64,000 bases of DNA from Afipia sp. OHSU_II-C1 (GTDB lineage: Bacteria; Pseudomonadota; Alphaproteobacteria; Rhizobiales; Xanthobacteraceae): assembly GCF_000497575.1 (NCBI RefSeq), contig NZ_APJI01000004.1, positions 1-64,000 on the forward strand, in the 5' to 3' direction. Below the pieces are notes generated by a model that saw nothing but the letters and a program-made list of their open reading frames with translations, was not told the DNA's origin and did not search any database. Position 1 is the stretch's first letter, and each line of letters starts with the position of its first letter. Positions 1-64,000 of the stretch are shown here, one piece after another. A program made the position numbers and the translations under genes.

Positions 1-322
1 TTTGGGCGAGGGGACCGTACTTCCGGGTGCGGACGGGGGAGGTACTCGACCCCTGATCCGGACGGCTTTCGCCGCCTTCGTCCGCTCCGCGTCCAGCCGC
101 GAACGGCAGAGCCACGTAGTTGGCCCGGACGGTGACCCCAGCCTCCCGGACGTTGTGTTTGCGAGACACACGCGCAGGCACCGCATCCTGCTCCGCTTCA
201 AAGCGCCCTCGAGAAGCGCCCCTCACAAACAGGACATGGCGAACTTAAGCGCGCTTCAGAGCACGGGGATACGTATCCCCATCACGAAATGTTTCGAGCC
301 GGACGCCGGCAATGCTTTCCGC
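1..322. other. Unassigned left-edge stretch
   Basis: I see no convincing gene here. One plus-strand frame is open through this stretch, but it has no ribosome-binding site, no recognisable domain and runs straight into the palindromic repeat that follows, so I read it as non-coding. No promoter or terminator stands out. It may be the far end of something left of the window. Confidence 0.4.
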
Positions 323-432
323 CGTCATTCCGGGGCGCGCGGCTTCGCGCGAACCCGGAATCCATGGCCCCAAGACAGATTTCCGCAGGATGGATTCCGG
401 GCCTGCGCCAAGCGGCGCATCCCGGAATGACG
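323..432. repeat. Extragenic palindromic repeat (about 110 bp)
   Basis: The ends are a perfect 12-bp inverted repeat, CGTCATTCCGGG at 323-334 and its complement at 421-432. Inside is a second, nested inverted repeat around the words CCGGAATCCAT and ATGGATTCCGG. This build, a long imperfect hairpin with GTCATTCCGG ends, is typical of the repeats scattered between genes in Bradyrhizobiaceae. It lies 88 bp beyond the 3' end of the channel gene and may help end its transcript. Confidence 0.8.
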
Positions 433-520
433 AGCAACAATCGAGTTATGCAGTCTGGTTGCTTCGCTCGCAGTGACGGACGATTTCGGATGTTGATGTC
501 TCGCGCAATCCGCGCCGCGC

Positions 521-3160
521 TTACTGCCAGCTTTCCTTGCCGGTTCTTTTCCCATCTGTCCTGGTGGCATCAGCCTTGGAACGGTCGCCTCTGACGCGAT
601 CGGTTTTGCCGTTGTCGGCCCTGACCCGATCGCCCGCAGTGGCCTCGGCCGTCTCAAGCCTGGAGTCGGGGCGGTTGCGTCTACCAGCCGCGCGCACCAT
701 GGCTTCGATCCGGCCGAGATCGCGGATGTGGAGATCGCGCTGGGCGAAAGGCATTTCAATGCCTTCCTTGCGAAACCGCCTGAGGATTTCGAGCCGTATC
801 TCGTCAGCGACACCTCCGTCAGCGCCGATATTGGCGACATGAAAGAACACCGTAAATTCCAGCGCATCGGCGCCGAAGTTGCCGAGGTTCGCAAATGGTG
901 CGGGCGATTTCATTGTTCGTGGATGGTTGCCGGCGATATCGAGCAGGACCGCGATGACGTGATCCGGATCGGCATTGTAGGATGTTCCGACTTTCACCGA
1001 CAGGCGCGCCGTATGACTGCCGTGCATCCAGTTGACGACCTGACCGCTGATCAAGTCGGCGTTGGGAACGATGACAGAGACATTGTCATAGGTCGCGATC
1101 TCGGTCGCACGCACATTGATGCGCTTGACGACGCCCATGCGGGCGCCGACCTCGATGCGATCGCCAACCTTGATCGGCCGCTCCACCAGCAGGATCAGGC
1201 CCGATACAAAGTTATTGATAATCGATTGCAGACCGAAGCCGATACCGACCGACAGTGCGCCGGCCACAATGGCGATGTTCTGTAGATTGAGGCCGACATA
1301 CGACAGCGCGATGAAGACCGCCAGAATGATGCCGATGTAGCCGACCCCGGTCCGGATGGAGCTGCGAACGCCGAAGTCGAGATTGGTCTCGGGCAGAAAA
1401 CGGGATTCGAGCCAGCCCTGGATCGCCCGGGTTGCCGCCACGCCGATGATCAGCACCAGGATCGCACCGAGAATTGCGGAGGGTGAGATCGTGAACTTGC
1501 CGATCGAGAATCCGAAGAACGCCGCCGACAGCGATCCGAACACATCGTCGAGATTGATCCCCCACGTGGCGAGGACCACGAACACGGCGAATGCAATCAA
1601 GGCCAACTGGACGAAGCCATTCAGCAACGCGGCAATCTGGCGGACCGCAGGGCCACTTAGTCCCGCCGTCTGCCGCAGAAACCGGCCCACGGCTCCATAA
1701 TAGGAAAACGTCGCAGCGATCAACGCATCGGCAAACCGGCTGAGCAGAACAGCCGCCATCAGGACGACGACGACAAGTGTCATCTCTGCTGCGACGAACC
1801 CGCCAAACGAGACGAAGCCAACCAGCGGCCCAAGCACGGCGGTGGCCGCGAGCAACCAGCCGAGCGGAATCAGGAGACGCCATGCCGAGCCTGTGACGGT
1901 CGTTGCTGCGTACTCTTCTTCGTTGTCGCCATCGTCTCCAGTGTTGGCAGCGATGCGCAAGGCCGCCATGAACAGGAAAGCTTTCGTCAGGGCGACCACG
2001 CCGTCGCTGGCTGCCGATAGCTCGGCGGGGGCGCCGATCGCGCGATTCAGGCCCTGAAGCAGGACGCCAAAGCAGGCCGCGACGCCAAGCAGAGTCGCCA
2101 CCGGGACCAGCTTGCCGGCGACCTCGTCGTCGAGATCGATCAACCGCCAGGCAGGTCGATCCGGCGCCAGCGTCGCTGTTGCAAGGCTGTAGAAAAAGAA
2201 CGCAAGGGTGATCACGGCAAACAGCGGCCGTGCGATGGCGCTGACTTCGTCCGGCAGAACACCCAGCGCAATCAGCGCCTGATAGAGCACGAGCAGGCAG
2301 GTGCCGGGGATGAGGGTATTGGCGAGAACGATAACCGCCGCCGAGCTTGTCTTGCGCAGGGCTGAAGGCTCCGTGATCACGGCATCGCGGGTTGTCCAGC
2401 GCGCCTGCCAGCGTCGCCACGGCGACAGGAAAAAGCCGAGCAGGACAACGACGGCAATTGCGAAGCCGGAAGCGGCGCGAAGCGGTTGCTCCGCCATGAC
2501 GCCGATCCACCGCGACCCAACTTCAATCAAACGGCTTGTCGCGGGAGGAATGGCCCCAGCCACACTGACCCAGAACGATGGATTGATCAGACTGGGGGAG
2601 CGCTTGAAAACCGTATCCGTGAACTTGGCACGGCGGCGCTCCGAGATGAGATCGAGCGATTGCTGCGCCCGTACGTTGATCAGGTTGGCCTGCTGAACGA
2701 TGCTCTGGCGCGCGGAAATCTCGGCCAGCAGCTTGGCACGTTCCAGTTTGACGTCGTCGGACTGCGGCGTTGTATCCTTTTCGCCCGGCGCCAGTTCGGC
2801 GGCTCGTTCGGTTGCCTCATTGAGCCGCAGCGTCGTGGAGGCGATGAGGTCGCGTGCTGCCTTTTGCGCCTCGGTAATCCCGTCGCGGATCTGGGTCAGT
2901 CTGGCATCATCCGTCATGCCCAGCTGCAATTGCCATTCGGCCGCGTCGAGCAACTGCTTCCAACCGTTGAGACTGGCGATGGCGCTCGGGTAGGTCGGGG
3001 TCGGCACGCTGGGAAGCGTTTCCTTCGCCGGTGCCAGTGCTGCAGCGGGGCTTTCGGCTTCCTTCGCCGCGGGGGGAGCGGGCGCTGGCGTAGCGGCCTG
3101 GAGGGCTGACCATGGCGTCAAGGCGAGGGCGAGGAAAACGGCAATCGTACGGATATTCAT
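521..3160 (-). CDS. MscS-family mechanosensitive channel, 879 aa
   Basis: Predicted large MscS-type channel of the inner membrane, of the kind that opens under membrane tension to release solutes. Residues 1-22 form a signal peptide, followed by an Ala/Pro-rich linker and a periplasmic helical part (about 60-190). A run of hydrophobic helices covers about 200-600. The conserved MscS module, with pore helix (VGIGFGLQ) and beta domain (ERPIKVGDRIEV), lies at about 600-800. The last 50 residues are hydrophilic and rich in Arg, Asp and Lys. It is much longer than E. coli MscS (286 aa) and resembles the multi-helix MscK/DUF3772 type. It stands alone; the next gene is divergent. Family is firm, gating and ion choice unknown. 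Confidence 0.9.
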   Translation of the reverse strand: MNIRTIAVFLALALTPWSALQAATPAPAPPAAKEAESPAAALAPAKETLPSVPTPTYPSAIASLNGWKQLLDAAEWQLQLGMTDDARLTQIRDGITEAQKAARDLIASTTLRLNEATERAAELAPGEKDTTPQSDDVKLERAKLLAEISARQSIVQQANLINVRAQQSLDLISERRRAKFTDTVFKRSPSLINPSFWVSVAGAIPPATSRLIEVGSRWIGVMAEQPLRAASGFAIAVVVLLGFFLSPWRRWQARWTTRDAVITEPSALRKTSSAAVIVLANTLIPGTCLLVLYQALIALGVLPDEVSAIARPLFAVITLAFFFYSLATATLAPDRPAWRLIDLDDEVAGKLVPVATLLGVAACFGVLLQGLNRAIGAPAELSAASDGVVALTKAFLFMAALRIAANTGDDGDNEEEYAATTVTGSAWRLLIPLGWLLAATAVLGPLVGFVSFGGFVAAEMTLVVVVLMAAVLLSRFADALIAATFSYYGAVGRFLRQTAGLSGPAVRQIAALLNGFVQLALIAFAVFVVLATWGINLDDVFGSLSAAFFGFSIGKFTISPSAILGAILVLIIGVAATRAIQGWLESRFLPETNLDFGVRSSIRTGVGYIGIILAVFIALSYVGLNLQNIAIVAGALSVGIGFGLQSIINNFVSGLILLVERPIKVGDRIEVGARMGVVKRINVRATEIATYDNVSVIVPNADLISGQVVNWMHGSHTARLSVKVGTSYNADPDHVIAVLLDIAGNHPRTMKSPAPFANLGNFGADALEFTVFFHVANIGADGGVADEIRLEILRRFRKEGIEMPFAQRDLHIRDLGRIEAMVRAAGRRNRPDSRLETAEATAGDRVRADNGKTDRVRGDRSKADATRTDGKRTGKESWQ

Positions 3161-3314
3161 TATCGTCCTTGTTTCATCGAATTAATCGACGCTCATGCCG
3201 CATAAACACGGCGATGTTCTGTTCGCTGCCGACCGGAGATGACCACCGGGTTCCACGGTTGAGGCGATGGCGTCTTGGGCGACTCCGGTTCCGCTTGACG
3301 CACTCATAACTCGT

Positions 3315-3352
3315 TGGCTATAGATCAATACATAGCCATCGGGTTATTGATC
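3315..3352 (+). promoter_or_regulatory. Two interleaved inverted repeats, probable ArsR operator
   Basis: TGGCTAT (3315-3321) pairs with ATAGCCA (3332-3338), and GATCAATA (3323-3330) pairs with TATTGATC (3345-3352). Both repeats are perfect and interlock. They end 6 bp before the start codon of the ArsR-type gene, where such regulators usually bind to repress themselves. Binding by this ArsR protein is inferred. Confidence 0.65.
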
Positions 3353-3358
3353 TCAGAC

Positions 3359-3682
3359 ATGCAGAACGCTCAGGACATCCTCTTCAAAACACTGGCCGAT
3401 CCGACCCGCCGGGCGATCTTCGAGCGGCTGTGCCGCGGCGGGGAGCAGACCGTCGGGGTGCTGACCGCGCAGGCCGGAGTCTCGCAACCGGCCGTCTCGA
3501 AGCATCTCGGCGTTCTGAAGCAGGCCGGGCTGGTGAGCGACCGGCATGAGGGACGCCAGACCCATTACAGCGCAAGGCCAAGCGCGTTGGCACCGCTGCT
3601 CGATTGGACCAGCCGGATGGCCGGTTTCTGGGAGAGCCGCTTCGACGATCTCGAAAATTTGCTGAAAAGGATGGACCAATGA
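3359..3682 (+). CDS. ArsR-family transcriptional regulator, 107 aa
   Basis: Small winged-helix repressor. The motif DPTRRAIFERL near residue 12 and the recognition helix VSQPAVSKHLGVL near residue 45 are typical of ArsR proteins that pair with SRPBCC genes in Rhizobiales. It has no cysteine pair like the metal-sensing ArsR/SmtB members, so a metal ligand is not implied. I chose the ATG at 3359 because a longer frame from a TTG at 3314 would run through the operator palindromes. Its stop codon overlaps the start of the next gene (ATGA), which suggests translational coupling. It probably controls its own operon through the palindromes just upstream. Confidence 0.88.
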   Translation: MQNAQDILFKTLADPTRRAIFERLCRGGEQTVGVLTAQAGVSQPAVSKHLGVLKQAGLVSDRHEGRQTHYSARPSALAPLLDWTSRMAGFWESRFDDLENLLKRMDQ

Positions 3683-4110
3683 GCAACACCGTGACCGAGA
3701 CGCGCTCCGTCGTTGTCGAACGGGAATTTGCGTTTCCGCCGGAAAAACTCTGGCGCGCGCTGACACAACCGCACCTGATCGAGGAGTGGCTGATGAAGAA
3801 CGACTTCAAGCCTGTCGTTGGCCACAGCTTCAATCTCAAAGGCGAGTGGGGCGGCGTGCTGGACTGCGAGGTGCTCGCCGTCGAGCCGAACAGGACACTG
3901 TCCTACACCTGGAATTTTGCGCACGACGACGCGGCGTTCAATCTGACCAGCGTAGTGACGTTCACGCTCACGCCGACGGCGTCGGGGACTCATCTGCGCA
4001 TGGAGCAGGCGGGCTTCCGGCCGGATCAGAAGCAGGCGTTCGGCGGCGCGCGCCACGGCTGGGAGCAATTTTTCGGAAATCTGGAGCAGGTGCTGGCGCG
4101 GGCCGCGTGA
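3679..4110 (+). CDS. SRPBCC (AHSA1-type) protein, 143 aa
   Basis: START/Bet v1-like fold with a deep hydrophobic pocket. The features seen are the opening beta strand, FPPEKLWRALTQPHLIEEWLM (alpha 1-2, residues 18-37), the central sheet with LSYTWNF, and the long C-terminal helix beginning HGWEQFFGNLEQ. This matches the activator-of-Hsp90-like SRPBCC family commonly found in a two-gene unit with an ArsR regulator. The substrate or ligand is unknown. Start and upstream stop overlap by 4 bp (ATGA), so it is almost certainly co-translated with the regulator. Confidence 0.88.
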   Translation: MSNTVTETRSVVVEREFAFPPEKLWRALTQPHLIEEWLMKNDFKPVVGHSFNLKGEWGGVLDCEVLAVEPNRTLSYTWNFAHDDAAFNLTSVVTFTLTPTASGTHLRMEQAGFRPDQKQAFGGARHGWEQFFGNLEQVLARAA

Positions 4111-4149
4111 GGCACGCAGGCGCACCGAAACATCGGCATGGAGATTTCA

Positions 4150-4362
4150 ATGAGCAAGACTATCCGGCAAGTTCATCGCTGGCTGTCGATCATTTTCACC
4201 CTGACGGTCGTCGCCAATTTCGTTGCGATGGCGCTGGGCGAGCCGCCCGCCTGGATCGTCTATTCGCCGTTGCTGCCGCTGTTCCTGTTGATGTTCACCG
4301 GCCTGTATATGTTCGCGCTGCCTTACCTCGCCGGTGCGCGAGGCGCGGGCAAGCAGGTTTGA
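4150..4362 (+). CDS. Small two-helix membrane protein, 70 aa
   Basis: Two hydrophobic segments (about residues 9-31 and 37-58) separated by a short loop containing EPPAW, with a basic N-terminus. No family is recognised with certainty. I chose the ATG at 4150 because GGAG lies 6 bp before it; an in-frame ATG at 4138 lacks a good site. It follows the SRPBCC gene by 39 bp and precedes the DUF1801 gene by 7 bp, so it is probably part of the ArsR-controlled operon, and may be needed for whatever membrane-linked task that operon serves. Confidence 0.7.
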   Translation: MSKTIRQVHRWLSIIFTLTVVANFVAMALGEPPAWIVYSPLLPLFLLMFTGLYMFALPYLAGARGAGKQV

Positions 4363-4369
4363 TGATCCC

Positions 4370-4822
4370 ATGACTCCATCGGAAAAGATCGATCAGTTGA
4401 TCGCTGCCACCGCGGACTGGCGCGGCAGGACGCTCGCCGCCGTGCGCAAGGCCATCCTCAGTGCGAACAAGGAAATCGCCGAGGAATGGAAATGGATGGG
4501 AAGCCCGGTGTGGGAATGCGACGGCATCATTGCAATCGGCAACGCGCACAAGGACAAGGTGAAACTGACGTTTTCGCACGGTGCGTCCCTCGCCGATCCC
4601 GACAGGCTTTTCAACGCAGGCTTAGAGGGCAAGGTGTGGCGGGCGATCGATTTTGTCGAGGGCGACAAGGTCGATGCGGCCGCGCTGAAGAAACTGGTGC
4701 AGGCGGCGATTGAGTTCAATCGGGCGAAGCGGGCGAAGAAAAAGGCATCTGCGAAGAAAATTCCTGCAAAGAAAGCAGCGGCGTCGGCGCGAACGAAAGC
4801 CGGTAAAAGCAGGAAGGCATGA
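4370..4822 (+). CDS. DUF1801 protein with lysine-rich tail, 150 aa
   Basis: Residues 1-110 match the DUF1801 (YdhG-like) fold: an N-terminal helix with a TLAAVRKAIL segment, EWKWMGSPVWE around residue 38, and a small beta sheet ending in WRAIDFVEGDKVD. Biochemical function of the family is not established. Residues 111-150 are unusual, a run of AKK/KKA/AAS words like the tails of bacterial histone H1-like proteins, suggesting nucleic-acid binding. It is the last gene of the apparent ArsR-SRPBCC-membrane protein group. A palindromic repeat begins 15 bp after its stop. Confidence 0.82.
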   Translation: MTPSEKIDQLIAATADWRGRTLAAVRKAILSANKEIAEEWKWMGSPVWECDGIIAIGNAHKDKVKLTFSHGASLADPDRLFNAGLEGKVWRAIDFVEGDKVDAAALKKLVQAAIEFNRAKRAKKKASAKKIPAKKAAASARTKAGKSRKA

Positions 4823-4836
4823 ACGGCCTTCTTCCT

Positions 4837-4962
4837 GTCGTCCCCCGCGTAAGCGGGGACCCATACTCCCTGAATTATCGATTTGAGGGAAATGCTGAAG
4901 CGATCATCGCGTCGTCACCATAACTTTCGGTGGTTATGGGTCCCCGCTTTCGCGGGGACGAC
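4837..4962. repeat. Extragenic palindromic repeat with two inner hairpins
   Basis: The 9-bp ends GTCGTCCCC and GGGGACGAC form an inverted repeat. Each arm carries its own GC hairpin, CCCCGCgtaaGCGGGG near 4843 and CCCCGCtttcGCGGGG near 4942. This is a common rhizobial intergenic repeat build. It lies between the convergent DUF1801 and glnA genes and may work as a transcription barrier. Confidence 0.8.
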
Positions 4963-5003
4963 ATGGGATATGTGATTGCGTCGAACCATATCTGGTCACA
5001 AAC

Positions 5004-5030
5004 AAAAAAAGGCGCTCCTTTCGGAGCGCC
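5004..5030 (-). terminator. Rho-independent terminator of glnA
   Basis: On the minus strand an 8-bp stem (GGCGCTCC/GGAGCGCC at 5011-5018 and 5023-5030, four-base loop) is followed by seven T residues (5010-5004). It lies 27 bp after the glnA stop. Confidence 0.9.
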
Positions 5031-5056
5031 TTTCCATTTGCGTAAGCTGAAGAAGC

Positions 5057-6466
5057 TTACTGCGAATAGTACATGTCGAATTCGACCGGATGCGGGGTCA
5101 TTTCGAAACGGGCGACTTCGGTCATCTTCAGCTCGATGAAGCTGTCGATGAAGTCGTCGTCGAACACGCCGCCGGCCTTGAGGAACGCGCGGTCCTTGTC
5201 GAGGCTTTCCAGCGCCTCGCGCAAGCTGCCGCACACCGTCGGAATGGTCTTCAGTTCTTCCTTCGGCAGATCGTACAGGTCCTTGTCCATCGCCGGACCC
5301 GGGTCGATCTTGTTCTTGATGCCGTCGAGGCCGGCCATCAGCATCGCCGCGAAGGCGAGATACGGATTCGCCATCGGATCGGGGAAACGCACCTCGACGC
5401 GCTTCGCCTTCGGCGAGGTCGTGTAGGGGATGCGGCAGGAGGCCGAACGGTTGCGCGCCGAGTAGGCGAGCAGCACCGGCGCTTCATAGCCCGGGACCAG
5501 ACGCTTGTAGGAGTTGGTCGACGGGTTGGTGAAGGCGTTGATGGCCTTGGCGTGCTTGATGATGCCGCCGATGTAATGGAGGCAGGTTTCCGACAGGTCG
5601 GCATACTTGTTGCCGGCGAAGGTCGGCTTGCCGTCCTTCCAGATCGACTGGTGCACATGCATGCCCGAGCCGTTGTCGCCGTAAACCGGCTTCGGCATGA
5701 AGGTGGCGGTCTTGCCGTAGATGTGCGCGACCTGATGGATGCAGTACTTGTAGACCTGCATCTGGTCGGCCATGTGGGTCAGCGTGTCGAACTTCATGCC
5801 GAGTTCGTGCTGGGCCGACGCCACCTCGTGGTGATGCTTCTCGACCTTGACGCCCATCTTGGCCATCGAGCCGAGCATTTCCGAGCGCATGTCCTGCACC
5901 GAGTCCTGCGGCGGGACGGGGAAGTACCCGCCCTTGGTGCGGATGCGGTGGCCGAGGTTGCCGCCTTCATACTCGGTGTCCGAGTTGGTCGGCAGTTCGG
6001 ACGAGTCCAGCTTGAAACCGGTGTTGTACGGATTCGCGGAGAAGCGCACGTCGTCGAACACGAAGAACTCGGCTTCGGGGCCGACGAACACGGTGTCGCC
6101 AACGCCCATCGCCTTGACCTGGGCTTCGGCCTTCTTGGCAATGCCGCGCGGGTCGCGGTTGTAAGGCTCGCCGGTGGACGGCTCGAGAATGTCGCAGACG
6201 ATGACCATGGTGGTCTCGGCGAAGAACGGATCGATGGTTGCCGTCGCGGGGTCGGGCATCAGCGTCATGTCGGACTCGTTGATGGCCTTCCAGCCGGCGA
6301 TCGACGAGCCGTCGAACATCGTGCCTTCGGCAAAGATGTCCTCGTCGATCATCGAGACGTCGAAGGTCACGTGCTGCCACTTGCCGCGCGGATCGGTGAA
6401 ACGCAGGTCGACGTATTTTACGTCGTTGTCCTTGATCGACTTGAGGACGTCTTTGGCGGTCTTCAT
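5057..6466 (-). CDS. glnA: Glutamine synthetase type I (GSI), 469 aa
   Basis: Makes glutamine from glutamate, ammonia and ATP; a cytoplasmic dodecamer at the centre of nitrogen assimilation. Length (469 aa) is that of bacterial GSI-beta. The N-terminal beta-grasp domain contains [14 protein letters not shown]; the catalytic domain shows [27 protein letters not shown] and [10 protein letters not shown]. Tyr398 within LYDLP is at the classic adenylylation position, so activity is probably tuned by GlnE. It lies 131 bp after glnB on the same strand, the standard alphaproteobacterial order, and ends at a strong terminator. It could be transcribed from the sigma-54 promoter before glnB, from its own promoter, or from both. 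Confidence 0.97.
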
Positions 6467-6567
6467 GGATACCCCTTATGTCTGCTTTGGCGTTCGTCGT
6501 GGAAATAGTCTGAATGCGGTGAGGGCCCCGGCCGGCAGAGACTGCCAGCGAGGCGAGGGCGGGCTTC

Positions 6568-6593
6568 GGATTTCAGGACACTCGCCTGAAATC
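6568..6593 (-). other. Stem-loop at the 3' end of glnB
   Basis: A 9-bp perfect stem (GATTTCAGG/CCTGAAATC) with a 7-base loop starts 5 bases after the glnB stop. There is no T-run on the minus strand, so it is not a classic terminator. It may trim or stabilise the glnB message and set the glnB/glnA ratio; that role is inferred. Confidence 0.5.
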
Positions 6594-6597
6594 AGCT

Positions 6598-7320
<723 letters not shown>

Positions 7321-8820
7321 ATGGAAATCCTGACAGTCGCCGAGATGGGAAGGGCCGATGAAGCCGCGATCATGGGTGGCACCAGCGGCTTCTCCCTGAT
7401 GCGCAGCGCAGGCCAGGCGGTCGCGATGGCGGCGGAGGCGATGGCGGAGCAGGGCCGGATCGTGGTCGTCGCGGGCCGTGGCAACAATGGAGGCGATGGC
7501 TTCATCGCCGCGGCGGAACTGGCGGCGCGCGGGCGAGATGTTTCCGTCATTCTGCTGTGCGACCGCGCCACGCTGAAGGGCGATGCCGCGTTCGCCGCCG
7601 AGGAATGGACGGGCGCTGTCCTGCCGTGCGACCCGCAGGCGATCGGCAAACCCAATCTCATTATCGACGCGCTGTTCGGAGCGGGTCTCAATCGGCCGGT
7701 GAAGGGCGACCCTCGTGCGATGATCGAGGCGATGAACGCCAGCGGCGCTCCGATCCTGAGCGTCGATCTGCCGAGCGGCATCAACGGCGATACCGGTGAA
7801 GTGATGGGCATCGCTGTCGATGCGTCCGCCACTGTCACGTTCTTTCGCCGCAAGCCCGGACATCTGCTGCTGCCGGGACGCATTCACTGCGGCGAAGTCG
7901 ATGTCGCCGACATCGGTATCGATGCGGACGTGCTCGACAGGATTGCGCCCAAGACGTTCGAGAACGTTCCGGACCTGTGGGCCGAAGTGTTTCCATTTCC
8001 GCAGGTCGAGAGCCACAAGTACGCGCGCGGGCACGCCGTGGTTGTCTCGGGCGACCTGATTTCGACGGGAGCCGCGCGCCTTGCTGCGCGAGCCACCCTG
8101 CGGGCCGGCGCGGGGCTTGTCACGGTGGCGTCGCCGCGCGACGCGCTGGCGGTCAATGCAGCCGCGCTGACGGCGGTGATGGTGCGCGAGACCGAGACGC
8201 CGAAGCAGTTCGCCGAATTGCTGTCCGACAAGCGGCTCAGGGCCTGCGTGATCGGGCCGGGGGCAGGGATCGGTGAGCGCACGCGCGAGATCGTGCAGGC
8301 GGCGCTGTCGGCCCAGCGTGCCCTGGTGCTCGATGCCGACGCGCTGACGAGTTTCGCCAAGGCTCCCGAGCGGCTGTTTACCGAGATCAAAAAGCAAAAT
8401 GATCCACAGGTTGTCCTCACCCCCCATGATGGCGAATTCGGACGGTTGTTCAGTGCGTTGCAGTCCGATGATCCACTTGCGTCGAAGCTTGAACGGGCGC
8501 GGCTAGCTGCCATCCAGTCGGGCGCCATAGTGCTTCTGAAGGGAGCTGACACCGTTGTCGCGGCGCCGGATGGGCGCGCCGCCATTACGGCCAATGCGCC
8601 GCCGTGGCTGGCAACGGCGGGATCGGGCGACGTGCTGGCCGGGATCATCGGCGGGATGCTCGCGCAGGGTGTTCCGGCATTTGAAGCGGCCTGCATCGGT
8701 GCGTGGATGCACGGTGAAGCGGGGCATGAGTTCGGACCGGGCCTGATCGCCGAGGATCTTCCGGAGATGCTGCCCATGGTGTTGCGCAACCTCTACGACG
8801 AGATCGGCATCGCGTACTGA
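7321..8820 (+). CDS. nnr: Bifunctional NAD(P)H-hydrate epimerase/dehydratase, 499 aa
   Basis: Repairs hydrated NADH and NADPH: the N-terminal half epimerises NAD(P)HX and the C-terminal half dehydrates the S form using ADP. The N-terminal YjeF domain (about 1-215) shows GRGNNGGDGF and VDLPSGINGDTGE. The C-terminal ribokinase-like domain (about 230-499) shows GPGAGIG, LTPHDGEF and AGSGDVLAGIIGG. Length fits the fused YjeF enzyme. I chose the ATG at 7321, where homology begins (MEILTVAEM); an upstream in-frame ATG at 7282 would add 13 unmatched residues. It is divergent from glnB. Confidence 0.94.
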   Translation: MEILTVAEMGRADEAAIMGGTSGFSLMRSAGQAVAMAAEAMAEQGRIVVVAGRGNNGGDGFIAAAELAARGRDVSVILLCDRATLKGDAAFAAEEWTGAVLPCDPQAIGKPNLIIDALFGAGLNRPVKGDPRAMIEAMNASGAPILSVDLPSGINGDTGEVMGIAVDASATVTFFRRKPGHLLLPGRIHCGEVDVADIGIDADVLDRIAPKTFENVPDLWAEVFPFPQVESHKYARGHAVVVSGDLISTGAARLAARATLRAGAGLVTVASPRDALAVNAAALTAVMVRETETPKQFAELLSDKRLRACVIGPGAGIGERTREIVQAALSAQRALVLDADALTSFAKAPERLFTEIKKQNDPQVVLTPHDGEFGRLFSALQSDDPLASKLERARLAAIQSGAIVLLKGADTVVAAPDGRAAITANAPPWLATAGSGDVLAGIIGGMLAQGVPAFEAACIGAWMHGEAGHEFGPGLIAEDLPEMLPMVLRNLYDEIGIAY

Positions 8821-8911
8821 GCCGGATCGTTTCACAAACGCTGTCGATAGTTCTCGCGAAGACACGGCGGCTTTCGCTATCCGATCCAAAGCATCAAACA
8901 GGTGAGAGAGA

Positions 8912-9211
8912 ATGACGGTTTACGTGATTGCTCAGTTGAAGTTCACGAACGAGGACAGGTACCGGAAGTATCAGGCGAAGTTCTTCGACGTGTTCAAGGA
9001 CTCCGGCGGCAGGCTGTTGGCAGCGGACGAGAAGCCCGTGGTTCTCGATGGGGAATGGACCGGCAGCAAGGTTGTGGTGATGTCGTTCGCCGACGAGCCG
9101 CAGGCGAGAGCCTTTCTCGATTCTCCCGGCTATCAGGAGATTTCAAAGGATCGCATCGCCGGTGCGGACACCGTCGGCCTGCTGGTGCACGGATTGCCTG
9201 CGCCGGTTTAA
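8912..9211 (+). CDS. DUF1330 family protein, 99 aa
   Basis: Small ferredoxin-like alpha/beta barrel protein. The DUF1330 hallmarks are present: opening strand VYVIAQLKF, YRKYQAKF, GGRLLAADE, the WTGSKVVVMSF strand and the helix ending in the SPGYQEISKDR motif. The family often forms dimers; no activity is established. Start is the ATG at 8912 after GAGAGAGA. It stands alone on the plus strand, 91 bp after the repair enzyme, and is followed by a palindromic repeat. Confidence 0.88.
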   Translation: MTVYVIAQLKFTNEDRYRKYQAKFFDVFKDSGGRLLAADEKPVVLDGEWTGSKVVVMSFADEPQARAFLDSPGYQEISKDRIAGADTVGLLVHGLPAPV

Positions 9212-9220
9212 AAAGCTGAT

Positions 9221-9309
9221 GTCGTCATTGCGAGGAGCGTAGCGACGAAGCAATCCACTCTTTGGGTATGAGAAAGAATGGATTGCTTCGCTTCGCTCGC
9301 AATGACGAC
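9221..9309. repeat. Extragenic palindromic repeat
   Basis: Perfect 14-bp ends GTCGTCATTGCGAG (9221-9234) and its complement (9296-9309), with inner arms GCAATCCA and TGGATTGC. It fills the gap between the convergent DUF1330 and multicopper-oxidase-like genes, ending 6 bp before the latter's stop codon, and may end both transcripts. Confidence 0.82.
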
Positions 9310-9314
9310 TGAGT

Positions 9315-10634
9315 TCACTCCACCGCATAACTCCGCACGAGTTTCGGCGCGGTCCAGTTGATCGCGGTGGCTTCCATCAGCCAGCGTCCCGGATACTCGG
9401 CGAGGAATGCAATGCGCTGGGTCTGTCCTTTGTCCAGCATCAGGGTGTCGAGCCAGAACGGCTTCCAGCCGTCGTCGAGCCGGTCGAGCAGGCGGAAGTG
9501 ATGCCCGTGCAGGCGGAAAGCGACCGGCGCGGAGGTTGGATTTGCGATCGCCAGTACGACGGTGCGGCCGCGCTTGACGCTGTAGGCGGGCTTTGCCGCG
9601 GCATCGAACTCTGATGGAGCGATCCATTGTGCGTTCGGATCGAGCGAGAGATCGCTGCGCAACGCGCCCTGAAGGTTCAGCCGTTCGGGCATCCCATTGG
9701 ACGGAAAGGCGGGTGCTGAGGGTAATGGCGCCGGGCGAACGGGCGCGTCGCTCAAGGTCGTCAGCCGCGCAATCGTCTTCGGCGCGGTGCCGTCATGCAG
9801 GATGATCTGCGAGACCGTCCCTGGCGCGCGTGTCGCGTCGATGAAGGCATCGATCCGCGATCCGGGTGCGAGCACAAGCTGGCCGTCACGCGCGAGGAAG
9901 GGTTCGGCAGGAAGGCCGTCGATGGCCATGACGCGCACGTCATGATTCTCGATCCGCAGGCCGAGGGGAGCGCGGGCGCATCCATTGACGATACGCAGGC
10001 GCAACCGCTCGTTGAGTTTTGCGGTGATGTCGAGGCTTGCCTGTCCATTGACGGTGTAGGCTGCGGTAGTGCCGTCAGGATTGTTTCCCGGCAGGATCGC
10101 GCTGCCGTCCGGCTTCACGCGCCATTCCTCGATCAGCAGAACCTCATCGCGGTCGGCCGCGATCTTTGGATTGTCTTCAACGATCAGCGCGCGGGCGGCG
10201 GTGGGTTGCCCGGTGGCTTCACCGGCGAGCAGGGCATTGACCAGATATGTTCCGGACTGGCGCAGCGGCACCGTGAATGCCGCCCGTCCGCCCGGTGGGA
10301 CCGGGGCCTGTCCGGTCAGTGGGGATGCCGCCTGCGCGCCATCGATTCCGAGCCAGTTCAGGACGATAGGAGCGGGGAGTTCATTTAAAAGCGTAACGGC
10401 GAGGTCGCCCTTGGAGAATCGCATCGGTCCGGATGTGCCTGTATCGAGTGCCCAGATCTGGCTCTTGGGCAGTCCCGCGCCCGGCGTCGCGGGCCGTGCC
10501 CGCAGGGACAGGGGGGTGCCGCTCTGTGCCGTGGCAGGGAGCCGCAGCCCGGAAGCAAGGGCGGTTCCGCCCAGTCCGGCCAGCAAAACCCGTCTGGAGG
10601 GCGAAAAAACCTGATTTGTCATGGTCGTTTTCAT
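9315..10634 (-). CDS. Multicopper-oxidase-like protein lacking copper ligands, Tat-exported, 439 aa
   Basis: Three-cupredoxin fold protein, apparently without its copper centres. The N-terminus has a twin-arginine signal (SRRVLLAGLGG, Arg14-Arg15), so it should be exported folded to the periplasm. Where active oxidases have HWHG and YHSH, this protein has LNWLG and TYLVNAL. The C-terminal motif HPxHLHGHxF is reduced to VAFRLHGHHF (376-380 = HGHHF), and the final HCH motif is replaced by GRWLMEATAIN. Loss of copper ligands with retention of the fold recalls the division protein SufI/FtsP. The start at 10634 gives a complete Tat signal; longer frames would run into the tRNA-Leu gene on the other strand. 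Fold is firm, role unknown. Confidence 0.82.
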   Translation of the reverse strand: MKTTMTNQVFSPSRRVLLAGLGGTALASGLRLPATAQSGTPLSLRARPATPGAGLPKSQIWALDTGTSGPMRFSKGDLAVTLLNELPAPIVLNWLGIDGAQAASPLTGQAPVPPGGRAAFTVPLRQSGTYLVNALLAGEATGQPTAARALIVEDNPKIAADRDEVLLIEEWRVKPDGSAILPGNNPDGTTAAYTVNGQASLDITAKLNERLRLRIVNGCARAPLGLRIENHDVRVMAIDGLPAEPFLARDGQLVLAPGSRIDAFIDATRAPGTVSQIILHDGTAPKTIARLTTLSDAPVRPAPLPSAPAFPSNGMPERLNLQGALRSDLSLDPNAQWIAPSEFDAAAKPAYSVKRGRTVVLAIANPTSAPVAFRLHGHHFRLLDRLDDGWKPFWLDTLMLDKGQTQRIAFLAEYPGRWLMEATAINWTAPKLVRSYAVE

Positions 10635-10808
10635 GGTCCATGCGGACCATTTTCCGCACCCCATGTCCAGCGGGCGCTTGGCCGCGGCGGCGGACCTGCC
10701 TGCGCGCCCTAAGGCCGCGTTGCGAAAGCCATTTTTTTGGCTCGCGAAGCGGGTACACCATGTTATAAGCCCGCCGCTCGCGGCTGTGCCGGGACAGACA
10801 ACCACTGC

Positions 10809-10893
10809 GCGCTCGTGGCGGAATTGGTAGACGCGCTGGGTTTAGGTTCCAGTGTCGAAAGATGTGGGGGTTCGAGTCCCTCCGAGCGCACCA
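10809..10893 (+). tRNA. tRNA-Leu (anticodon UAG)
   Basis: A complete 85-nt class II tRNA including the encoded CCA. Acceptor stem GCGCTCG (10809-10815) pairs with CGAGCGC (10883-10889). The anticodon loop TTTAGGT gives UAG, reading CUA/CUG. A variable arm and the T-loop GGTTCGAGTCC are present. It lies upstream of tig on the same strand. Confidence 0.97.
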
Positions 10894-11059
10894 GGCGCGA
10901 TTTTTCGTTTGCGCGAAATTCTGGAGGAGGCGTCCCTCGCGGGAACGTGTCCGCCGCACCACCGATGCATTCCGAACGGCTCCACTGCCGGATGGTTTGT
11001 ATCCAATCGATTGACAACGACCCGGCGGCGCCGGGTCAAGCCGGAAGAAGATTGACGCC

Positions 11060-12418
11060 ATGCAGGTCACCGAGACCCTCGCCGAGGGATTGAAGCACGA
11101 GTTCAAGGTCAGCGTTCCCGCATCGGATATCGATGCCAAGGTGGATGCCCGTCTTGTCGACATGAAAGACAAGGTCCGGCTGAACGGTTTCCGTCCCGGC
11201 AAGGTGCCTGTCGCTCACCTCAAGAAGGTCTACGGCCGCTCCGTCGCCGCCGAGACCGTCGAGCAGCTGATCCGCGACACCAACGCCGGAATTTTCACCG
11301 AGCGCGGTTTCCGTCTCGCGACCGAACCCAAGGTCACGATGCCGACCGAGGAAAAGGAAATCGAAAACATTCTCGCGGGCAAGTCCGACCTGAACTATTC
11401 GGTCGCGATCGAAGTCGTGCCGGCGATCGAACTGGCTGACTTCAAGACCTTCAATGTCGAGAAGCCGGTGGCGGAAGTGACCGATGCCGACATCGACGAA
11501 GCGCTGAAGCGCATCGCCGACCAGAGCCGCCCCTATGAGGCGAAGGCGGAAGGCGCGAAGGCCGAGAAGGGCGATCGCGTCACCGTGGCCTTCAAGGGCA
11601 CCATCGACGGCGTGGCGTTCGACGGCGGCACCGGCGAGAACATCCAGGTCGTGATCGGCTCGGGCACCTTCATTCCGGGCTTCGAAGACCAGCTCATCGG
11701 CATTGGGTCGGGCGAAACCCGCACCGTGAAGGCGTCGTTCCCGAAGAACTATGCCGCGCCGAATCTCGCCGGCAAGGACGCGGAATTCGAGACCACCGCG
11801 AGCCTGATCGAAGCTCCGCAGGAGTCGAAGGTCGATGACGAGTTCGCCAAGAACCTCGGCATGGAATCGCTCGACAAGCTGAAGGAAGCCATGCGCGAGC
11901 GTCTCGTGCAGGAATTCTCCGGCGCCTCGCGTCAGCGCGTGAAGCGCATGCTGCTCGACAAGCTCGACGAGACGCACAAGTTCGGTCCGCCGCCGTCGCT
12001 GGTCGAGGAAGAGTTCAACCTGATGTGGAACTCGATCAAGGCCGAGATGGAATCGACCGGCAAGACTTTTGCCGACGAGAACACCACCGAGGAGGCGGCG
12101 AAGGAAGAGTATCACAAGATCGCGGACCGCCGCGTTCGCCTCGGCCTCGTGCTCTCCGAGATCGGTGAGAAGAACAAGATCACCGTCACCGACGATGAAG
12201 TCAGCCGTGCGCTGATCGACCGTGCGCGCCAGTCGCCGGGCCGCGAGAAGGAAGTCTGGGATTTCTATCGCAGCAACCCGAACGCGCTGGCCCAGCTTCG
12301 CGCACCGATCTACGAGGACAAGGTCGTCGATTTCATCCTCGAGCTTGCCAACGTGACCGAAAAGAAGGTCTCGCGCGACGACCTGCTCAAGGAAGAAGAA
12401 GACAAGACGGCCGCCTGA
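11060..12418 (+). CDS. tig: Trigger factor, ribosome-bound chaperone, 452 aa
   Basis: Binds nascent chains at the ribosome exit and has peptidyl-prolyl isomerase activity. Domains in order: ribosome-binding domain with the signature NGFRPGKVP (about 46-54), FKBP-type PPIase domain (about 165-250, with [16 protein letters not shown] and [16 protein letters not shown]), and a long helical C-terminal chaperone domain ending in a charged EEE/DK tail. Full length for the family. It opens the tig/clpP/clpX/lon neighbourhood, a protein folding and turnover group. Confidence 0.97.
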
Positions 12419-12448
12419 TAGCGGCCGCTGCGACCGAACCGGTCATCG

Positions 12449-12898
12449 TCAGCTACGGCTGGGGTGATCGGGCCGCAAATGGATTACGGCATCCAGGACG
12501 ACCGACAGAACCGTATCGGTTCCGTCGGTCAGCTGGCTGCGGATCGTGATGACGGCATTCTTTCGTTCGGGCCGAAGCGCTATCTCGGCGATCTCTGCGT
12601 GCCCCGTGAGCGTCATGCCGGGGCGGACCGGTCTCTGAAATCTGGATTCGATGCGGGTGCCCGCAACGCCGGCGACCTGCCACCACATCGCCTCGACAAT
12701 CAGCCGCTGATAGATCGCCGTGGTGTGCAATCCGCTGGCGATGATGCCGCCGAAGGGCCCGTTCCTGGCGGCGACCGGATCGACATGGATAAAGAGCGGG
12801 TCGAAACGCTCCGCAAACTCGATGATTTCGGCTTGCCCGATCGGATAGGCGCGAAACGGAAAACGTTGCCCGACCGTGAGATCTTCGGCGTAAAGCAT
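12449..12898 (-). CDS. MaoC-like hot-dog dehydratase, 149 aa
   Basis: Single hot-dog fold of the R-specific enoyl-CoA hydratase/MaoC type. The hydratase motif is visible: an Asp followed four residues later by a His (FDPLFIHVD), then GPFGGIIASG. Known relatives hydrate trans-2-enoyl-CoA or act on other acyl-CoA double bonds; the substrate here is not evident. It is convergent with tig (30 bp apart) and has no partner genes, so its pathway cannot be read from context. Confidence 0.87.
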   Translation of the reverse strand: MLYAEDLTVGQRFPFRAYPIGQAEIIEFAERFDPLFIHVDPVAARNGPFGGIIASGLHTTAIYQRLIVEAMWWQVAGVAGTRIESRFQRPVRPGMTLTGHAEIAEIALRPERKNAVITIRSQLTDGTDTVLSVVLDAVIHLRPDHPSRS

Positions 12899-13234
12899 GA
12901 GCGGATGGTCCTGACCGTGAGAAGCGGCCGACGATAGCAGGTCGGGTCCGTGCGGCCATTACCTCGCGGATCAAGCCCACGGCGGCCGAAAAACCATTAA
13001 CGATACGGGCCGAATAAGCCCTTCCGATCCGGCCGCGTCGCTTTTCGCCCCCGGCCGAATCGGCTTCAACTGGCCGGGCTTAGGCCTTATTGGGCTTTTT
13101 CCCGCTCTTGTGGCCGGGCTACCTTGCTATATCTGTAGGGTCCGACCCTTCTGCATCACGAGGCACATCGTCCGCCGGAACCCTTCAAGTCCCCAAGACG
13201 TCCGGCTGCGCCTCAACTAACCTTCAGGTGATAA
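12899..13234. other. Divergent control region upstream of clpP
   Basis: This 336-bp gap lies between the divergent MaoC-like gene and clpP. The only promoter-like element I see is CTATAT at 13127-13132, a good -10 word for this group; the nearest TTG-containing -35 candidate (13108) is too close at 13 bp. A heat-shock promoter would be expected for clpP but none is certain. No gene fits. Confidence 0.35.
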
Positions 13235-13867
13235 ATGCGCGATCCCGTTGAAACCTACATGAACCTCGTGCCGATGGTGGTCGAGCAGACCAACCGCGGC
13301 GAGAGGGCGTACGACATTTTTTCGCGCCTCCTGAAAGAGCGCATCATTTTCGTGACCGGTCCGGTCGAGGACGGCATGTCGGTGCTGATCGTCGCGCAGC
13401 TCCTGTTCCTGGAAGCGGAGAATCCGAAGAAGGAAATCTCGATGTACATCAACTCGCCCGGCGGCGTGGTGACATCGGGTCTGGCGATCTATGACACCAT
13501 GCAGTTCATCCGCCCGCCGGTCTCCACGCTCTGCACGGGGCAGGCGGCATCGATGGGTTCGCTGCTTCTCGCCGCCGGCGAGAAGGACATGCGCTTCTCG
13601 CTGCCGAACTCGCGGATCATGGTCCACCAGCCGTCGGGCGGGTTCCAGGGCCAGGCCACCGACATCATGCTGCACGCGCAGGAAATCCTGAACCTGAAGA
13701 AGCGGCTGAACGAGATCTACGTCAAGCACACCGGCCAGCCCTACAAGGCGATCGAGGACGCGCTGGAGCGCGACAAGTTCCTCACCGCTGAAATGGCGAA
13801 GGACTTCGGTCTGGTTGACAAGGTGATCGACAAGCGCGCCGAGGAAACAGCGCCGAAAGCGCCGTAA
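13235..13867 (+). CDS. clpP: ATP-dependent Clp protease proteolytic subunit, 210 aa
   Basis: Serine protease that forms the 14-mer chamber fed by ClpX or ClpA. The catalytic triad is visible: Ser106 in GQAASMGS, His131 in MVHQPSGG, Asp180 in LERDKFLT. It is full length for ClpP1. The start ATG is preceded by CAGGTGA. A strong terminator follows, so clpX, 5.5 kb downstream, must have its own promoter; in many relatives clpP and clpX are close neighbours. Confidence 0.97.
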
Positions 13868-13900
13868 CTCAGGTTCCCGGCCTGGTTGTGACAGTCAATG

Positions 13901-13924
13901 CGGACGCCTTCGGGCGTCCGTTTT
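13901..13924 (+). terminator. Rho-independent terminator of clpP
   Basis: Eight-bp stem CGGACGCC/GGCGTCCG with a TTCG loop, followed by TTTT. It begins 33 bp after the clpP stop. Confidence 0.9.
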
Positions 13925-14135
13925 CGTTTGGATGGCACTACCCAATTGGATAGGTGGTTTTTGCGGTTTCATCCGCGGCCGTACTTGACCGCAATCTGTT
14001 ATTGGCCGCTAATTATCTCAATTGATCCGGGACTTTTGGCCCGTCTTATTTCGATCTGTATTTTTTGGACGGTCTCCAATTGCGCTCCGGACACGCCGCA
14101 TTTCGGTGGGAACGACAATGTCCGGGAGCAGACCC

Positions 14136-17100
14136 ATGATGACAGCAGCAAAGAGCGGCTCGGCCGCGTTCATCGTTTCGCTCCTCGCATTCATCACCAC
14201 TGTTCCAGCCTCCGCGCTTGAACTCGAGCAGGCGCGCGAAAGCTGCCGCAACTCGATCGGCCGACCCACCTACATGGCGTGCAAGCAGAGCGGCGGACCG
14301 CATGAAGCCTGCATGGCGCGCGCGAAAGCCGCTGCCACGCCGTGTGTCCGCAATGCGATGATGGCCGCACGGCCGAAGGCGGCGCTGTTCGACGCCGCGA
14401 AGGTGTCCGCGCCGAAGAAGGAGGACATCGCCGCAGGCGCCGCGGCGCTTGCGAAAAACGCGACGACGCTCGTGGCGCCGCCGCGCACGGTGTCGGACAT
14501 CACGGCGATTCTCGACCAGCAGAAGCCGGATCCTGCCAAGATCGCCGAATTGACCGCGACGGCCGATGCGCCGGTGCCGGCCGGTTTGAAGGGGAACGAG
14601 CTTGCGGCGTTTTACTACAAGCGCGGGCAGGCGCGAACGCTTGTCGGACGTAGCGCTGAAGCGCTTCGGGATGCCGAACAGACCGTGGCTCTGGGCAAGG
14701 GCGAGGACGTCAAGATATTTGCCCGCTACGAACAGTTCCTGATGCGACGCCTTCGTGAAGCCGGCGAGAACAAGCGCGCTGACGCTATCGCTGCGAGACA
14801 GATCGCCGCCGCAAACAGCCTGCCCAAAGGAAAGGGTCGGCTTTTCAGTCTGTACCTGGGGCAGTCGATCGGGTTGATCCGGTCGGGCGACATCAACGCC
14901 GCCGAATCCTATGCCGCCCGCAATCGTTCGTTGCTGGCCGAGGCGCAGCGCTGGCCGGTCTTCCCGATCTATGGAATGAGCTGGCAGGCGACCGTTGAAG
15001 ACGGCAATGCGCGTGTCGCCGAAGCGCGGGGCCGCTTTGCCGATGCCGAGGCCGCATATCGCAAGTCCGCCGTGTTTTACACCAACGCGCTCGCCACCAT
15101 GTCGCAGTGGGAAAGCAAACCTGCCGAAGGCGAGATGGAGCGGTTCGCCGATTGGGCCACGGCGTTTGAAGGCCGTACCAAGGTCAAGCAGGGGCGCGTC
15201 GGCGAAGGCGAGGCGGATGTGCGGCGCGCGTTGCTCAGCCGCCTCAGCAAGTCCGGTAAATTCCATGCCGACACCGCGGGCATTCTGTCGGTGTTCGTCT
15301 ATGTGGTTCAAGAGCAGGGCCGTTACGCAGAGGCCGAACGGCTTCAGCGCGAAGTCATCGATATCTACAAGGGGCTCGGCTACGCCGACGACTCCGGTCA
15401 GATGGTCAATGCGAATGTCTTCCTTGCGCAGATTTTGAATCTTGAGCGCAAGTATGAAGAGGCCACGAAGCTCTACGATCAGGTCGACGTCTGGACAGCG
15501 AAATGGGAGCCCTCGCGCCGTGAAGCGGTGAGCGGTGGCCTTGCCCGTGTCTCCATCCTGCTCACGCAAGGCAACTACGACAACGCGCTTGAAATTGCTC
15601 AGCGATCGTATGAACGGGAAAGGGCACGCTCGGGCGACAAGAGCCTCAATACCGCTGTTGCGCGCGGCTATTATGCGATAGCGCTGGCGCGCAAGGGCAG
15701 GACCAACGAGGCGCTGCAGGCGTACAAGGATTCCATCCCGGTCCTGCAGACCGCATCCAGCGGCAGCGACGACGACAGCGGATCGACGGCCGCGGCGCGC
15801 GAAGGCCGCATCCGGTTCGTGGTCGAAGGTTATCTCCGCACGCTGGCGCTCAATCCGGCGGCTGCGCCACCCAATGTTGCAGAGGAAACCTTTGCCTATG
15901 CGGATCTGCTGCGCGGGCAATCTGTGCAACGCGCATTGCAGGCGTCGTCCGCCCGTGCGTCCACCAGCAATCCTGAACTCGCCAAGCTGATGCGCACGTC
16001 GCAGGACAATGAAAAGCGGATCGGTGCGGCGGTCGCCACGCTGAACAACCTGCTGACCCTTCCGCCCGCCGAACGCGAGGAGAAAGCCGTCAAGGCAACG
16101 CAGGCGGAAATCGCGGCATTGCAGGCTGCACGGACGCAGACGCTAGGCGAGATTGCGAAGAAGTTTCCCGACTACGGAAATCTTGTGAACCCGCCGCCGC
16201 CGAACGCGAGCGACCTGCAAAAACAGCTCACGGGAGAGGAGGCGCTGCTGTCGTTCTACTTCGGCCGCTTCGACAGCTTCATCTGGGTGGTGCGGAAGGA
16301 CGCCCCGGTGCAGTTCGCCCGGATCAAGATGTCGCTCGGCGATCTGAACGCGACCGTGACCAAGCTGCGCGAGGCGCTGGAGCCGAAGGCGGCGATGATC
16401 TCGGACATTCCGGCATTCGATGTGAAACTGGCGTCGGAGCTGTACGATCAGTTGCTGAAGCCGCTGGAGAGCGCCTGGAAGCCCGCGAAAAGCCTGATCG
16501 TCGTGACCAACGGCGGGCTCGGCCTGCTGCCGCTCTCGCTGCTGCCGACCGCCGCCGCCGAAATCAAAACGAATGACGACCCTCTGTTCGTGAGCTATCG
16601 CAACGTACCCTGGCTGGCGCGGACTCATGCGGTAACGCTGGTGCCGTCGGCGTCTGCCTTGCAGACGTTGCGCAAGCTGCCGGCGGGCAAGGCCACGCGG
16701 CAGGACCTGATCGCGTTCGGTGATCCTTACTTCAGCAAGGAGCAGGCGGATGAGGCGGCGAAGACCGACAAACTGATACAGGTCGCCGATGCTTCGGTCG
16801 CCACGCGCGGCCTGCCGCTCAAGCGGCGCAACAGCCCGCAGCTCGAGGGCGTCGACAGTGCGCAGCTTGGACAGTTGCCGCGCTTGCCCGATACCTCGGA
16901 AGAACTGACCTCGATCGCGCTCGCGCTCCAGGCCGATCCCACCAAGGTTCTCAACCTCGGCAAGGACGCGAACGAGAAGAAGGTGAAGTCGATGGACCTC
17001 TCGGGGTTCAAGATTGTCGCCTTCGCCACGCACGGTCTGGTGCCGGGCGAACTGGATGGCTTGACACAACCGGCGCTGGCGCTGTCGGCGCCCGCGATCT

Positions 17101-17504
17101 CCGACGGCGATGGCGACGGGCTGCTGACGATGGAGGAAATCCTGTCGCTCAAGCTCGATGCCGACTGGGTCGTGCTGTCCGCCTGTAATACGGCAGCGGG
17201 AGCAGGCGCGGGTGCCGAGGCCGCATCCGGTCTTGGCCGGGCGTTCTTCTACGCCGGGACACGTGCGCTTCTGGTGACCAACTGGTCGGTGCATTCTCAG
17301 TCGGCCCGCGAGCTGGTGACGGATCTGTTCAAGCGGCAGGCCGATGATCCGAAGCTGACACGCGGCGAGGCGCTGCGGCAGGCGATGATGGCGCTGGCTG
17401 ACGGGCCGGGTTACCTCGGCGCGAACGGCAAGACAGAGTTCGCCTACGCGCATCCACTGTTCTGGGCGCCGTATTCGATTATCGGTGACGGCGGCGGGCG
17501 TTAA
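14136..17504 (+). CDS. Exported TPR-CHAT protease, 1122 aa
   Basis: Large putative cysteine protease of the caspase-like clan with helical repeats. Residues 1-27 form a signal peptide (cleavage near VPASA). Next come four cysteines spaced C-x11-C-x9-C-x10-C (about residues 35-70), then tetratricopeptide-type repeats (about 140-560) and a linker. The C-terminal CHAT domain (about 700-1120) keeps the catalytic pair: His966 in FATHG and Cys1017 in LSACNTAAG. The start at 14136 has GGAG 7 bp upstream and gives a clean signal peptide; longer in-frame starts do not. Known CHAT proteases act in programmed proteolysis (separase, gasdermin- and CRISPR-linked enzymes), but this one appears exported, so the target is unknown. 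A small secreted protein and two zinc-ribbon proteins follow. Confidence 0.87.
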   Translation: MMTAAKSGSAAFIVSLLAFITTVPASALELEQARESCRNSIGRPTYMACKQSGGPHEACMARAKAAATPCVRNAMMAARPKAALFDAAKVSAPKKEDIAAGAAALAKNATTLVAPPRTVSDITAILDQQKPDPAKIAELTATADAPVPAGLKGNELAAFYYKRGQARTLVGRSAEALRDAEQTVALGKGEDVKIFARYEQFLMRRLREAGENKRADAIAARQIAAANSLPKGKGRLFSLYLGQSIGLIRSGDINAAESYAARNRSLLAEAQRWPVFPIYGMSWQATVEDGNARVAEARGRFADAEAAYRKSAVFYTNALATMSQWESKPAEGEMERFADWATAFEGRTKVKQGRVGEGEADVRRALLSRLSKSGKFHADTAGILSVFVYVVQEQGRYAEAERLQREVIDIYKGLGYADDSGQMVNANVFLAQILNLERKYEEATKLYDQVDVWTAKWEPSRREAVSGGLARVSILLTQGNYDNALEIAQRSYERERARSGDKSLNTAVARGYYAIALARKGRTNEALQAYKDSIPVLQTASSGSDDDSGSTAAAREGRIRFVVEGYLRTLALNPAAAPPNVAEETFAYADLLRGQSVQRALQASSARASTSNPELAKLMRTSQDNEKRIGAAVATLNNLLTLPPAEREEKAVKATQAEIAALQAARTQTLGEIAKKFPDYGNLVNPPPPNASDLQKQLTGEEALLSFYFGRFDSFIWVVRKDAPVQFARIKMSLGDLNATVTKLREALEPKAAMISDIPAFDVKLASELYDQLLKPLESAWKPAKSLIVVTNGGLGLLPLSLLPTAAAEIKTNDDPLFVSYRNVPWLARTHAVTLVPSASALQTLRKLPAGKATRQDLIAFGDPYFSKEQADEAAKTDKLIQVADASVATRGLPLKRRNSPQLEGVDSAQLGQLPRLPDTSEELTSIALALQADPTKVLNLGKDANEKKVKSMDLSGFKIVAFATHGLVPGELDGLTQPALALSAPAISDGDGDGLLTMEEILSLKLDADWVVLSACNTAAGAGAGAEAASGLGRAFFYAGTRALLVTNWSVHSQSARELVTDLFKRQADDPKLTRGEALRQAMMALADGPGYLGANGKTEFAYAHPLFWAPYSIIGDGGGR

Positions 17505-17581
17505 GGAAGGGCAGCCGAAGTGTCTTTCGGAGGAAGATGTCGTGCTGTAGACTTGCGGCATTGCGGTTGAGGAGATTTGAG

Positions 17582-18034
17582 ATGCGCCGGTCGTTGTTGC
17601 AGGTTGCGGTGCTCGCAACCGGTTTCGTCCTGATGGCTGCGCCCCCGGTCAGCGCCGGCACGGTTCTGATTTCCGCCGACGAGGCCAAGCTTCCTCCGCC
17701 CGCAGGCGCGGTCGCGGTTGCCACCCGCGGCATCACGCGCGGACCCAAGGTCGCCCTTGTCGGGACTGCCGATCCAGCGAAGTCGCCGATGCGTCTTCAA
17801 TTGAAGTTCGAGTCATTTGGCGGGGCCAGGATCGATACGGATTCGCTGAAGGTAACTTACATCAAGAGCCCGTCGGTCGATCTGACGCCGCGAATGAAGC
17901 CGTTCGTCAAGCCGGACGGGATCGACATGCCCGATGCGGAATTGCCGGCCGGCGATCATGTCATTCGCGTGGATGTGAAGGATTCGGAGGGACGCACTGC
18001 GACCACCAGCTTCACCCTTAAAGTCGCGCCCTGA
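17582..18034 (+). CDS. Small secreted beta-sandwich-like protein, 150 aa
   Basis: Residues 1-25 form a signal peptide (VSAG cleavage region). The mature part alternates strands and turns (LQLKFES, DSLKVTYI, VDLTPRM, HVIRVDVKDSEGRTATTSFTLKV), as in an immunoglobulin-like or CopC-like sandwich; the family is not recognised with certainty. The start at 17582 follows GAGGAG. It lies 77 bp after the CHAT protease and 5 bp before the first zinc-ribbon gene, so it is probably co-transcribed with both. A binding role beside the exported protease is possible, but this is inference. Confidence 0.72.
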   Translation: MRRSLLQVAVLATGFVLMAAPPVSAGTVLISADEAKLPPPAGAVAVATRGITRGPKVALVGTADPAKSPMRLQLKFESFGGARIDTDSLKVTYIKSPSVDLTPRMKPFVKPDGIDMPDAELPAGDHVIRVDVKDSEGRTATTSFTLKVAP

Positions 18035-18039
18035 GCCGC

Positions 18040-18255
18040 ATGCCGGCACATTGTCCCTTTTGCGCACAGCCCACAGTCGCCGAGGCGCTAGTGTGCAGTT
18101 CGTGCTCGCGCGACATCACGATTCCCGAAACGCTGATCGCCGAGCGGGATGATCTTCTGCGCAAGCGCGCTCTCGCCCGCGAAGAACTGATGCAGGCGAA
18201 GGCGGAGCTTGAGGCGCTCCGGATCCGCCAACGCCTCTCACTGCGGCGGAGTTGA
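18040..18255 (+). CDS. Zinc-ribbon/coiled-coil microprotein, 71 aa
   Basis: Begins with a CPFC ... CSSC knuckle pair (Cys5, Cys8, Cys19, Cys22) that should hold one zinc. It continues as a single charged helix (residues 31-65, rich in Glu, Arg, Leu) able to form a coiled coil. It has no membrane segment. The arrangement is the same as the N-terminal 60 residues of the next gene product, as if one were derived from the other. Function unknown. Confidence 0.68.
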   Translation: MPAHCPFCAQPTVAEALVCSSCSRDITIPETLIAERDDLLRKRALAREELMQAKAELEALRIRQRLSLRRS

Positions 18256-18315
18256 TATGTCCGGGGCCTTTGCTTTCATGCTCTTTGCTTTCACGTCTTA
18301 CGCGCCGGCATTCTG

Positions 18316-19083
18316 ATGGAATGCCCTTTCTGCGCCGAGAAGGTGAAAGACGAAGCACTGGTCTGCAAGCACTGCTCTCGCGATCTGCGGGTGGTTCGCC
18401 CGGTGCTTCGCGAAATCGAGAGCATCGTCTCTGACATCGAAAAGATAAGGCGCGAGTTGGACAACGTCAGCGCGCGGCTTTACCGGCGGCGCCATCCTGT
18501 CAGATCGTTCGCGGTTCACAGTATCGGTTACATCCTGATTCCGGCGATCCTGCTGGTCGCGGCGCATATCATCGTCACCATCGTACTGAACGTGTCGCCG
18601 CTCTACCTGCGGATCGCCTCGGTGATCATTCCGTTGCCGTTCGGCTTCGCCATCTACGCGGTTCAGAAAATCGGCTATCGCGGCGCCGCCGTTGTCGGCA
18701 TCCTGACGGCGCTGCTCAGCGTGTTCTGTATGCTGACCGTGACGGGCCTGAACGACCATGTTCCGATCCTTCCGGGATCGTGGGTGGAATGGCGCGAGGT
18801 GCTGGAGTATTCGGCGAGCATCGCGCTGGCGTTCCTGACCGGCAACATTCTCGGCATTCTGATCTTGCAACTGCTGGCCAGTTCCCTGTCTCAGGTGGAT
18901 CGGCCGAATGCCGCCGCCTACCAAGCAGCTCGTTTTCTCGGGCCGTATGTCGGGGAGGAGCAGCTCCGGCGCCGGGCGAGAATCATTCAGGAATTGATGC
19001 GCACGGCTGGCCCGCTGCTTGGCATCTTGTCCACAGCGGCCGGGTCGATATATGCGGGCCTCAAGGGCATCCTGGGCACATAG
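18316..19083 (+). CDS. Zinc-ribbon membrane protein, 255 aa
   Basis: N-terminal zinc ribbon (CPFC near residue 3 and CKHC near 17), then a charged coiled-coil helix (about 25-60), then about four hydrophobic helices (around 70-95, 100-115, 120-140, 160-185), and a basic amphipathic C-terminus with RRRARIIQEL. The zinc ribbon is presumably cytoplasmic. No named family beyond zinc-ribbon domain protein. It is the last gene of the block that begins with the CHAT protease. I cannot see a strong ribosome-binding site before its ATG. Confidence 0.72.
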   Translation: MECPFCAEKVKDEALVCKHCSRDLRVVRPVLREIESIVSDIEKIRRELDNVSARLYRRRHPVRSFAVHSIGYILIPAILLVAAHIIVTIVLNVSPLYLRIASVIIPLPFGFAIYAVQKIGYRGAAVVGILTALLSVFCMLTVTGLNDHVPILPGSWVEWREVLEYSASIALAFLTGNILGILILQLLASSLSQVDRPNAAAYQAARFLGPYVGEEQLRRRARIIQELMRTAGPLLGILSTAAGSIYAGLKGILGT

Positions 19084-19425
19084 CTGCCAACCGGTGTCCG
19101 CTCAGCGGAGTTCCATCGGGCAGAGGCCCGTGTCATTCCCGCAACGCTGCAATGAATTCGACAGGCCAAGCTCCTGAAATCGCGCAAAATTGCGCCAAGA
19201 TCACGGAGTTGAATGGTTGGGCGGTTAGCGAATTCTTGATAGTCGGGTGTCACCATGGTTGGCTAGGGACCGTGGATCAGGATTCGATTGAGCCGTGATT
19301 CGCACGGTAACTGAGGTGACGGGTCTTTTTTGGTACGGTTTTTGCTCCTATCTACACATCATCTCGGTGTGTGCCGGGATGGGGCAAGCCCCTAGAACAA
19401 GATCGAGCGGCGGACGGAGATAGGA
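19084..19425. other. Upstream region of clpX
   Basis: This 342-bp gap contains no gene I can support. The clpX ribosome-binding site (GGAGATAGGA) ends it. A T-rich stretch near 19325-19355 followed by CCTATCT is the likeliest promoter area, but I cannot assign -35 and -10 boxes with confidence. Confidence 0.35.
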
Positions 19426-20700
19426 ATGAGCAAGGTCGGTACGAGCGATTCAAAGAACACTCTCTATTGCTCGTTCTGCGGGAAGAGCCAGCACGAAGTC
19501 CGCAAACTCATTGCGGGCCCGACCGTATTCATCTGCGATGAATGCGTCGAACTGTGCATGGACATCATCCGCGAGGAGAACAAGTCGTCGCTGGTGAAGT
19601 CGCGCGACGGCATTCCGACGCCGAAGGAGATTTGCAAGGTTCTGGACGATTACGTGATCGGTCAGCAGCACGCCAAGAAGGTGCTCTCGGTCGCGGTCCA
19701 CAACCACTACAAGCGCCTCAACCATCAGACCAAGCACAACGATGTTGAGCTGGCGAAGTCGAACATCCTGCTGATCGGTCCAACCGGTTCGGGCAAGACA
19801 CTGCTCGCGCAGACGCTCGCCCGCATCCTCGACGTGCCGTTCACGATGGCTGACGCGACCACGCTCACCGAAGCCGGTTACGTTGGTGAGGACGTCGAGA
19901 ACATCATCCTGAAGCTGTTGCAGGCGGCCGACTACAACGTCGAGCGCGCCCAGCGCGGCATCGTCTACATCGACGAAATCGACAAGATTTCACGCAAGTC
20001 CGACAATCCGTCGATCACCCGCGACGTGTCGGGCGAGGGCGTGCAGCAGGCGCTGCTGAAGATCATGGAAGGAACGGTCGCTTCCGTGCCGCCGCAGGGC
20101 GGACGCAAGCATCCACAGCAGGAGTTCCTGCAGGTGGACACGACCAACATCCTGTTCATCTGCGGCGGTGCGTTCTCGGGCCTGGAGAAGATCATCTCCT
20201 CGCGCGGCCGGACCACGTCGATCGGCTTCGCTGCACAGGTTCTGGCGCCGGAAGACCGCCGCACGGGCGAAATCTTCCGCGAGGTCGAGCCGGAAGATCT
20301 GCTCAAGTACGGTCTGATCCCGGAATTCGTCGGACGTCTGCCGGTTGTGGCGACGCTCGAGGATCTCGATGAGGCTTCGCTGAAGAAGATCCTGGTCGAG
20401 CCGAAGAACGCGCTGGTGAAACAGTACCAGCGGCTGTTCGAGATGGAGAATATCGAGCTGACCTTCGCCGACGAAGCGCTTGGCGCGGTGGCCCGCAAGG
20501 CCATCGAGCGCAAGACCGGCGCGCGCGGGTTGCGGTCGATCCTCGAAAGCATTCTGCTCGAGACCATGTTCGACCTTCCGGGCCTTGAAGGCGTCGAGGA
20601 AGTCGTCATTTCGCGCGAAGTGGTCGAGGCGACGGCGCGTCCGCTGTACATCTATGCCGACCGGTCTGACCGCGCGGCTGAGACCAGCGCGAGCGCCTGA
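19426..20700 (+). CDS. clpX: ATP-dependent Clp protease ATPase subunit ClpX, 424 aa
   Basis: AAA+ unfoldase that selects substrates and feeds ClpP. The N-terminal zinc-binding domain shows CSFC ... CDEC (residues 11-40). The AAA+ core has Walker A GPTGSGKT, Walker B IVYIDEID, the pore loop GYVG and sensor residues. It is full length. It ends in a very strong terminator, so lon is separately expressed. Confidence 0.98.
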
Positions 20701-20732
20701 GCAGGCCACATAAACCACCGAGGTTTTCAACA

Positions 20733-20768
20733 GGAACCGGCTGCCGAGACCCCTCGGCAGCCGGTTCC
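20733..20768 (+). terminator. Terminator after clpX
   Basis: A perfect 16-bp stem (GGAACCGGCTGCCGAG and complement) with a 4-base loop begins 32 bp after clpX and is followed by GTGTTTTA. The T-run is imperfect, but the stem is very strong. Confidence 0.82.
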
Positions 20769-21033
20769 GTGTTTTACGCGACTTTAGAATAACCCAAGTC
20801 TGACAGGGGTTTTTCGCTCTCTTGACACCCCCATGCACCATAGCCACCTAATGGTGTGCTGCGGCAAGGTAAGTCTATCGAGTCGGAGCACACCTACCCG
20901 GACAGGGAGAGGCCGCACCGCGGCTGCTGGCTCAAAAGAGCTCCTTCTTTGTCCGGCACACAAGGCACCTTGTGGCAGTCGCGTCAGGAAAGGCGGATTG
21001 CGTGCAAGGGGGCGCAACAAAAGGATTATGGGC
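20769..21033. other. Upstream region of lon
   Basis: The rest of the 333-bp clpX-lon gap. TTGACA at 20822-20827 is a perfect -35 word; about 17-18 bp downstream stands a weak -10 (CACCTAAT). A reading frame in phase with lon stays open through this region from 20833, but it lacks a ribosome-binding site and shows no Lon homology. The start at 21034 is preferred. Confidence 0.4.
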
Positions 21034-23463
21034 ATGACAACTGCCTCAAAGCCTCGTCCAGTCATCGTTTACGGCGAAAGCCACTCCTATCCGGTGCTGC
21101 CGCTTCGCGACATCGTCGTCTTCCCGCACATGATCGTGCCGCTGTTCGTCGGCCGCGAGAAGTCGATCAAGGCGCTCGAAGAGGTCATGAAGAACGATGC
21201 GCTGATTTTCCTCGCGACGCAGAAGAACGCGTCCGATGACGATCCGGCTCCGGATGCAATTTACGAGATCGGTACGCTCGCCAGCGTGCTGCAGCTCCTG
21301 AAGCTTCCCGACGGCACCGTGAAGGTGCTGGTCGAAGGCCTGGAGCGCGCGAAGGCCGGCAAGTATTCCGATCGCTCCGATTTCTATGAGGCCGAAGCCG
21401 TGGCCCTTGCCGACGTCGATGCCAAGAGCGTCGAGGCGGAGGCTTTGTCGCGTTCGGTCGTGTCCGACTTCGAGAGCTATGTGAAGCTGAACAAGAAGAT
21501 TTCCGCCGAAGTGGTGGGGGTCGTTCAGCAGATCACGGATTTCGCGAAGCTCGCGGATACCGTGGCGTCGCATCTCGCCGTCAAGATCTCCGATCGCCAG
21601 ACTATCCTGGAAACGTTGTCCGTCTCCCAGCGCCTTGAGAAGGTGATGGGCCTGATGGAGAGCGAGATCTCGGTGCTGCAGGTCGAGAAGAAGATCCGCT
21701 CGCGCGTCAAGCGCCAGATGGAGAAGACCCAGCGCGAGTACTACCTCAACGAGCAGATGAAGGCGATCCAGAAGGAGCTCGGCGACGACGAAGGCCGCGA
21801 CGAACTTGCTGATCTCGAAGAGAAGATCAACAAGACCAAGCTCTCGAAGGAAGCTCGCGAGAAGGCGGCGCATGAACTGAAGAAGCTGCGGCAGATGTCT
21901 CCGATGTCCGCTGAGGCGACGGTCGTGCGCAACTATCTCGACTGGCTGCTGTCGATTCCATGGGGCAAGAAGTCCAAGGTCAAGAAGGACCTCGTTGCCG
22001 CGCAGGAAGTGCTCGACTCGGATCACTACGGGCTTGAGAAGGTCAAGGACCGCATCGTCGAGTATCTCGCCGTGCAGTCCCGCGCCAACAAGCTGACCGG
22101 ACCGATCCTGTGCCTCGTCGGCCCTCCGGGCGTCGGCAAGACCTCGCTTGGCAAGTCGATCGCGAAGGCGACCGGACGTGAGTTCGTGCGCGTATCGCTC
22201 GGCGGCGTGCGGGATGAAGCGGAAATCCGCGGACACCGCCGCACCTACATCGGCTCGATGCCCGGCAAGATCATCCAGTCGATGCGCAAGGCGAAGACCT
22301 CGAACCCGCTGTTCCTGCTGGACGAGATCGACAAGATGGGCGCCGACTTCCGCGGCGATCCGTCGTCGGCTTTGCTTGAGGTCCTCGACCCCGAGCAGAA
22401 CGGCACGTTCAACGATCACTACCTCGAGGTGGATTACGACCTCTCCAACGTGATGTTCATCACGACCGCGAATACGCTCAATATTCCCGGACCGCTGATG
22501 GACCGCATGGAGATCATCCGCATCGCCGGCTACACCGAGAACGAGAAGGTTGAGATCGCCCGCAAGCATCTCATCCCGAACGCGATCGCCAAGCACGGCC
22601 TGAACTCGAAGGAATGGTCGATCGACGACGAAGCGCTGTTGTTCCTGATCCGCCGCTACACCCGCGAAGCGGGCGTGCGTAACCTCGAGCGTGAGATTTC
22701 GACACTGGCCCGCAAGGGTGTGAAGGAACTCATGATCTCGAAGAAGAAGTCGGTGAAGGTGACCGCGGCCGTGGTCGAGGAGTTCCTCGGTGTGCCGAAG
22801 TATCGCTACGGCGAGATCGACAGCGAGGACCAGGTCGGTGTTGTGACCGGTCTGGCGTGGACCGAGGTGGGCGGCGAGCTGCTGACCATTGAAAGCGTCA
22901 TGATGCCCGGCAAGGGCCGCATGACGGTGACGGGCAACCTGCGCGACGTGATGAAGGAGTCGATTTCGGCTGCTGCGTCCTACGTCCGCTCGCGAGCGAT
23001 CAACTACGGCATCGAGCCGCCGCTGTTCGACCGCCGCGACATCCACGTGCACGTGCCGGAAGGTGCGACGCCGAAGGATGGTCCGTCTGCCGGTGTCGCG
23101 ATGACGACGTCCATCGTCTCGGTGCTGACCGGCATTCCGATCCGGCACGATGTCGCCATGACTGGCGAGATCACGCTGCGGGGCCGGGTGCTGCCGATCG
23201 GCGGTCTGAAGGAGAAGCTGCTTGCGGCCGCACGTGGCGGCATCAAGACGGTCTTCATTCCTGAGGACAACGCCAAGGACCTCACGGAGATTTCCGACGC
23301 CATCAAGGGCGGCATGGAAATCATCCCGGTCGCGCGGATGGACGAAGTGCTGGCCAAGGCGCTGGTGCGGGTTCCGACCCCGATCGTCTGGGAAGAGGAC
23401 GTCAAGGCGCTGGCAACCCCTGAGGCCGATGAGGCCACAGGCGGCCTGACCACCGCGCACTGA
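21034..23463 (+). CDS. lon: ATP-dependent protease Lon, 809 aa
   Basis: Homo-hexameric AAA+ serine protease that degrades misfolded and regulatory proteins, including (in Caulobacter) the cell-cycle factors CcrM and SciP. Domains: LonN substrate-binding domain ([22 protein letters not shown] near residue 20), helical region, AAA+ domain with GPPGVGKTS and LLDEIDK, and the protease domain with the Ser-Lys dyad Ser685 (KDGPSAG) and Lys728 (GGLKEK). An ATG at 21028 is also possible. A clean terminator follows. Confidence 0.97.
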
Positions 23464-23484
23464 GCGATACGCTGAATTGATGAT

Positions 23485-23511
23485 AAAACGGCGCCTTCGG
23501 GCGCCGTTTTT
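23485..23511 (+). terminator. Rho-independent terminator of lon
   Basis: Stem AAAACGGCGCC/GGCGCCGTTTT with a TTCG loop, followed by further T. It begins 22 bp after the lon stop. Confidence 0.93.
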
Positions 23512-23609
23512 ATGTCCGATGTCCTCAAATGACGGCGATGCCGGGTTGCGCCGAAGGTGTCCGCCCGGCTAAAACACGCGGACATCGTCGCTCGTTCGGC
23601 GAACGTTGA

Positions 23610-23686
23610 GGGCGGTTAGCTCAGCTGGTTAGAGCATCTCGTTTACACCGAGAGGGTCGGCGGTTCGAATCCGTCACCGCCTACCA
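23610..23686 (+). tRNA. tRNA-Val (anticodon UAC)
   Basis: A 77-nt tRNA with encoded CCA. Acceptor GGGCGGT pairs with ACCGCCT (first pair is G-U). D-loop AGCTCAGCTGGTTAGAGC, anticodon loop TTTACAC (UAC) and T-loop GGTTCGAATCC are all standard. Confidence 0.97.
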
Positions 23687-23783
23687 CCCATGCGCTTGCC
23701 ATCCTGTCATGGCGCCGCCATGTTGCGTGCCCTAGCATCGCGAAGTCCTTACCCCTCTCACTGCTGTCAGCGCGGAGTGATCG

Positions 23784-24092
23784 ATGAAGTACTTCCTTTG
23801 CCGCTTTATTCCTCCGGGGCCGGACTTCCTCAAAACCATGACCCCCGAGCAAAAGGTGCTGATGAAATCGCACGGCGAGTTCTTGCAGGCCTTGCTGGAG
23901 CAGGGCGGCGTTGTCGCGCACGGGCCGGTGGCCGATCCGGCGGGCGGCTGGGGCATGTCGCTGTTCGAGATGGCCGACGACGAGAGCGCCGACGATGTCC
24001 GCGTCATCGTTGCGGAGGACCCGATGGTCAAGGCCAACATCGGCGCGCGTTATGAGGTGCTGCCGATGCTTCAGCTGCGGATGAGGGGCTAG
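23784..24092 (+). CDS. YciI-like protein, 102 aa
   Basis: Small alpha/beta protein of the YCII-related family (ferredoxin-like dimer). The seen hallmarks are the first strand KYFLCRFIPPG, helix MKSHGEFLQALLEQG, the strand VVAHGPVADPAG and the GMSLFEM strand. Some members are dehydrochlorinases or accessory domains, but most have no known role. The start follows GGAG. It is convergent with the unknown secreted protein. Confidence 0.85.
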   Translation: MKYFLCRFIPPGPDFLKTMTPEQKVLMKSHGEFLQALLEQGGVVAHGPVADPAGGWGMSLFEMADDESADDVRVIVAEDPMVKANIGARYEVLPMLQLRMRG

Positions 24093-24167
24093 GGCACTTC
24101 GAGAGGTCGACGCGCGAAGCGCGGAGGGCGTAGAATTTCTCGATAGACCTAGAGCCCCTCACCCCAA

Positions 24168-24190
24168 CCCTCTCCCCACTGGGGAGAGGG
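24168..24190. terminator. Bidirectional hairpin between convergent genes
   Basis: A perfect 10-bp stem CCCTCTCCCC/GGGGAGAGGG with loop ACT lies between the ends of the YciI gene (+) and the unknown secreted-protein gene (-). The same CTCACCCCAACCCTCTCCCC wording is a common rhizobial intergenic repeat. There is no T-run, so it may act as a repeat or mRNA end-protecting hairpin rather than a classic terminator. Confidence 0.6.
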
Positions 24191-24219
24191 AGCACATCTG
24201 ATGTCGAACTATGCTTGCG

Positions 24220-24801
24220 CTAGCGCCTCGTCAGCACGAACTGCGATTGCGTCAGGCGGCAGGGCTTGCCGCCGGCACAATCGGCAAGGGCAAGCAGTTT
24301 CGCGCCGCGAACGAGACGCTCCTTGGTGTCCTCGGAGCGGTGCGGCGTCAGCACGCTCATCGCGGTGCGCAGGGAATCCGCGATGTCCTCATTCGCCTTA
24401 GCGTCGGTTCTGTCGGTAAGGACGGCTACGTCGATGATGTCGTGATTGCGCGCGTCGATATCGACGAACACCAGCCCGATCGGGAGCGGCGCAAGCGCGA
24501 CATTGTCGAATTTGCAGGTCAGCGCGTTTTGGCACATCGAGAGAAGGCGACGCCCTTGCGGCCGCCACAGGCATTCGGGTTTTGCATTGGCGCGCACAAG
24601 GCACACGGCGATGTCGGGCGCCGCATTGAGGTTGAGCTTTGAATTGCCGAGCCGGGGCACGCCGTCCCACGGGCTGCCGTTGGTCTTGGTGGCATCCGCG
24701 GTCACGGTGATGTCAAACCGTTGGTCCTGCGCCTGTGCGTTGAGCGGCACAAGGAGAGCGACCGAGAGCACCGCGGCGAGGCGGTTCACAATCCGGATCA
24801 T
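24220..24801 (-). CDS. Secreted protein of unknown function, six cysteines, 193 aa
   Basis: Residues 1-24 form a signal peptide (NAQAQ cleavage area). The mature part has a beta-rich character (FDITVTADATKTNG, IGLVFVDIDARN, IDVAVLTDR) and six cysteines that could make three disulfides. I do not recognise the family; a C2-like sandwich is only a guess. The start codon overlaps the pepT stop by 3 bp and is preceded by GGAGGAAAAGG, so it is translationally coupled to pepT. That pairing is the only functional clue. Confidence 0.72.
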   Translation of the reverse strand: MIRIVNRLAAVLSVALLVPLNAQAQDQRFDITVTADATKTNGSPWDGVPRLGNSKLNLNAAPDIAVCLVRANAKPECLWRPQGRRLLSMCQNALTCKFDNVALAPLPIGLVFVDIDARNHDIIDVAVLTDRTDAKANEDIADSLRTAMSVLTPHRSEDTKERLVRGAKLLALADCAGGKPCRLTQSQFVLTRR

Positions 24802-26069
24802 GCCTTTTCCTCCCAGATCGCGGCGAGATGGACGATGGTGCGCACCGCCGCTTCCATGTCCTGAACGCTGACCCATTCGAGGCGTGAGTGGAAGGCGTGC
24901 TCGCCGGCGAAGATGTTCGGGCAGGGCAGCCCCATGAATGACAGGCGCGAGCCGTCGGTGCCGCCACGGATGCTGCTCAGGACGGGCTGGAGTCCGGCGC
25001 GGCCGATCGCTTCCAGCGCATGCTCGACCACTTCCGGATGACGGTCGAGCACCTCCTTCATGTTGCGGTACTGTTCCTTGACCTCGAATTTATAGGTCGA
25101 ATGCGGGAAGTCCTTGATGACGCCGCGCACGATGTCTTCCAGCAGCGCCTCTTTCTCCTTCAGGCCCTGCACGGTGAAATCGCGAACGATCAGCGACAGC
25201 GTCGCGCTGTCGAGGCCGCCCTGAAGCCCGACCGGATGCAGGAAGCCTTCACGGCCCTCGGTGGTTTCCGGGGCAAGGTCCCTCGGCAGCCGGTCGACGA
25301 TGCGCGATGCGATCTTGAGCGCGTGCTCCATCTTCCCCTTGGCAAAACCCGGATGGATGCTGACGCCCTGAATGGTGATGGTCACGCCGTCCGCCGAAAA
25401 GGTCTCGTCTTCGAGATGGCCGGCGCTTTCGCCGTCGATGGTGTAGCCGAACGCGGCGCCGAGCTTCTTGAGATCGACCTTGTCCGCTCCGCGGCCGATT
25501 TCCTCGTCCGGTGTGAAAAGAACTTTGATCGCGCCGTGTTTTATCTGTGGATTGGCGATCAGGACCTGCATGGCATCCATGATCTCGGCGACGCCGGCCT
25601 TGTTGTCGGCGCCCAGAAGGGTGGTGCCGTCGGTGGTGACGATGTCGCTGCCGATTTGGTCTTTGAGCGCCGGATTGTCCGCCGCGCGAATAACCTGCGA
25701 CGGATCGGCGGGCAAGACGATGTCGCCGCCCTGATAGTTGCGAACGATCTGCGGCTTGACGTCCTTGCCGGTGCAGTCCGGCGAAGTGTCCATGTGCGAG
25801 CAGAAGCAGATGACCGGCACGGTTTTCGCGGTATTGGCGGGCAGCGTCGCATAGACATAGCCGAGTTCGTCCATATGGGCGTCGGCGAGTCCCAGATCGC
25901 GCAACTCCTGCGCGAGCAGGCGGCCGAGGTCCTTCTGCTTCTCGGTGGACGGGCAGGTGGGTGACGATGCGTCGGACTGGGTGTCGATGCGGACGTAACG
26001 CAGGAAACGGTCAAGAACGGTATGAGAGAAGATGACGGGCAAGATGGTGGCTCCGGTTTCGATCGTCAT
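24798..26069 (-). CDS. pepT: Peptidase T (tripeptide aminopeptidase), 423 aa
   Basis: Cytoplasmic M20-family zinc aminopeptidase that removes the N-terminal residue of tripeptides. Metal-site motifs are in place: HMDTSPD near residue 82, the bridging Asp in LLGADNKAG, the Glu pair in TPDEEIGRG and the late zinc His. The start at 26069 is used because an in-frame ATG 30 bp upstream adds a basic stretch not part of the family. It is coupled to the downstream secreted protein. Confidence 0.92.
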   Translation of the reverse strand: MTIETGATILPVIFSHTVLDRFLRYVRIDTQSDASSPTCPSTEKQKDLGRLLAQELRDLGLADAHMDELGYVYATLPANTAKTVPVICFCSHMDTSPDCTGKDVKPQIVRNYQGGDIVLPADPSQVIRAADNPALKDQIGSDIVTTDGTTLLGADNKAGVAEIMDAMQVLIANPQIKHGAIKVLFTPDEEIGRGADKVDLKKLGAAFGYTIDGESAGHLEDETFSADGVTITIQGVSIHPGFAKGKMEHALKIASRIVDRLPRDLAPETTEGREGFLHPVGLQGGLDSATLSLIVRDFTVQGLKEKEALLEDIVRGVIKDFPHSTYKFEVKEQYRNMKEVLDRHPEVVEHALEAIGRAGLQPVLSSIRGGTDGSRLSFMGLPCPNIFAGEHAFHSRLEWVSVQDMEAAVRTIVHLAAIWEEKA

Positions 26070-26154
26070 ACGCGGGCATAGCCGTTTGAAGAACGGCATC
26101 GCTTCCGCTCGCCTATGACCCGCGTATCCATGACGTGAAATGCATTTCGTGAAA

Positions 26155-26188
26155 GATGGAATGCCGGGTCAAGCCCGGCAATGACGAG
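26155..26188. repeat. Short palindromic repeat unit
   Basis: Contains GCCGGGtcaaGCCCGGC next to AATGACGAG and GATGGAAT, the words of the longer rhizobial extragenic palindromes. It looks like one arm of such a repeat. It lies between hupB and pepT, both on the minus strand. Confidence 0.6.
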
Positions 26189-26227
26189 CAGTCGGTGACG
26201 GCGAAATGCTGCCTGCCCTGGCTCAAT

Positions 26228-26261
26228 GAAAAACGCCATCCCGGCGGTACCGGAATGGCGT
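26228..26261 (-). terminator. Rho-independent terminator of hupB
   Basis: On the minus strand a 12-bp stem with one G-T pair (ACGCCATTCCGG/CCGGGATGGCGT) and a 5-base loop is followed by a TTTTTC run. It begins 27 bp after the hupB stop. Confidence 0.85.
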
Positions 26262-26287
26262 CGGGCCTTAAAGTCTGGATGCCGGAC

Positions 26288-26587
26288 TTAGACGGCTTCC
26301 TTCAATTCCTTGGCAGCGCGGAAGGCAACCTTCTTGCTCGCCTTGATGTGGATCGCTTCGCCGGTGGCCGGGTTGCGGCCCATACGGGCGGCGCGCTTGC
26401 GAACCTGGAGGATGCCGAGGCCGACGATGCGGATACGCTCGCCCTTCTTCAGGTGCTTGGTGATCTTGGTGACGAGGTCGCCGAGGATGGTTTCAGCGGT
26501 CTTCTTCGACAACTCGTGCTCTTCGGCGAGAGCAGCGGCAAGGTGCTTCAGGGTAATGGTCGCTGGGGTAGCTGCTTTCTTTGCCAT
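26288..26587 (-). CDS. hupB: HU-family DNA-binding protein, 99 aa
   Basis: Histone-like nucleoid protein that bends DNA. The DNA-binding arm signature is present (GRNPATGEAIHIKASKKVAFRAAKELK, cut here into known parts GRNPATGE and KKVAFRAAKEL). The N-terminus is slightly longer than HU (AKKAATPATITLKHLAAALAEEH). Its neighbourhood with lon is usual for Rhizobiales. Confidence 0.93.
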   Translation of the reverse strand: MAKKAATPATITLKHLAAALAEEHELSKKTAETILGDLVTKITKHLKKGERIRIVGLGILQVRKRAARMGRNPATGEAIHIKASKKVAFRAAKELKEAV

Positions 26588-26860
26588 ATTTGGCCCTCCT
26601 CGTGGATACTAGGCTTCACAAAACCAACGGTACATCAGGGCTTATTTGATTCGGGAGCGTCCTGACTACGAGTTTTGCCTGTAAATAGCGCCTTATTTAA
26701 ATCGGCGGTGGAAAAGAGCCTGACACACAAGGGGAAATGCAACAACACCCTCGCAAATGTGGCCTCGGAACGGGCGCGGCGCGTCGGCCCGATCCCGGAC
26801 GGACGGTGTAGTCCGGCGCGAACGTGCGAAGTAGGAACTGATTGTTTTTATGAGATAATT

Positions 26861-26937
<77 letters not shown>

Positions 26938-27018
26938 AAGGCCGCATCAGCGGACCGCAGGGTCCCGGACTTAAAGGTGCCGCCCTGCCAAGTCAAGCAC
27001 TGCAGACTTTTTACACGA

Positions 27019-27438
27019 TCAGCCTGTGACCGCGCTGAGTACGGAGCGAAATTGCTCCGCAAACCTCGCGCCGTGCTTCTGTTCGAAGCTGTCGTGGGCG
27101 TTCCGCCAGAGCGGATAAGCTTTGTCGAGGAGGGAGCGGCCTTTTCGCGTGAGCAGGATGTCGCGGCTGCGACGGTCTTCTTTTGAAACCCTGACGTCGA
27201 CGAGGCCATCGCGTTCGAGGGGGCGGAGATTCTTCCCCATCGTGGTGCGATTCATCACCATCAGTTCGGCCAGCCGGTTCACCGACAGGCCGCCTTCCTT
27301 GTTCAGCGCCATCAGGAGCATGAACTGCGTCACCCGCACGCCTGAGGGCGCAAGCGCGGCGTCGTAGATCTGGGTCATGCGGCGCGCCGCCTTGCGCACG
27401 GCGAAGCAGTTGCACGTGTCCAGTCCCGGTTGCGCCAT
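27019..27438 (-). CDS. MarR-family transcriptional regulator, 139 aa
   Basis: Winged-helix dimer. The recognition helix (LSVNRLAELMVMNRTTMGKN, residues about 55-75) and the wing (DVRVSKEDRRSRDILLTRKG, about 88-107) are typical. Cysteines near the N-terminus (DTCNCF, residues 8-12) could sense thiol or redox state. The start at 27438 has AGGAAG upstream. A TTG at 27489 is possible, but it would abut the operator. It is divergent from an NmrA-family gene and two similar palindromes lie between them, so it probably represses both. Confidence 0.86.
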   Translation of the reverse strand: MAQPGLDTCNCFAVRKAARRMTQIYDAALAPSGVRVTQFMLLMALNKEGGLSVNRLAELMVMNRTTMGKNLRPLERDGLVDVRVSKEDRRSRDILLTRKGRSLLDKAYPLWRNAHDSFEQKHGARFAEQFRSVLSAVTG

Positions 27439-27493
27439 CACCTGTCCGCTTCCTGTTTCAAGAGTTCCGGCCGTCGCAGCCGGGATCAAAAAT

Positions 27494-27511
27494 TAGGTGA
27501 ACATTCTCCTG
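27494..27511. promoter_or_regulatory. Imperfect operator palindrome next to the MarR gene
   Basis: TAGGTGAACATTCTCCTG matches the perfect palindrome at 27549-27566 at 13 of 18 positions and keeps both outer half-sites (TAGG, CTCCT). It lies on the regulator's side of the divergent gap, as expected for autorepression. Binding is inferred. Confidence 0.55.
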
Positions 27512-27548
27512 TTTTTGTCAAGCCCTTGCCAAAGACCGGTTTGGATAA

Positions 27549-27566
27549 TAGGAGCATATGCTCCTA
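27549..27566. promoter_or_regulatory. Perfect 18-bp palindrome, probable MarR operator
   Basis: TAGGAGCATATGCTCCTA is fully symmetric and lies 19 bp before the NmrA-family start codon. MarR dimers bind palindromes of about this size. The partner site is at 27494-27511. Confidence 0.7.
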
Positions 27567-27585
27567 ATATTGGGAGGAGATGAAA

Positions 27586-28464
27586 ATGAGCGATTTAATG
27601 CTGGTGACGGGTGCGACGGGTTCGACAGGGAAGGCCGCCGTTCGCGAATTGAGACAAGCGGGCGCCCAGGTACGGGCGTTCGTTCACAGGGATGACGCGC
27701 GGGCCGATGCGTTGCGGGACCTCGGTGCGGAGGTGATGGTCGGCGATCTGCTGGACCTCGCTGCCGTGCGGGCCGCAACCAGGGGTGTGACGGCAGCTTA
27801 TTTTGTCTATCCGATCCGGAGTGGATTGGTCGATGCGACAGCGTATTTCGCGCAGGCGGCGTCAGAAGCGGGTGTGAAGTTCATCGTGAACATGTCGCAG
27901 ATTTCGGCGCGTTCGGATGCCAAGAGCAACGCGGCTCGCCAGCACTGGGTCTGTGAACGGATGCTGGATCGGTCCGGCATTCCGGTCGTGCATCTGCGCC
28001 CGACCTTCTTCGCCCAGTGGCTTCTGTATTTCGGCCGCGGCAGCGGGATCGCTTCGACGGGCCAGATCGTGCTGCCATTCGGGGAGGGGCGTCACGCGCC
28101 GATCGCGGGAGAAGATCAGGGGCGGTTGATCGCTGCGATTTTGAGGGACCCGGCACCTCATGCCGGAAAGACCTATCCTCTCTACGGTTCCACCGAAATG
28201 AACCACCATGAGATCGCTGCACAGGTCAGCACGGTGCTTGGCAAGCAGATCAGCTACATCGCGCAGTCCATTCCGGACTTCAAGGCGCAGCTTGAAAGCC
28301 TGCATGCGCCGCAGCACCTGGTTCAACACCTGTGCGAAGTGGCGCAGGACTATCAGGACGGCATCTTCGCCGGCACCAACGATATCATCGAGCGTGTCAC
28401 AGGGCGTCCGCCTCTGACGGTTCCTGAGTTCGTCGAACTCCACCGGGCGGAATTTTCCGCCTGA
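27586..28464 (+). CDS. NmrA-like NAD(P)-binding oxidoreductase, 292 aa
   Basis: Atypical short-chain dehydrogenase fold. The N-terminal nucleotide-binding loop is VTGATGSTGKAAV (residues 7-19); the next motif is FVHRDDARADALRDLGAEVMVGDL. The SDR tyrosine/lysine pair is not obvious, as in NmrA/HSCARG and QorB-type proteins that sense redox state or reduce quinones. The start at 27586 follows GGGAGGAG. It is divergent from the MarR regulator with a perfect operator at its promoter, so it is probably induced by the regulator's ligand, such as a quinone or electrophile. Confidence 0.85.
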   Translation: MSDLMLVTGATGSTGKAAVRELRQAGAQVRAFVHRDDARADALRDLGAEVMVGDLLDLAAVRAATRGVTAAYFVYPIRSGLVDATAYFAQAASEAGVKFIVNMSQISARSDAKSNAARQHWVCERMLDRSGIPVVHLRPTFFAQWLLYFGRGSGIASTGQIVLPFGEGRHAPIAGEDQGRLIAAILRDPAPHAGKTYPLYGSTEMNHHEIAAQVSTVLGKQISYIAQSIPDFKAQLESLHAPQHLVQHLCEVAQDYQDGIFAGTNDIIERVTGRPPLTVPEFVELHRAEFSA

Positions 28465-28639
28465 CTTCGGCCGGCCCCGGACGGCGCGTGCCGCACGGGG
28501 CCGGATCGACCGCTCCTACGGCCGCGCCACGGGCATCCCCACCCAGCACGATTGTCATTTCAGCCGGGACGCTATCTCCTGTATTGGTGCCCGGCGACGC
28601 AGGATCGACCGCGCTCAAAATCATGTGGGGAAACGTTTA

Positions 28640-29731
28640 ATGCCGACCACCAGCACCGGAACCAACAGGAAATACAGGCTGGCCGTGATTCCCGGCGACG
28701 GCATCGGCAAGGAAGTGGTGCCCGAGGGGCTGCGGGTGCTGGAAGCGGCGGCAAAGAAGTTCAATTTTGAACTGACCCTCGACAGTTTCGACTTCGCCTC
28801 CTGTGACTACTACCAGAAGCACGGCAAGATGATGCCGGACGACTGGAAGACCCAGATCGGCAGCCACGATGCGATCTTCTTCGGGGCGGTGGGCATGCCG
28901 TCGATCCTGCCGGACCACATTTCGCTATGGGGCTCGCTGATCCAGTTTCGCCGGGAGTTCGACCAGTATGTGAACCTTCGGCCTGTTCGCCTGATGCCCG
29001 GCGTGAAGTCGCCGCTGGCCGGCAGAAAGCCCGGCGATATCGACTTTTTCGTCGTGCGCGAGAACACCGAGGGCGAGTATTCGTCCATCGGTGGGCGGAT
29101 GTTTCCGGGCACCGACCGCGAGGTGGTGATTCAGGAAAGCGTCATGTCACGTACCGGCGTCGACCGGATCCTGAAGTTCGCCTTTGAGCTTGCGCAAACC
29201 CGCCCCAAGAAGCACCTGACCTCTGCCACCAAGTCGAACGGTATTTCGATCACGATGCCGTACTGGGACGAGCGGGTGGAGGAGATGGCCAAGGCCTATC
29301 CGGGCGTGAAGTGGGACAAGTATCATATTGATATTCTGGCCGCGAACTTCGTCCTGCACCCTGACTGGTTCGACGTTGTGGTCGGCTCGAACCTGTTCGG
29401 AGACATCCTGTCGGATCTCGGCCCGGCCTGCACCGGCACCATCGGCATTGCTCCGTCCGGCAGTCTCAATCCGGAACGCAAGTTTCCCTCGCTGTTCGAG
29501 CCGGTTCACGGCTCCGCGCCGGACATCGCCGGGAAGGGAATCGCCAACCCCGTCGGCCAGATCTGGTCGGTCGCGATGATGCTGGACCATCTCGGCGAGC
29601 CTGAAGCGGGCAAGGCGATTGTGTCGGCGATCGAGACCGTTCTGGCCGACGAGAGGCTGCGGACGCGCGATCTCGGCGGACAGGCCGACACGGTTGCATG
29701 CGGCAAGGAAATCGCGCGTCTGCTGTCATAA
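28640..29731 (+). CDS. Tartrate dehydrogenase-type beta-hydroxyacid dehydrogenase, 363 aa
   Basis: Isocitrate/isopropylmalate dehydrogenase superfamily, NAD- and divalent-metal-dependent oxidative decarboxylase. Seen motifs are IPGDGIGKEVVPEG, the substrate loop RPVRLMPGVKSPL, VRENTEGEYS, the metal-binding NLFGDILSDLG and the cofactor loop FEPVHGSAPDIAGKG. Length and sequence resemble the tartrate dehydrogenase/decarboxylase (TtuC/YeaU, D-malate dehydrogenase) branch more than LeuB. Which of tartrate, D-malate or a similar acid it uses cannot be told. It stands alone, with its own start following GGGGAAACG. Confidence 0.88.
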   Translation: MPTTSTGTNRKYRLAVIPGDGIGKEVVPEGLRVLEAAAKKFNFELTLDSFDFASCDYYQKHGKMMPDDWKTQIGSHDAIFFGAVGMPSILPDHISLWGSLIQFRREFDQYVNLRPVRLMPGVKSPLAGRKPGDIDFFVVRENTEGEYSSIGGRMFPGTDREVVIQESVMSRTGVDRILKFAFELAQTRPKKHLTSATKSNGISITMPYWDERVEEMAKAYPGVKWDKYHIDILAANFVLHPDWFDVVVGSNLFGDILSDLGPACTGTIGIAPSGSLNPERKFPSLFEPVHGSAPDIAGKGIANPVGQIWSVAMMLDHLGEPEAGKAIVSAIETVLADERLRTRDLGGQADTVACGKEIARLLS

Positions 29732-29921
29732 AAGGCAGATGCTCGCGGTCTACGCCGAAGGTCGTAGACTGCGTTGTTCCCGGCGTCGTTCCCCCGTCTC
29801 GCGTCGCTGCTAATAAGCGCCGCAGATGGGTCCATCGGTGGAGCTTTGGGTGCCGGGAGGCCCGGTGCCACCGGGTTTCCGATCGGCGATCAGAGCGGAT
29901 CAGGCCTCAAAACAGCTTGTC

Positions 29922-29949
29922 TTGCCCTCCCTGTTGCGCTGCGCTATCC
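29922..29949 (+). promoter_or_regulatory. Possible promoter of the nuo operon
   Basis: TTGCCC (29922-29927) and CTATCC (29944-29949) are separated by 16 bp, acceptable for a housekeeping promoter in this group. It would start the 19-kb nuo transcript about 60 bp before nuoA. The rest of the gap after the tartrate dehydrogenase gene shows nothing else. Confidence 0.35.
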
Positions 29950-30013
29950 CTTTCGAACCATTCCAATGTTTCGCGAATCCGCGGGACAAATTCGGGCAGC
30001 ATGAGGATCGCCG

Positions 30014-30379
30014 ATGGGCGGAATTCTGCAGAATTACCTGCCACTTGTGGTGTTTATCGGAGTCGCGACCGTGATCGGTCTCGCGCTTCTGATCGCACCG
30101 TTCATCGTCGCCTATCAGCAGCCCGATCCGGAAAAGCTTTCCGCCTATGAATGCGGCTTCAACGCATTCGACGACGCGCGCATGAAATTCGATGTGCGGT
30201 TCTATCTGGTCGCCATCCTTTTCATCATCTTCGATCTCGAAGTCGCCTTCCTGTTTCCGTGGGCAGTGGCATTCGGCAAGCTCGGCCTCGCCGGGTTCTG
30301 GTCGATGATGGTGTTCCTCGCCGTGCTGACCGTCGGCTTCGCCTATGAATGGAAGAAGGGAGCGCTCGAATGGGATTGA
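30014..30379 (+). CDS. nuoA: NADH-quinone oxidoreductase subunit A, 121 aa
   Basis: Membrane subunit (ND3 homologue) of complex I at the junction with the peripheral arm. Three transmembrane helices flank the conserved loop [20 protein letters not shown]. The conserved Cys in this loop, which marks the active/deactive switch in mitochondria, is present. First gene of the nuo operon; it overlaps nuoB by 10 bp. Confidence 0.97.
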
Positions 30380-30966
30380 GCCCCAACACGGCGCCTTCGA
30401 TCATGCAGCCCGCGGTCTCGCAGGCGGCAACCGGGATTCTCGATCCGCGTACCGGCCAGCCGGTCGGCGCGGACGACAAGTACTTTCTCGAGATCAACAG
30501 CGAACTGTCCGACAAGGGCTTCTTCGTTGCCGCGACCGACGACCTGATCACCTGGGCGCGCACCGGCTCGCTGATGTGGATGACCTTCGGCCTCGCATGC
30601 TGCGCAGTCGAGATGATGCAGGTATCGATGCCGCGCTACGACGTCGAGCGCTTCGGCTTCGCGCCGCGCGCTTCGCCGCGCCAGTCCGACGTGATGATCG
30701 TCGCCGGCACGCTGACCAACAAGATGGCGCCTGCGCTCCGCAAGGTCTACGACCAGATGCCGGAGCCGCGTTACGTCATCTCGATGGGGTCGTGCGCCAA
30801 CGGCGGCGGCTACTATCACTACTCGTATTCGGTGGTGCGCGGCTGCGATCGCATCGTGCCTGTCGACATTTATGTTCCGGGTTGTCCGCCGACCGCGGAG
30901 GCGCTGCTTTACGGCGTGCTGCTGTTGCAGAAGAAGATCCGGCGCACCGGAACGATTGAACGGTAA
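30370..30966 (+). CDS. nuoB: NADH-quinone oxidoreductase subunit B, 198 aa
   Basis: PSST-type subunit holding cluster N2, the last iron-sulphur centre before quinone. Cluster ligands are visible in LACCAVEMM and in the SMGSCANGG and [11 protein letters not shown] motifs. The start at 30370, after GGGAG, overlaps the end of nuoA by 10 bp. An in-frame ATG 21 bp upstream is less likely. Confidence 0.97.
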
Positions 30967-30972
30967 TCGCAC

Positions 30973-31611
30973 ATGGATGATGCGAAACTAGACGCTCTTG
31001 GCCAGACGATCGTGGCCGCGCTTCCCGGCGCGGCGCTCGGGCATTCGGTTGCATTCAATCAGCTCGCGATCTCGGTCGATCTTGCAAAGATCGTGGACGT
31101 CGTCCGCGTGCTGAAGACCGATCCGCGCTTCCGCTTCGTGAACGTCACCGACGTGACGGCGGTGGACTATCCGGGCCGCGAGAACCGCTTCGATGTGATC
31201 TATCACTTCATGTCGCCGGTGCTGAACACGCGGCTGCGTCTGCGCGGCGAGGCGAACGAGACCACGCAGGTGCCGTCGATCATCTCGGTGTTTCCGGGCG
31301 CGGACTGGTTCGAACGCGAGACCTACGATCTGTACGGTGTGATCTTCATCGGCCATCCCGACATGCGACGCCTGCTGACCGACTACGGTTTCGACGGTCA
31401 TCCGTTGCGCAAGGACTTCCCGCTGACCGGCTTCGTCGAGGTCCGCTACGACGACGCCGAGAAGCGCGTTGTCTACGAGCCGGTCCGACTTAATCAGGAA
31501 TTCCGCAAGTTCGACTTCCTCTCGCCATGGGAAGGCGCGGACTACGCGCTGCCGGGCGATGAGAAGGCCGCTGCGCCCGCGTCGGCGCCAGCACCAAAGG
31601 CAGGTGGCTGA
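30973..31611 (+). CDS. nuoC: NADH-quinone oxidoreductase subunit C, 212 aa
   Basis: The 30-kDa subunit of the peripheral arm, with the signature [25 protein letters not shown] region (here ERETYDLYG and [14 protein letters not shown]) and [11 protein letters not shown]. It is a separate gene, unlike the nuoCD fusion of enterobacteria. The C-terminal 25 residues are an Ala/Pro-rich tail. Its stop overlaps the nuoD start by one base. Confidence 0.97.
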
Positions 31612-32819
31612 TGACCGACGTTCTGAACGCCGAAGCTACCGGCGAGCGCAATTTCACCATCAACTTCGGGCCGCAGCATCCGGCCGCGCACGGCGTGCTG
31701 CGTCTGGTGCTTGAGCTTGACGGCGAAGTCGTCGAGCGCGTCGATCCGCATATCGGTCTGCTTCATCGCGGCACCGAAAAGCTGATCGAGCAGAAGACCT
31801 ATCTTCAGGCGATTCCGTATTTCGACCGGCTCGACTACGTCGCGCCGATGAATCAGGAGCATGCATTCTGCCTCGCGGCGGAAAAGCTGCTCGGCATCAC
31901 CGTGCCGCGCCGCGGCCAGCTGATCCGCGTGCTGTATTCCGAGATCGGCCGCATCCTGTCGCATCTGCTGAACGTGACCACGCAGGCGATGGACGTCGGC
32001 GCGCTGACACCGCCGCTCTGGGGTTTCGAAGAGCGCGAAAAGCTGATGGTGTTCTATGAGCGCGCCTCCGGCTCGCGCATGCACGCGGCGTTCTTCCGCG
32101 TCGGCGGTGTGCATCAGGACCTGCCGCCTGCGCTGATCAACGACATCGACGCGTGGTGCGATCCGTTCCTCAAGGTCGTCGACGATCTCGAAACGCTGCT
32201 CACCGACAACCGCATCTTCAAGCAGCGCAACGTCGATATCGGCGTGGTGACACTCGATCAGGCGTGGGAGTGGGGCTTCTCCGGCGTGATGGTGCGCGGC
32301 TCGGGCGCGGCATGGGATCTGCGCAAGTCGCAGCCTTACGAATGTTACGCCGAGATGGATTTCGATATTCCGATCGGCAAGAACGGCGACTGCTACGATC
32401 GCTACTGCATCCGCATGGAAGAAATGCGCCAGTCGGTGCGCATCATGAAGCAGTGCATCGAGAAGCTGCGCGCGCCCGAGGGGCAGGGGCCGGTTGTCGT
32501 CGAGGACAACAAGATCGCGCCGCCGCGCCGCAGCGAGATGAAGCGCTCGATGGAAGCGCTCATCCACCACTTCAAGCTCTATACCGAAGGCGTTCACGTC
32601 CCCGCCGGCGAAGTCTACGCCGCGGTCGAAGCGCCGAAGGGCGAGTTCGGCGTGTTTCTGGTCGCCGACGGCACCAACAAGCCGTACAAGTGCAAGATCC
32701 GTGCGCCGGGCTTCGCACACCTTCAGGCAATGGACTTCATCTGCAAGGGCCATCTGCTGGCGGACGTCTCGGCCATTCTCGGTTCGCTCGACATCGTGTT
32801 CGGCGAGGTGGACCGCTGA
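31611..32819 (+). CDS. nuoD: NADH-quinone oxidoreductase subunit D, 402 aa
   Basis: The 49-kDa subunit that forms much of the quinone-binding cavity. [15 protein letters not shown] (quinone-site His) and the C-terminal Asp-containing motif [34 protein letters not shown] (in part HLLADV, FGEVDR) are intact. It ends at 32819 and its stop shares one base with the start of an embedded FkbM methyltransferase gene. Confidence 0.97.
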
Positions 32820-33790
32820 TGGCGCAGCAGCCGATCATCTTCGATCGTACCACCGGTGAAATGACCGGTGCGACGCCGTGGGAGCGCAGCATCGGCTTTG
32901 CGCTGCTCGCAGGATCGAAGGTCGGCGCGTACATTTCCCATCGCGGTTACAACAGCGCGGCCAATCTGCTGAAGACGCTGTTTCTTCCCGAGCGCGACAT
33001 CAATGTCATGCTCAATCCGGACGCTGCGTTCTCATTCCCATACGGCGACGGCTACTGGAGCAAGCTGCTCAACCGCACCTTCAAGTACGAGGACGAGCTT
33101 GAACTGTTCCTGCTCGACTCCAAGGACGTCAACTATACGCTGATCGATTGCGGCGCGAACTACGGTTACTGGTCGGTTATGGTGTCCAGCCAGCGTTTCG
33201 GCTCGCGCCCGTCGATCGCGATGGAGCCGTCGTCGCGGAATTATCCACGGCTGGCGCACAATGCGAAGATCAACAACGGCCGGTTCGAGGCGATCAACGC
33301 CGCCATCGGCTCCGCACGCGGCACGGCGCGCCTGTCGGGCGACCGTCACGAGGCGTTCAGCATCGCAGGCGGTCCCGATGCGGGCGGCGAAGAGGTGCAG
33401 GTGCTTGCACTCGATAACCTGATCGAGGATGGCAAGATCCCGGCGCAGGGCAAATACATCATCAAGCTCGACGTCGAAGGCGTCGAGATCGATGCCATGA
33501 AGGGCGGCAAGCGGATTCTGGAGACGGATTCGGTCGTGGTCTGCGAGGAACACGGCAACGATCCGACCCACAGCGTGTCGCGCTACATTCTCGAGCAGAC
33601 GCCGATGAAGGCAATCATCCACGATCCGGCAACGGATCGCTTCGAAGCGCTGACCCAGTTGTCCACGCTCGACCGCATCAAGGTCGCCTCGCACGTTGGC
33701 TATAACGTGTTCGCGACCTCGAGCGCGTTCTGGGAGCAGCGTATCTACAGCATGAATTCAGGCAACGCGCGCCGCGCCATGACGCAATGA
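32819..33790 (+). CDS. FkbM-family methyltransferase embedded in the nuo operon, 323 aa
   Basis: SAM-dependent methyltransferase of the FkbM type. The SAM-binding motif I is LIDCGANYGYWS (about residues 105-116), followed by an acidic motif II region (AMEPSSRNYPRL). The late motif IIKLDVEGVEIDAMKGG (about 217-233) is the FkbM signature. Known members O-methylate sugars or polyketides; protein methylation is not established. It starts on the last base of the nuoD stop (TGATG), so its translation is coupled to a complex I subunit. A 50-bp gap then leads to nuoE. Target unknown. Confidence 0.88.
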   Translation: MAQQPIIFDRTTGEMTGATPWERSIGFALLAGSKVGAYISHRGYNSAANLLKTLFLPERDINVMLNPDAAFSFPYGDGYWSKLLNRTFKYEDELELFLLDSKDVNYTLIDCGANYGYWSVMVSSQRFGSRPSIAMEPSSRNYPRLAHNAKINNGRFEAINAAIGSARGTARLSGDRHEAFSIAGGPDAGGEEVQVLALDNLIEDGKIPAQGKYIIKLDVEGVEIDAMKGGKRILETDSVVVCEEHGNDPTHSVSRYILEQTPMKAIIHDPATDRFEALTQLSTLDRIKVASHVGYNVFATSSAFWEQRIYSMNSGNARRAMTQ

Positions 33791-33840
33791 GATTTGACGC
33801 AACAAGACTTGGCGCAATGAAAGATCGAAAGACTTAAACG

Positions 33841-34479
33841 ATGGCCGTCCGCCGTTTGGCTCCGAAAGAGGTGCAGCCCGCAAGCTTCGCGTTCAGCGCG
33901 GAGAATCTGGCGTGGGCGAAAGCCCAGATCGAGAAATACCCGCCGGGCCGTCAGCAGTCCGCGGTGATCCCGATCCTGTGGCGTGTGCAGGAACAGCATG
34001 ACGGCTGGGTGTCCGAGGTTGCGATCCGTGCGGTCGCCGACCTGCTGGACATGCCCTACATCCGCGTGCTGGAAATCGCCACGTTCTACACGATGTTCCA
34101 GCTCGAGCCGGTCGGCAAGAAGGCGCATGTGCAGGTTTGCGGCACGACGCCGTGCATGCTGCGCGGCGCGAAAGACCTGATCGAGGTCTGCAAGAACCGT
34201 ATCCATCACGATCCGTTCCACGTATCGGCCGACGGCAACTTCTCGTGGGAAGAGGTCGAGTGCCTCGGCGCCTGCGTGAATGCGCCGATGGTGATGATCT
34301 GGAAGGACACCTATGAGGATCTGACGCCGGATAGTCTGAACAGAGTGCTCGACGGCTTCGAGACCGGCAATCCGCCCAAGCCCGGCCCGCAGATCGATCG
34401 CCAGTTCGCGGCACCGGTCGCCGGTCTGACCTCGCTAAACGGCGAAGCGGCGAGTTCTCCGAAGGGAGACAAGTCATGA
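33841..34479 (+). CDS. nuoE: NADH-quinone oxidoreductase subunit E, 212 aa
   Basis: The 24-kDa subunit with the 2Fe-2S cluster N1a. Ligands lie in VCGTTPCML and [10 protein letters not shown], and the [12 protein letters not shown] helix is typical. A nonconserved Pro/Ala tail of about 45 residues follows. Its stop overlaps the start of a 59-residue membrane protein gene (ATGA). Confidence 0.96.
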
Positions 34480-34655
34480 CCGGCGCCACAATTCGTTACA
34501 TCGCGCTTCACGCGGCCTGCGCTGCCGTCTTCATCTTCTTTCTGAATTTCTACATTCTGAAAACCGAACTCCAGTCCGCCGTGTTCTGGGCGATCGGCTT
34601 TGGTGCGATGGCGGGCGGGCTCGCCTATCAGCAATCGAAGCGCTCGGGGTCTTAA
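34476..34655 (+). CDS. Two-helix membrane microprotein between nuoE and nuoF, 59 aa
   Basis: Too short for most gene callers. The frame begins on the ATGA overlap with nuoE (34476) after AGGGAGA and ends 10 bp before nuoF. Two hydrophobic segments (about residues 11-27 and 34-50) flank a short polar hinge with KTELQ, and the C-terminus is basic (QQSKRS). Tight coupling on both sides makes it very likely to be a real gene. It has no homologue among the fourteen core subunits; it could be a complex I accessory subunit or assembly factor, an inference from position only. Confidence 0.78.
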
Positions 34656-34665
34656 GGTAGCGATC

Positions 34666-35991
34666 ATGCTCGACGACAAGGACCGCATCTTCCGCAATCT
34701 CTACGGGCTCGACGACTGGGGCCTGGAGGGCGCGCGCCGCCGTGGCGCATGGGACGGCACCAAGGCGATCATCGACCGGGGCCGCGACTGGATCGTCGCC
34801 GAAATGAAGGCGTCAGGCCTGCGCGGGCGCGGCGGGGCGGGCTTCCCGACCGGCATGAAATGGTCGTTCATGCCGAAGGACAACGCCGACGGACGTCCGA
34901 GCTATCTCGTCGTCAACGCCGACGAGTCCGAGCCGGGCACCTGCAAGGATCGCGAGATCATGCGGCACGATCCGCATCTGCTGGTGGAAGGCTGCCTGAT
35001 TGCCAGCGCCGCGATGGGCGCGCATGTCGCTTACATCTATGTGCGCGGCGAGTTCATCCGAGAGCGCGAGCATCTGCAGGCGGCGGTCGATCAGGCCTAT
35101 GAGGCGAAGCTGATCGGCAAGGACAACGTTCACGGTTATCCGTTCGATCTTTACGTTCACCACGGCGCCGGCGCGTACATCTGCGGCGAGGAAACCGCGC
35201 TGCTCGAAAGCCTCGAAGGCAAGAAGGGTCAACCGCGCCTGAAGCCGCCGTTCCCGGCCAACGTCGGTCTTTATGGTTGCCCGACCACCGTGAACAACGT
35301 CGAGTCGATCGCGGTCGCGCCGGACATCCTGCGCCGGGGCGCGGCGTGGTTCGCCGCCATCGGCCGTCCGAACAATGTCGGCACCAAGCTTTACGGCATC
35401 TCCGGTCACGTCAATACGCCGTGCGTCGTCGAAGACGCCATGAGCATTCCGTTCAGGGAACTTATCGAGAAGCACGGCGGCGGCATTCGCGGCGGCTGGG
35501 ACAATCTGCTGGCGATCATTCCCGGCGGCGCATCGTGCCCGCTGATCCCGGCGGCGGATTGCCAGGATCTGATCATGGATTTCGACGGCACCCGCGCAGT
35601 GAAGTCGAGCTTCGGCACCGCCGGCGTCATCGTGATGGACAAGTCGACGGACGTGGTCGCGGCCATCGCGCGCATTTCCTACTTCTTCAAGCATGAGAGC
35701 TGCGGCCAGTGCACGCCGTGCCGTGAAGGCACTGGCTGGATGTGGCGCGTGCTGTCGCGCATGGTCGAAGGCCGCGCCCACAAGCGCGAGATCGACATGT
35801 TGCTGGAAGTCACCAAGCAGGTCGAAGGCCACACCATCTGCGCGCTCGGCGACGCGGCGGCTTGGCCGATCCAGGGTCTGATCCGCGCCTTCCGTCCGGA
35901 GATCGAACGGCGCATTGACGATTTCACGCGCAAGTCGACCATCGATGACGTCGGCGTTCTCGATCCGATCAACATGGTCGCGGCGGAGTAA
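34666..35991 (+). CDS. nuoF: NADH-quinone oxidoreductase subunit F, 441 aa
   Basis: The 51-kDa subunit where NADH binds and FMN is reduced, with cluster N3. FMN/NADH loop [13 protein letters not shown] (about residues 61-73), NADH-site [13 protein letters not shown], and cluster ligands [13 protein letters not shown] are in place. Start is the ATG at 34666 after AAGG. It overlaps nuoG by one base. Confidence 0.97.
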
Positions 35992-38072
35992 TGGCGATGA
36001 CCAAAATTCTCGTCGACGGAAAAGAAATTGACGTTCCTGCCGAGTACACGCTGCTGCAGGCGTGCGAGGCGGCGGGCGCCGAGATTCCGCGCTTCTGCTA
36101 CCACGAGCGGCTGTCGATCGCCGGCAACTGCCGCATGTGTCTCGTTGAGGTCGCCGGTTCGCCGAAGCCGGTCGCAAGCTGCGCCTGGGCCGTGCGCGAC
36201 TGTCGCCCGGGTCCGAACGGCGAACTGCCGGCGGTCAAGACCAAATCGCCGATGGTGAAGAAGGCACGCGAAGGCGTGATGGAATTCCTGCTGATCAACC
36301 ATCCGCTCGATTGCCCGATCTGCGATCAGGGCGGCGAGTGCGATCTCCAGGATCAGGCGATGGGTTACGGCGTCGACACCAGCCGTTTCATGGAGAACAA
36401 GCGCGCGGTCGAGGACAAGTACATCGGCGCGCTGGTGAAGACCTCGATGAACCGCTGCATCCAGTGCACGCGCTGCGTCCGCTTCACCACTGAAGTTTGC
36501 GGCGTGCCGGAACTGGGCCTGACCGGCCGCGGCGAGGACGTCGAGATCACGACGTATCTCCAGAGTGCGCTGACGTCCGAACTGCAGGGCAACCTCGTCG
36601 ACATCTGCCCGGTCGGTGCGCTGACCTCGAAGCCATACGCATTTGCCGCGCGTCCGTGGGAACTGGGCAAGACCCAGTCCATCGACGTGATGGATGCGAT
36701 TGGCTCCGCGATCCGCGTCGATACACGCGGCCGCGAAGTGATGCGCATTCTGCCGCGCGTCAATGAAAACGTGAACGAGGAGTGGATCTCCGACAAGACG
36801 CGCCACATCGTCGACGGTCTGCGCACGCAGCGCCTGGATCGGCCGTACATTCGCGAGAACGGCAAACTGCGCGCAGCGAGCTGGACCGAGGCTTTCGCGA
36901 CCATCGCCAAGGCGGTTGCGCGCTCCGACGGCCGTCGCACCGGCGCAATCGCCGGTGACCTCGCCGCGGTCGAGGAGATGTTCGCGCTCAAGGAACTGCT
37001 CACCTCATTCGGGTCGGCGAATTTCGCCACCCAGGACGGCGGTGGGTTCGATCCGAAGGCGGGCCGCGCGTCGTACATCTTCAATCCGACTATCGCAGGA
37101 ATCGAACAGGCGGACGCGCTGCTGATCGTCGGTTCCAACCCGCGCAAGGAAGCGGCTGTTCTCAACGCACGCATCCGCAAGCGCTGGCGCACGGGCGCGC
37201 TCAAGATCGGCGTGATCGGCGACAGCGCCGACCTGACCTATGATTACGAGCATCTCGGCGCGGGCACCGATACGCTGAGCGACCTCGCTGCCGGCAAGCA
37301 TTCCTTCGCCGATGTCCTGAAGGGCGCGAAGCATCCGATCGTGCTGGTGGGCGCGGGCGTTGCCGCCCGTCACGATGGCGCAGCGGTGCTGTCGCAGGCG
37401 GCCAAGCTCGCCGTCGATCTCGGCGCGCTGAAGGACGGCTGGAACGGATTTGCGGTGCTTCATAATGCTGCCTCGCGGGTCGGTGCGCTCGACATCGGCT
37501 TCACGCCGGGGGCGGGCGGCCTGAGCGTCGCGCAGATGACCGCGTTCGGCACGCTCGATGTGCTGTTCTCGCTCGGCGCAGACGATGTCAGCCCGGCGGA
37601 TGGCACCTTCGTGGTTTACATCGGCACGCACGGCGACAAGGGCGCACACCGCGCCGACGTGATCCTGCCGGGTGCCGCCTATACCGAGAAGGCCGGTCTT
37701 TACGTCAACACCGAAGGCCGGGTGCAGATGGCCAACCGCGCCGCGTTCCCGCCGGGCGACGCGCGCGAGGACTGGGCGATCATCCGCGCGCTGTCCGATG
37801 TTCTCGGCAAGAAGCTGCCGTTCGACTCGCTCGGGCAACTGCGTCAGGCGATCTTCAAGGCCGCACCGCACCTGATGCGGATCGACCAGATCGAGGCGGG
37901 CGATGCGGCAGGCGTGAAAGCGCTTGCGGCGCGCGGCGGCTCGGTCGAGAAGGGCGCCTTCAAGAGCCCGGTCGAGGACTTCTACCTGACCAATCCCATT
38001 GCGCGGGCATCCGCAGTGATGGCCGAATGTTCCAAGCTCGCCTCCGGGCAGATTCTAACGGCGGCGGAGTGA
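35991..38072 (+). CDS. nuoG: NADH-quinone oxidoreductase subunit G, 693 aa
   Basis: The 75-kDa subunit with clusters N1b, N4 and N5. Ligands are in [17 protein letters not shown] (2Fe-2S), [18 protein letters not shown] (including the N5 His) and [10 protein letters not shown] plus [13 protein letters not shown]. The C-terminal molybdopterin-oxidoreductase-like domain is present without cofactor function. An ATG at 35997 has a better-spaced GGAG and may be the true start. Confidence 0.96.
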
Positions 38073-38082
38073 GCGTGACCCG

Positions 38083-39123
38083 ATGACCGAATTCTTCGCA
38101 AGCGAGTTATGGACAGGCTATCTGTGGCCGATCATCATCATGGTCGCGCAGAGCCTGCTGCTGCTCGTGCTATTGCTGGTTGCCATCGCTTACATTCTGC
38201 TGGCCGACCGCAAGATCTGGGCGGCGGTGCAGATCCGCCGCGGCCCCAACGTGGTGGGTCCATGGGGTCTGCTGCAATCCTTCGCGGACCTTCTGAAGTT
38301 CGTGCTGAAGGAGCCGACCATTCCGGACGGCGCGAACAAGGCCGTGTTCCTTCTTGCGCCGCTGGTGACCTGCGTGCTGGCGCTGGCTGCGTGGGCGGTG
38401 ATCCCCGTCAATCTCAACTGGGTGATCGCCGACATCAATGTCGGCATTCTCTACATCTTCGCGATCTCGTCGCTGTCGATCTACGGCATCATCATGGCCG
38501 GCTGGGCGTCGAACTCGAAGTATCCGTTTCTTGCCGCGCTTCGCTCCGCAGCCCAGATGGTGTCCTACGAAGTCTCCATCGGCTTCGTCATCATCACCGT
38601 GCTGCTGTGCGTCGGTTCGCTGAACCTGACGGCGGTGGTCGCGGCGCAGGACACCAAGCTCGGCATTCTCGGCTGGTACTGGCTGCCGCTGTTCCCGATG
38701 TTCGTGATTTTCTACGTCTCGGCGCTGGCGGAAACCAATCGTCCGCCGTTCGATCTGGTGGAAGCGGAATCCGAACTGGTCGCGGGCTTCATGACCGAAT
38801 ACGGCTCGACGCCTTATCTGCTGTTCATGCTCGGCGAATACGTCGCGATCTGCACCATGTGTGCGCTGGCGACGATCCTGTTCCTCGGCGGCTGGCTGTC
38901 GCCGATCCCGTTCGCGCCGTTCACCTGGGTGCCGGGCGTGATCTGGTTCGTGCTGAAGCTGTTCTTCATGTTCTTCCTGATCGCGATGGCGAAGGCGATC
39001 GTGCCGCGCTACCGCTACGACCAGCTGATGCGGCTGGGCTGGAAGGTCTTCCTGCCGTTGTCGCTGGCGATGGTCGTCATCGTCGCCGGTGTCCTGCAAT
39101 TCGCGAACCTGGCGCCGAAGTGA
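38083..39123 (+). CDS. nuoH: NADH-quinone oxidoreductase subunit H, 346 aa
   Basis: ND1 homologue that closes the quinone chamber in the membrane. Eight hydrophobic helices and the conserved loops [24 protein letters not shown] and [21 protein letters not shown] are seen. It follows nuoG by 10 bp. Confidence 0.97.
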
Positions 39124-39130
39124 GGGCATC

Positions 39131-39619
39131 ATGGGCATAGCATCCACAGCCAATTCGCTCCTGCTGAAAGAGTTCGTCTCGGCGTTCGTTCTCGCCATGC
39201 GCTACTTCTTCAAACCGAAGCCGACGCTGAACTACCCCTTCGAGAAGGGGCCGATCTCGCCGCGCTTCCGTGGTGAGCATGCGCTGCGCCGTTATCCGAA
39301 CGGCGAGGAACGCTGCATCGCCTGCAAGCTGTGCGAAGCGATCTGTCCGGCGCAGGCCATTACCATCGAAGCCGGTCCGCGCCGCAATGACGGCACGCGC
39401 CGCACGGTGCGCTATGACATTGACATGGTGAAGTGCATCTATTGCGGGCTTTGCCAGGAGGCATGTCCGGTCGATGCCATCGTCGAGGGCCCGAATTTCG
39501 AATTCGCGACGGAAACGCGCGAGGAGCTTTATTATGACAAGGCGAGACTGCTCGCCAACGGCGACCGGTGGGAGCGCGAGATTGCGAAGAACATCGAACT
39601 CGACGCGCCGTACCGGTGA
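39131..39619 (+). CDS. nuoI: NADH-quinone oxidoreductase subunit I, 162 aa
   Basis: TYKY subunit with two 4Fe-4S clusters (N6a, N6b): [16 protein letters not shown] and [16 protein letters not shown]. The N-terminal amphipathic helix lies on the membrane. Start at 39131, 7 bp after the nuoH stop; a longer frame to the left overlaps nuoH and is not needed. Confidence 0.97.
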
Positions 39620-39628
39620 GGTGAGGGT

Positions 39629-40267
39629 ATGATCGGTCCCGCGCTCTTTTTCTATCTCTTTGCTGGCGTCTGCGTGGCGTCGGCGATCATGGTTGTGACT
39701 TCGCGCAACCCTGTGCACTCCGTGCTGTTCCTGATCCTTGCGTTCGTGAACGCGGCGGGACTGTTCATGCTGCTCGGCGCGGAATTCCTCGCGATGATCC
39801 TGATCGTGGTCTACGTCGGCGCGGTCGCGGTGCTGTTCCTGTTCGTCATTATGATGCTGGACGTGGACTTCGCCGAACTCCGGCAGGGCTTCATCGAGTA
39901 TCTGCCGGTCGGCCTGCTGATCGGCGCGGTGTTCCTCGCCGAACTGCTTCTTGTGGCGCTTGGCTGGGCGATCAACCCAACGATCTCGAAGGCGATCACG
40001 TCTCCGATCCCCGGCGGGGTCACCAACACAGAGGCGCTCGGCCTCGTGCTGTACACGAAGTATCTGCCTTACTTCCAACTGGCGGGTCTGGTGCTGCTGG
40101 TCGCCATGATCGGCGCCATCGTGCTCACGCTGCGGCACAAGCCGAGCGTGAAGCGGCAGGACATCAACGCACAGAACGCGCGCACCAAGGCTGCTGCGAT
40201 GGATGTGCGCAAGGTCGCGCCGGGGCAGGGACTTCAGGACGCGGACTCCGGGGAGTGGGTGCGATGA
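39629..40267 (+). CDS. nuoJ: NADH-quinone oxidoreductase subunit J, 212 aa
   Basis: ND6 homologue with five hydrophobic helices; the conserved helix 3 segment [26 protein letters not shown] is recognised (in part [14 protein letters not shown]). A hydrophilic C-terminal tail of about 45 residues follows. It overlaps nuoK by 4 bp (ATGA). Confidence 0.96.
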
Positions 40268-40572
40268 CAATCGGTCTCGGTCACTATCTCGCGGTCGCCG
40301 CTATCCTGTTCACGATCGGCATTCTCGGCATCTTCCTGAACCGGAAGAACGTCATTGTCATCCTGATGTCGATCGAACTCATTCTGCTTGCCGTGAACAT
40401 CAACCTGGTGGCGTTCTCGTCGTTCCTCGGCGACATCGTGGGGCAGGTGTTCGCGCTTCTGGTGCTGACGGTTGCCGCGGCTGAAGCGGCGATCGGGCTT
40501 GCCGTACTGGTGGTGTTCTTCCGGAATCGCGGTTCGATCGCGGTCGAAGACATCAATCTGATGAAGGGTTAA
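40264..40572 (+). CDS. nuoK: NADH-quinone oxidoreductase subunit K, 102 aa
   Basis: ND4L homologue with three helices. The key membrane glutamates are in the motifs [11 protein letters not shown] and [11 protein letters not shown]. Start at 40264 on the nuoJ stop. It is followed by a palindromic repeat rather than directly by nuoL. Confidence 0.97.
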
Positions 40573-40646
40573 CGCATGATCCCGAAAAGCATGCCCTCGG
40601 GCAACGACCCGGCGGGTGGACACCGGTTTTCGGACCAGATCATGCG
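40573..40646. repeat. Extragenic palindrome inside the nuo operon
   Basis: Starts directly after the nuoK stop with CGCATGATCCCGAAAAG and ends with its partial complement CGGACCAGATCATGCG; the middle includes GTGGACACCGGTTTTC. These words are the hallmark of a repeat found many times in rhizobial genomes. It would fold in the mRNA between nuoK and nuoL, leaving 18 bp to the nuoL start. Confidence 0.85.
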
Positions 40647-40664
40647 TCTTGAGAGAATCGCGCC

Positions 40665-42740
40665 ATGATTCAGGCTATTGTTTTCCTGCCGCTGATCGGC
40701 GCGCTCATTGCGGGCGCGGTGGCGCTGTTGGGCGCCCATGCACGCAATCCGAGCGGCGACGAGATGGATCACGCCCATGGTCATGACGGGCACGGCGCAA
40801 CTCACGCTCACGCGGCCCATGACGATCACGGACACGGCGACCACGGGCATGACGATCATGGTCCGGTCGAACCGCCGGCGGCCGGCTCACGCACCGCCGA
40901 GATCGTCACGACCGCGCTGCTGCTGATTTCCGCCGCGCTGTCATGGATGACGCTGGTCGATGTCGGGTTCCTGCATCACGACGCGCGCGCTCAGCTTTTC
41001 ACCTGGATCGGCTCGGGTGATCTCGTCGTCAACTGGGCGCTGCGCGTCGATACGCTGACCGCAGTGATGCTGGTGGTGGTCACCTCGGTGTCGTCGCTCG
41101 TGCACCTGTATTCGATCGGCTACATGAACGAGGACCCGAACCGTCCGCGGTTCATGGCCTATCTGTCGCTGTTTACCTTCATGATGCTCATGTTGGTAAC
41201 CGCCGACAACCTCGTGCAGATGTTCTTCGGCTGGGAAGGCGTGGGCCTGGCAAGCTACCTGCTGATCGGTTTCTGGTTCCAGAAGCCGTCGGCCAATGCC
41301 GCCGCCATCAAGGCGTTCGTGGTCAACCGCGTCGGCGACTTCGGCTTCCTGCTCGGTATCTTCGCGATCTTCATGATGGTCGGCTCGGTCGATTTCGACA
41401 CGATCTTCGCCGCGGCCCCCGGCCTGACAGGCAAGACCATTCACTTCTTCGCCTGGAACGTCGATGCGCTCACGCTGATCTGCCTGTTCCTGTTCATGGG
41501 CGCGATGGGCAAGTCCGCGCAGTTCCTGCTGCACACCTGGTTGCCGGACGCCATGGAAGGCCCGACGCCGGTGTCGGCGCTGATCCACGCCGCGACCATG
41601 GTCACCGCCGGCGTGTTCATGGTGGCGCGCCTGTCGCCGCTGTTCGAACTCGCTCCGAACGCGCAGGCCGCCGTGATGCTGGTCGGCGCGACCACTGCGC
41701 TGTTCGCCGCCACCATCGGCCTCGTGCAGAACGACATCAAACGCATCGTTGCTTATTCGACCTGTTCGCAGCTCGGCTACATGTTCGTGGCCATGGGAGC
41801 AGGGGCCTATTCGGTCGGCATGTTCCACCTGTTCACCCACGCCTTCTTCAAGGCGTTGCTGTTCCTGGGATCGGGCTCGGTGATCGTCGCGATGCATCAC
41901 GAGCAGGACATCCGCAACATGGGTGGCCTGAAGGACAAGATCCCGTTCACCTACATCACCATGGTGATCGGCACGCTGGCGCTGACGGGCTTCCCGCTGA
42001 CGGCCGGTTATTTCTCCAAGGACGCGATCATCGAGTCCGCCTTCGTGGCGCACAATCCGTTCGCTCTTTACGGCTTTCTCTGCACCGTGATCGCCGCGGG
42101 CCTCACCTCCTTCTATTCATGGCGCCTGATCTTCAAGACGTTCCATGGCGAGCCGCACGACCAGAAGCACTACGAGGCCGCGCACGAGAGCCCGTACACC
42201 ATGCTGATCCCGCTCGCGGTGCTGGCGGTGGGCTCGATCCTCGCGGGCTTCCCGTTCAAGGAACTGTTCGCGGGCCACGGCATTCATGAATTCTTCCGCG
42301 AGTCGCTGAAGATGAATCCGAAGATCATCGAGGAGATGCATCATATTCCGGCGACGATTGCGTTCCTGCCGACGGTGATGATGGTGGTCGGCTTCTTCGT
42401 GTCGTGGCTGTTCTATATCCGCAAGCCCTATCTGCCGGTCGAACTCGCGAACCAGCATCCGGGCCTGTACCGTTTCCTGCTCAACAAGTGGTACTTCGAC
42501 GAGCTGTATGACTTCTTATTCGTGCGGCCGGCCAAGTGGCTGGGGCGCTTCCTGTGGAAGAAGGGCGACGGCTTCATCATCGACGGGTTCGGTCCTGACG
42601 GCGTATCCGCGCGCGTGCTCGATGTCACGCGCAACGTCGTCCGGCTCCAGACCGGCTATCTCTATCACTATGCATTCGCGATGCTGATCGGCGTGGCCGG
42701 TCTCATCACGTGGTTTATCTTCGGTCTCGGGGGCCAATGA
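40665..42740 (+). CDS. nuoL: NADH-quinone oxidoreductase subunit L, 691 aa, with a His-rich loop
   Basis: ND5-type antiporter-like subunit at the far end of the membrane arm, a proton channel. Conserved elements are the helix-5 Glu in [17 protein letters not shown] (in part), the Lys in [35 protein letters not shown] (in part) and the long lateral helix near the C-terminus. Residues 34-66, between helices 1 and 2, hold 12 histidines among Asp and Gly ([10 protein letters not shown] and [14 protein letters not shown]). Typical NuoL proteins have only a short loop here. Confidence 0.96.
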
Positions 42741-44248
42741 TGACAACCTGGCCCATTCTTTCCGTCGTCACGTTCCTGCCGATCGTCGGCGCGATCCTGA
42801 TTTACCTCAGCCGCGGTGACGACGAAGCCGCGCGCGGCAATGCGCGCTGGATCGCGCTGTGGACCACGATCATCACTTTCGCGGTGTCGCTCATTCTGGT
42901 GATGCGGTTCGATCCGTCGAATCCCGGCTTCCAGTTCGTCGAGAAGGCGCCGTGGCTCGCCAACACCATCACCTATCACATGGGCGTCGACGGCATTTCG
43001 CTGCCGTTCGTGATCCTGACCACGGCGCTGATGCCGTTCTGCATCCTGGCAAGCTGGAAGTCGGTCACGCTGCGCGTGCGCGAATACATGATGGCGTTTC
43101 TGTTCCTCGAAACGCTGATGGTCGGTACGTTCTCCGCGCTCGATCTCGTGCTGTTCTATCTGTTCTTCGAAGGCGGCCTTATCCCGATGTTCCTCATCAT
43201 CGGCGTCTGGGGCGGCCCGCGCCGGGTCTATGCCAGCTTCAAGTTCTTCCTCTACACGCTGCTCGGCTCGGTGCTGATGCTGCTCGCCATCATGGCGCTG
43301 TATCTGAACGCCGGGACCACCGACATCCCGACGCTGATGAACACCGCCGTGCCGCGCAGCCTCCAGACATGGGCGTGGCTGGCGTTCTTCGCCTCGTTCG
43401 CAGTGAAGATGCCGATGTGGCCGGTGCACACCTGGCTGCCGGACGCACACGTCGAAGCACCGACCGCGGGCTCCGTCGTGCTGGCGGCGATTCTCCTGAA
43501 GATGGGCGGCTACGGCTTCCTGCGTTTCTCGTTGCCGATGTTCCCGCTGGCGTCACATGACTTTGCGCCGCTGGTCTTCACGCTGTCTGCGATTGCGATC
43601 GTCTACACATCGCTGGTCGCGCTGATGCAGGAAGACATCAAGAAGCTGATTGCTTACTCGTCCGTCGCTCACATGGGCTTCGTCACCATGGGCATTTTCG
43701 CGGGCACCATGCAGGGCGTCGCCGGCGGCGTGTTCCAGATGGTGTCGCACGGCATCGTCTCGGGCGCGCTGTTCCTCTGTGTCGGCGTGGTCTACGACCG
43801 GCTGCACACCCGCGAGATTGCCGCCTATGGTGGCCTCGTGAACCGGATGCCGCTCTATGCCTTCGTGTTCATGGTCTTCACCATGGCGAACGTCGGTCTG
43901 CCGGGCACATCGGGATTCGTCGGCGAGTTCATGACCCTGATCGGCACGTTCAAGGTCAGCATTCCGACTGCGACGGTGGCCGCGCTGGGCGTGATCCTGT
44001 CGGCGGCCTATGCGCTGTGGCTTTATCGCAAGGTGGTGTTCGGCCTGCTCGACAAGCCGTCGCTCGCCAGCATCAAGGATCTGACGCTGCGGGAAGGGAT
44101 TATTCTCGCGCCGCTGGTCATTCTCACCATTCTCTTTGGCGTGTACCCGAAGCCGGTCCTCGATATGTCGGCGGCCTCGGTGCAGCAGCTCGTCACGAAC
44201 TACAACACCGCCATCACCGCCGTGAAAGCGGCGGCGCTGGTTCAGTAA
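42737..44248 (+). CDS. nuoM: NADH-quinone oxidoreductase subunit M, 503 aa
   Basis: ND4-type antiporter-like proton-pumping subunit with about 14 helices. The helix-5 region [18 protein letters not shown] (Glu of the channel) and [20 protein letters not shown] (Lys region) are present in part here as FFEGGLIPM and [13 protein letters not shown]. Start is the ATG at 42737 overlapping the nuoL stop (ATGA); a second ATG follows directly. Confidence 0.97.
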
Positions 44249-44263
44249 CGGGACACCCGGTCG

Positions 44264-45691
44264 ATGACTTTCGCAGGATATTCGCTGCTTCCCGTACTGC
44301 CGGAACTGGTGCTGGCCGCTGGCGCCATGGCGCTCCTGATGCTCGGCGCGTTTCGCGGACCGCAGACGACGTCGCTGGTAACCGGCATCGCTGTGGTTTT
44401 GCTCGTTGTGACGGGCGGTCTCGAACTGTGGCTGCCGGCTGGCAAGCTGACCACCTTCGGCGGCAGTTTCATCGTCGACGACTATGCGCGGTTCCTGAAA
44501 ATCCTGGCGTTGATCGGCTCCGGCGTCACGCTGATCCTGTCGCGTGCGTACCTCGCCGAGCAGGCGAAGATTTTCGAGTATGCGATCCTGGTGATGCTCT
44601 CCACCACCGGCATGATGGTGCTGATCTCCGCCGGCGACCTGATCATGCTCTATCTCGGCCTCGAGCTGATGAGCCTTGCGCTTTACGTCGTGGCCGCAAG
44701 CCATCGCGACGACACCAAATCGACGGAAGCGGGCCTGAAGTATTTCGTGCTCGGCGCGCTGTCGTCCGGCATGCTGCTGTACGGCGCGTCGCTGATTTAC
44801 GGTTTCACGGGCACCGTGAGCTTCGCAGGCATCGCCGCGGAAGCGAAGAGCGGCAACATCGGCCTGGTGTTCGGACTGGTGTTCCTGCTGGCAGGTCTCT
44901 GCTTCAAGGTCTCCGCGGTGCCGTTCCACATGTGGACGCCGGACGTCTATGAAGGCGCACCGACGCCTGTCACCGCGTTCTTTGCGTCCGCGCCGAAGGT
45001 CGCCGCGCTCGCCGTGTTCACCCGCGTGGCGCTGACGGCGTTCCCCGGAATCGTGCCGCAGTGGCAGCAGATCGTGGTGTTCGTCTCCATCGCATCGATG
45101 GCGCTGGGCTCGTTCGCGGCCATCGGCCAGAAGAACATCAAGCGCCTGATGGCCTATTCGTCCATCGGCCACATGGGCTTTGCGCTGGTCGGTCTCGCTG
45201 CCGGAACGCAGCAGGGCGCGCAGGGGGTGCTGGTCTATATCGCGATCTATGTCGCCATGACGCTCGGCACCTTCGCCATCATCCTGGCCATGAAGCGCAA
45301 TGGCCGGGCGGTCGAAACCATCAGCGATTTCGCGGGCCTGTCACGGACCAACCCGATGCTGGCGTTCTTCTTTGCGATGTTACTGTTCTCGCTGGCTGGC
45401 ATTCCGCCGCTCGCCGGCTTCTTCGCGAAGTTCTATGTGTTCCTGGCTGCGATCAAGGCGGGGCTGTTTACGCTCGCGGTGATCGGCGTGGTGACCAGCG
45501 TGGTGGGCGCGTTCTACTATCTCACCATCGTCAAGGTGATGTACTTCGACGAGCCGAAGGAAGGGATGGAGCCGATGCGTATCGAGCTTCGGGTGGTGCT
45601 GGCTGTCGCCGGCATCTTCAACCTGCTGTTCTTCGTCTATCCCGCGCCGCTGGTGAATGCTGCCACGGTGGCCGCGAAGTCGCTGTTTTAA
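44264..45691 (+). CDS. nuoN: NADH-quinone oxidoreductase subunit N, 475 aa
   Basis: ND2-type antiporter-like subunit. [11 protein letters not shown] (channel Glu), [23 protein letters not shown] (in part [13 protein letters not shown]) and KVAALAVF are conserved. It is the last nuo gene and its stop shares one base with birA. Confidence 0.97.
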
Positions 45692-46494
45692 TGGCGTTCG
45701 CGCTCGGTCCACGGGCCAGAGCCCAGAACTATCGCGTTGAGGCGTTCGACAGCATTGGTTCGACCAATGCCGAGGCGCTCGAGCGGGCTAGGGCAGGCGA
45801 GCGCGGGCCTCTCTGGCTGGTGACAGATCTGCAAACCGCCGGACGTGGCCGCCGCCAGCGCGAATGGGTTTCTCCGCGGGGAAACCTTGCCGCGACCATT
45901 CTTGAATCGGTTGATGTTCAGCCACCTGTCGCCGCGACGCTGGGATTTGCTGCCGGGCTCGCGCTCGAAGCTGCCTTGCAGACGATGAGCATGGAATACC
46001 GGATGCGATCAGGGGCGTCCGTCCAGTTTCTGCTGAAATGGCCGAACGATGTTCTGGCAAACGGCAAAAAGCTGTCCGGCATCCTGCTCGAAGCCGAAAC
46101 CTTTGGGCGCGATCTGTGCGTCGCCGTCGGCATGGGAACCAACGTAATCTCCGCGCCGGAAGGGACGCCGTATCCGGCAACCTCGCTGGCGGCGCTCGGC
46201 ATCACTGCGGGGGCCGGGGACCTGTTCATGGCGCTGTCCGATGCATGGGCCGAGTTTCGCGGCATCTGGGACAACGGCCGGGGCTTCGGTGAAATCCGCA
46301 GCCGTTGGCTGGATCGCGCGGCCGGGCTCGGCGAGGCGGTCTCGATCCAGTCGAGCGGAACAAGCGTCGAGGGTATCTTCGAAACCATCGACGAGACCGG
46401 ATGCCTGATCATCGCCGGCCATGACGGCAAGCGCACGCCCATCGCCGCCGGCGATGTCCATTTCGGATCCGCCAAATCGTCTGGAGCAGCCTGA
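45691..46494 (+). CDS. birA: Biotin--protein ligase, monofunctional, 267 aa
   Basis: Joins biotin to acetyl-CoA carboxylase and other carboxylases through biotinyl-AMP. The class II catalytic motif GRGRRQREW and KWPNDVL are present. There is no N-terminal helix-turn-helix, so it is not the E. coli-type repressor. Start is on the nuoN stop (TAATG). Its position after nuoN is the usual one in Rhizobiales. Confidence 0.94.
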   Translation: MAFALGPRARAQNYRVEAFDSIGSTNAEALERARAGERGPLWLVTDLQTAGRGRRQREWVSPRGNLAATILESVDVQPPVAATLGFAAGLALEAALQTMSMEYRMRSGASVQFLLKWPNDVLANGKKLSGILLEAETFGRDLCVAVGMGTNVISAPEGTPYPATSLAALGITAGAGDLFMALSDAWAEFRGIWDNGRGFGEIRSRWLDRAAGLGEAVSIQSSGTSVEGIFETIDETGCLIIAGHDGKRTPIAAGDVHFGSAKSSGAA

Positions 46495-46495
46495 T

Positions 46496-48166
46496 ATGTC
46501 GCGACCTGACGAACTCACATTCGCGCCGCTCGGCGGTATCGGCGAGATCGGCATGAACCTGTCGATCTACGGCCTCGGCAAGGGACAGCAGCGAAGCTGG
46601 CTCGCCATCGACCTCGGCGTGTCGTTCGGCAACGAGGAACACCTGCCGGGCATCGATGTGGTGATGCCGGACATTCGCTTCCTGGTGAAGGAGCGGAAGA
46701 ATCTGGTCGGGCTGGTTCTGACCCACGCCCATGAGGATCATTTCGGCGCGATTATCGATCTGTGGCCGCAACTGAAATGCCCGATCTATGCGACCCAGTT
46801 CAGCGCGGCGCTGTTCGAGGCCAAATGCGCCAGCGAGCGCAATCCGCCGAAGATTCCTGTCACCGTGATTCCGTCGGGCGGCACCGTCCAGATCGGTCCG
46901 TTCAGCGTGGAATTCATTCCGGTGGCGCATTCGATTCCGGAGTCACACGCGCTGGCGATCCGCACGTCCGCCGGAACCGTGCTGCACACCGGCGACTGGA
47001 AGATCGATCCGACGCCGATCATCGGCAAACCGACCGACGAGAAGCGGCTGCGCGAGCTTGGTGATGAGGGCGTCATGGCGCTGATCGGCGACTCGACCAA
47101 CGCGGTGCGCGAAGGCCGCTCGCCGTCGGAGCGGGAAGTCGCGAAGAACATCACCGAACTGGTGAAGGCAGCGAAGGGGCGCGTCGCGGTGACGACGTTC
47201 GCGTCCAACGTGGCACGGCTGCGCGCCGTTGCGGACGCTGCGAAGGCAGCCGACCGCGAGGTCGTCGTGGTCGGGCGCGCGATGGAGCGGGTGGTGCAGG
47301 TCGCACGCGAAACCGGCTATCTCGACGGCGTGCAGGCGTTTCGCAGCGCCGACTACTATGGAAACTTTCCGCCGGACAAGGTGCTGGCGCTGTGCACCGG
47401 CAGCCAAGGCGAGCCGCGCGCCGCGCTGGCCCGCATTGCCAACGACGATCATCCGCAGGTAACGCTGAACAAGGGCGATACCGTGATCTTTTCGTCGCGG
47501 ACCATTCCCGGCAACGAGAAGGCCGTGGGTGCGATCATCAATGGTCTGATCATGCAGGGCGTCGAGGTCATCACCGACCGGACTCACATGGTGCATGTCT
47601 CCGGCCATCCGAGGCGCGACGAACTGCGCGACATGATCTCGTGGGTGCGCCCGCAGCTGCTGATCCCGGCGCATGGCGAGGCGCTGCATTTATCCGAGCA
47701 TGCCAAGCTCGCCCGCGAGTGCGGCGTGCCGAAGGTGCTGATTTGCAAGAACGGCGATCTGGTGCGCTTGGGTCCGGGCGATCCGGCGATCATCGAGGAG
47801 CTGCCGAGCGGGCGGATCTACAAGGACGGTAACATTCTTGAAGCGGAAAAGGCCCGCGCCGTGATCGAGCGGCGGCGGCTGGCATTTGCCGGCTGCGCCT
47901 TCGTCGCCATCGCGGTCACCGACAAGGGCGATCTGGCCGACGATCCCGAGGTTGATCTCGTCGGCATTCCGGAAAAGAATAAGGCAGGCGAGGTCATCGC
48001 GGACGAGGTGTTCGACCTCGTTGTTTCCACAGTGGAGAACCTCCCGCGCGCGCGGCGCCGCGATCCCGATGCGATTTCCGAATCCGTGCGGCGCGCGGTC
48101 CGCTCCGAAATCAACGACCAGTGGGGCAAGAAGCCGCTTTGCGTCGTGCACGTGCTGATGGTTTGA
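46496..48166 (+). CDS. rnj: Ribonuclease J, 556 aa
   Basis: Metallo-beta-lactamase/beta-CASP nuclease with 5'-3' exonuclease and endonuclease activity in mRNA and rRNA maturation. The zinc motif is THAHEDHFGA (about residue 77); further motifs are GDSTNA, the CASP-domain FASNVARL, VSGHPRRDELRDM and PAHGEALHL. Start follows GGAG, 1 bp after birA. Loss of RNase J affects 16S and 23S rRNA 5' ends in related bacteria. Confidence 0.95.
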   Translation: MSRPDELTFAPLGGIGEIGMNLSIYGLGKGQQRSWLAIDLGVSFGNEEHLPGIDVVMPDIRFLVKERKNLVGLVLTHAHEDHFGAIIDLWPQLKCPIYATQFSAALFEAKCASERNPPKIPVTVIPSGGTVQIGPFSVEFIPVAHSIPESHALAIRTSAGTVLHTGDWKIDPTPIIGKPTDEKRLRELGDEGVMALIGDSTNAVREGRSPSEREVAKNITELVKAAKGRVAVTTFASNVARLRAVADAAKAADREVVVVGRAMERVVQVARETGYLDGVQAFRSADYYGNFPPDKVLALCTGSQGEPRAALARIANDDHPQVTLNKGDTVIFSSRTIPGNEKAVGAIINGLIMQGVEVITDRTHMVHVSGHPRRDELRDMISWVRPQLLIPAHGEALHLSEHAKLARECGVPKVLICKNGDLVRLGPGDPAIIEELPSGRIYKDGNILEAEKARAVIERRRLAFAGCAFVAIAVTDKGDLADDPEVDLVGIPEKNKAGEVIADEVFDLVVSTVENLPRARRRDPDAISESVRRAVRSEINDQWGKKPLCVVHVLMV

Positions 48167-48193
48167 TTTCCGTTCGATAGTCAGGAGCAAGAC

Positions 48194-48598
48194 ATGCTGG
48201 GCCGTCTCAATCACGTGGCGATTGCGGTGAAGGATGCCGAGAAAGCAGCCAAGATCTATGGCACGGCCTTCGGCGCGGAAATTTCCGGCGCGGTGCCGCT
48301 GCCCGAGCATGGCGTCATCACCGTGTTCGCGACGCTGCCCAACACCAAGATCGAATTCATCCAGCCGCTCGGCGAGGATTCGCCGATCGCGAAGTTTGTC
48401 GAGCGTAATCCCGATGGCGGCATCCACCATATCTGCTACGAGGTGCCGGAGATCATCGCCGCGCGCGACACGCTGATCGCGGAGGGGGCTCGCGTGCTGG
48501 GCGACGGCAATCCGAAGATCGGCGCGCACGGCAAGCCGGTGCTGTTCCTGCATCCGAAGGACTTCTCCGGCGCGCTCGTCGAAATCGAACAGTCTTGA
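48194..48598 (+). CDS. mce: Methylmalonyl-CoA epimerase, 134 aa
   Basis: Vicinal-oxygen-chelate (glyoxalase-like) protein that interconverts R- and S-methylmalonyl-CoA, for propionate use. Metal ligands are the first His in LNHVAIAV, HHICYEV and the late Glu in ALVEIEQ. The length fits. It follows rnj by 27 bp; this order is conserved in relatives although no mutase is in view. Confidence 0.92.
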   Translation: MLGRLNHVAIAVKDAEKAAKIYGTAFGAEISGAVPLPEHGVITVFATLPNTKIEFIQPLGEDSPIAKFVERNPDGGIHHICYEVPEIIAARDTLIAEGARVLGDGNPKIGAHGKPVLFLHPKDFSGALVEIEQS

Positions 48599-48606
48599 GA
48601 AACTAG

Positions 48607-48882
48607 ATGGTCTATTCGATCTCAACCGCGTTCGCGATCTACTTCGTGCTCTGGTGGGTGGTGCTGTTCGCAGTGCTGCCGTTCGGCGTGCGCAGCCAGA
48701 TGGAGAACGGTGAGGAGATCGCCGGCACCGATCCCGGCGCGCCCAGCGTGGCGCGGATGGGACGCAAGCTGCTGTGGACCACGGCGATCTCGGCAGTGAT
48801 TTTCGCGATCGGGATGTGGGCCTTCAGGGCCGGTTACCTGAATATCGAGCGCCTGTCGCAGCTCATGGGCATTCCGCTTTAG
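48607..48882 (+). CDS. DUF1467 membrane protein, 91 aa
   Basis: Two transmembrane helices (about residues 5-26 and 55-77). The family's conserved wording YFVLWWVVLFAVLPFGVRSQ (in part) and GTDPGAPS is present. It is a conserved alphaproteobacterial protein of unknown role. It sits 8 bp after mce and ends the long nuo transcript unit. Confidence 0.9.
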   Translation: MVYSISTAFAIYFVLWWVVLFAVLPFGVRSQMENGEEIAGTDPGAPSVARMGRKLLWTTAISAVIFAIGMWAFRAGYLNIERLSQLMGIPL

Positions 48883-49363
48883 CGGCGCGGTTCGCGAAGC
48901 GAACCGTGAGGCACGAGGCCTGCGCTACCGGCGATATAATTCATCCCGATCGATTGTGATTCCGGGGTACGGCGTTCGCGCACAGACGATCAAACATGCG
49001 CGAAAGAAAAAAGAGCAGGGCCTAAGCCCTGCTCCAAAAATTGTGTCGACCCTATTTTCCCCGAAAAAGTTGGATTTATCCTTGGTTAGACGGGGCGACG
49101 CTGCTTATGCGCGTCAGGGGCTCCTCCCGAGACTTGGACCACCAGACGATGCGACGAATAGCCGTATCGCGCTGACGCGTTTTTGTAGCGGAAGGATTCT
49201 GACTTGTCACGTTTTTCAGCACTAAATGTCTACTTTTGCGGCAGTGCACAATTTACAGATTCAAGTCGAAAACGAGTCGTTTGGCGGCGTTTTTGCCTCG
49301 CTCGCGCTGAGCGAATGAAAAATGGTGGACGACTACCATCGCATATCGCGCGCTGCCACCGGG
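48883..49363. other. Gene-free region with structured elements
   Basis: This 481-bp gap has no gene I can support. It holds a minus-strand terminator (49004-49034) and an 8-bp inverted repeat CGCGTCAG (49110-49117)/CTGACGCG (49172-49179); on the plus strand the second arm is followed by TTTTT. It could code for a small RNA, or simply be the 3' end of the copper operon. The base composition is less GC-rich than the neighbours, especially at 49040-49070 and 49180-49300. Confidence 0.45.
49004..49034 (-). terminator. Rho-independent terminator, minus strand
   Basis: Nine-bp perfect stem GAGCAGGGC/GCCCTGCTC with a 4-base loop; on the minus strand it is followed by TTTTTTCTTTC. It lies 330 bp beyond the end of the copper operon, so it ends either that transcript or a small RNA. 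Confidence 0.82.
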
Positions 49364-49798
49364 TCAGTGCTTGTGCGCCGAATCGTGGTCCATCATGACC
49401 AGGCCTTCAAATTTCGAAAACTGAGCTCGTTGTTTTGGATCGAGCGCCGCTTCTGCATTGGCGAGATCGCGCTCAAGACGCAAAGCGTCTTCGGCGGGCA
49501 CACCGGCCTTGATCATTGCGCCTTGATTTTTGATTTCATCACCGGTGCAGAGAACGATACGCCATTCGTTGTGTCTGCTGTGCAGCAAGGCACGACCGCC
49601 CATCTCACCCTGGGACCAGTCGGCAATAGCGTGATTGCCGGACATCACAACAGGACCGACCGTCAGCCTCGCGTCAGGTTTGTCGAACATGTGGTGCAGC
49701 ATGGCTGAGATCGCAGTTTCCTGCGGTCCCGCGCTTGCGTTGCCGGACACCACGGCCAGCCCGAGCAACAGCAAAAATCCTATGAGACGTACTTGCAT
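49364..49798 (-). CDS. Secreted Met/His-rich protein, copper-uptake associated, 144 aa
   Basis: Residues 1-23 form a signal peptide (SGNASAG). The mature part has SAMLHHMFDKPDARLTV, VVMSGNHAIADWSQGEMGGRALL (in part) and a tail MMDHDSAHKH, with many Met and His. I believe it matches a small family usually found beside TonB receptors and DUF2946 proteins and annotated as copper-uptake-system associated. The start at 49798 is chosen because it gives a clean signal peptide. It is the last gene of a three-gene minus-strand group. Confidence 0.75.
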   Translation of the reverse strand: MQVRLIGFLLLLGLAVVSGNASAGPQETAISAMLHHMFDKPDARLTVGPVVMSGNHAIADWSQGEMGGRALLHSRHNEWRIVLCTGDEIKNQGAMIKAGVPAEDALRLERDLANAEAALDPKQRAQFSKFEGLVMMDHDSAHKH

Positions 49799-49883
49799 CG
49801 AAGAATATCCACCGCGTGCTTCGTGAAACATTTCTTCCCGGCGATTACTCACCGCCGGGAAGCGCTTTGTCCGCCCCAGATGG

Positions 49884-52025
49884 CTACCATCGCACCTTCA
49901 TGCCGGCATACACCGCGCGGCCGGTGCCGGGCTCAAACAACGCGGACGTGGCGTTTGCGTTTCGCGCAATGCTAGTACTCGCGATATACGCTGTGTTCGC
50001 GATGTTGCGTGCCTCGAGATACATTGAGTACTTGCCGTCATCGACGCCAGCTTTCAGGCCCCAGATCGCGTAAGTCTGCGTGGTGAACGAGTTGGCGTTA
50101 TCCACGTAATAGGCCTGCGGAACCCATTCGATATTCGGCCCGATGTAGAAGCCGTTGGCATGCTTGTAGAGCGCTTCGGCGCGCAGGAAGTGACGCGGCG
50201 CGCCAGGAAGCTGGTTGTTGCCGAACACCGGATCGTTGTCGAAGCGGAAGTCGTTGTAGGTGTAGGAGAGGTTGATCCACACCTTGTCCGCGTCAGGCGT
50301 GAAGACATTCTTGAGCACCGCGACACCGAGGCCAGCCTCGATCCCCTGATGGACCGTGCGGTCGGCATTGACCACGTTGCACTGTCCCGGCGCGCCATAC
50401 ATGCATTGCAGTTCGTTCTTGATCTCTGCGCGATAGCCGGTGAGTTCCCAAGTCAGATCGGGACGTCTGCCGCGTGTCCCGATCTCGTAGGTCGTCGCCG
50501 TCTGTGGCTGGATCAAGTAAAACGGAATCGCGGGAGCAGCCGAGCTTTCGCCGAAACTCGGCACTTCGGCGCTGCGCGAAATATTGGCGAAGGCTTGCCA
50601 TGTCGGATCGATATCCCAGAGCAGTCCGGCTTTTGGACTCCACAGGTTGAACTCCGTCGAGCCACTCGATGTCGCACCGAACCGGGCCGTGCGATCGCGC
50701 GTCGCGTACAGGAACTGGGTGCCGCCGATGGCAGCGACGTTCGGCAGGAAGTAGAACGAGTTCTCCACATAAGCGGAGGTATTCTTCGACTTGTCGAGCG
50801 ATGACGACAGCAGCGCACCTTTGTAGCCGCCGATGTTCTGATACTGCTTGTTGTCGATCTCGCCGTTGACGACGTTGACGCCCGCCACCAGCCGGTTGCG
50901 GAAGCCGCCGATGACCCGGTCGTCGGTGACTTTGCCGAAGCCGCCGTAGTCTTTGTACTGATAGTCCAGCCACTGGAAGATCGGATGCATCAGGTGGCGG
51001 TCCACCGCGAAAGCGCCGAACTCCACCGTGGTCGCACCGAACCGGACCGTCGTCTTGTTAGCCAGACGCCCGCTGTCGATGTTGCGCTGCTGGTCGTTGA
51101 TGACGTTGCCGGCTGCCGCAGTCTCGGGCGATGTGAGCGCGGATGCCCTCGTTACCGAGCCCGGAATGCGCTGCCGGATGTCATTGGCGTTGATATAGAA
51201 GCGCGTCTCGAAATCCGGCGAGAACTGATAGCCGATATTGCCGCTGGCGCGGGTCGAGTGGCCGTAGCTGTGATCGCGGAATCCTTCGGCGCTCTGGTTC
51301 GATGCGGTGAAGAACGCGTCCCACGGACCGTTCGCGCCACCGACGCTGCCCTGGAAGCGGCGATAGCCGAACGAGCCCATGTCGATCCCGGCGCTGTTGA
51401 CGCCAAAATCGCGGCCGGTCGGCGTCACGAAATTGATCGCGCCGCCGAGCGAGTTCGCGCCGAACTGCAAGGCGTTCGCGCCCTTGTAGACCTCGACATA
51501 CTTGTAGGCGGTCGGGTCGATTTCCTGGAAGTCGCCATAGCCGTCGGACGTGTTGATCGGAATGCCGTCCATGTACAGCTGGATGCCGCGCAGATGGAAA
51601 TTGCGCGACAGGCCCGAGCCGCGAATGGAAAGCCGGGTGTCGTCGCCCCATTTCGGCTGTGCGAACACGCCGGGCACGTAGCCGAGGATGTCCTTGATGG
51701 TGCTGGCGACAGAGTTGTTCTTGTACTCTTCCGCCGCAACGACGGCGACGCCGCCGGGTGTCTGCTGGATGTCCTGACGCGCCTGATCCGCAGTCTTTAC
51801 GCCGAGCGGTGCGGGTGCAGCGGTGGGCGCGGTTGAGGCTGAACCGGACTGAACCGGTGCCGGCGTTGCGACGCGGTTCCTAACCGGACGCGGCTGTCGT
51901 TCGGTTTGCACCACAACAGGCGGAAGTTCCTGAGGCGCGGTTTGCGCGTGGGCGAGCGGGATCGTTGAGACGGTCGCGGCGGACGCCAGCAGGATGCTGC
52001 GCGCCCGTATGGAAACGGAAAACAT
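49884..52025 (-). CDS. TonB-dependent outer-membrane receptor, probable copper uptake, 713 aa
   Basis: Outer-membrane beta barrel with N-terminal plug. Signal peptide at residues 1-27 (LAHAQ), a Pro/Ala/Thr-rich linker (about 40-75), plug domain with LGYVPGVF, RLSIRGSGL and GGAINFVTP, then a 22-strand barrel ending in KVRW. Known relatives import iron chelates, copper or vitamins. Flanking DUF2946 and the Met/His-rich protein point to copper. The start at 52025 (ATG) gives a clean signal sequence; a TTG 18 bp upstream is less likely. Confidence 0.85.
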   Translation of the reverse strand: MFSVSIRARSILLASAATVSTIPLAHAQTAPQELPPVVVQTERQPRPVRNRVATPAPVQSGSASTAPTAAPAPLGVKTADQARQDIQQTPGGVAVVAAEEYKNNSVASTIKDILGYVPGVFAQPKWGDDTRLSIRGSGLSRNFHLRGIQLYMDGIPINTSDGYGDFQEIDPTAYKYVEVYKGANALQFGANSLGGAINFVTPTGRDFGVNSAGIDMGSFGYRRFQGSVGGANGPWDAFFTASNQSAEGFRDHSYGHSTRASGNIGYQFSPDFETRFYINANDIRQRIPGSVTRASALTSPETAAAGNVINDQQRNIDSGRLANKTTVRFGATTVEFGAFAVDRHLMHPIFQWLDYQYKDYGGFGKVTDDRVIGGFRNRLVAGVNVVNGEIDNKQYQNIGGYKGALLSSSLDKSKNTSAYVENSFYFLPNVAAIGGTQFLYATRDRTARFGATSSGSTEFNLWSPKAGLLWDIDPTWQAFANISRSAEVPSFGESSAAPAIPFYLIQPQTATTYEIGTRGRRPDLTWELTGYRAEIKNELQCMYGAPGQCNVVNADRTVHQGIEAGLGVAVLKNVFTPDADKVWINLSYTYNDFRFDNDPVFGNNQLPGAPRHFLRAEALYKHANGFYIGPNIEWVPQAYYVDNANSFTTQTYAIWGLKAGVDDGKYSMYLEARNIANTAYIASTSIARNANATSALFEPGTGRAVYAGMKVRW

Positions 52026-52084
52026 GGGTTTAAGTCCCACCAATGATGTTGACGATTGAACGGATGCGCGAAAGCGCCAGGTCG

Positions 52085-52465
52085 TCAGCTCAGGTGGGGA
52101 GGGCCGCGGGGCTGGTGATCGCTCTGCGCGAAGCGGACAGCGACAGGGTCGTTGGGCGCAGGTTCGAACAGAACGCGCAGCGCGATGCGGATCGCCAGCG
52201 CAGGGGTCTGCGGCGGCTGGTCAGCCGTTGCCACGGCACTCGACAGGCACAGCGGGCAGCGGACGATCGGCTTGGCGGGATCGCTGTTGCCGTCGGCGTC
52301 GGGAATCGCTGAACTGCCGTTGAGGCAGAGTTCGTGGAGGGCGTTGAACTTGAGCGGCGAGATCGAGGCCAGCAGGGCGCTGGTCAGCATCACGTTGAAG
52401 ACAAGCGCATAGACCGCGACAAACGCAGCCCATCGTCCTATCGATCTGATCCGTGTTGCAGCCAT
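52085..52465 (-). CDS. DUF2946 membrane-anchored protein, 126 aa
   Basis: One N-terminal hydrophobic helix (about residues 11-35) followed by a small domain with Cys in HELCLNGSS and a CPLC motif, the DUF2946 hallmark. The family is repeatedly found with copper resistance or uptake genes. First gene of the receptor operon. Start at 52465 with GATGGGG as ribosome-binding site; this lies in an inverted repeat (CCCCAT/ATGGGG, about 52471-52498) that could mask it. Confidence 0.78.
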
Positions 52466-52630
52466 ATGAAACCCCATCAGGCTGTTACCATGGGGGGCGG
52501 GAACCGCAAATCCCCCAAAAGCCACACCCATGCTTCCTCTTGTGTTTTGCCATTTGATCCGCTTTCACTGAAAAGGTTCCCAAGCTTTCCCGCCGATTCC
52601 CGGATCAATCCCGAAACTCTGAGTGTTCCC

Positions 52631-53953
52631 ATGCGATTGTCGCGTTTTTTTCTGCCAATTCTCAAAGAAACGCCGAAGGAGGCCGAGATCGTGTCGCATC
52701 GCCTGATGCTGCGCGCGGGGATGATGCGGCAGGAGGCGGCTGGCATCTATGCATGGCTGCCGCTGGGCTTCCGGGTGCTGAAGAAGATCGAGCAGATCGT
52801 GCGCGAAGAGCAGAATCGCGCCGGCGCCATCGAACTCCTGATGCCGACCCTGCAGCTTGCGGACTTGTGGCGCGAGAGCGGACGCTACGACGCCTACGGG
52901 CCGGAGATGCTGCGCATCCAGGACCGCCACAAGCGCGAGTTGCTGTACGGTCCGACCAACGAGGAAATGATCACGGAAATCTTCCGGTCCTACGTGAAGT
53001 CATACCGGAGCCTTCCGCTCAATCTCTATCACATCCAATGGAAATTCCGCGACGAGCAGCGTCCGCGTTTCGGCGTGATGCGCGGCCGCGAATTCCTGAT
53101 GAAGGATGCGTATTCGTTCGACATCGACGAAGCGGCGGCGCGGCTGTCCTACAACCGGATGTTTGTGGCTTACCTGCGCACCTTCGCGCGCATGGGCCTG
53201 AAGGCGATCCCGATGCGGGCCGAGACCGGTCCGATCGGCGGCGATCTGTCCCACGAGTTCATCGTTCTGGCGGAAACCGGCGAGTCCGGTGTGTTCTGCA
53301 ACAAGGACGTTCTCGATCTGCCGGTGCCGGGCGCGGACGTGGACTACAACGGCGATCTCACGCCGATCATCAAGCAGTGGACCGATCTCTATGCGGCCAC
53401 TGAGGATGTCCACGACGCGGCGCGCTACGAGAGCGAAGTGCCCGCCGACAAGCGGGTGCAGACCCGCGGCATCGAGGTTGGGCAGATATTCTATTTCGGC
53501 ACCAAGTATTCCGACACGATGAAGGCTCTGGTGTCCGGCCCGGACGGCGCGGAGAAGCCGATCCATGGCGGCTCCTACGGCGTCGGCGTCTCGCGTCTGG
53601 TCGGCGCGATCATCGAGGCCTGCCACGACGAGAACGGCATCAAGTGGCCGGAGGAAGTCGCGCCATTCAGGGTCGCGGTCCTCAATCTCAAGCAGGACAG
53701 CCCGGAGACCGGGGCGGCCTGCGAGAAGTTTTATGCGGCGCTGAATGCCAAGGGCGTCGACGTACTTTACGACGACACCGACCAGCGGCCGGGGGGCAAG
53801 TTCGCCACTGCCGACCTGATCGGTATCCCTTGGCAGGTATTGATCGGCCCTAAGGGGCTCGCCGAGGGCAAGGTGGAAATCAAGCGCCGCAGCGACGGAT
53901 CGCGCGAGTTCATGAGCCTGGATGAGGCGATCAACCGATTCACCCAGTCCTGA
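52631..53953 (+). CDS. proS: Prolyl-tRNA synthetase, short alphaproteobacterial type, 440 aa
   Basis: Charges tRNA-Pro. Class II motifs 1-3 are seen ([19 protein letters not shown] in part, the [24 protein letters not shown] region in part, and [15 protein letters not shown]). It lacks the about 180-residue editing insert of E. coli ProRS, as is usual in Alphaproteobacteria. Anticodon-binding domain occupies the C-terminal 100 residues. The start is the ATG at 52631, where homology begins. Confidence 0.95.
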
Positions 53954-54049
53954 TCCGTCCACTGAATAATCTTCGGTAAGGTCGCGGTCGCTGCGGGCCG
54001 CGACTAGAATTAGCCCGATTCGTGTGAAAATCCGGACTATGGAACCAAC

Positions 54050-55318
54050 ATGAGCGAGCCAGTTCGGACCCCACCTTTCGCGCCATTCGAATGGATGCTG
54101 TCGACCCGCTATCTGCGGGCGCGCCGCAAGGAAGGCTTCATTTCCGTCATCGCCGGCTTTTCGTTTCTCGGCATCATGCTCGGGGTGGCGACGCTCATCA
54201 TTGTGATGGCGGTGATGAACGGCTTCCGCAAGGAACTGCTCGACAAGATTCTCGGTTTGAACGGCCATATCGTTGTCCAGCCGCTTGAATCGCCGCTGAC
54301 CGACTGGAAGGACGTGGCCGAGCGCATCAGCAAGGCCGACGGCATCCGCCTCGCGGCGCCGGTGGTCGACGGACAGGGCCTCGGCTCGTCGCCGTTCAAT
54401 GCCGCGGGCGTCTTCATCCGGGGCATCCGCGCACAGGATCTCAACGCCGTCACGTCGATCGCCAAGAACATCAAGCAGGGCACGCTCGAAGGGTTCGACG
54501 AAGGTCAGGGCGTCGCCATCGGCCGCCGGCTGGCCGACCAGTTGTCGCTGCGGGCCGGGGATAGCATCACGCTGGTTTCCCCGCGCGGCGCGGTCACGCC
54601 GATGGGCACGACGCCGCGCATCAAGCCTTACAAGGTGGCGGCGGTGTTCGAGATCGGTATGTCGGAATACGACGCGTCGTTCGTGTTCATGCCGCTGACG
54701 GAAGCTCAGGCCTATTTCAACCGCGCCAATGACGTTACCGCCATCGAGGTCTTTACGACCAACCCCGACAGGATCGACGTCTTCCGCAAGTCGGTGACGG
54801 AGGCGGCGCAGCGGCCGATCTTCCTTGTCGACTGGCGGCAGCGCAATTCCACGTTCTTCAATGCGCTGCAGGTCGAGCGCAACGTCATGTTCCTGATCCT
54901 GACGCTGATCGTGCTGGTGGCGGCGCTGAACATTGTCTCAGGCCTGATCATGCTGGTGAAGGACAAGGGCCAGGACATCGCGATCCTGCGCACCATGGGC
55001 GCGTCGCAGGGTTCGGTGATGCGGGTGTTTCTGATTACCGGAGCTGCTATCGGCGTGGTGGGCACGCTTGTGGGCTTCCTGCTGGGACTGGTGATCTGTC
55101 TCAACATCGAGACCATCCGGCAGTTCATCTCCTGGATGACCAACACCGAACTGTTCTCGCCCGAGCTTTACTTCCTCTCCAAGCTTCCGGCTGAAGTCGA
55201 TGTCGGAGAGACCGCCGCGGTGGTGATCATGGCATTGACGCTGTCGTTCCTGGCGACGCTGTACCCCTCATGGCGGGCGGCGCGTCTCGATCCTATCGAA
55301 GCGCTCAGGTACGAATGA
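54050..55318 (+). CDS. lolC: Lipoprotein-releasing ABC transporter permease LolC/E, 422 aa
   Basis: Inner-membrane permease that releases mature lipoproteins to LolA. One TM helix at about 28-50, a large periplasmic MacB-like domain (about 60-270), then three TM helices in the C-terminal FtsX domain, with the ending [15 protein letters not shown]. Alphaproteobacteria usually have a single LolC/E-type protein (also called LolF) working as a homodimer. It overlaps lolD by 4 bp. Confidence 0.94.
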
Positions 55319-56025
55319 GCGCACAGATGGAGCAGGGGGAAAATGGCGTTCCGGTCGTTTATCTGCACGACGTCCGCAGGCGCTACAAACAGGGCGAAGC
55401 CACGCTGACCATTCTCGACGGCGCCAGTCTGGCGCTGTGGGAGGGGCAGTCCGTTGCGCTGGTCGCGCCGTCGGGCACCGGCAAATCGACGCTGCTCCAT
55501 ATCGCCGGTCTGCTGGAGCAGGCCGACGAGGGCGAGGTCTATGTCGGCGGCACCGCGACCTCGGGGCTGTCCGACGTTGAGCGGACGCAGATCCGCCGCA
55601 CCGATATCGGGTTCGTCTACCAGTCCCACCGGCTGTTGCCGGAGTTCTCGGCGCTTGAGAACGTGATGATGCCGCAGATGATCCGCGGCCTGCCGAAAAA
55701 GGAAACCGTGAAGCGGTCGAAGGAAATCCTGGCCTATCTCGGATTGGCGGAACGCGTGACCCACCGGCCGGCGGAGTTATCGGGGGGCGAGCAGCAGCGC
55801 GTGGCGATTGCGCGCGCGGTGGCCAACGCGCCTCGGGTCCTGCTCGCGGATGAGCCGACGGGAAATCTCGATCCGCATACCGCGGATCATGTCTTCAAAG
55901 CTTTGACCCAGTTGGTGCGGGCGACGCGCGTCGCGATGCTGATCGCGACGCACAATATGGATCTGGCTGCGCGGATGGATCGCCGAGTTTCGCTCCAGGA
56001 CGGTCACGTCATCGAGCTCGACTGA
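55315..56025 (+). CDS. lolD: Lipoprotein-releasing ABC transporter ATPase LolD, 236 aa
   Basis: ATP-binding subunit of the Lol release complex. Walker A SGTGKST, signature [14 protein letters not shown], Walker [12 protein letters not shown], and the late H-loop ATHN are present. Start on the lolC stop (ATGA). It ends convergent to the DUF3551 gene. Confidence 0.95.
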
Positions 56026-56035
56026 ACCCGGCAGC

Positions 56036-56305
56036 TCAGTAGTACGGCCGCGGTGCAGGGCGGCGGCGCGGCTGATAGACCCGCTCTTCGTCATACACGT
56101 AGTACGGATTGGCGTAGCAGCCAGCGTAGGTCCCTGCCGCCGTGGCCTGGCACTGCTGATAGGTCGCAAAGCTGCAATCGCCCTGGCCGGTGGAGATGTC
56201 GCGGCCCTGAAGGCAGAACGGATAATTTCCCCCGGCTTCCGCAGGAGCGGACTGGACGGCGAAGCCGGCGCCGAGCACGGCGAGGGCCAAAAGGTAGCTG
56301 CGCAT
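56036..56305 (-). CDS. DUF3551 small secreted protein, 89 aa
   Basis: Signal peptide 1-24 (AEAG), then a short mature domain with four cysteines (PFCLQG, GDCSFATYQQC, GCYANP) and a tail of Pro, Arg and Tyr (YQPRRRPAPRPYY). DUF3551 is nearly restricted to Bradyrhizobiaceae, where it comes in many copies; no function is known. The start follows AGGAGA. Confidence 0.88.
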   Translation of the reverse strand: MRSYLLALAVLGAGFAVQSAPAEAGGNYPFCLQGRDISTGQGDCSFATYQQCQATAAGTYAGCYANPYYVYDEERVYQPRRRPAPRPYY

Positions 56306-56498
56306 GGTGTTCTCCTGCCGGGTCGATCCCCGGATTTCTTGGTGGTGAAGCCAGACCGTTTCCAGCTGCGTCCGTCAACTCACGTTACTGCGTAGCTGTT
56401 GATGGATTTACGAAAGTCGCGGGCCGTTTACGTTTCGTTAGCATTGCTCTTCAGGGCGGATTCCCGACCCTTGACTCTGAGAACAAAAAAGGAACAAT

Positions 56499-56513
56499 GT
56501 TCTTATTACGTTC
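56499..56513 (+). promoter_or_regulatory. LexA (SOS) box before a membrane microprotein gene
   Basis: GTTCTTATTACGTTC matches the alphaproteobacterial LexA consensus GTTC-N7-GTTC exactly. A TTGACT -35 word lies at 56471-56476, so LexA bound here would cover the -10 or start region. The box ends 37 bp before the microprotein ATG. An overlapping GAACAATGTTC palindrome (56492-56502) adds symmetry. Confidence 0.7.
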
Positions 56514-56550
56514 TCATAGAGTCGATAGAGCGTCGATAGGGAGTTCGGTC

Positions 56551-56649
56551 ATGTTGAAGACATTCGTTGAAGAAGCTGCTGCGCTGACCTCGGTTGTGCT
56601 TTTCGTCGGAATGATTGCGATCTGGGCGCAGGTCATTCCTCAGATGTAG
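56551..56649 (+). CDS. SOS-linked membrane microprotein, 32 aa
   Basis: Very short frame beginning with ATG at 56551, with AGGGAG placed 7 bp upstream. It has an acidic N-terminus (FVEEAAALT), one hydrophobic helix (about residues 11-28, with VVLFVGMIAIW) and a short polar end (PQM). A perfect LexA box lies just upstream. In Caulobacter the SOS-induced SidA, a 29-aa inner-membrane protein, blocks division; this one resembles it in size, topology and control, but homology is not shown. The gap to dnaE (192 bp) has a GC hairpin without T-run. Confidence 0.62.
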   Translation: MLKTFVEEAAALTSVVLFVGMIAIWAQVIPQM

Positions 56650-56841
56650 GAACTTGCCGGCCCCGGAACAGCCGGGGCTGGGGAAAACGATGATGGACCC
56701 GGCATTGTCGGACGGGTCCGCGTCTTCTGCGTGGACACCCATAGTACAAGGCACCACCATCGACGTTTAATGAGTCGTTCTTTTATCGCAGTCGGTTCAT
56801 TGGTTCGATGAATCAGACCTGCGAAGGTTGCCAGGGTCCGT

Positions 56842-59800
56842 ATGTCCAAAACCGCTTCGCCGAAGTCGTCCGCACTCGATCCCGGATTCGTGCATCTGCA
56901 CGTGCAGTCGGCCTATTCGCTGCTGCAGGGGTCGATGACCATCGGTAAGCTGCTGGAACTGGCCAAGGCTGACCATCAGCCTGCGCTGGCGCTGACCGAC
57001 AATGACAACATGTTCGGCGCGCTGGAATTTTCCGACAAACTCGCCGGTTACGGCATCCAGCCGATTACCGGCTGCGCGATGACAACCGATTTCGGCGATC
57101 AGGATCCGAGTGCGCGTAATGCACTGGCGCCGGCGCGGCTCGTTCTCCTCGCAACCAGCGAGGACGGCTACCGTAGCCTGATGAAACTGAACTCCCGTGC
57201 GTTCCTGGAAACACCGGTCAACGAGACCCCGCACATCAAGATCGCGTGGCTGGACGGCGAGAGCGCCGGACTGATCGCGTTGACCGGCGGACCGGAAGGG
57301 CCGATCGGGCAGGCCATCAACGCGGACCAGCCCGCATTGGCGCAGGCGCGCTGCGACATCCTCGCGAAACTGTTTGGCGACCGCCTCTACATCGAATTGC
57401 AACGGCACGGACTTGAGAGCGAGCGCCGCGTCGAGCCTGCGCTGATCGACATGGCCTATGCCATGGGTCTGCCGCTGGTCGCTACCAACCAGCCGTACTT
57501 CGCCACCGCCGACGACTACGAGGCGCACGACGCGCTGCTCTGTATCGCAGGCGGGCGGCTGGTGTCGGAAACCGACCGCGATCAGCTGACGCCGGATCAC
57601 CGTTTCAAGACGCGCGCCGAGATGGCTGTGCTGTTTGCCGATCTGCCCGAGGCGCTGGCGTCCACCGTCGAGATCGCGCGGCGCTGCGCGTTTCGTCCCA
57701 AGACGCGCAAGCCGATCCTGCCGCGCTTTACGGTGGCAAGCGATAACTCGGCTGATGGCGAAGGCGGCGAGGCCGAGGAACTGCGCCGTCAGGCCGAGGA
57801 CGGCCTGGCCTGGCGTCTGCAAAAGTATGGTCTTGCTCCGGGCACCACGGAAGAAGACTACGCAAAGCGTCTGGCGTTCGAGATCGACGTCATCACACGC
57901 ATGAAATATCCCGGCTACTTCCTGATCGTGTCGGACTTCATCAAGTGGGCGAAGTCGCACGGCATTCCGGTGGGGCCGGGCCGTGGTTCGGGCGCGGGTT
58001 CGCTGGTGGCCTATGCACTCACCATCACCGATCTCGATCCGATCCGGTTCGGCCTGCTGTTCGAGCGCTTCCTCAATCCGGAGCGTGTCTCGATGCCGGA
58101 CTTCGACATCGACTTCTGTCAGGACCGCCGCGGCGAGGTGATCCGCTATGTGCAGGAGCGCTACGGCCGCGAGCAGGTCGGGCAGATCATCACGTTCGGT
58201 ACCTTGCAGGCGCGCGGCGTGCTGCGCGACGTTGGTCGCGTGTTGCAGATGCCCTACGGACAGGTGGACCGGCTCACCAAGCTGGTGCCGCAAAATCCGG
58301 CGGCGCCCGTGACCCTCGCGAAGGCCATCGAAAGCGAACCCAAGCTGCAGGCGTTTCGCGACGAGGACCCCGTCATCGCGCGCGCGTTCGATATCGCGCA
58401 GCGCCTCGAAGGTTTGACGCGTCACGCCTCGACCCACGCGGCGGGCATCGTGATTGGGGACCGGCCGCTTTCCGAACTGGTCCCGATGTATCGCGATCCG
58501 AAATCGGACATGCCGGTCACCCAGTTCAACATGAAATGGGTCGAGCCTGCGGGCCTCGTGAAGTTCGACTTCCTTGGCCTCAAGACTTTGACGGTTCTCG
58601 ATGTGGCGGTGAAACTGCTCAAGCAGCGCAATACGGATGTCGATCTGGCGCATCTGCCGCTCGACGACAAGAAAAGCTACGAGATGCTGGCGCGCGGCGA
58701 AGTGGTCGGCGTGTTCCAGGTTGAAAGTCAGGGCATGCGGCGCGCGCTGGTCGACATGCGGCCGGACCGGCTGGAGGACCTGATCGCGCTGGTGGCGCTC
58801 TATCGTCCCGGTCCGATGGCGAACATCCCGACCTATTGCGCGCGCAAGCACGGCGACGAAGAGTCGGACTACATGCATCCGATGCTCGAGCCGATCCTGA
58901 AGGAGACCTTCGGCGTCATCATCTATCAGGAACAGGTGATGCAGATCGCGCAGGTGATGGCGGGCTATTCGCTCGGCGACGCCGACCTGCTGCGCCGCGC
59001 GATGGGCAAGAAGATTCGCGCGGAAATGGACAAGCAGCGCGAGATCTTTGTCGCCGGCGCGACCAAGAACAGCGTGCCGAAGGGGCAGGCGCAGACGATC
59101 TTCGAACTGCTCGCAAAGTTCGCGGACTACGGCTTCAACAAGAGCCACGCGGCGGCCTACGCACTGGTGTCGTTCCAGACCGCCTACATGAAGGCGCATT
59201 ATCCGGTGGAGTTCATTGCGGCGTCGATGACGCTCGACATGAACAACACCGACAAGCTGTCCGAATTCCGCGCAGAAGCGCAGCGGCTCGGCATCAAGGT
59301 CGAACCGCCGTCGATCAATCGCTCGGGCGCGACATTCGAGGTCAGCGAGAACACGATCTATTACGCGCTCGCCGCGCTCAAGGGTGTCGGCCAGCAGGCT
59401 GTCGAGATGATTGTGGAAGCGCGGGGCGACCGGCCCTTTACCTCGCTTGCCGATTTCGCCTCCCGCGTCAGCCCGCGCGCGATCAACAAGCGTGTGGTGG
59501 AAAGCCTTGCGGCGGCGGGTGCATTCGACACCATCGACGCCAACCGCGCGCGCGTGTTCGCCGGCGCCGATGCCATCGTCGCGGCCTGCCAGCGCAGCCA
59601 CGAAGCCGCCACCAGCGGTCAGAACGACATGTTCGGCGGCATGGCGGATGCGCCGAGCATCGTGCTTCCGAATCTCGAGCCATGGCTGCCGGCAGACCGG
59701 CTGCGCCGCGAATACGACGCCATCGGCTTTTTCCTGTCGGGTCATCCGCTGGACGATTATTCCGCCGCGCTGAAGCGTCTGCGGGTGCAATCCTGGACCG

Positions 59801-60369
59801 AGTTCTCGCGCGCGGTGAAGACCGGCGCGACCGCGGGGCGCGTTGCCGCGACGGTGGTGTCGCGGATGGAGCGCCGCACCAAGACCGGCAACAAGATGGG
59901 CATTATCGGACTGTCGGACCCGACCGGACATTTCGAGGCCGTTCTGTTCTCGGAAGGGCTTGCGCAATACCGGGACGTGCTTGAACCGGGTTCGGCGGTT
60001 TTGATGCAGATCGGCGCGGAGTTGCAGGGCGAGGATGTGCGCGCGCGGATTCTGCACGCCGAGCCGCTCGACGATGCCGCCGCCAAAACCCAGAAGGGTC
60101 TGCGCATCTTCGTGCGCGACGACAAGCCGCTGGAGTCGATCGCCAAGCGTCTGGAAGGTCATCAGGCCGCGGCCGGCGGGGGCAACAAGCTCCAGCCGGC
60201 GAGGGCCTCATCCGGGCCGCCCACGGGCGACGGCGAGGTCACGCTGATCATGATGCTCGATCTTCAGACCGAGGTCGAAATGAAGCTGCCGGGCAAGTTC
60301 AAGGTGTCGCCCCAGATCGCCGGCGCGCTTAAGGCGGTTGCCGGCGTGGTGGATGTGCAAACGATCTGA
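56842..60369 (+). CDS. dnaE: DNA polymerase III alpha subunit (replicative), 1175 aa
   Basis: Catalytic subunit of the replicative polymerase. N-terminal PHP domain (HLHVQSAYSLLQG near residue 18), polymerase core with the catalytic Asp pair in PDFDIDFC and the GRGSGAGSLVAYAL motif, fingers, tandem HhH with AAYALVSFQTAY nearby, and C-terminal OB fold (GRVAATVVSR, KMGIIGLSDPTG). Length and PHP features fit DnaE1, not the error-prone DnaE2, and no imuA/imuB lies next to it. It is flanked by two LexA-box genes. Confidence 0.95.
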   Translation: MSKTASPKSSALDPGFVHLHVQSAYSLLQGSMTIGKLLELAKADHQPALALTDNDNMFGALEFSDKLAGYGIQPITGCAMTTDFGDQDPSARNALAPARLVLLATSEDGYRSLMKLNSRAFLETPVNETPHIKIAWLDGESAGLIALTGGPEGPIGQAINADQPALAQARCDILAKLFGDRLYIELQRHGLESERRVEPALIDMAYAMGLPLVATNQPYFATADDYEAHDALLCIAGGRLVSETDRDQLTPDHRFKTRAEMAVLFADLPEALASTVEIARRCAFRPKTRKPILPRFTVASDNSADGEGGEAEELRRQAEDGLAWRLQKYGLAPGTTEEDYAKRLAFEIDVITRMKYPGYFLIVSDFIKWAKSHGIPVGPGRGSGAGSLVAYALTITDLDPIRFGLLFERFLNPERVSMPDFDIDFCQDRRGEVIRYVQERYGREQVGQIITFGTLQARGVLRDVGRVLQMPYGQVDRLTKLVPQNPAAPVTLAKAIESEPKLQAFRDEDPVIARAFDIAQRLEGLTRHASTHAAGIVIGDRPLSELVPMYRDPKSDMPVTQFNMKWVEPAGLVKFDFLGLKTLTVLDVAVKLLKQRNTDVDLAHLPLDDKKSYEMLARGEVVGVFQVESQGMRRALVDMRPDRLEDLIALVALYRPGPMANIPTYCARKHGDEESDYMHPMLEPILKETFGVIIYQEQVMQIAQVMAGYSLGDADLLRRAMGKKIRAEMDKQREIFVAGATKNSVPKGQAQTIFELLAKFADYGFNKSHAAAYALVSFQTAYMKAHYPVEFIAASMTLDMNNTDKLSEFRAEAQRLGIKVEPPSINRSGATFEVSENTIYYALAALKGVGQQAVEMIVEARGDRPFTSLADFASRVSPRAINKRVVESLAAAGAFDTIDANRARVFAGADAIVAACQRSHEAATSGQNDMFGGMADAPSIVLPNLEPWLPADRLRREYDAIGFFLSGHPLDDYSAALKRLRVQSWTEFSRAVKTGATAGRVAATVVSRMERRTKTGNKMGIIGLSDPTGHFEAVLFSEGLAQYRDVLEPGSAVLMQIGAELQGEDVRARILHAEPLDDAAAKTQKGLRIFVRDDKPLESIAKRLEGHQAAAGGGNKLQPARASSGPPTGDGEVTLIMMLDLQTEVEMKLPGKFKVSPQIAGALKAVAGVVDVQTI

Positions 60370-60410
60370 CGTTTGCTGTTTGGGCATCCGCCTTATTCCG
60401 ACTATCTTTC

Positions 60411-60425
60411 GTTCAAACAATGTTC
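60411..60425 (+). promoter_or_regulatory. LexA (SOS) box before the pseudo-caspase gene
   Basis: GTTCAAACAATGTTC is a perfect GTTC-N7-GTTC. It lies 42 bp after the dnaE stop and 48 bp before the chosen start of the caspase-fold gene, in promoter position. It is the second perfect box in 4 kb, both in intergenic DNA and in the same orientation. No certain -35/-10 pair is seen. Confidence 0.62.
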
Positions 60426-60473
60426 ATGCGGCGCAGGGTTGACTGCGCCGTTGGGCTGAACGGGAATGGTGTC

Positions 60474-62813
60474 ATGCGCGGAATGAGCAGGTTCTTCGGC
60501 GTCGCGGCGGTACTGGCCTTCACGGCGACGGCGTTGCCGCTTCACGCACAAGCCCCGCCGCCCGCACAGGGCCAGCAGAGCCGCATTGCACTCGTGATCG
60601 GCAACGGCAACTACCAGAAGGCGCCGTTGGCGACCGCGGCCAACGATGCCGGTCTGATCGCGCAGACATTGCAGGCGGCGGGCTTCGATGTGGTCGGCGC
60701 GCGCGACCTCGACGGCGAGACGCTGCGCCAGACCTTCGGCGACTTCATCAAGAAGGCACAGGCGGCGGGTCCGGATACCGTGGCGTTCGTTTATTTCGCA
60801 GGTTACGGCCTTCAGCTCGCGGGCGAGAACTACTTCGCGCCGGTCGACGCCAGCATGGTGCGTGACACCGACGTTCCGGTCGAGGGCCTGCGCGTCGGCG
60901 ACTATATCCGCCAGTTGTCGTCGCTGCCCCTGAAGGGCACCGTTGTGGTGCTCGACGCGGCCTACAATCAGCCGTTCGCGAAAGAAGGCCAGCCGCTGGC
61001 AGGTGGCCTTGCGCTCATCGAACCCGACCCCAAGAGTCTGATCGCGTTCAACGCCGCGCCGGGCACGGTGGCGCCGAACCCCACCGGCAACTACGGCCCC
61101 TATGCGCAGGCGCTGGCGGAGATGATGCGTACCGGCGGCATTTCGCTCCCCGAAGTTTTCAACCGCGTGCGATTGCGCGTGAATGACGTGACCAAGGGCG
61201 CGCAGGTGCCGTGGGATGCGCAGAAGTTCGAAGGCGACTTCGTGTTCTTCGAGCGCGCGCCGGACGCTCCGCCGCTTCAAGCCAATCAGGACGCCGCTGC
61301 GCGCTCGAAGCCCATTCGCGATTTCAGCGCGCAGGAGGCTTACACGGCGGCGCTCGAACGCGACACCATTGCCGACTATGAAGCCTTTCTCGCGGCCTAT
61401 CCGGACGATCCGATGGCAAAGCGGGTGAGGGCGATCATCGCCGCGCGCCGCGAGGCGATCACATGGCGGCAGACCTATCGCGCGAACACGCAGCAGGCCT
61501 ACTGGTCATATCTGAAGCGCTATCCGCGCGGTCCGCATGCGGCGGACGCGCGCCGCAGGCTTGCCAATATCGCTGCCGCGCTGGAGCCGCCGCCGAGCTT
61601 CGACGCGTATGCCTATGACGTGCCGCCGCCGCCGGAATACGAATACCAGTATGTCGACCGGCCGTACCTGATGTTCGACGATCCGGTCTTTGCGTTCGCG
61701 CCGCCACCGCCGCCGCCGATCTTCTTCCTGCCGCCGCCGCCGGAAGACTTCGTCGTGCTCGATCCGCCGATCTACTACGCGGATGCGTACTACCTGCCGC
61801 AGCCGGTGTTTGTTCCGATCCCGATCTTCATCCGGCCGCCGATCTATGTGCGTCCGCCGGTGAACCGTTTCCTGTTCACGAACATCCACAACCGAGAGGT
61901 CATCAATACCGTCATCAACCGGCGTCCGCCGCCCGGAGCAATCGGAGCGGGCAGACCCGGCGGCCAGTTCGGGCAAGGCGGTCAGTTCAGGCCGGGGCGT
62001 CCCGGCGCCGGACCAGGCGGCGTCGCGGCGACCCGTCCCGCATTTGCGCCGGCGTTGCCACCGTCGGCGACACGGCGCGCGAATCTGATCAATCAGGGTA
62101 AGGTTGCCGCACCTCCGGGCGTTCTGCCGGGAGCGGGCCGTCCGGGTGGTCCGGGACAAGTGCAGCCGGGGCAAGTGCAGCCGGGCGTTGTCAGGCCCGG
62201 GAATCTTCGTCCGGACAATGTGCTGCCAGGGCAGGGAGCTGGACCGGGAGGACGGCCGGTCGGTCGGCCTCTGCCGAGTACGTTGCCTGCGCCCGGGGCA
62301 ACCGGCCCGCAGCCGGGACAGGACGGCCGACCCGGACGGGGTGACCGTGGTCCGGATGGCCGGCCCGGCCTTGCGCGGCCATCGGTTCAGCCAGGATCTC
62401 CGCAGCCAGGGGTTGCCGCTCCATCGGGCCCGGCGGCAAGACCGGGCCGTCCGGAACGGTCTGCCGGTCAGCCTCGGCCGCAGTTCCAGAGGCCCGAACC
62501 TCGGCCTCAGGCGACCCCGCGTCCGCAGATTCAACGACCGCAGCCCCAGTTCCAGCGTCCGCCGCAAGCGGCGCCTCGGCCGCAGCCGCAGTTCCAGCGG
62601 CCACAAATGGCTCCGAGGCCTCAGCCCCAGATGGCACCGCGTCCCCAACCGCAGTTCCAGCGGCCAGCTGCACCGACTCCGCGGCCTCAAATGGCGCCTC
62701 GGCCCCAGATGGCTCCGCCGCGCCCCGCAGCGCCACCGCCACGGGCAGCTCCTCCGCCCAGACCGGCTCCGGCTGCGGTCAAGCGATGCCCGCCGAATGT
62801 GCCAAGGTGCTGA
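60474..62813 (+). CDS. Exported caspase-fold protein with a dead catalytic site, 779 aa
   Basis: Residues 1-25 form a signal peptide (PLHAQ). Residues 36-245 are a caspase/peptidase C14 fold: RIALVIGNGNYQ, ANDAGLIAQTLQAAGF, VYFAGYGLQ, NYFAPVD, VVVLDAAYNQPF. The catalytic His of YxGHG is Tyr111 and the catalytic Cys of LDACRN is Ala163, so it should not cleave. Next are helical repeats (about 290-385; ADYEAFLAAYPDD, YWSYLKRYPRGP), Pro/Tyr-rich segments and a disordered Gly/Pro/Gln C-terminus (from about 490) with many QFQRP and MAPRPQ words. The start gives a clean signal peptide after CGGGAA. A LexA box lies upstream. Fold and dyad loss are clear; function is unknown. Confidence 0.83.
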   Translation: MRGMSRFFGVAAVLAFTATALPLHAQAPPPAQGQQSRIALVIGNGNYQKAPLATAANDAGLIAQTLQAAGFDVVGARDLDGETLRQTFGDFIKKAQAAGPDTVAFVYFAGYGLQLAGENYFAPVDASMVRDTDVPVEGLRVGDYIRQLSSLPLKGTVVVLDAAYNQPFAKEGQPLAGGLALIEPDPKSLIAFNAAPGTVAPNPTGNYGPYAQALAEMMRTGGISLPEVFNRVRLRVNDVTKGAQVPWDAQKFEGDFVFFERAPDAPPLQANQDAAARSKPIRDFSAQEAYTAALERDTIADYEAFLAAYPDDPMAKRVRAIIAARREAITWRQTYRANTQQAYWSYLKRYPRGPHAADARRRLANIAAALEPPPSFDAYAYDVPPPPEYEYQYVDRPYLMFDDPVFAFAPPPPPPIFFLPPPPEDFVVLDPPIYYADAYYLPQPVFVPIPIFIRPPIYVRPPVNRFLFTNIHNREVINTVINRRPPPGAIGAGRPGGQFGQGGQFRPGRPGAGPGGVAATRPAFAPALPPSATRRANLINQGKVAAPPGVLPGAGRPGGPGQVQPGQVQPGVVRPGNLRPDNVLPGQGAGPGGRPVGRPLPSTLPAPGATGPQPGQDGRPGRGDRGPDGRPGLARPSVQPGSPQPGVAAPSGPAARPGRPERSAGQPRPQFQRPEPRPQATPRPQIQRPQPQFQRPPQAAPRPQPQFQRPQMAPRPQPQMAPRPQPQFQRPAAPTPRPQMAPRPQMAPPRPAAPPPRAAPPPRPAPAAVKRCPPNVPRC

Positions 62814-62889
62814 ACAGGTGGCCGGTCGGACCATGTTCCGGCCGGCGTTTCGCAGGGCCTTGGAGGCCAAGAAAAACGGCCATAAATCC

Positions 62890-62918
62890 TTGCTTCGACG
62901 CGGCGCGGCAGTTATAAG
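62890..62918 (+). promoter_or_regulatory. Promoter of rpsB
   Basis: TTGCTT (62890-62895), 17-bp spacer, TATAAG (62913-62918). This gives a leader of about 135 bases before rpsB, including a small hairpin CCGGTggcaACCGG near 62960, a candidate S2-binding or regulatory element. The leader also contains a GGAGGAA at about 63036. Confidence 0.68.
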
Positions 62919-63060
62919 CCGCGGCATCTCACACGGAAGCATGGCTGTTAAAGGCCGTCCGGTGGCAACCGGGCCGCAAGGTGTTTGCTTTTTTGCGCAG
63001 ACGTTTTGCCGGTTCGACTTGCTCACACGCTTCCGGAGGAACCAACCGGAGAATTGAACT

Positions 63061-64000
63061 ATGGCGTTACCTGAATTTTCTATGCGTCAGCTTCTGGAAG
63101 CTGGCGTGCACTTTGGTCACCAGTCGCACCGATGGAATCCGAAGATGGCGGATTACATCTTCGGTGCCCGCAACAACATTCACATCATCGATCTCGCTCA
63201 GACCGTGCCGCTGCTTCATCGCGCGCTGCAGGCTGTCAGCGATACCGTCGCCAAGGGCGGCCGTATCCTGTTCGTCGGCACCAAGCGCCAGGCGCAGGAC
63301 GGCGTGGCGGAAGCCGCCAAGCGTTCCGCGCAGTACTTCGTCAACTCCCGTTGGCTCGGCGGCACGCTGACCAACTGGAAGACCGTGTCCGGTTCGATCA
63401 AGCGTCTGCGTCAGCTCGACGAGATGCTCGCCTCGGGTGAAGGCGCGCAGTACACGAAGAAGGAGCGCCTGACGCTTCAGCGCGAGCGCGACAAGCTCGA
63501 CCGCTCGCTCGGCGGTATCAAGGACATGGGCGGTCTGCCCGACCTGATCTTCGTGATCGACACCAACAAGGAAGACATCGCGATCCAGGAGGCCCAGCGC
63601 CTCAACATTCCGGTCGCCGCGATCGTCGACACCAACTGCGATCCGAAGGGCATCTCCTACGTGGTTCCCGGCAACGACGACGCCGGCCGTGCGATCTCGC
63701 TGTATTGCGACCTCATCGCCCGTGCGGCGATCGACGGTATTTCGCGCGCGCAGGGCGGTGCCGGCATCGACATCGGCGCTCTGGCCAATCCAACCGCTGA
63801 AGCTGTGCCTGCTAAGTCGGAAGGCTTCCAGGGTCTTGCCGGTCCGCGCGGCGTTGCCGACGACCTCAAGAAGCTCTCCGGCGTGTCCGGCGCGATTGAG
63901 AAGAAGCTAAACGATCTCGGCGTTTTCCACTACTGGCAGATCGCCGAGCTCGACCACGACACCGCTCACAAGATCGGCGAAGAAGTCGGCTTGCCGGCGC
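63061..64000 (+). CDS. rpsB: 30S ribosomal protein S2, cut by the right edge
   Basis: Starts [20 protein letters not shown] with GGAG upstream at 63050-63053. Conserved motifs [29 protein letters not shown] and [11 protein letters not shown] confirm S2. About 313 residues are visible and the frame is still open at the window edge, already longer than E. coli S2 (241 aa). From about residue 260 there is an extension of the helix-hairpin-helix kind ([19 protein letters not shown]), typical of Rhizobiales. Confidence 0.96.

Follow-up and report, generated by a model that had tools for sequence, protein, structure and literature searches.

A 32-codon frame directly upstream of dnaE in Afipia sp. 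OHSU_II-C1 very probably encodes an unannotated homolog of the Caulobacter division inhibitor SidA, which lies in the same genomic place and would arrest septation at FtsW during the SOS response. Genome comparison established four features of this locus, namely coding selection on the frame, conservation of its LexA boxes and promoter, its position before dnaE and the similarity of its product to SidA. LexA binding, membrane insertion, the FtsW target and division arrest are expected from SidA and from general knowledge. SOS-induced one-helix division inhibitors are a kind already known; this member has no match in Pfam or NCBIfam at E ≤ 10.

The microprotein frame and its regulatory region

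The window, the 64,000-nucleotide stretch analysed here (contig NZ_APJI01000004.1, positions 1 to 64,000), carries the frame on the forward strand at 56551..56649, with an ATG at 56551 and a TAG at 56649, and the predicted product is MLKTFVEEAAALTSVVLFVGMIAIWAQVIPQM (32 aa). A preliminary description of this DNA had claimed a good ribosome-binding site and a single-helix frame of 32 residues, and both were recovered. By sequence, AGGGAG (56538..56543, + strand) lies 7 nt 5' of the ATG, and hydropathy analysis gives one hydrophobic stretch, the most hydrophobic 19-residue window being residues 11–29 (mean Kyte–Doolittle 2.2), a size and topology shared with SidA in the wide sense (~30 residues). 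The reading frame is open 5' of the ATG as far as 56053, and since stop-to-stop frames among strong matches range from 36 to 236 aa, relatives have only the 32-codon unit in common.

The gene for the DNA polymerase III alpha subunit, dnaE1 (56842..60369, + strand; TIGR00594 and Pfam domains), starts 192 bp past the microprotein stop. Upstream on the same strand are a permease frame (54050..55318) and an ABC ATPase gene extending up to 56025 (PF00005), which we take to be of the LolC/E and LolD types, respectively. A gene for a DUF3551 protein on the opposite strand (56036..56305; PF12071) separates the ATPase gene from the microprotein. Behind the frame, a strong hairpin with no T-run occupies 56654..56684 (+ strand; z −3.3, with 1 of 200 shuffles as good), and of 44 loci at family level 14 have a z under −2; the hairpin is possibly a partial terminator, and SOS-driven read-through into dnaE is likewise possible. 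As the preliminary description suggested, the SOS response might couple division arrest and replication at this place, which Caulobacter shares, although 192 bp and the hairpin lie between the two genes here. Between 56680 and 56770 the non-coding strings cTGGGGAAAA and GTGGAC recur in many close relatives with no conserved frame and may belong to the promoter or the leader of dnaE. A short frame after the hairpin (beginning MMDPAL) was rejected because it is not conserved as a frame.

A promoter-like element, TTGACT (−35, 56471–56476) and AACAAT (−10, 56493–56498) separated by 16 nt, spans 56471..56498 on the + strand and was the sole one detected by the sequence scan within 56020–56900 (shuffles mean 0.3). 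The perfect LexA box of the preliminary description was borne out (GTTCTTATTACGTTC, 56499..56513), and a second perfect box was found beyond that claim. The latter, box 1 (GAACAAAAAAGGAAC in + strand letters, 56481..56495), lies between the −35 and −10 elements and is conserved; box 2 is inverted relative to it across a 3-bp spacer. Single GTTCN7GTTC sites are not rare: the window holds four against an expectation of 2.5, and the genome holds 166 on both strands against 97 of the reversed control pattern. The exact inverted pair occurs at one place in the 5.08-Mb genome, upstream of the microprotein; allowing 2 mismatches adds one further place, and the reversed control pattern likewise occurs once with up to 2 mismatches. 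Among family-level loci, the inverted pair with its 3-bp spacer is conserved in 41 of 43, and TTGAC/T stands immediately 5' of box 1 in all 41 family loci having the pair. The genome contains lexA, itself preceded at 147 bp by such a box, and the same motif is described as the LexA box of Caulobacter in a passage of PMC12700426.

In the family designated f42 (seven loci, peptides of 27–31 aa), the second half of the box is altered (GAACAAAACAAATAC and similar) where it runs into a −10 resembling TACATAAT, which may reflect a trade-off of the LexA site against the promoter. On the far side of dnaE, a further LexA-type box (GTTCAAACAATGTTC, 60411..60425) lies between dnaE and a caspase-domain frame (60420/60480–62813; PF00656); SOS-controlled genes may therefore flank dnaE on both sides. 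This box is perfect in 12 of the 16 relatives fetched and carries one mismatch in three of the other four.

Selection and conservation across the family, the order and beyond

Codon-level conservation, which the preliminary description had named as a point on which its proposal would stand or fall, is evident among close relatives. Across 34 loci, pN/pS was 0.249 in the frame, the two alternative frames giving 1.10 and 2.99, and stop codons interrupt the frame in none of these loci but occur in 32 and 15 loci in the other frames. By these substitution patterns, the 32-codon frame is a gene under codon-level selection. A protein search of 61 genomes recovered the peptide in 26 of 29 own-genus genomes (E ≤ 1.0e-9), the remaining three being only 83–84% complete, and in six of eight further family genomes (E ≤ 3.4e-4). 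One relative carries the peptide–dnaE locus twice, on two contigs, so that either the locus is duplicated or the assembly is mixed (completeness 92%, contamination 4%, 680 contigs). A second peptide-like match in a sister genome was rejected because the box is absent.

A profile of 14 peptides was searched against 247 genomes of the order and matched in 159 at E ≤ 1, many of these matches being chance. The resulting order set comprises 104 loci (102 distinct places, two of them fetched twice), composed of 35 from the protein search of 61 genomes and a further 69 from the profile search, the latter one per genome. These loci were selected by peptide match, two chance-level matches lacking box or dnaE were excluded and 12 of 52 weaker matches were passed over by eye, so that proportions hold for the examined loci only. 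A perfect box lies within 160 bp in 94 of the 104, and nine of the ten loci without one carry a box with an altered second half; with the 166 boxes counted genome-wide for the window's organism, one is expected by chance in ~0.5% of such stretches. dnaE follows in the same direction in 103 of the 104 loci, the distance from frame start to dnaE start ranging from 142 to 747 bp. The search of relatives that the preliminary description had proposed, for the peptide with an upstream GTTC-N7-GTTC, thus returned a box that is conserved at both family and order level, and the position directly upstream of dnaE claimed for the window holds throughout nearly the whole set.

Outside the order, the distribution is sparser. 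At E ≤ 0.3, the order profile matched in 71 of the 290 genomes of a class-wide search, for the most part by chance, and five of the 16 matches inspected have box, frame and dnaE. dnaE-upstream stretches were also inspected in 60 genomes representing 60 further families of the class (from 79 dnaE places; two stretches were shorter than 300 bp). A perfect box is present in 11 of them, and in eight of these 11 a ribosome-binding site and a short ORF for a hydrophobic product come after it (six by filter, two by eye); the same ORF filter also passed ORFs in four box-less regions, three of which resemble permease gene ends. One additional family has three genomes with box, frame and dnaE, and nine sampled families outside the order, Caulobacteraceae among them, have related peptides. 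Because most of the 60 further-family genomes show nothing, either the distribution is patchy or divergence has carried members past the criteria applied. As judged from these comparisons, related one-helix peptides of 27–38 aa occur at dnaE across the order and also outside it, and Phe18 and Trp25 are invariant among the 36 representative order peptides, which span that same length range.

Relation to SidA of Caulobacter

Caulobacteraceae genomes were recognised through CtrA and PopZ, and one of them, G632, was taken as C. vibrioides because its PopZ is 100% identical to the C. crescentus protein. G632 contains a 29-aa ORF that scores 72.4 bits with the NCBI SidA model NF033228 (cut-off 35), ends 35 bp before the dnaE ATG (32 bp before an in-frame GTG) and is flanked on its other side by a nucleoside hydrolase gene (PF01156, E 1e-78). 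In published tags, as given in passages of the respective sources, sidA is CCNA_02004 (PMC10769358), CCNA_02005 is an inosine-uridine nucleoside hydrolase (PMC3667746) and dnaE is CC1926 (PMC1839093), and this three-gene order of nucleoside hydrolase, sidA and dnaE is recovered in G632. Homology by position, a check suggested in the preliminary description, accordingly finds the Caulobacter ORF adjoining dnaE as well. A motif search for a nucleoside hydrolase near sidA in loci L211–L340 gave none.

A search of Caulobacteraceae gave matches at E ≤ 1 in 69 of 79 genomes. In a set of 80 loci, nearly all Caulobacter, Brevundimonas, Phenylobacterium or Caulobacteraceae, 66 ORFs are exactly 29 aa long and the others 30 or 31, and the dnaE start is visible in 76. 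A perfect box lies within 150 bp in 64 of the 80 and in 33 of 50 loci of another set; its absence from 16 and 17 loci, respectively, means that not every Caulobacteraceae locus shows one. Genome G333 has a 29-aa ORF with two boxes upstream of dnaE. In Caulobacter segnis, Lol-type permease and ATPase frames were seen by eye 5' of sidA, with other genes intervening.

Sequence similarity was assessed in both directions. A profile of 13 Caulobacteraceae peptides scored the window peptide at 14.7 bits, a value reached by none of 200 of its own shuffles. The 36 order peptides had a median of 7.6 bits against 0.9 for shuffles, and 20 of them outscored 95% of their own shuffles; among all 7,200 shuffles the 99th percentile was 8.0 and the maximum 17.7, above the score of the window peptide. 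When 94 short hydrophobic ORFs outside Caulobacteraceae were ranked, places 1–36 were held by dnaE-upstream family peptides, the best unrelated ORF reaching 6.3 bits. In the converse test, 14 of 14 peptides passed the 5% level, that of C. vibrioides being the weakest among those listed (7.2 bits, 3%). Profile–profile comparison (hhalign) against Caulobacteraceae gave a probability of 84 (E 7.7e-6) for the order and 40 (E 3e-4) for the closer family. The similarity spans ~25 hydrophobic residues with the common core A-L-x-S-x-x-x-F, and the conserved Trp stands at Phe+7 in order peptides and at Phe+2 in Caulobacteraceae.

The NCBI equivalog model NF033228 leaves the window peptide unmatched, with no hit at E ≤ 1 in its own genome, which places the peptide strictly outside the NCBI equivalog family. 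The model matches one of the 36 order peptides, weakly (E 0.067), against 13 of 13 Caulobacteraceae peptides, and its cut-off is passed in one of 290 class genomes; two Brevundimonas-type relatives at the sidA place, G333 and G489, likewise miss it with 18.1 and 21.4 bits. Taken together, the comparisons support a homology between SidA and the window peptide that is weak but real, and the peptide is probably to be filed as a SidA homolog in the same genomic place. The SidA-like design seen in the preliminary description would then reflect descent, given the place of Caulobacter SidA directly upstream of dnaE and the weak sequence similarity. The two loci (SidA: CCNA_02004, NF033228) share a position upstream of dnaE1, a LexA box, a product of ~30 residues with one hydrophobic helix, the core motif and ABC/permease genes of Lol type further 5'. 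They differ in that the window peptide has 32 rather than 29 residues, lies under the NCBI cut-off and carries its Trp at Phe+7 instead of Phe+2, while the window locus has an inverted double LexA box and 192 rather than 35 bp to dnaE.

Proposed function and alternative readings

LexA bound to the back-to-back boxes would hide the promoter and the likely transcription start, box 1 covering the promoter spacer and part of the −10 and box 2 the likely start, and would keep the gene off; a double site should give tight repression. On DNA damage, RecA would promote self-cleavage of LexA, opening the promoter for synthesis of the 32-residue peptide, which would enter the inner membrane as a single helix, its N-terminus probably inside, as Lys3 weakly suggests. 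By analogy with SidA, the peptide would act on FtsW and keep the septal wall-synthesis complex FtsW/FtsI/FtsN inactive, the cell elongating without dividing until LexA returns. For SidA itself, passages of PMC4211646 give the length, the action on FtsW and activity of the protein when overproduced from a plasmid, and a 2026 paper reports a model, of low confidence, that puts SidA on helix TM7 of FtsW (PMC13396833).

As single GTTCN7GTTC sites are common by chance, the frame might follow a LexA box by accident, a reading that codon-level selection, the box pair and order-wide conservation refute and whose probability we regard as negligible. Nor is it at all likely that the frame controls dnaE, as a translated leader or a short frame 5' of it, with the LexA boxes serving dnaE. 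Such a role would fit the presence of dnaE as the next gene in 103 of 104 order loci, the gap of just 35 bp in the C. vibrioides-like genome and the hairpin behind the frame in the window; against it stand the selection that acts on the residues of the hydrophobic helix, the 142–747 bp range of frame start to dnaE start, the restriction of z < −2 hairpins to just 14 of 44 loci and, in Caulobacter, a sidA product that is active as a protein (PMC4211646, in the passage on plasmid overproduction).

A diverged SOS membrane peptide with another target deserves more weight, although we consider it unlikely. The peptide could be a depolarising, toxin-like product that slows metabolism, as TisB and DinQ do, or it could regulate some other membrane protein. 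TisB and DinQ of E. coli are SOS-induced one-helix toxins under antisense RNA control, and the peptide equals TisB/DinQ-like peptides in size and design, fails the NCBI SidA equivalog cut-off and has its Trp at a position unlike that of SidA. The place before dnaE is nevertheless common with SidA and the similarity exceeds that of controls, and whereas the E. coli toxins have their antisense RNAs, Rfam, which covers known RNA families, gave no match in 56000–57000. Division arrest through FtsW, as in SidA, is the reading that we favour.

Other small membrane inhibitors were compared by description. DidA of Caulobacter, a 71-aa one-helix division inhibitor that is induced by damage and acts on FtsW/I/N according to a passage of PMC4211646, differs from the window peptide in being SOS-independent (DriD), longer and encoded elsewhere in the genome. 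The Gram-positive YneA, SosA, ChiZ and DivS are similar as SOS-induced small membrane division inhibitors, and yneA, divS and chiZ are termed unrelated to SidA in the same source, likewise in a passage. In the literature searched, outside which the primary 2011 SidA paper lies, no report was recognised on SidA outside Caulobacter or on the width of the family, and nothing surfaced on an SOS division stop in alphaproteobacteria outside Caulobacter.

A broader scenario, which we put forward tentatively and hold to be doubtful, is that SidA, far from being peculiar to Caulobacter, represents an SOS checkpoint that is ancestral in the Alphaproteobacteria and tied to dnaE. The dnaE gene of the window's lineage would then lie in an SOS island, flanked on one side by a SidA homolog whose LexA operator is doubled and inverted and on the other by a caspase-domain gene with its own conserved LexA-type box, such that damage would act from both sides of the replicase gene to arrest division and possibly to start a programme of death or of envelope change.

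The conserved, unannotated, dnaE-linked microprotein provides one candidate SOS division-stop gene per genome, and because the NF033228 cut-off is passed in so few of the sampled class genomes, most of the family members seen here would escape annotation. With so many variants in nature, the family could be of use in mapping the control of FtsW by a 30-residue helix.
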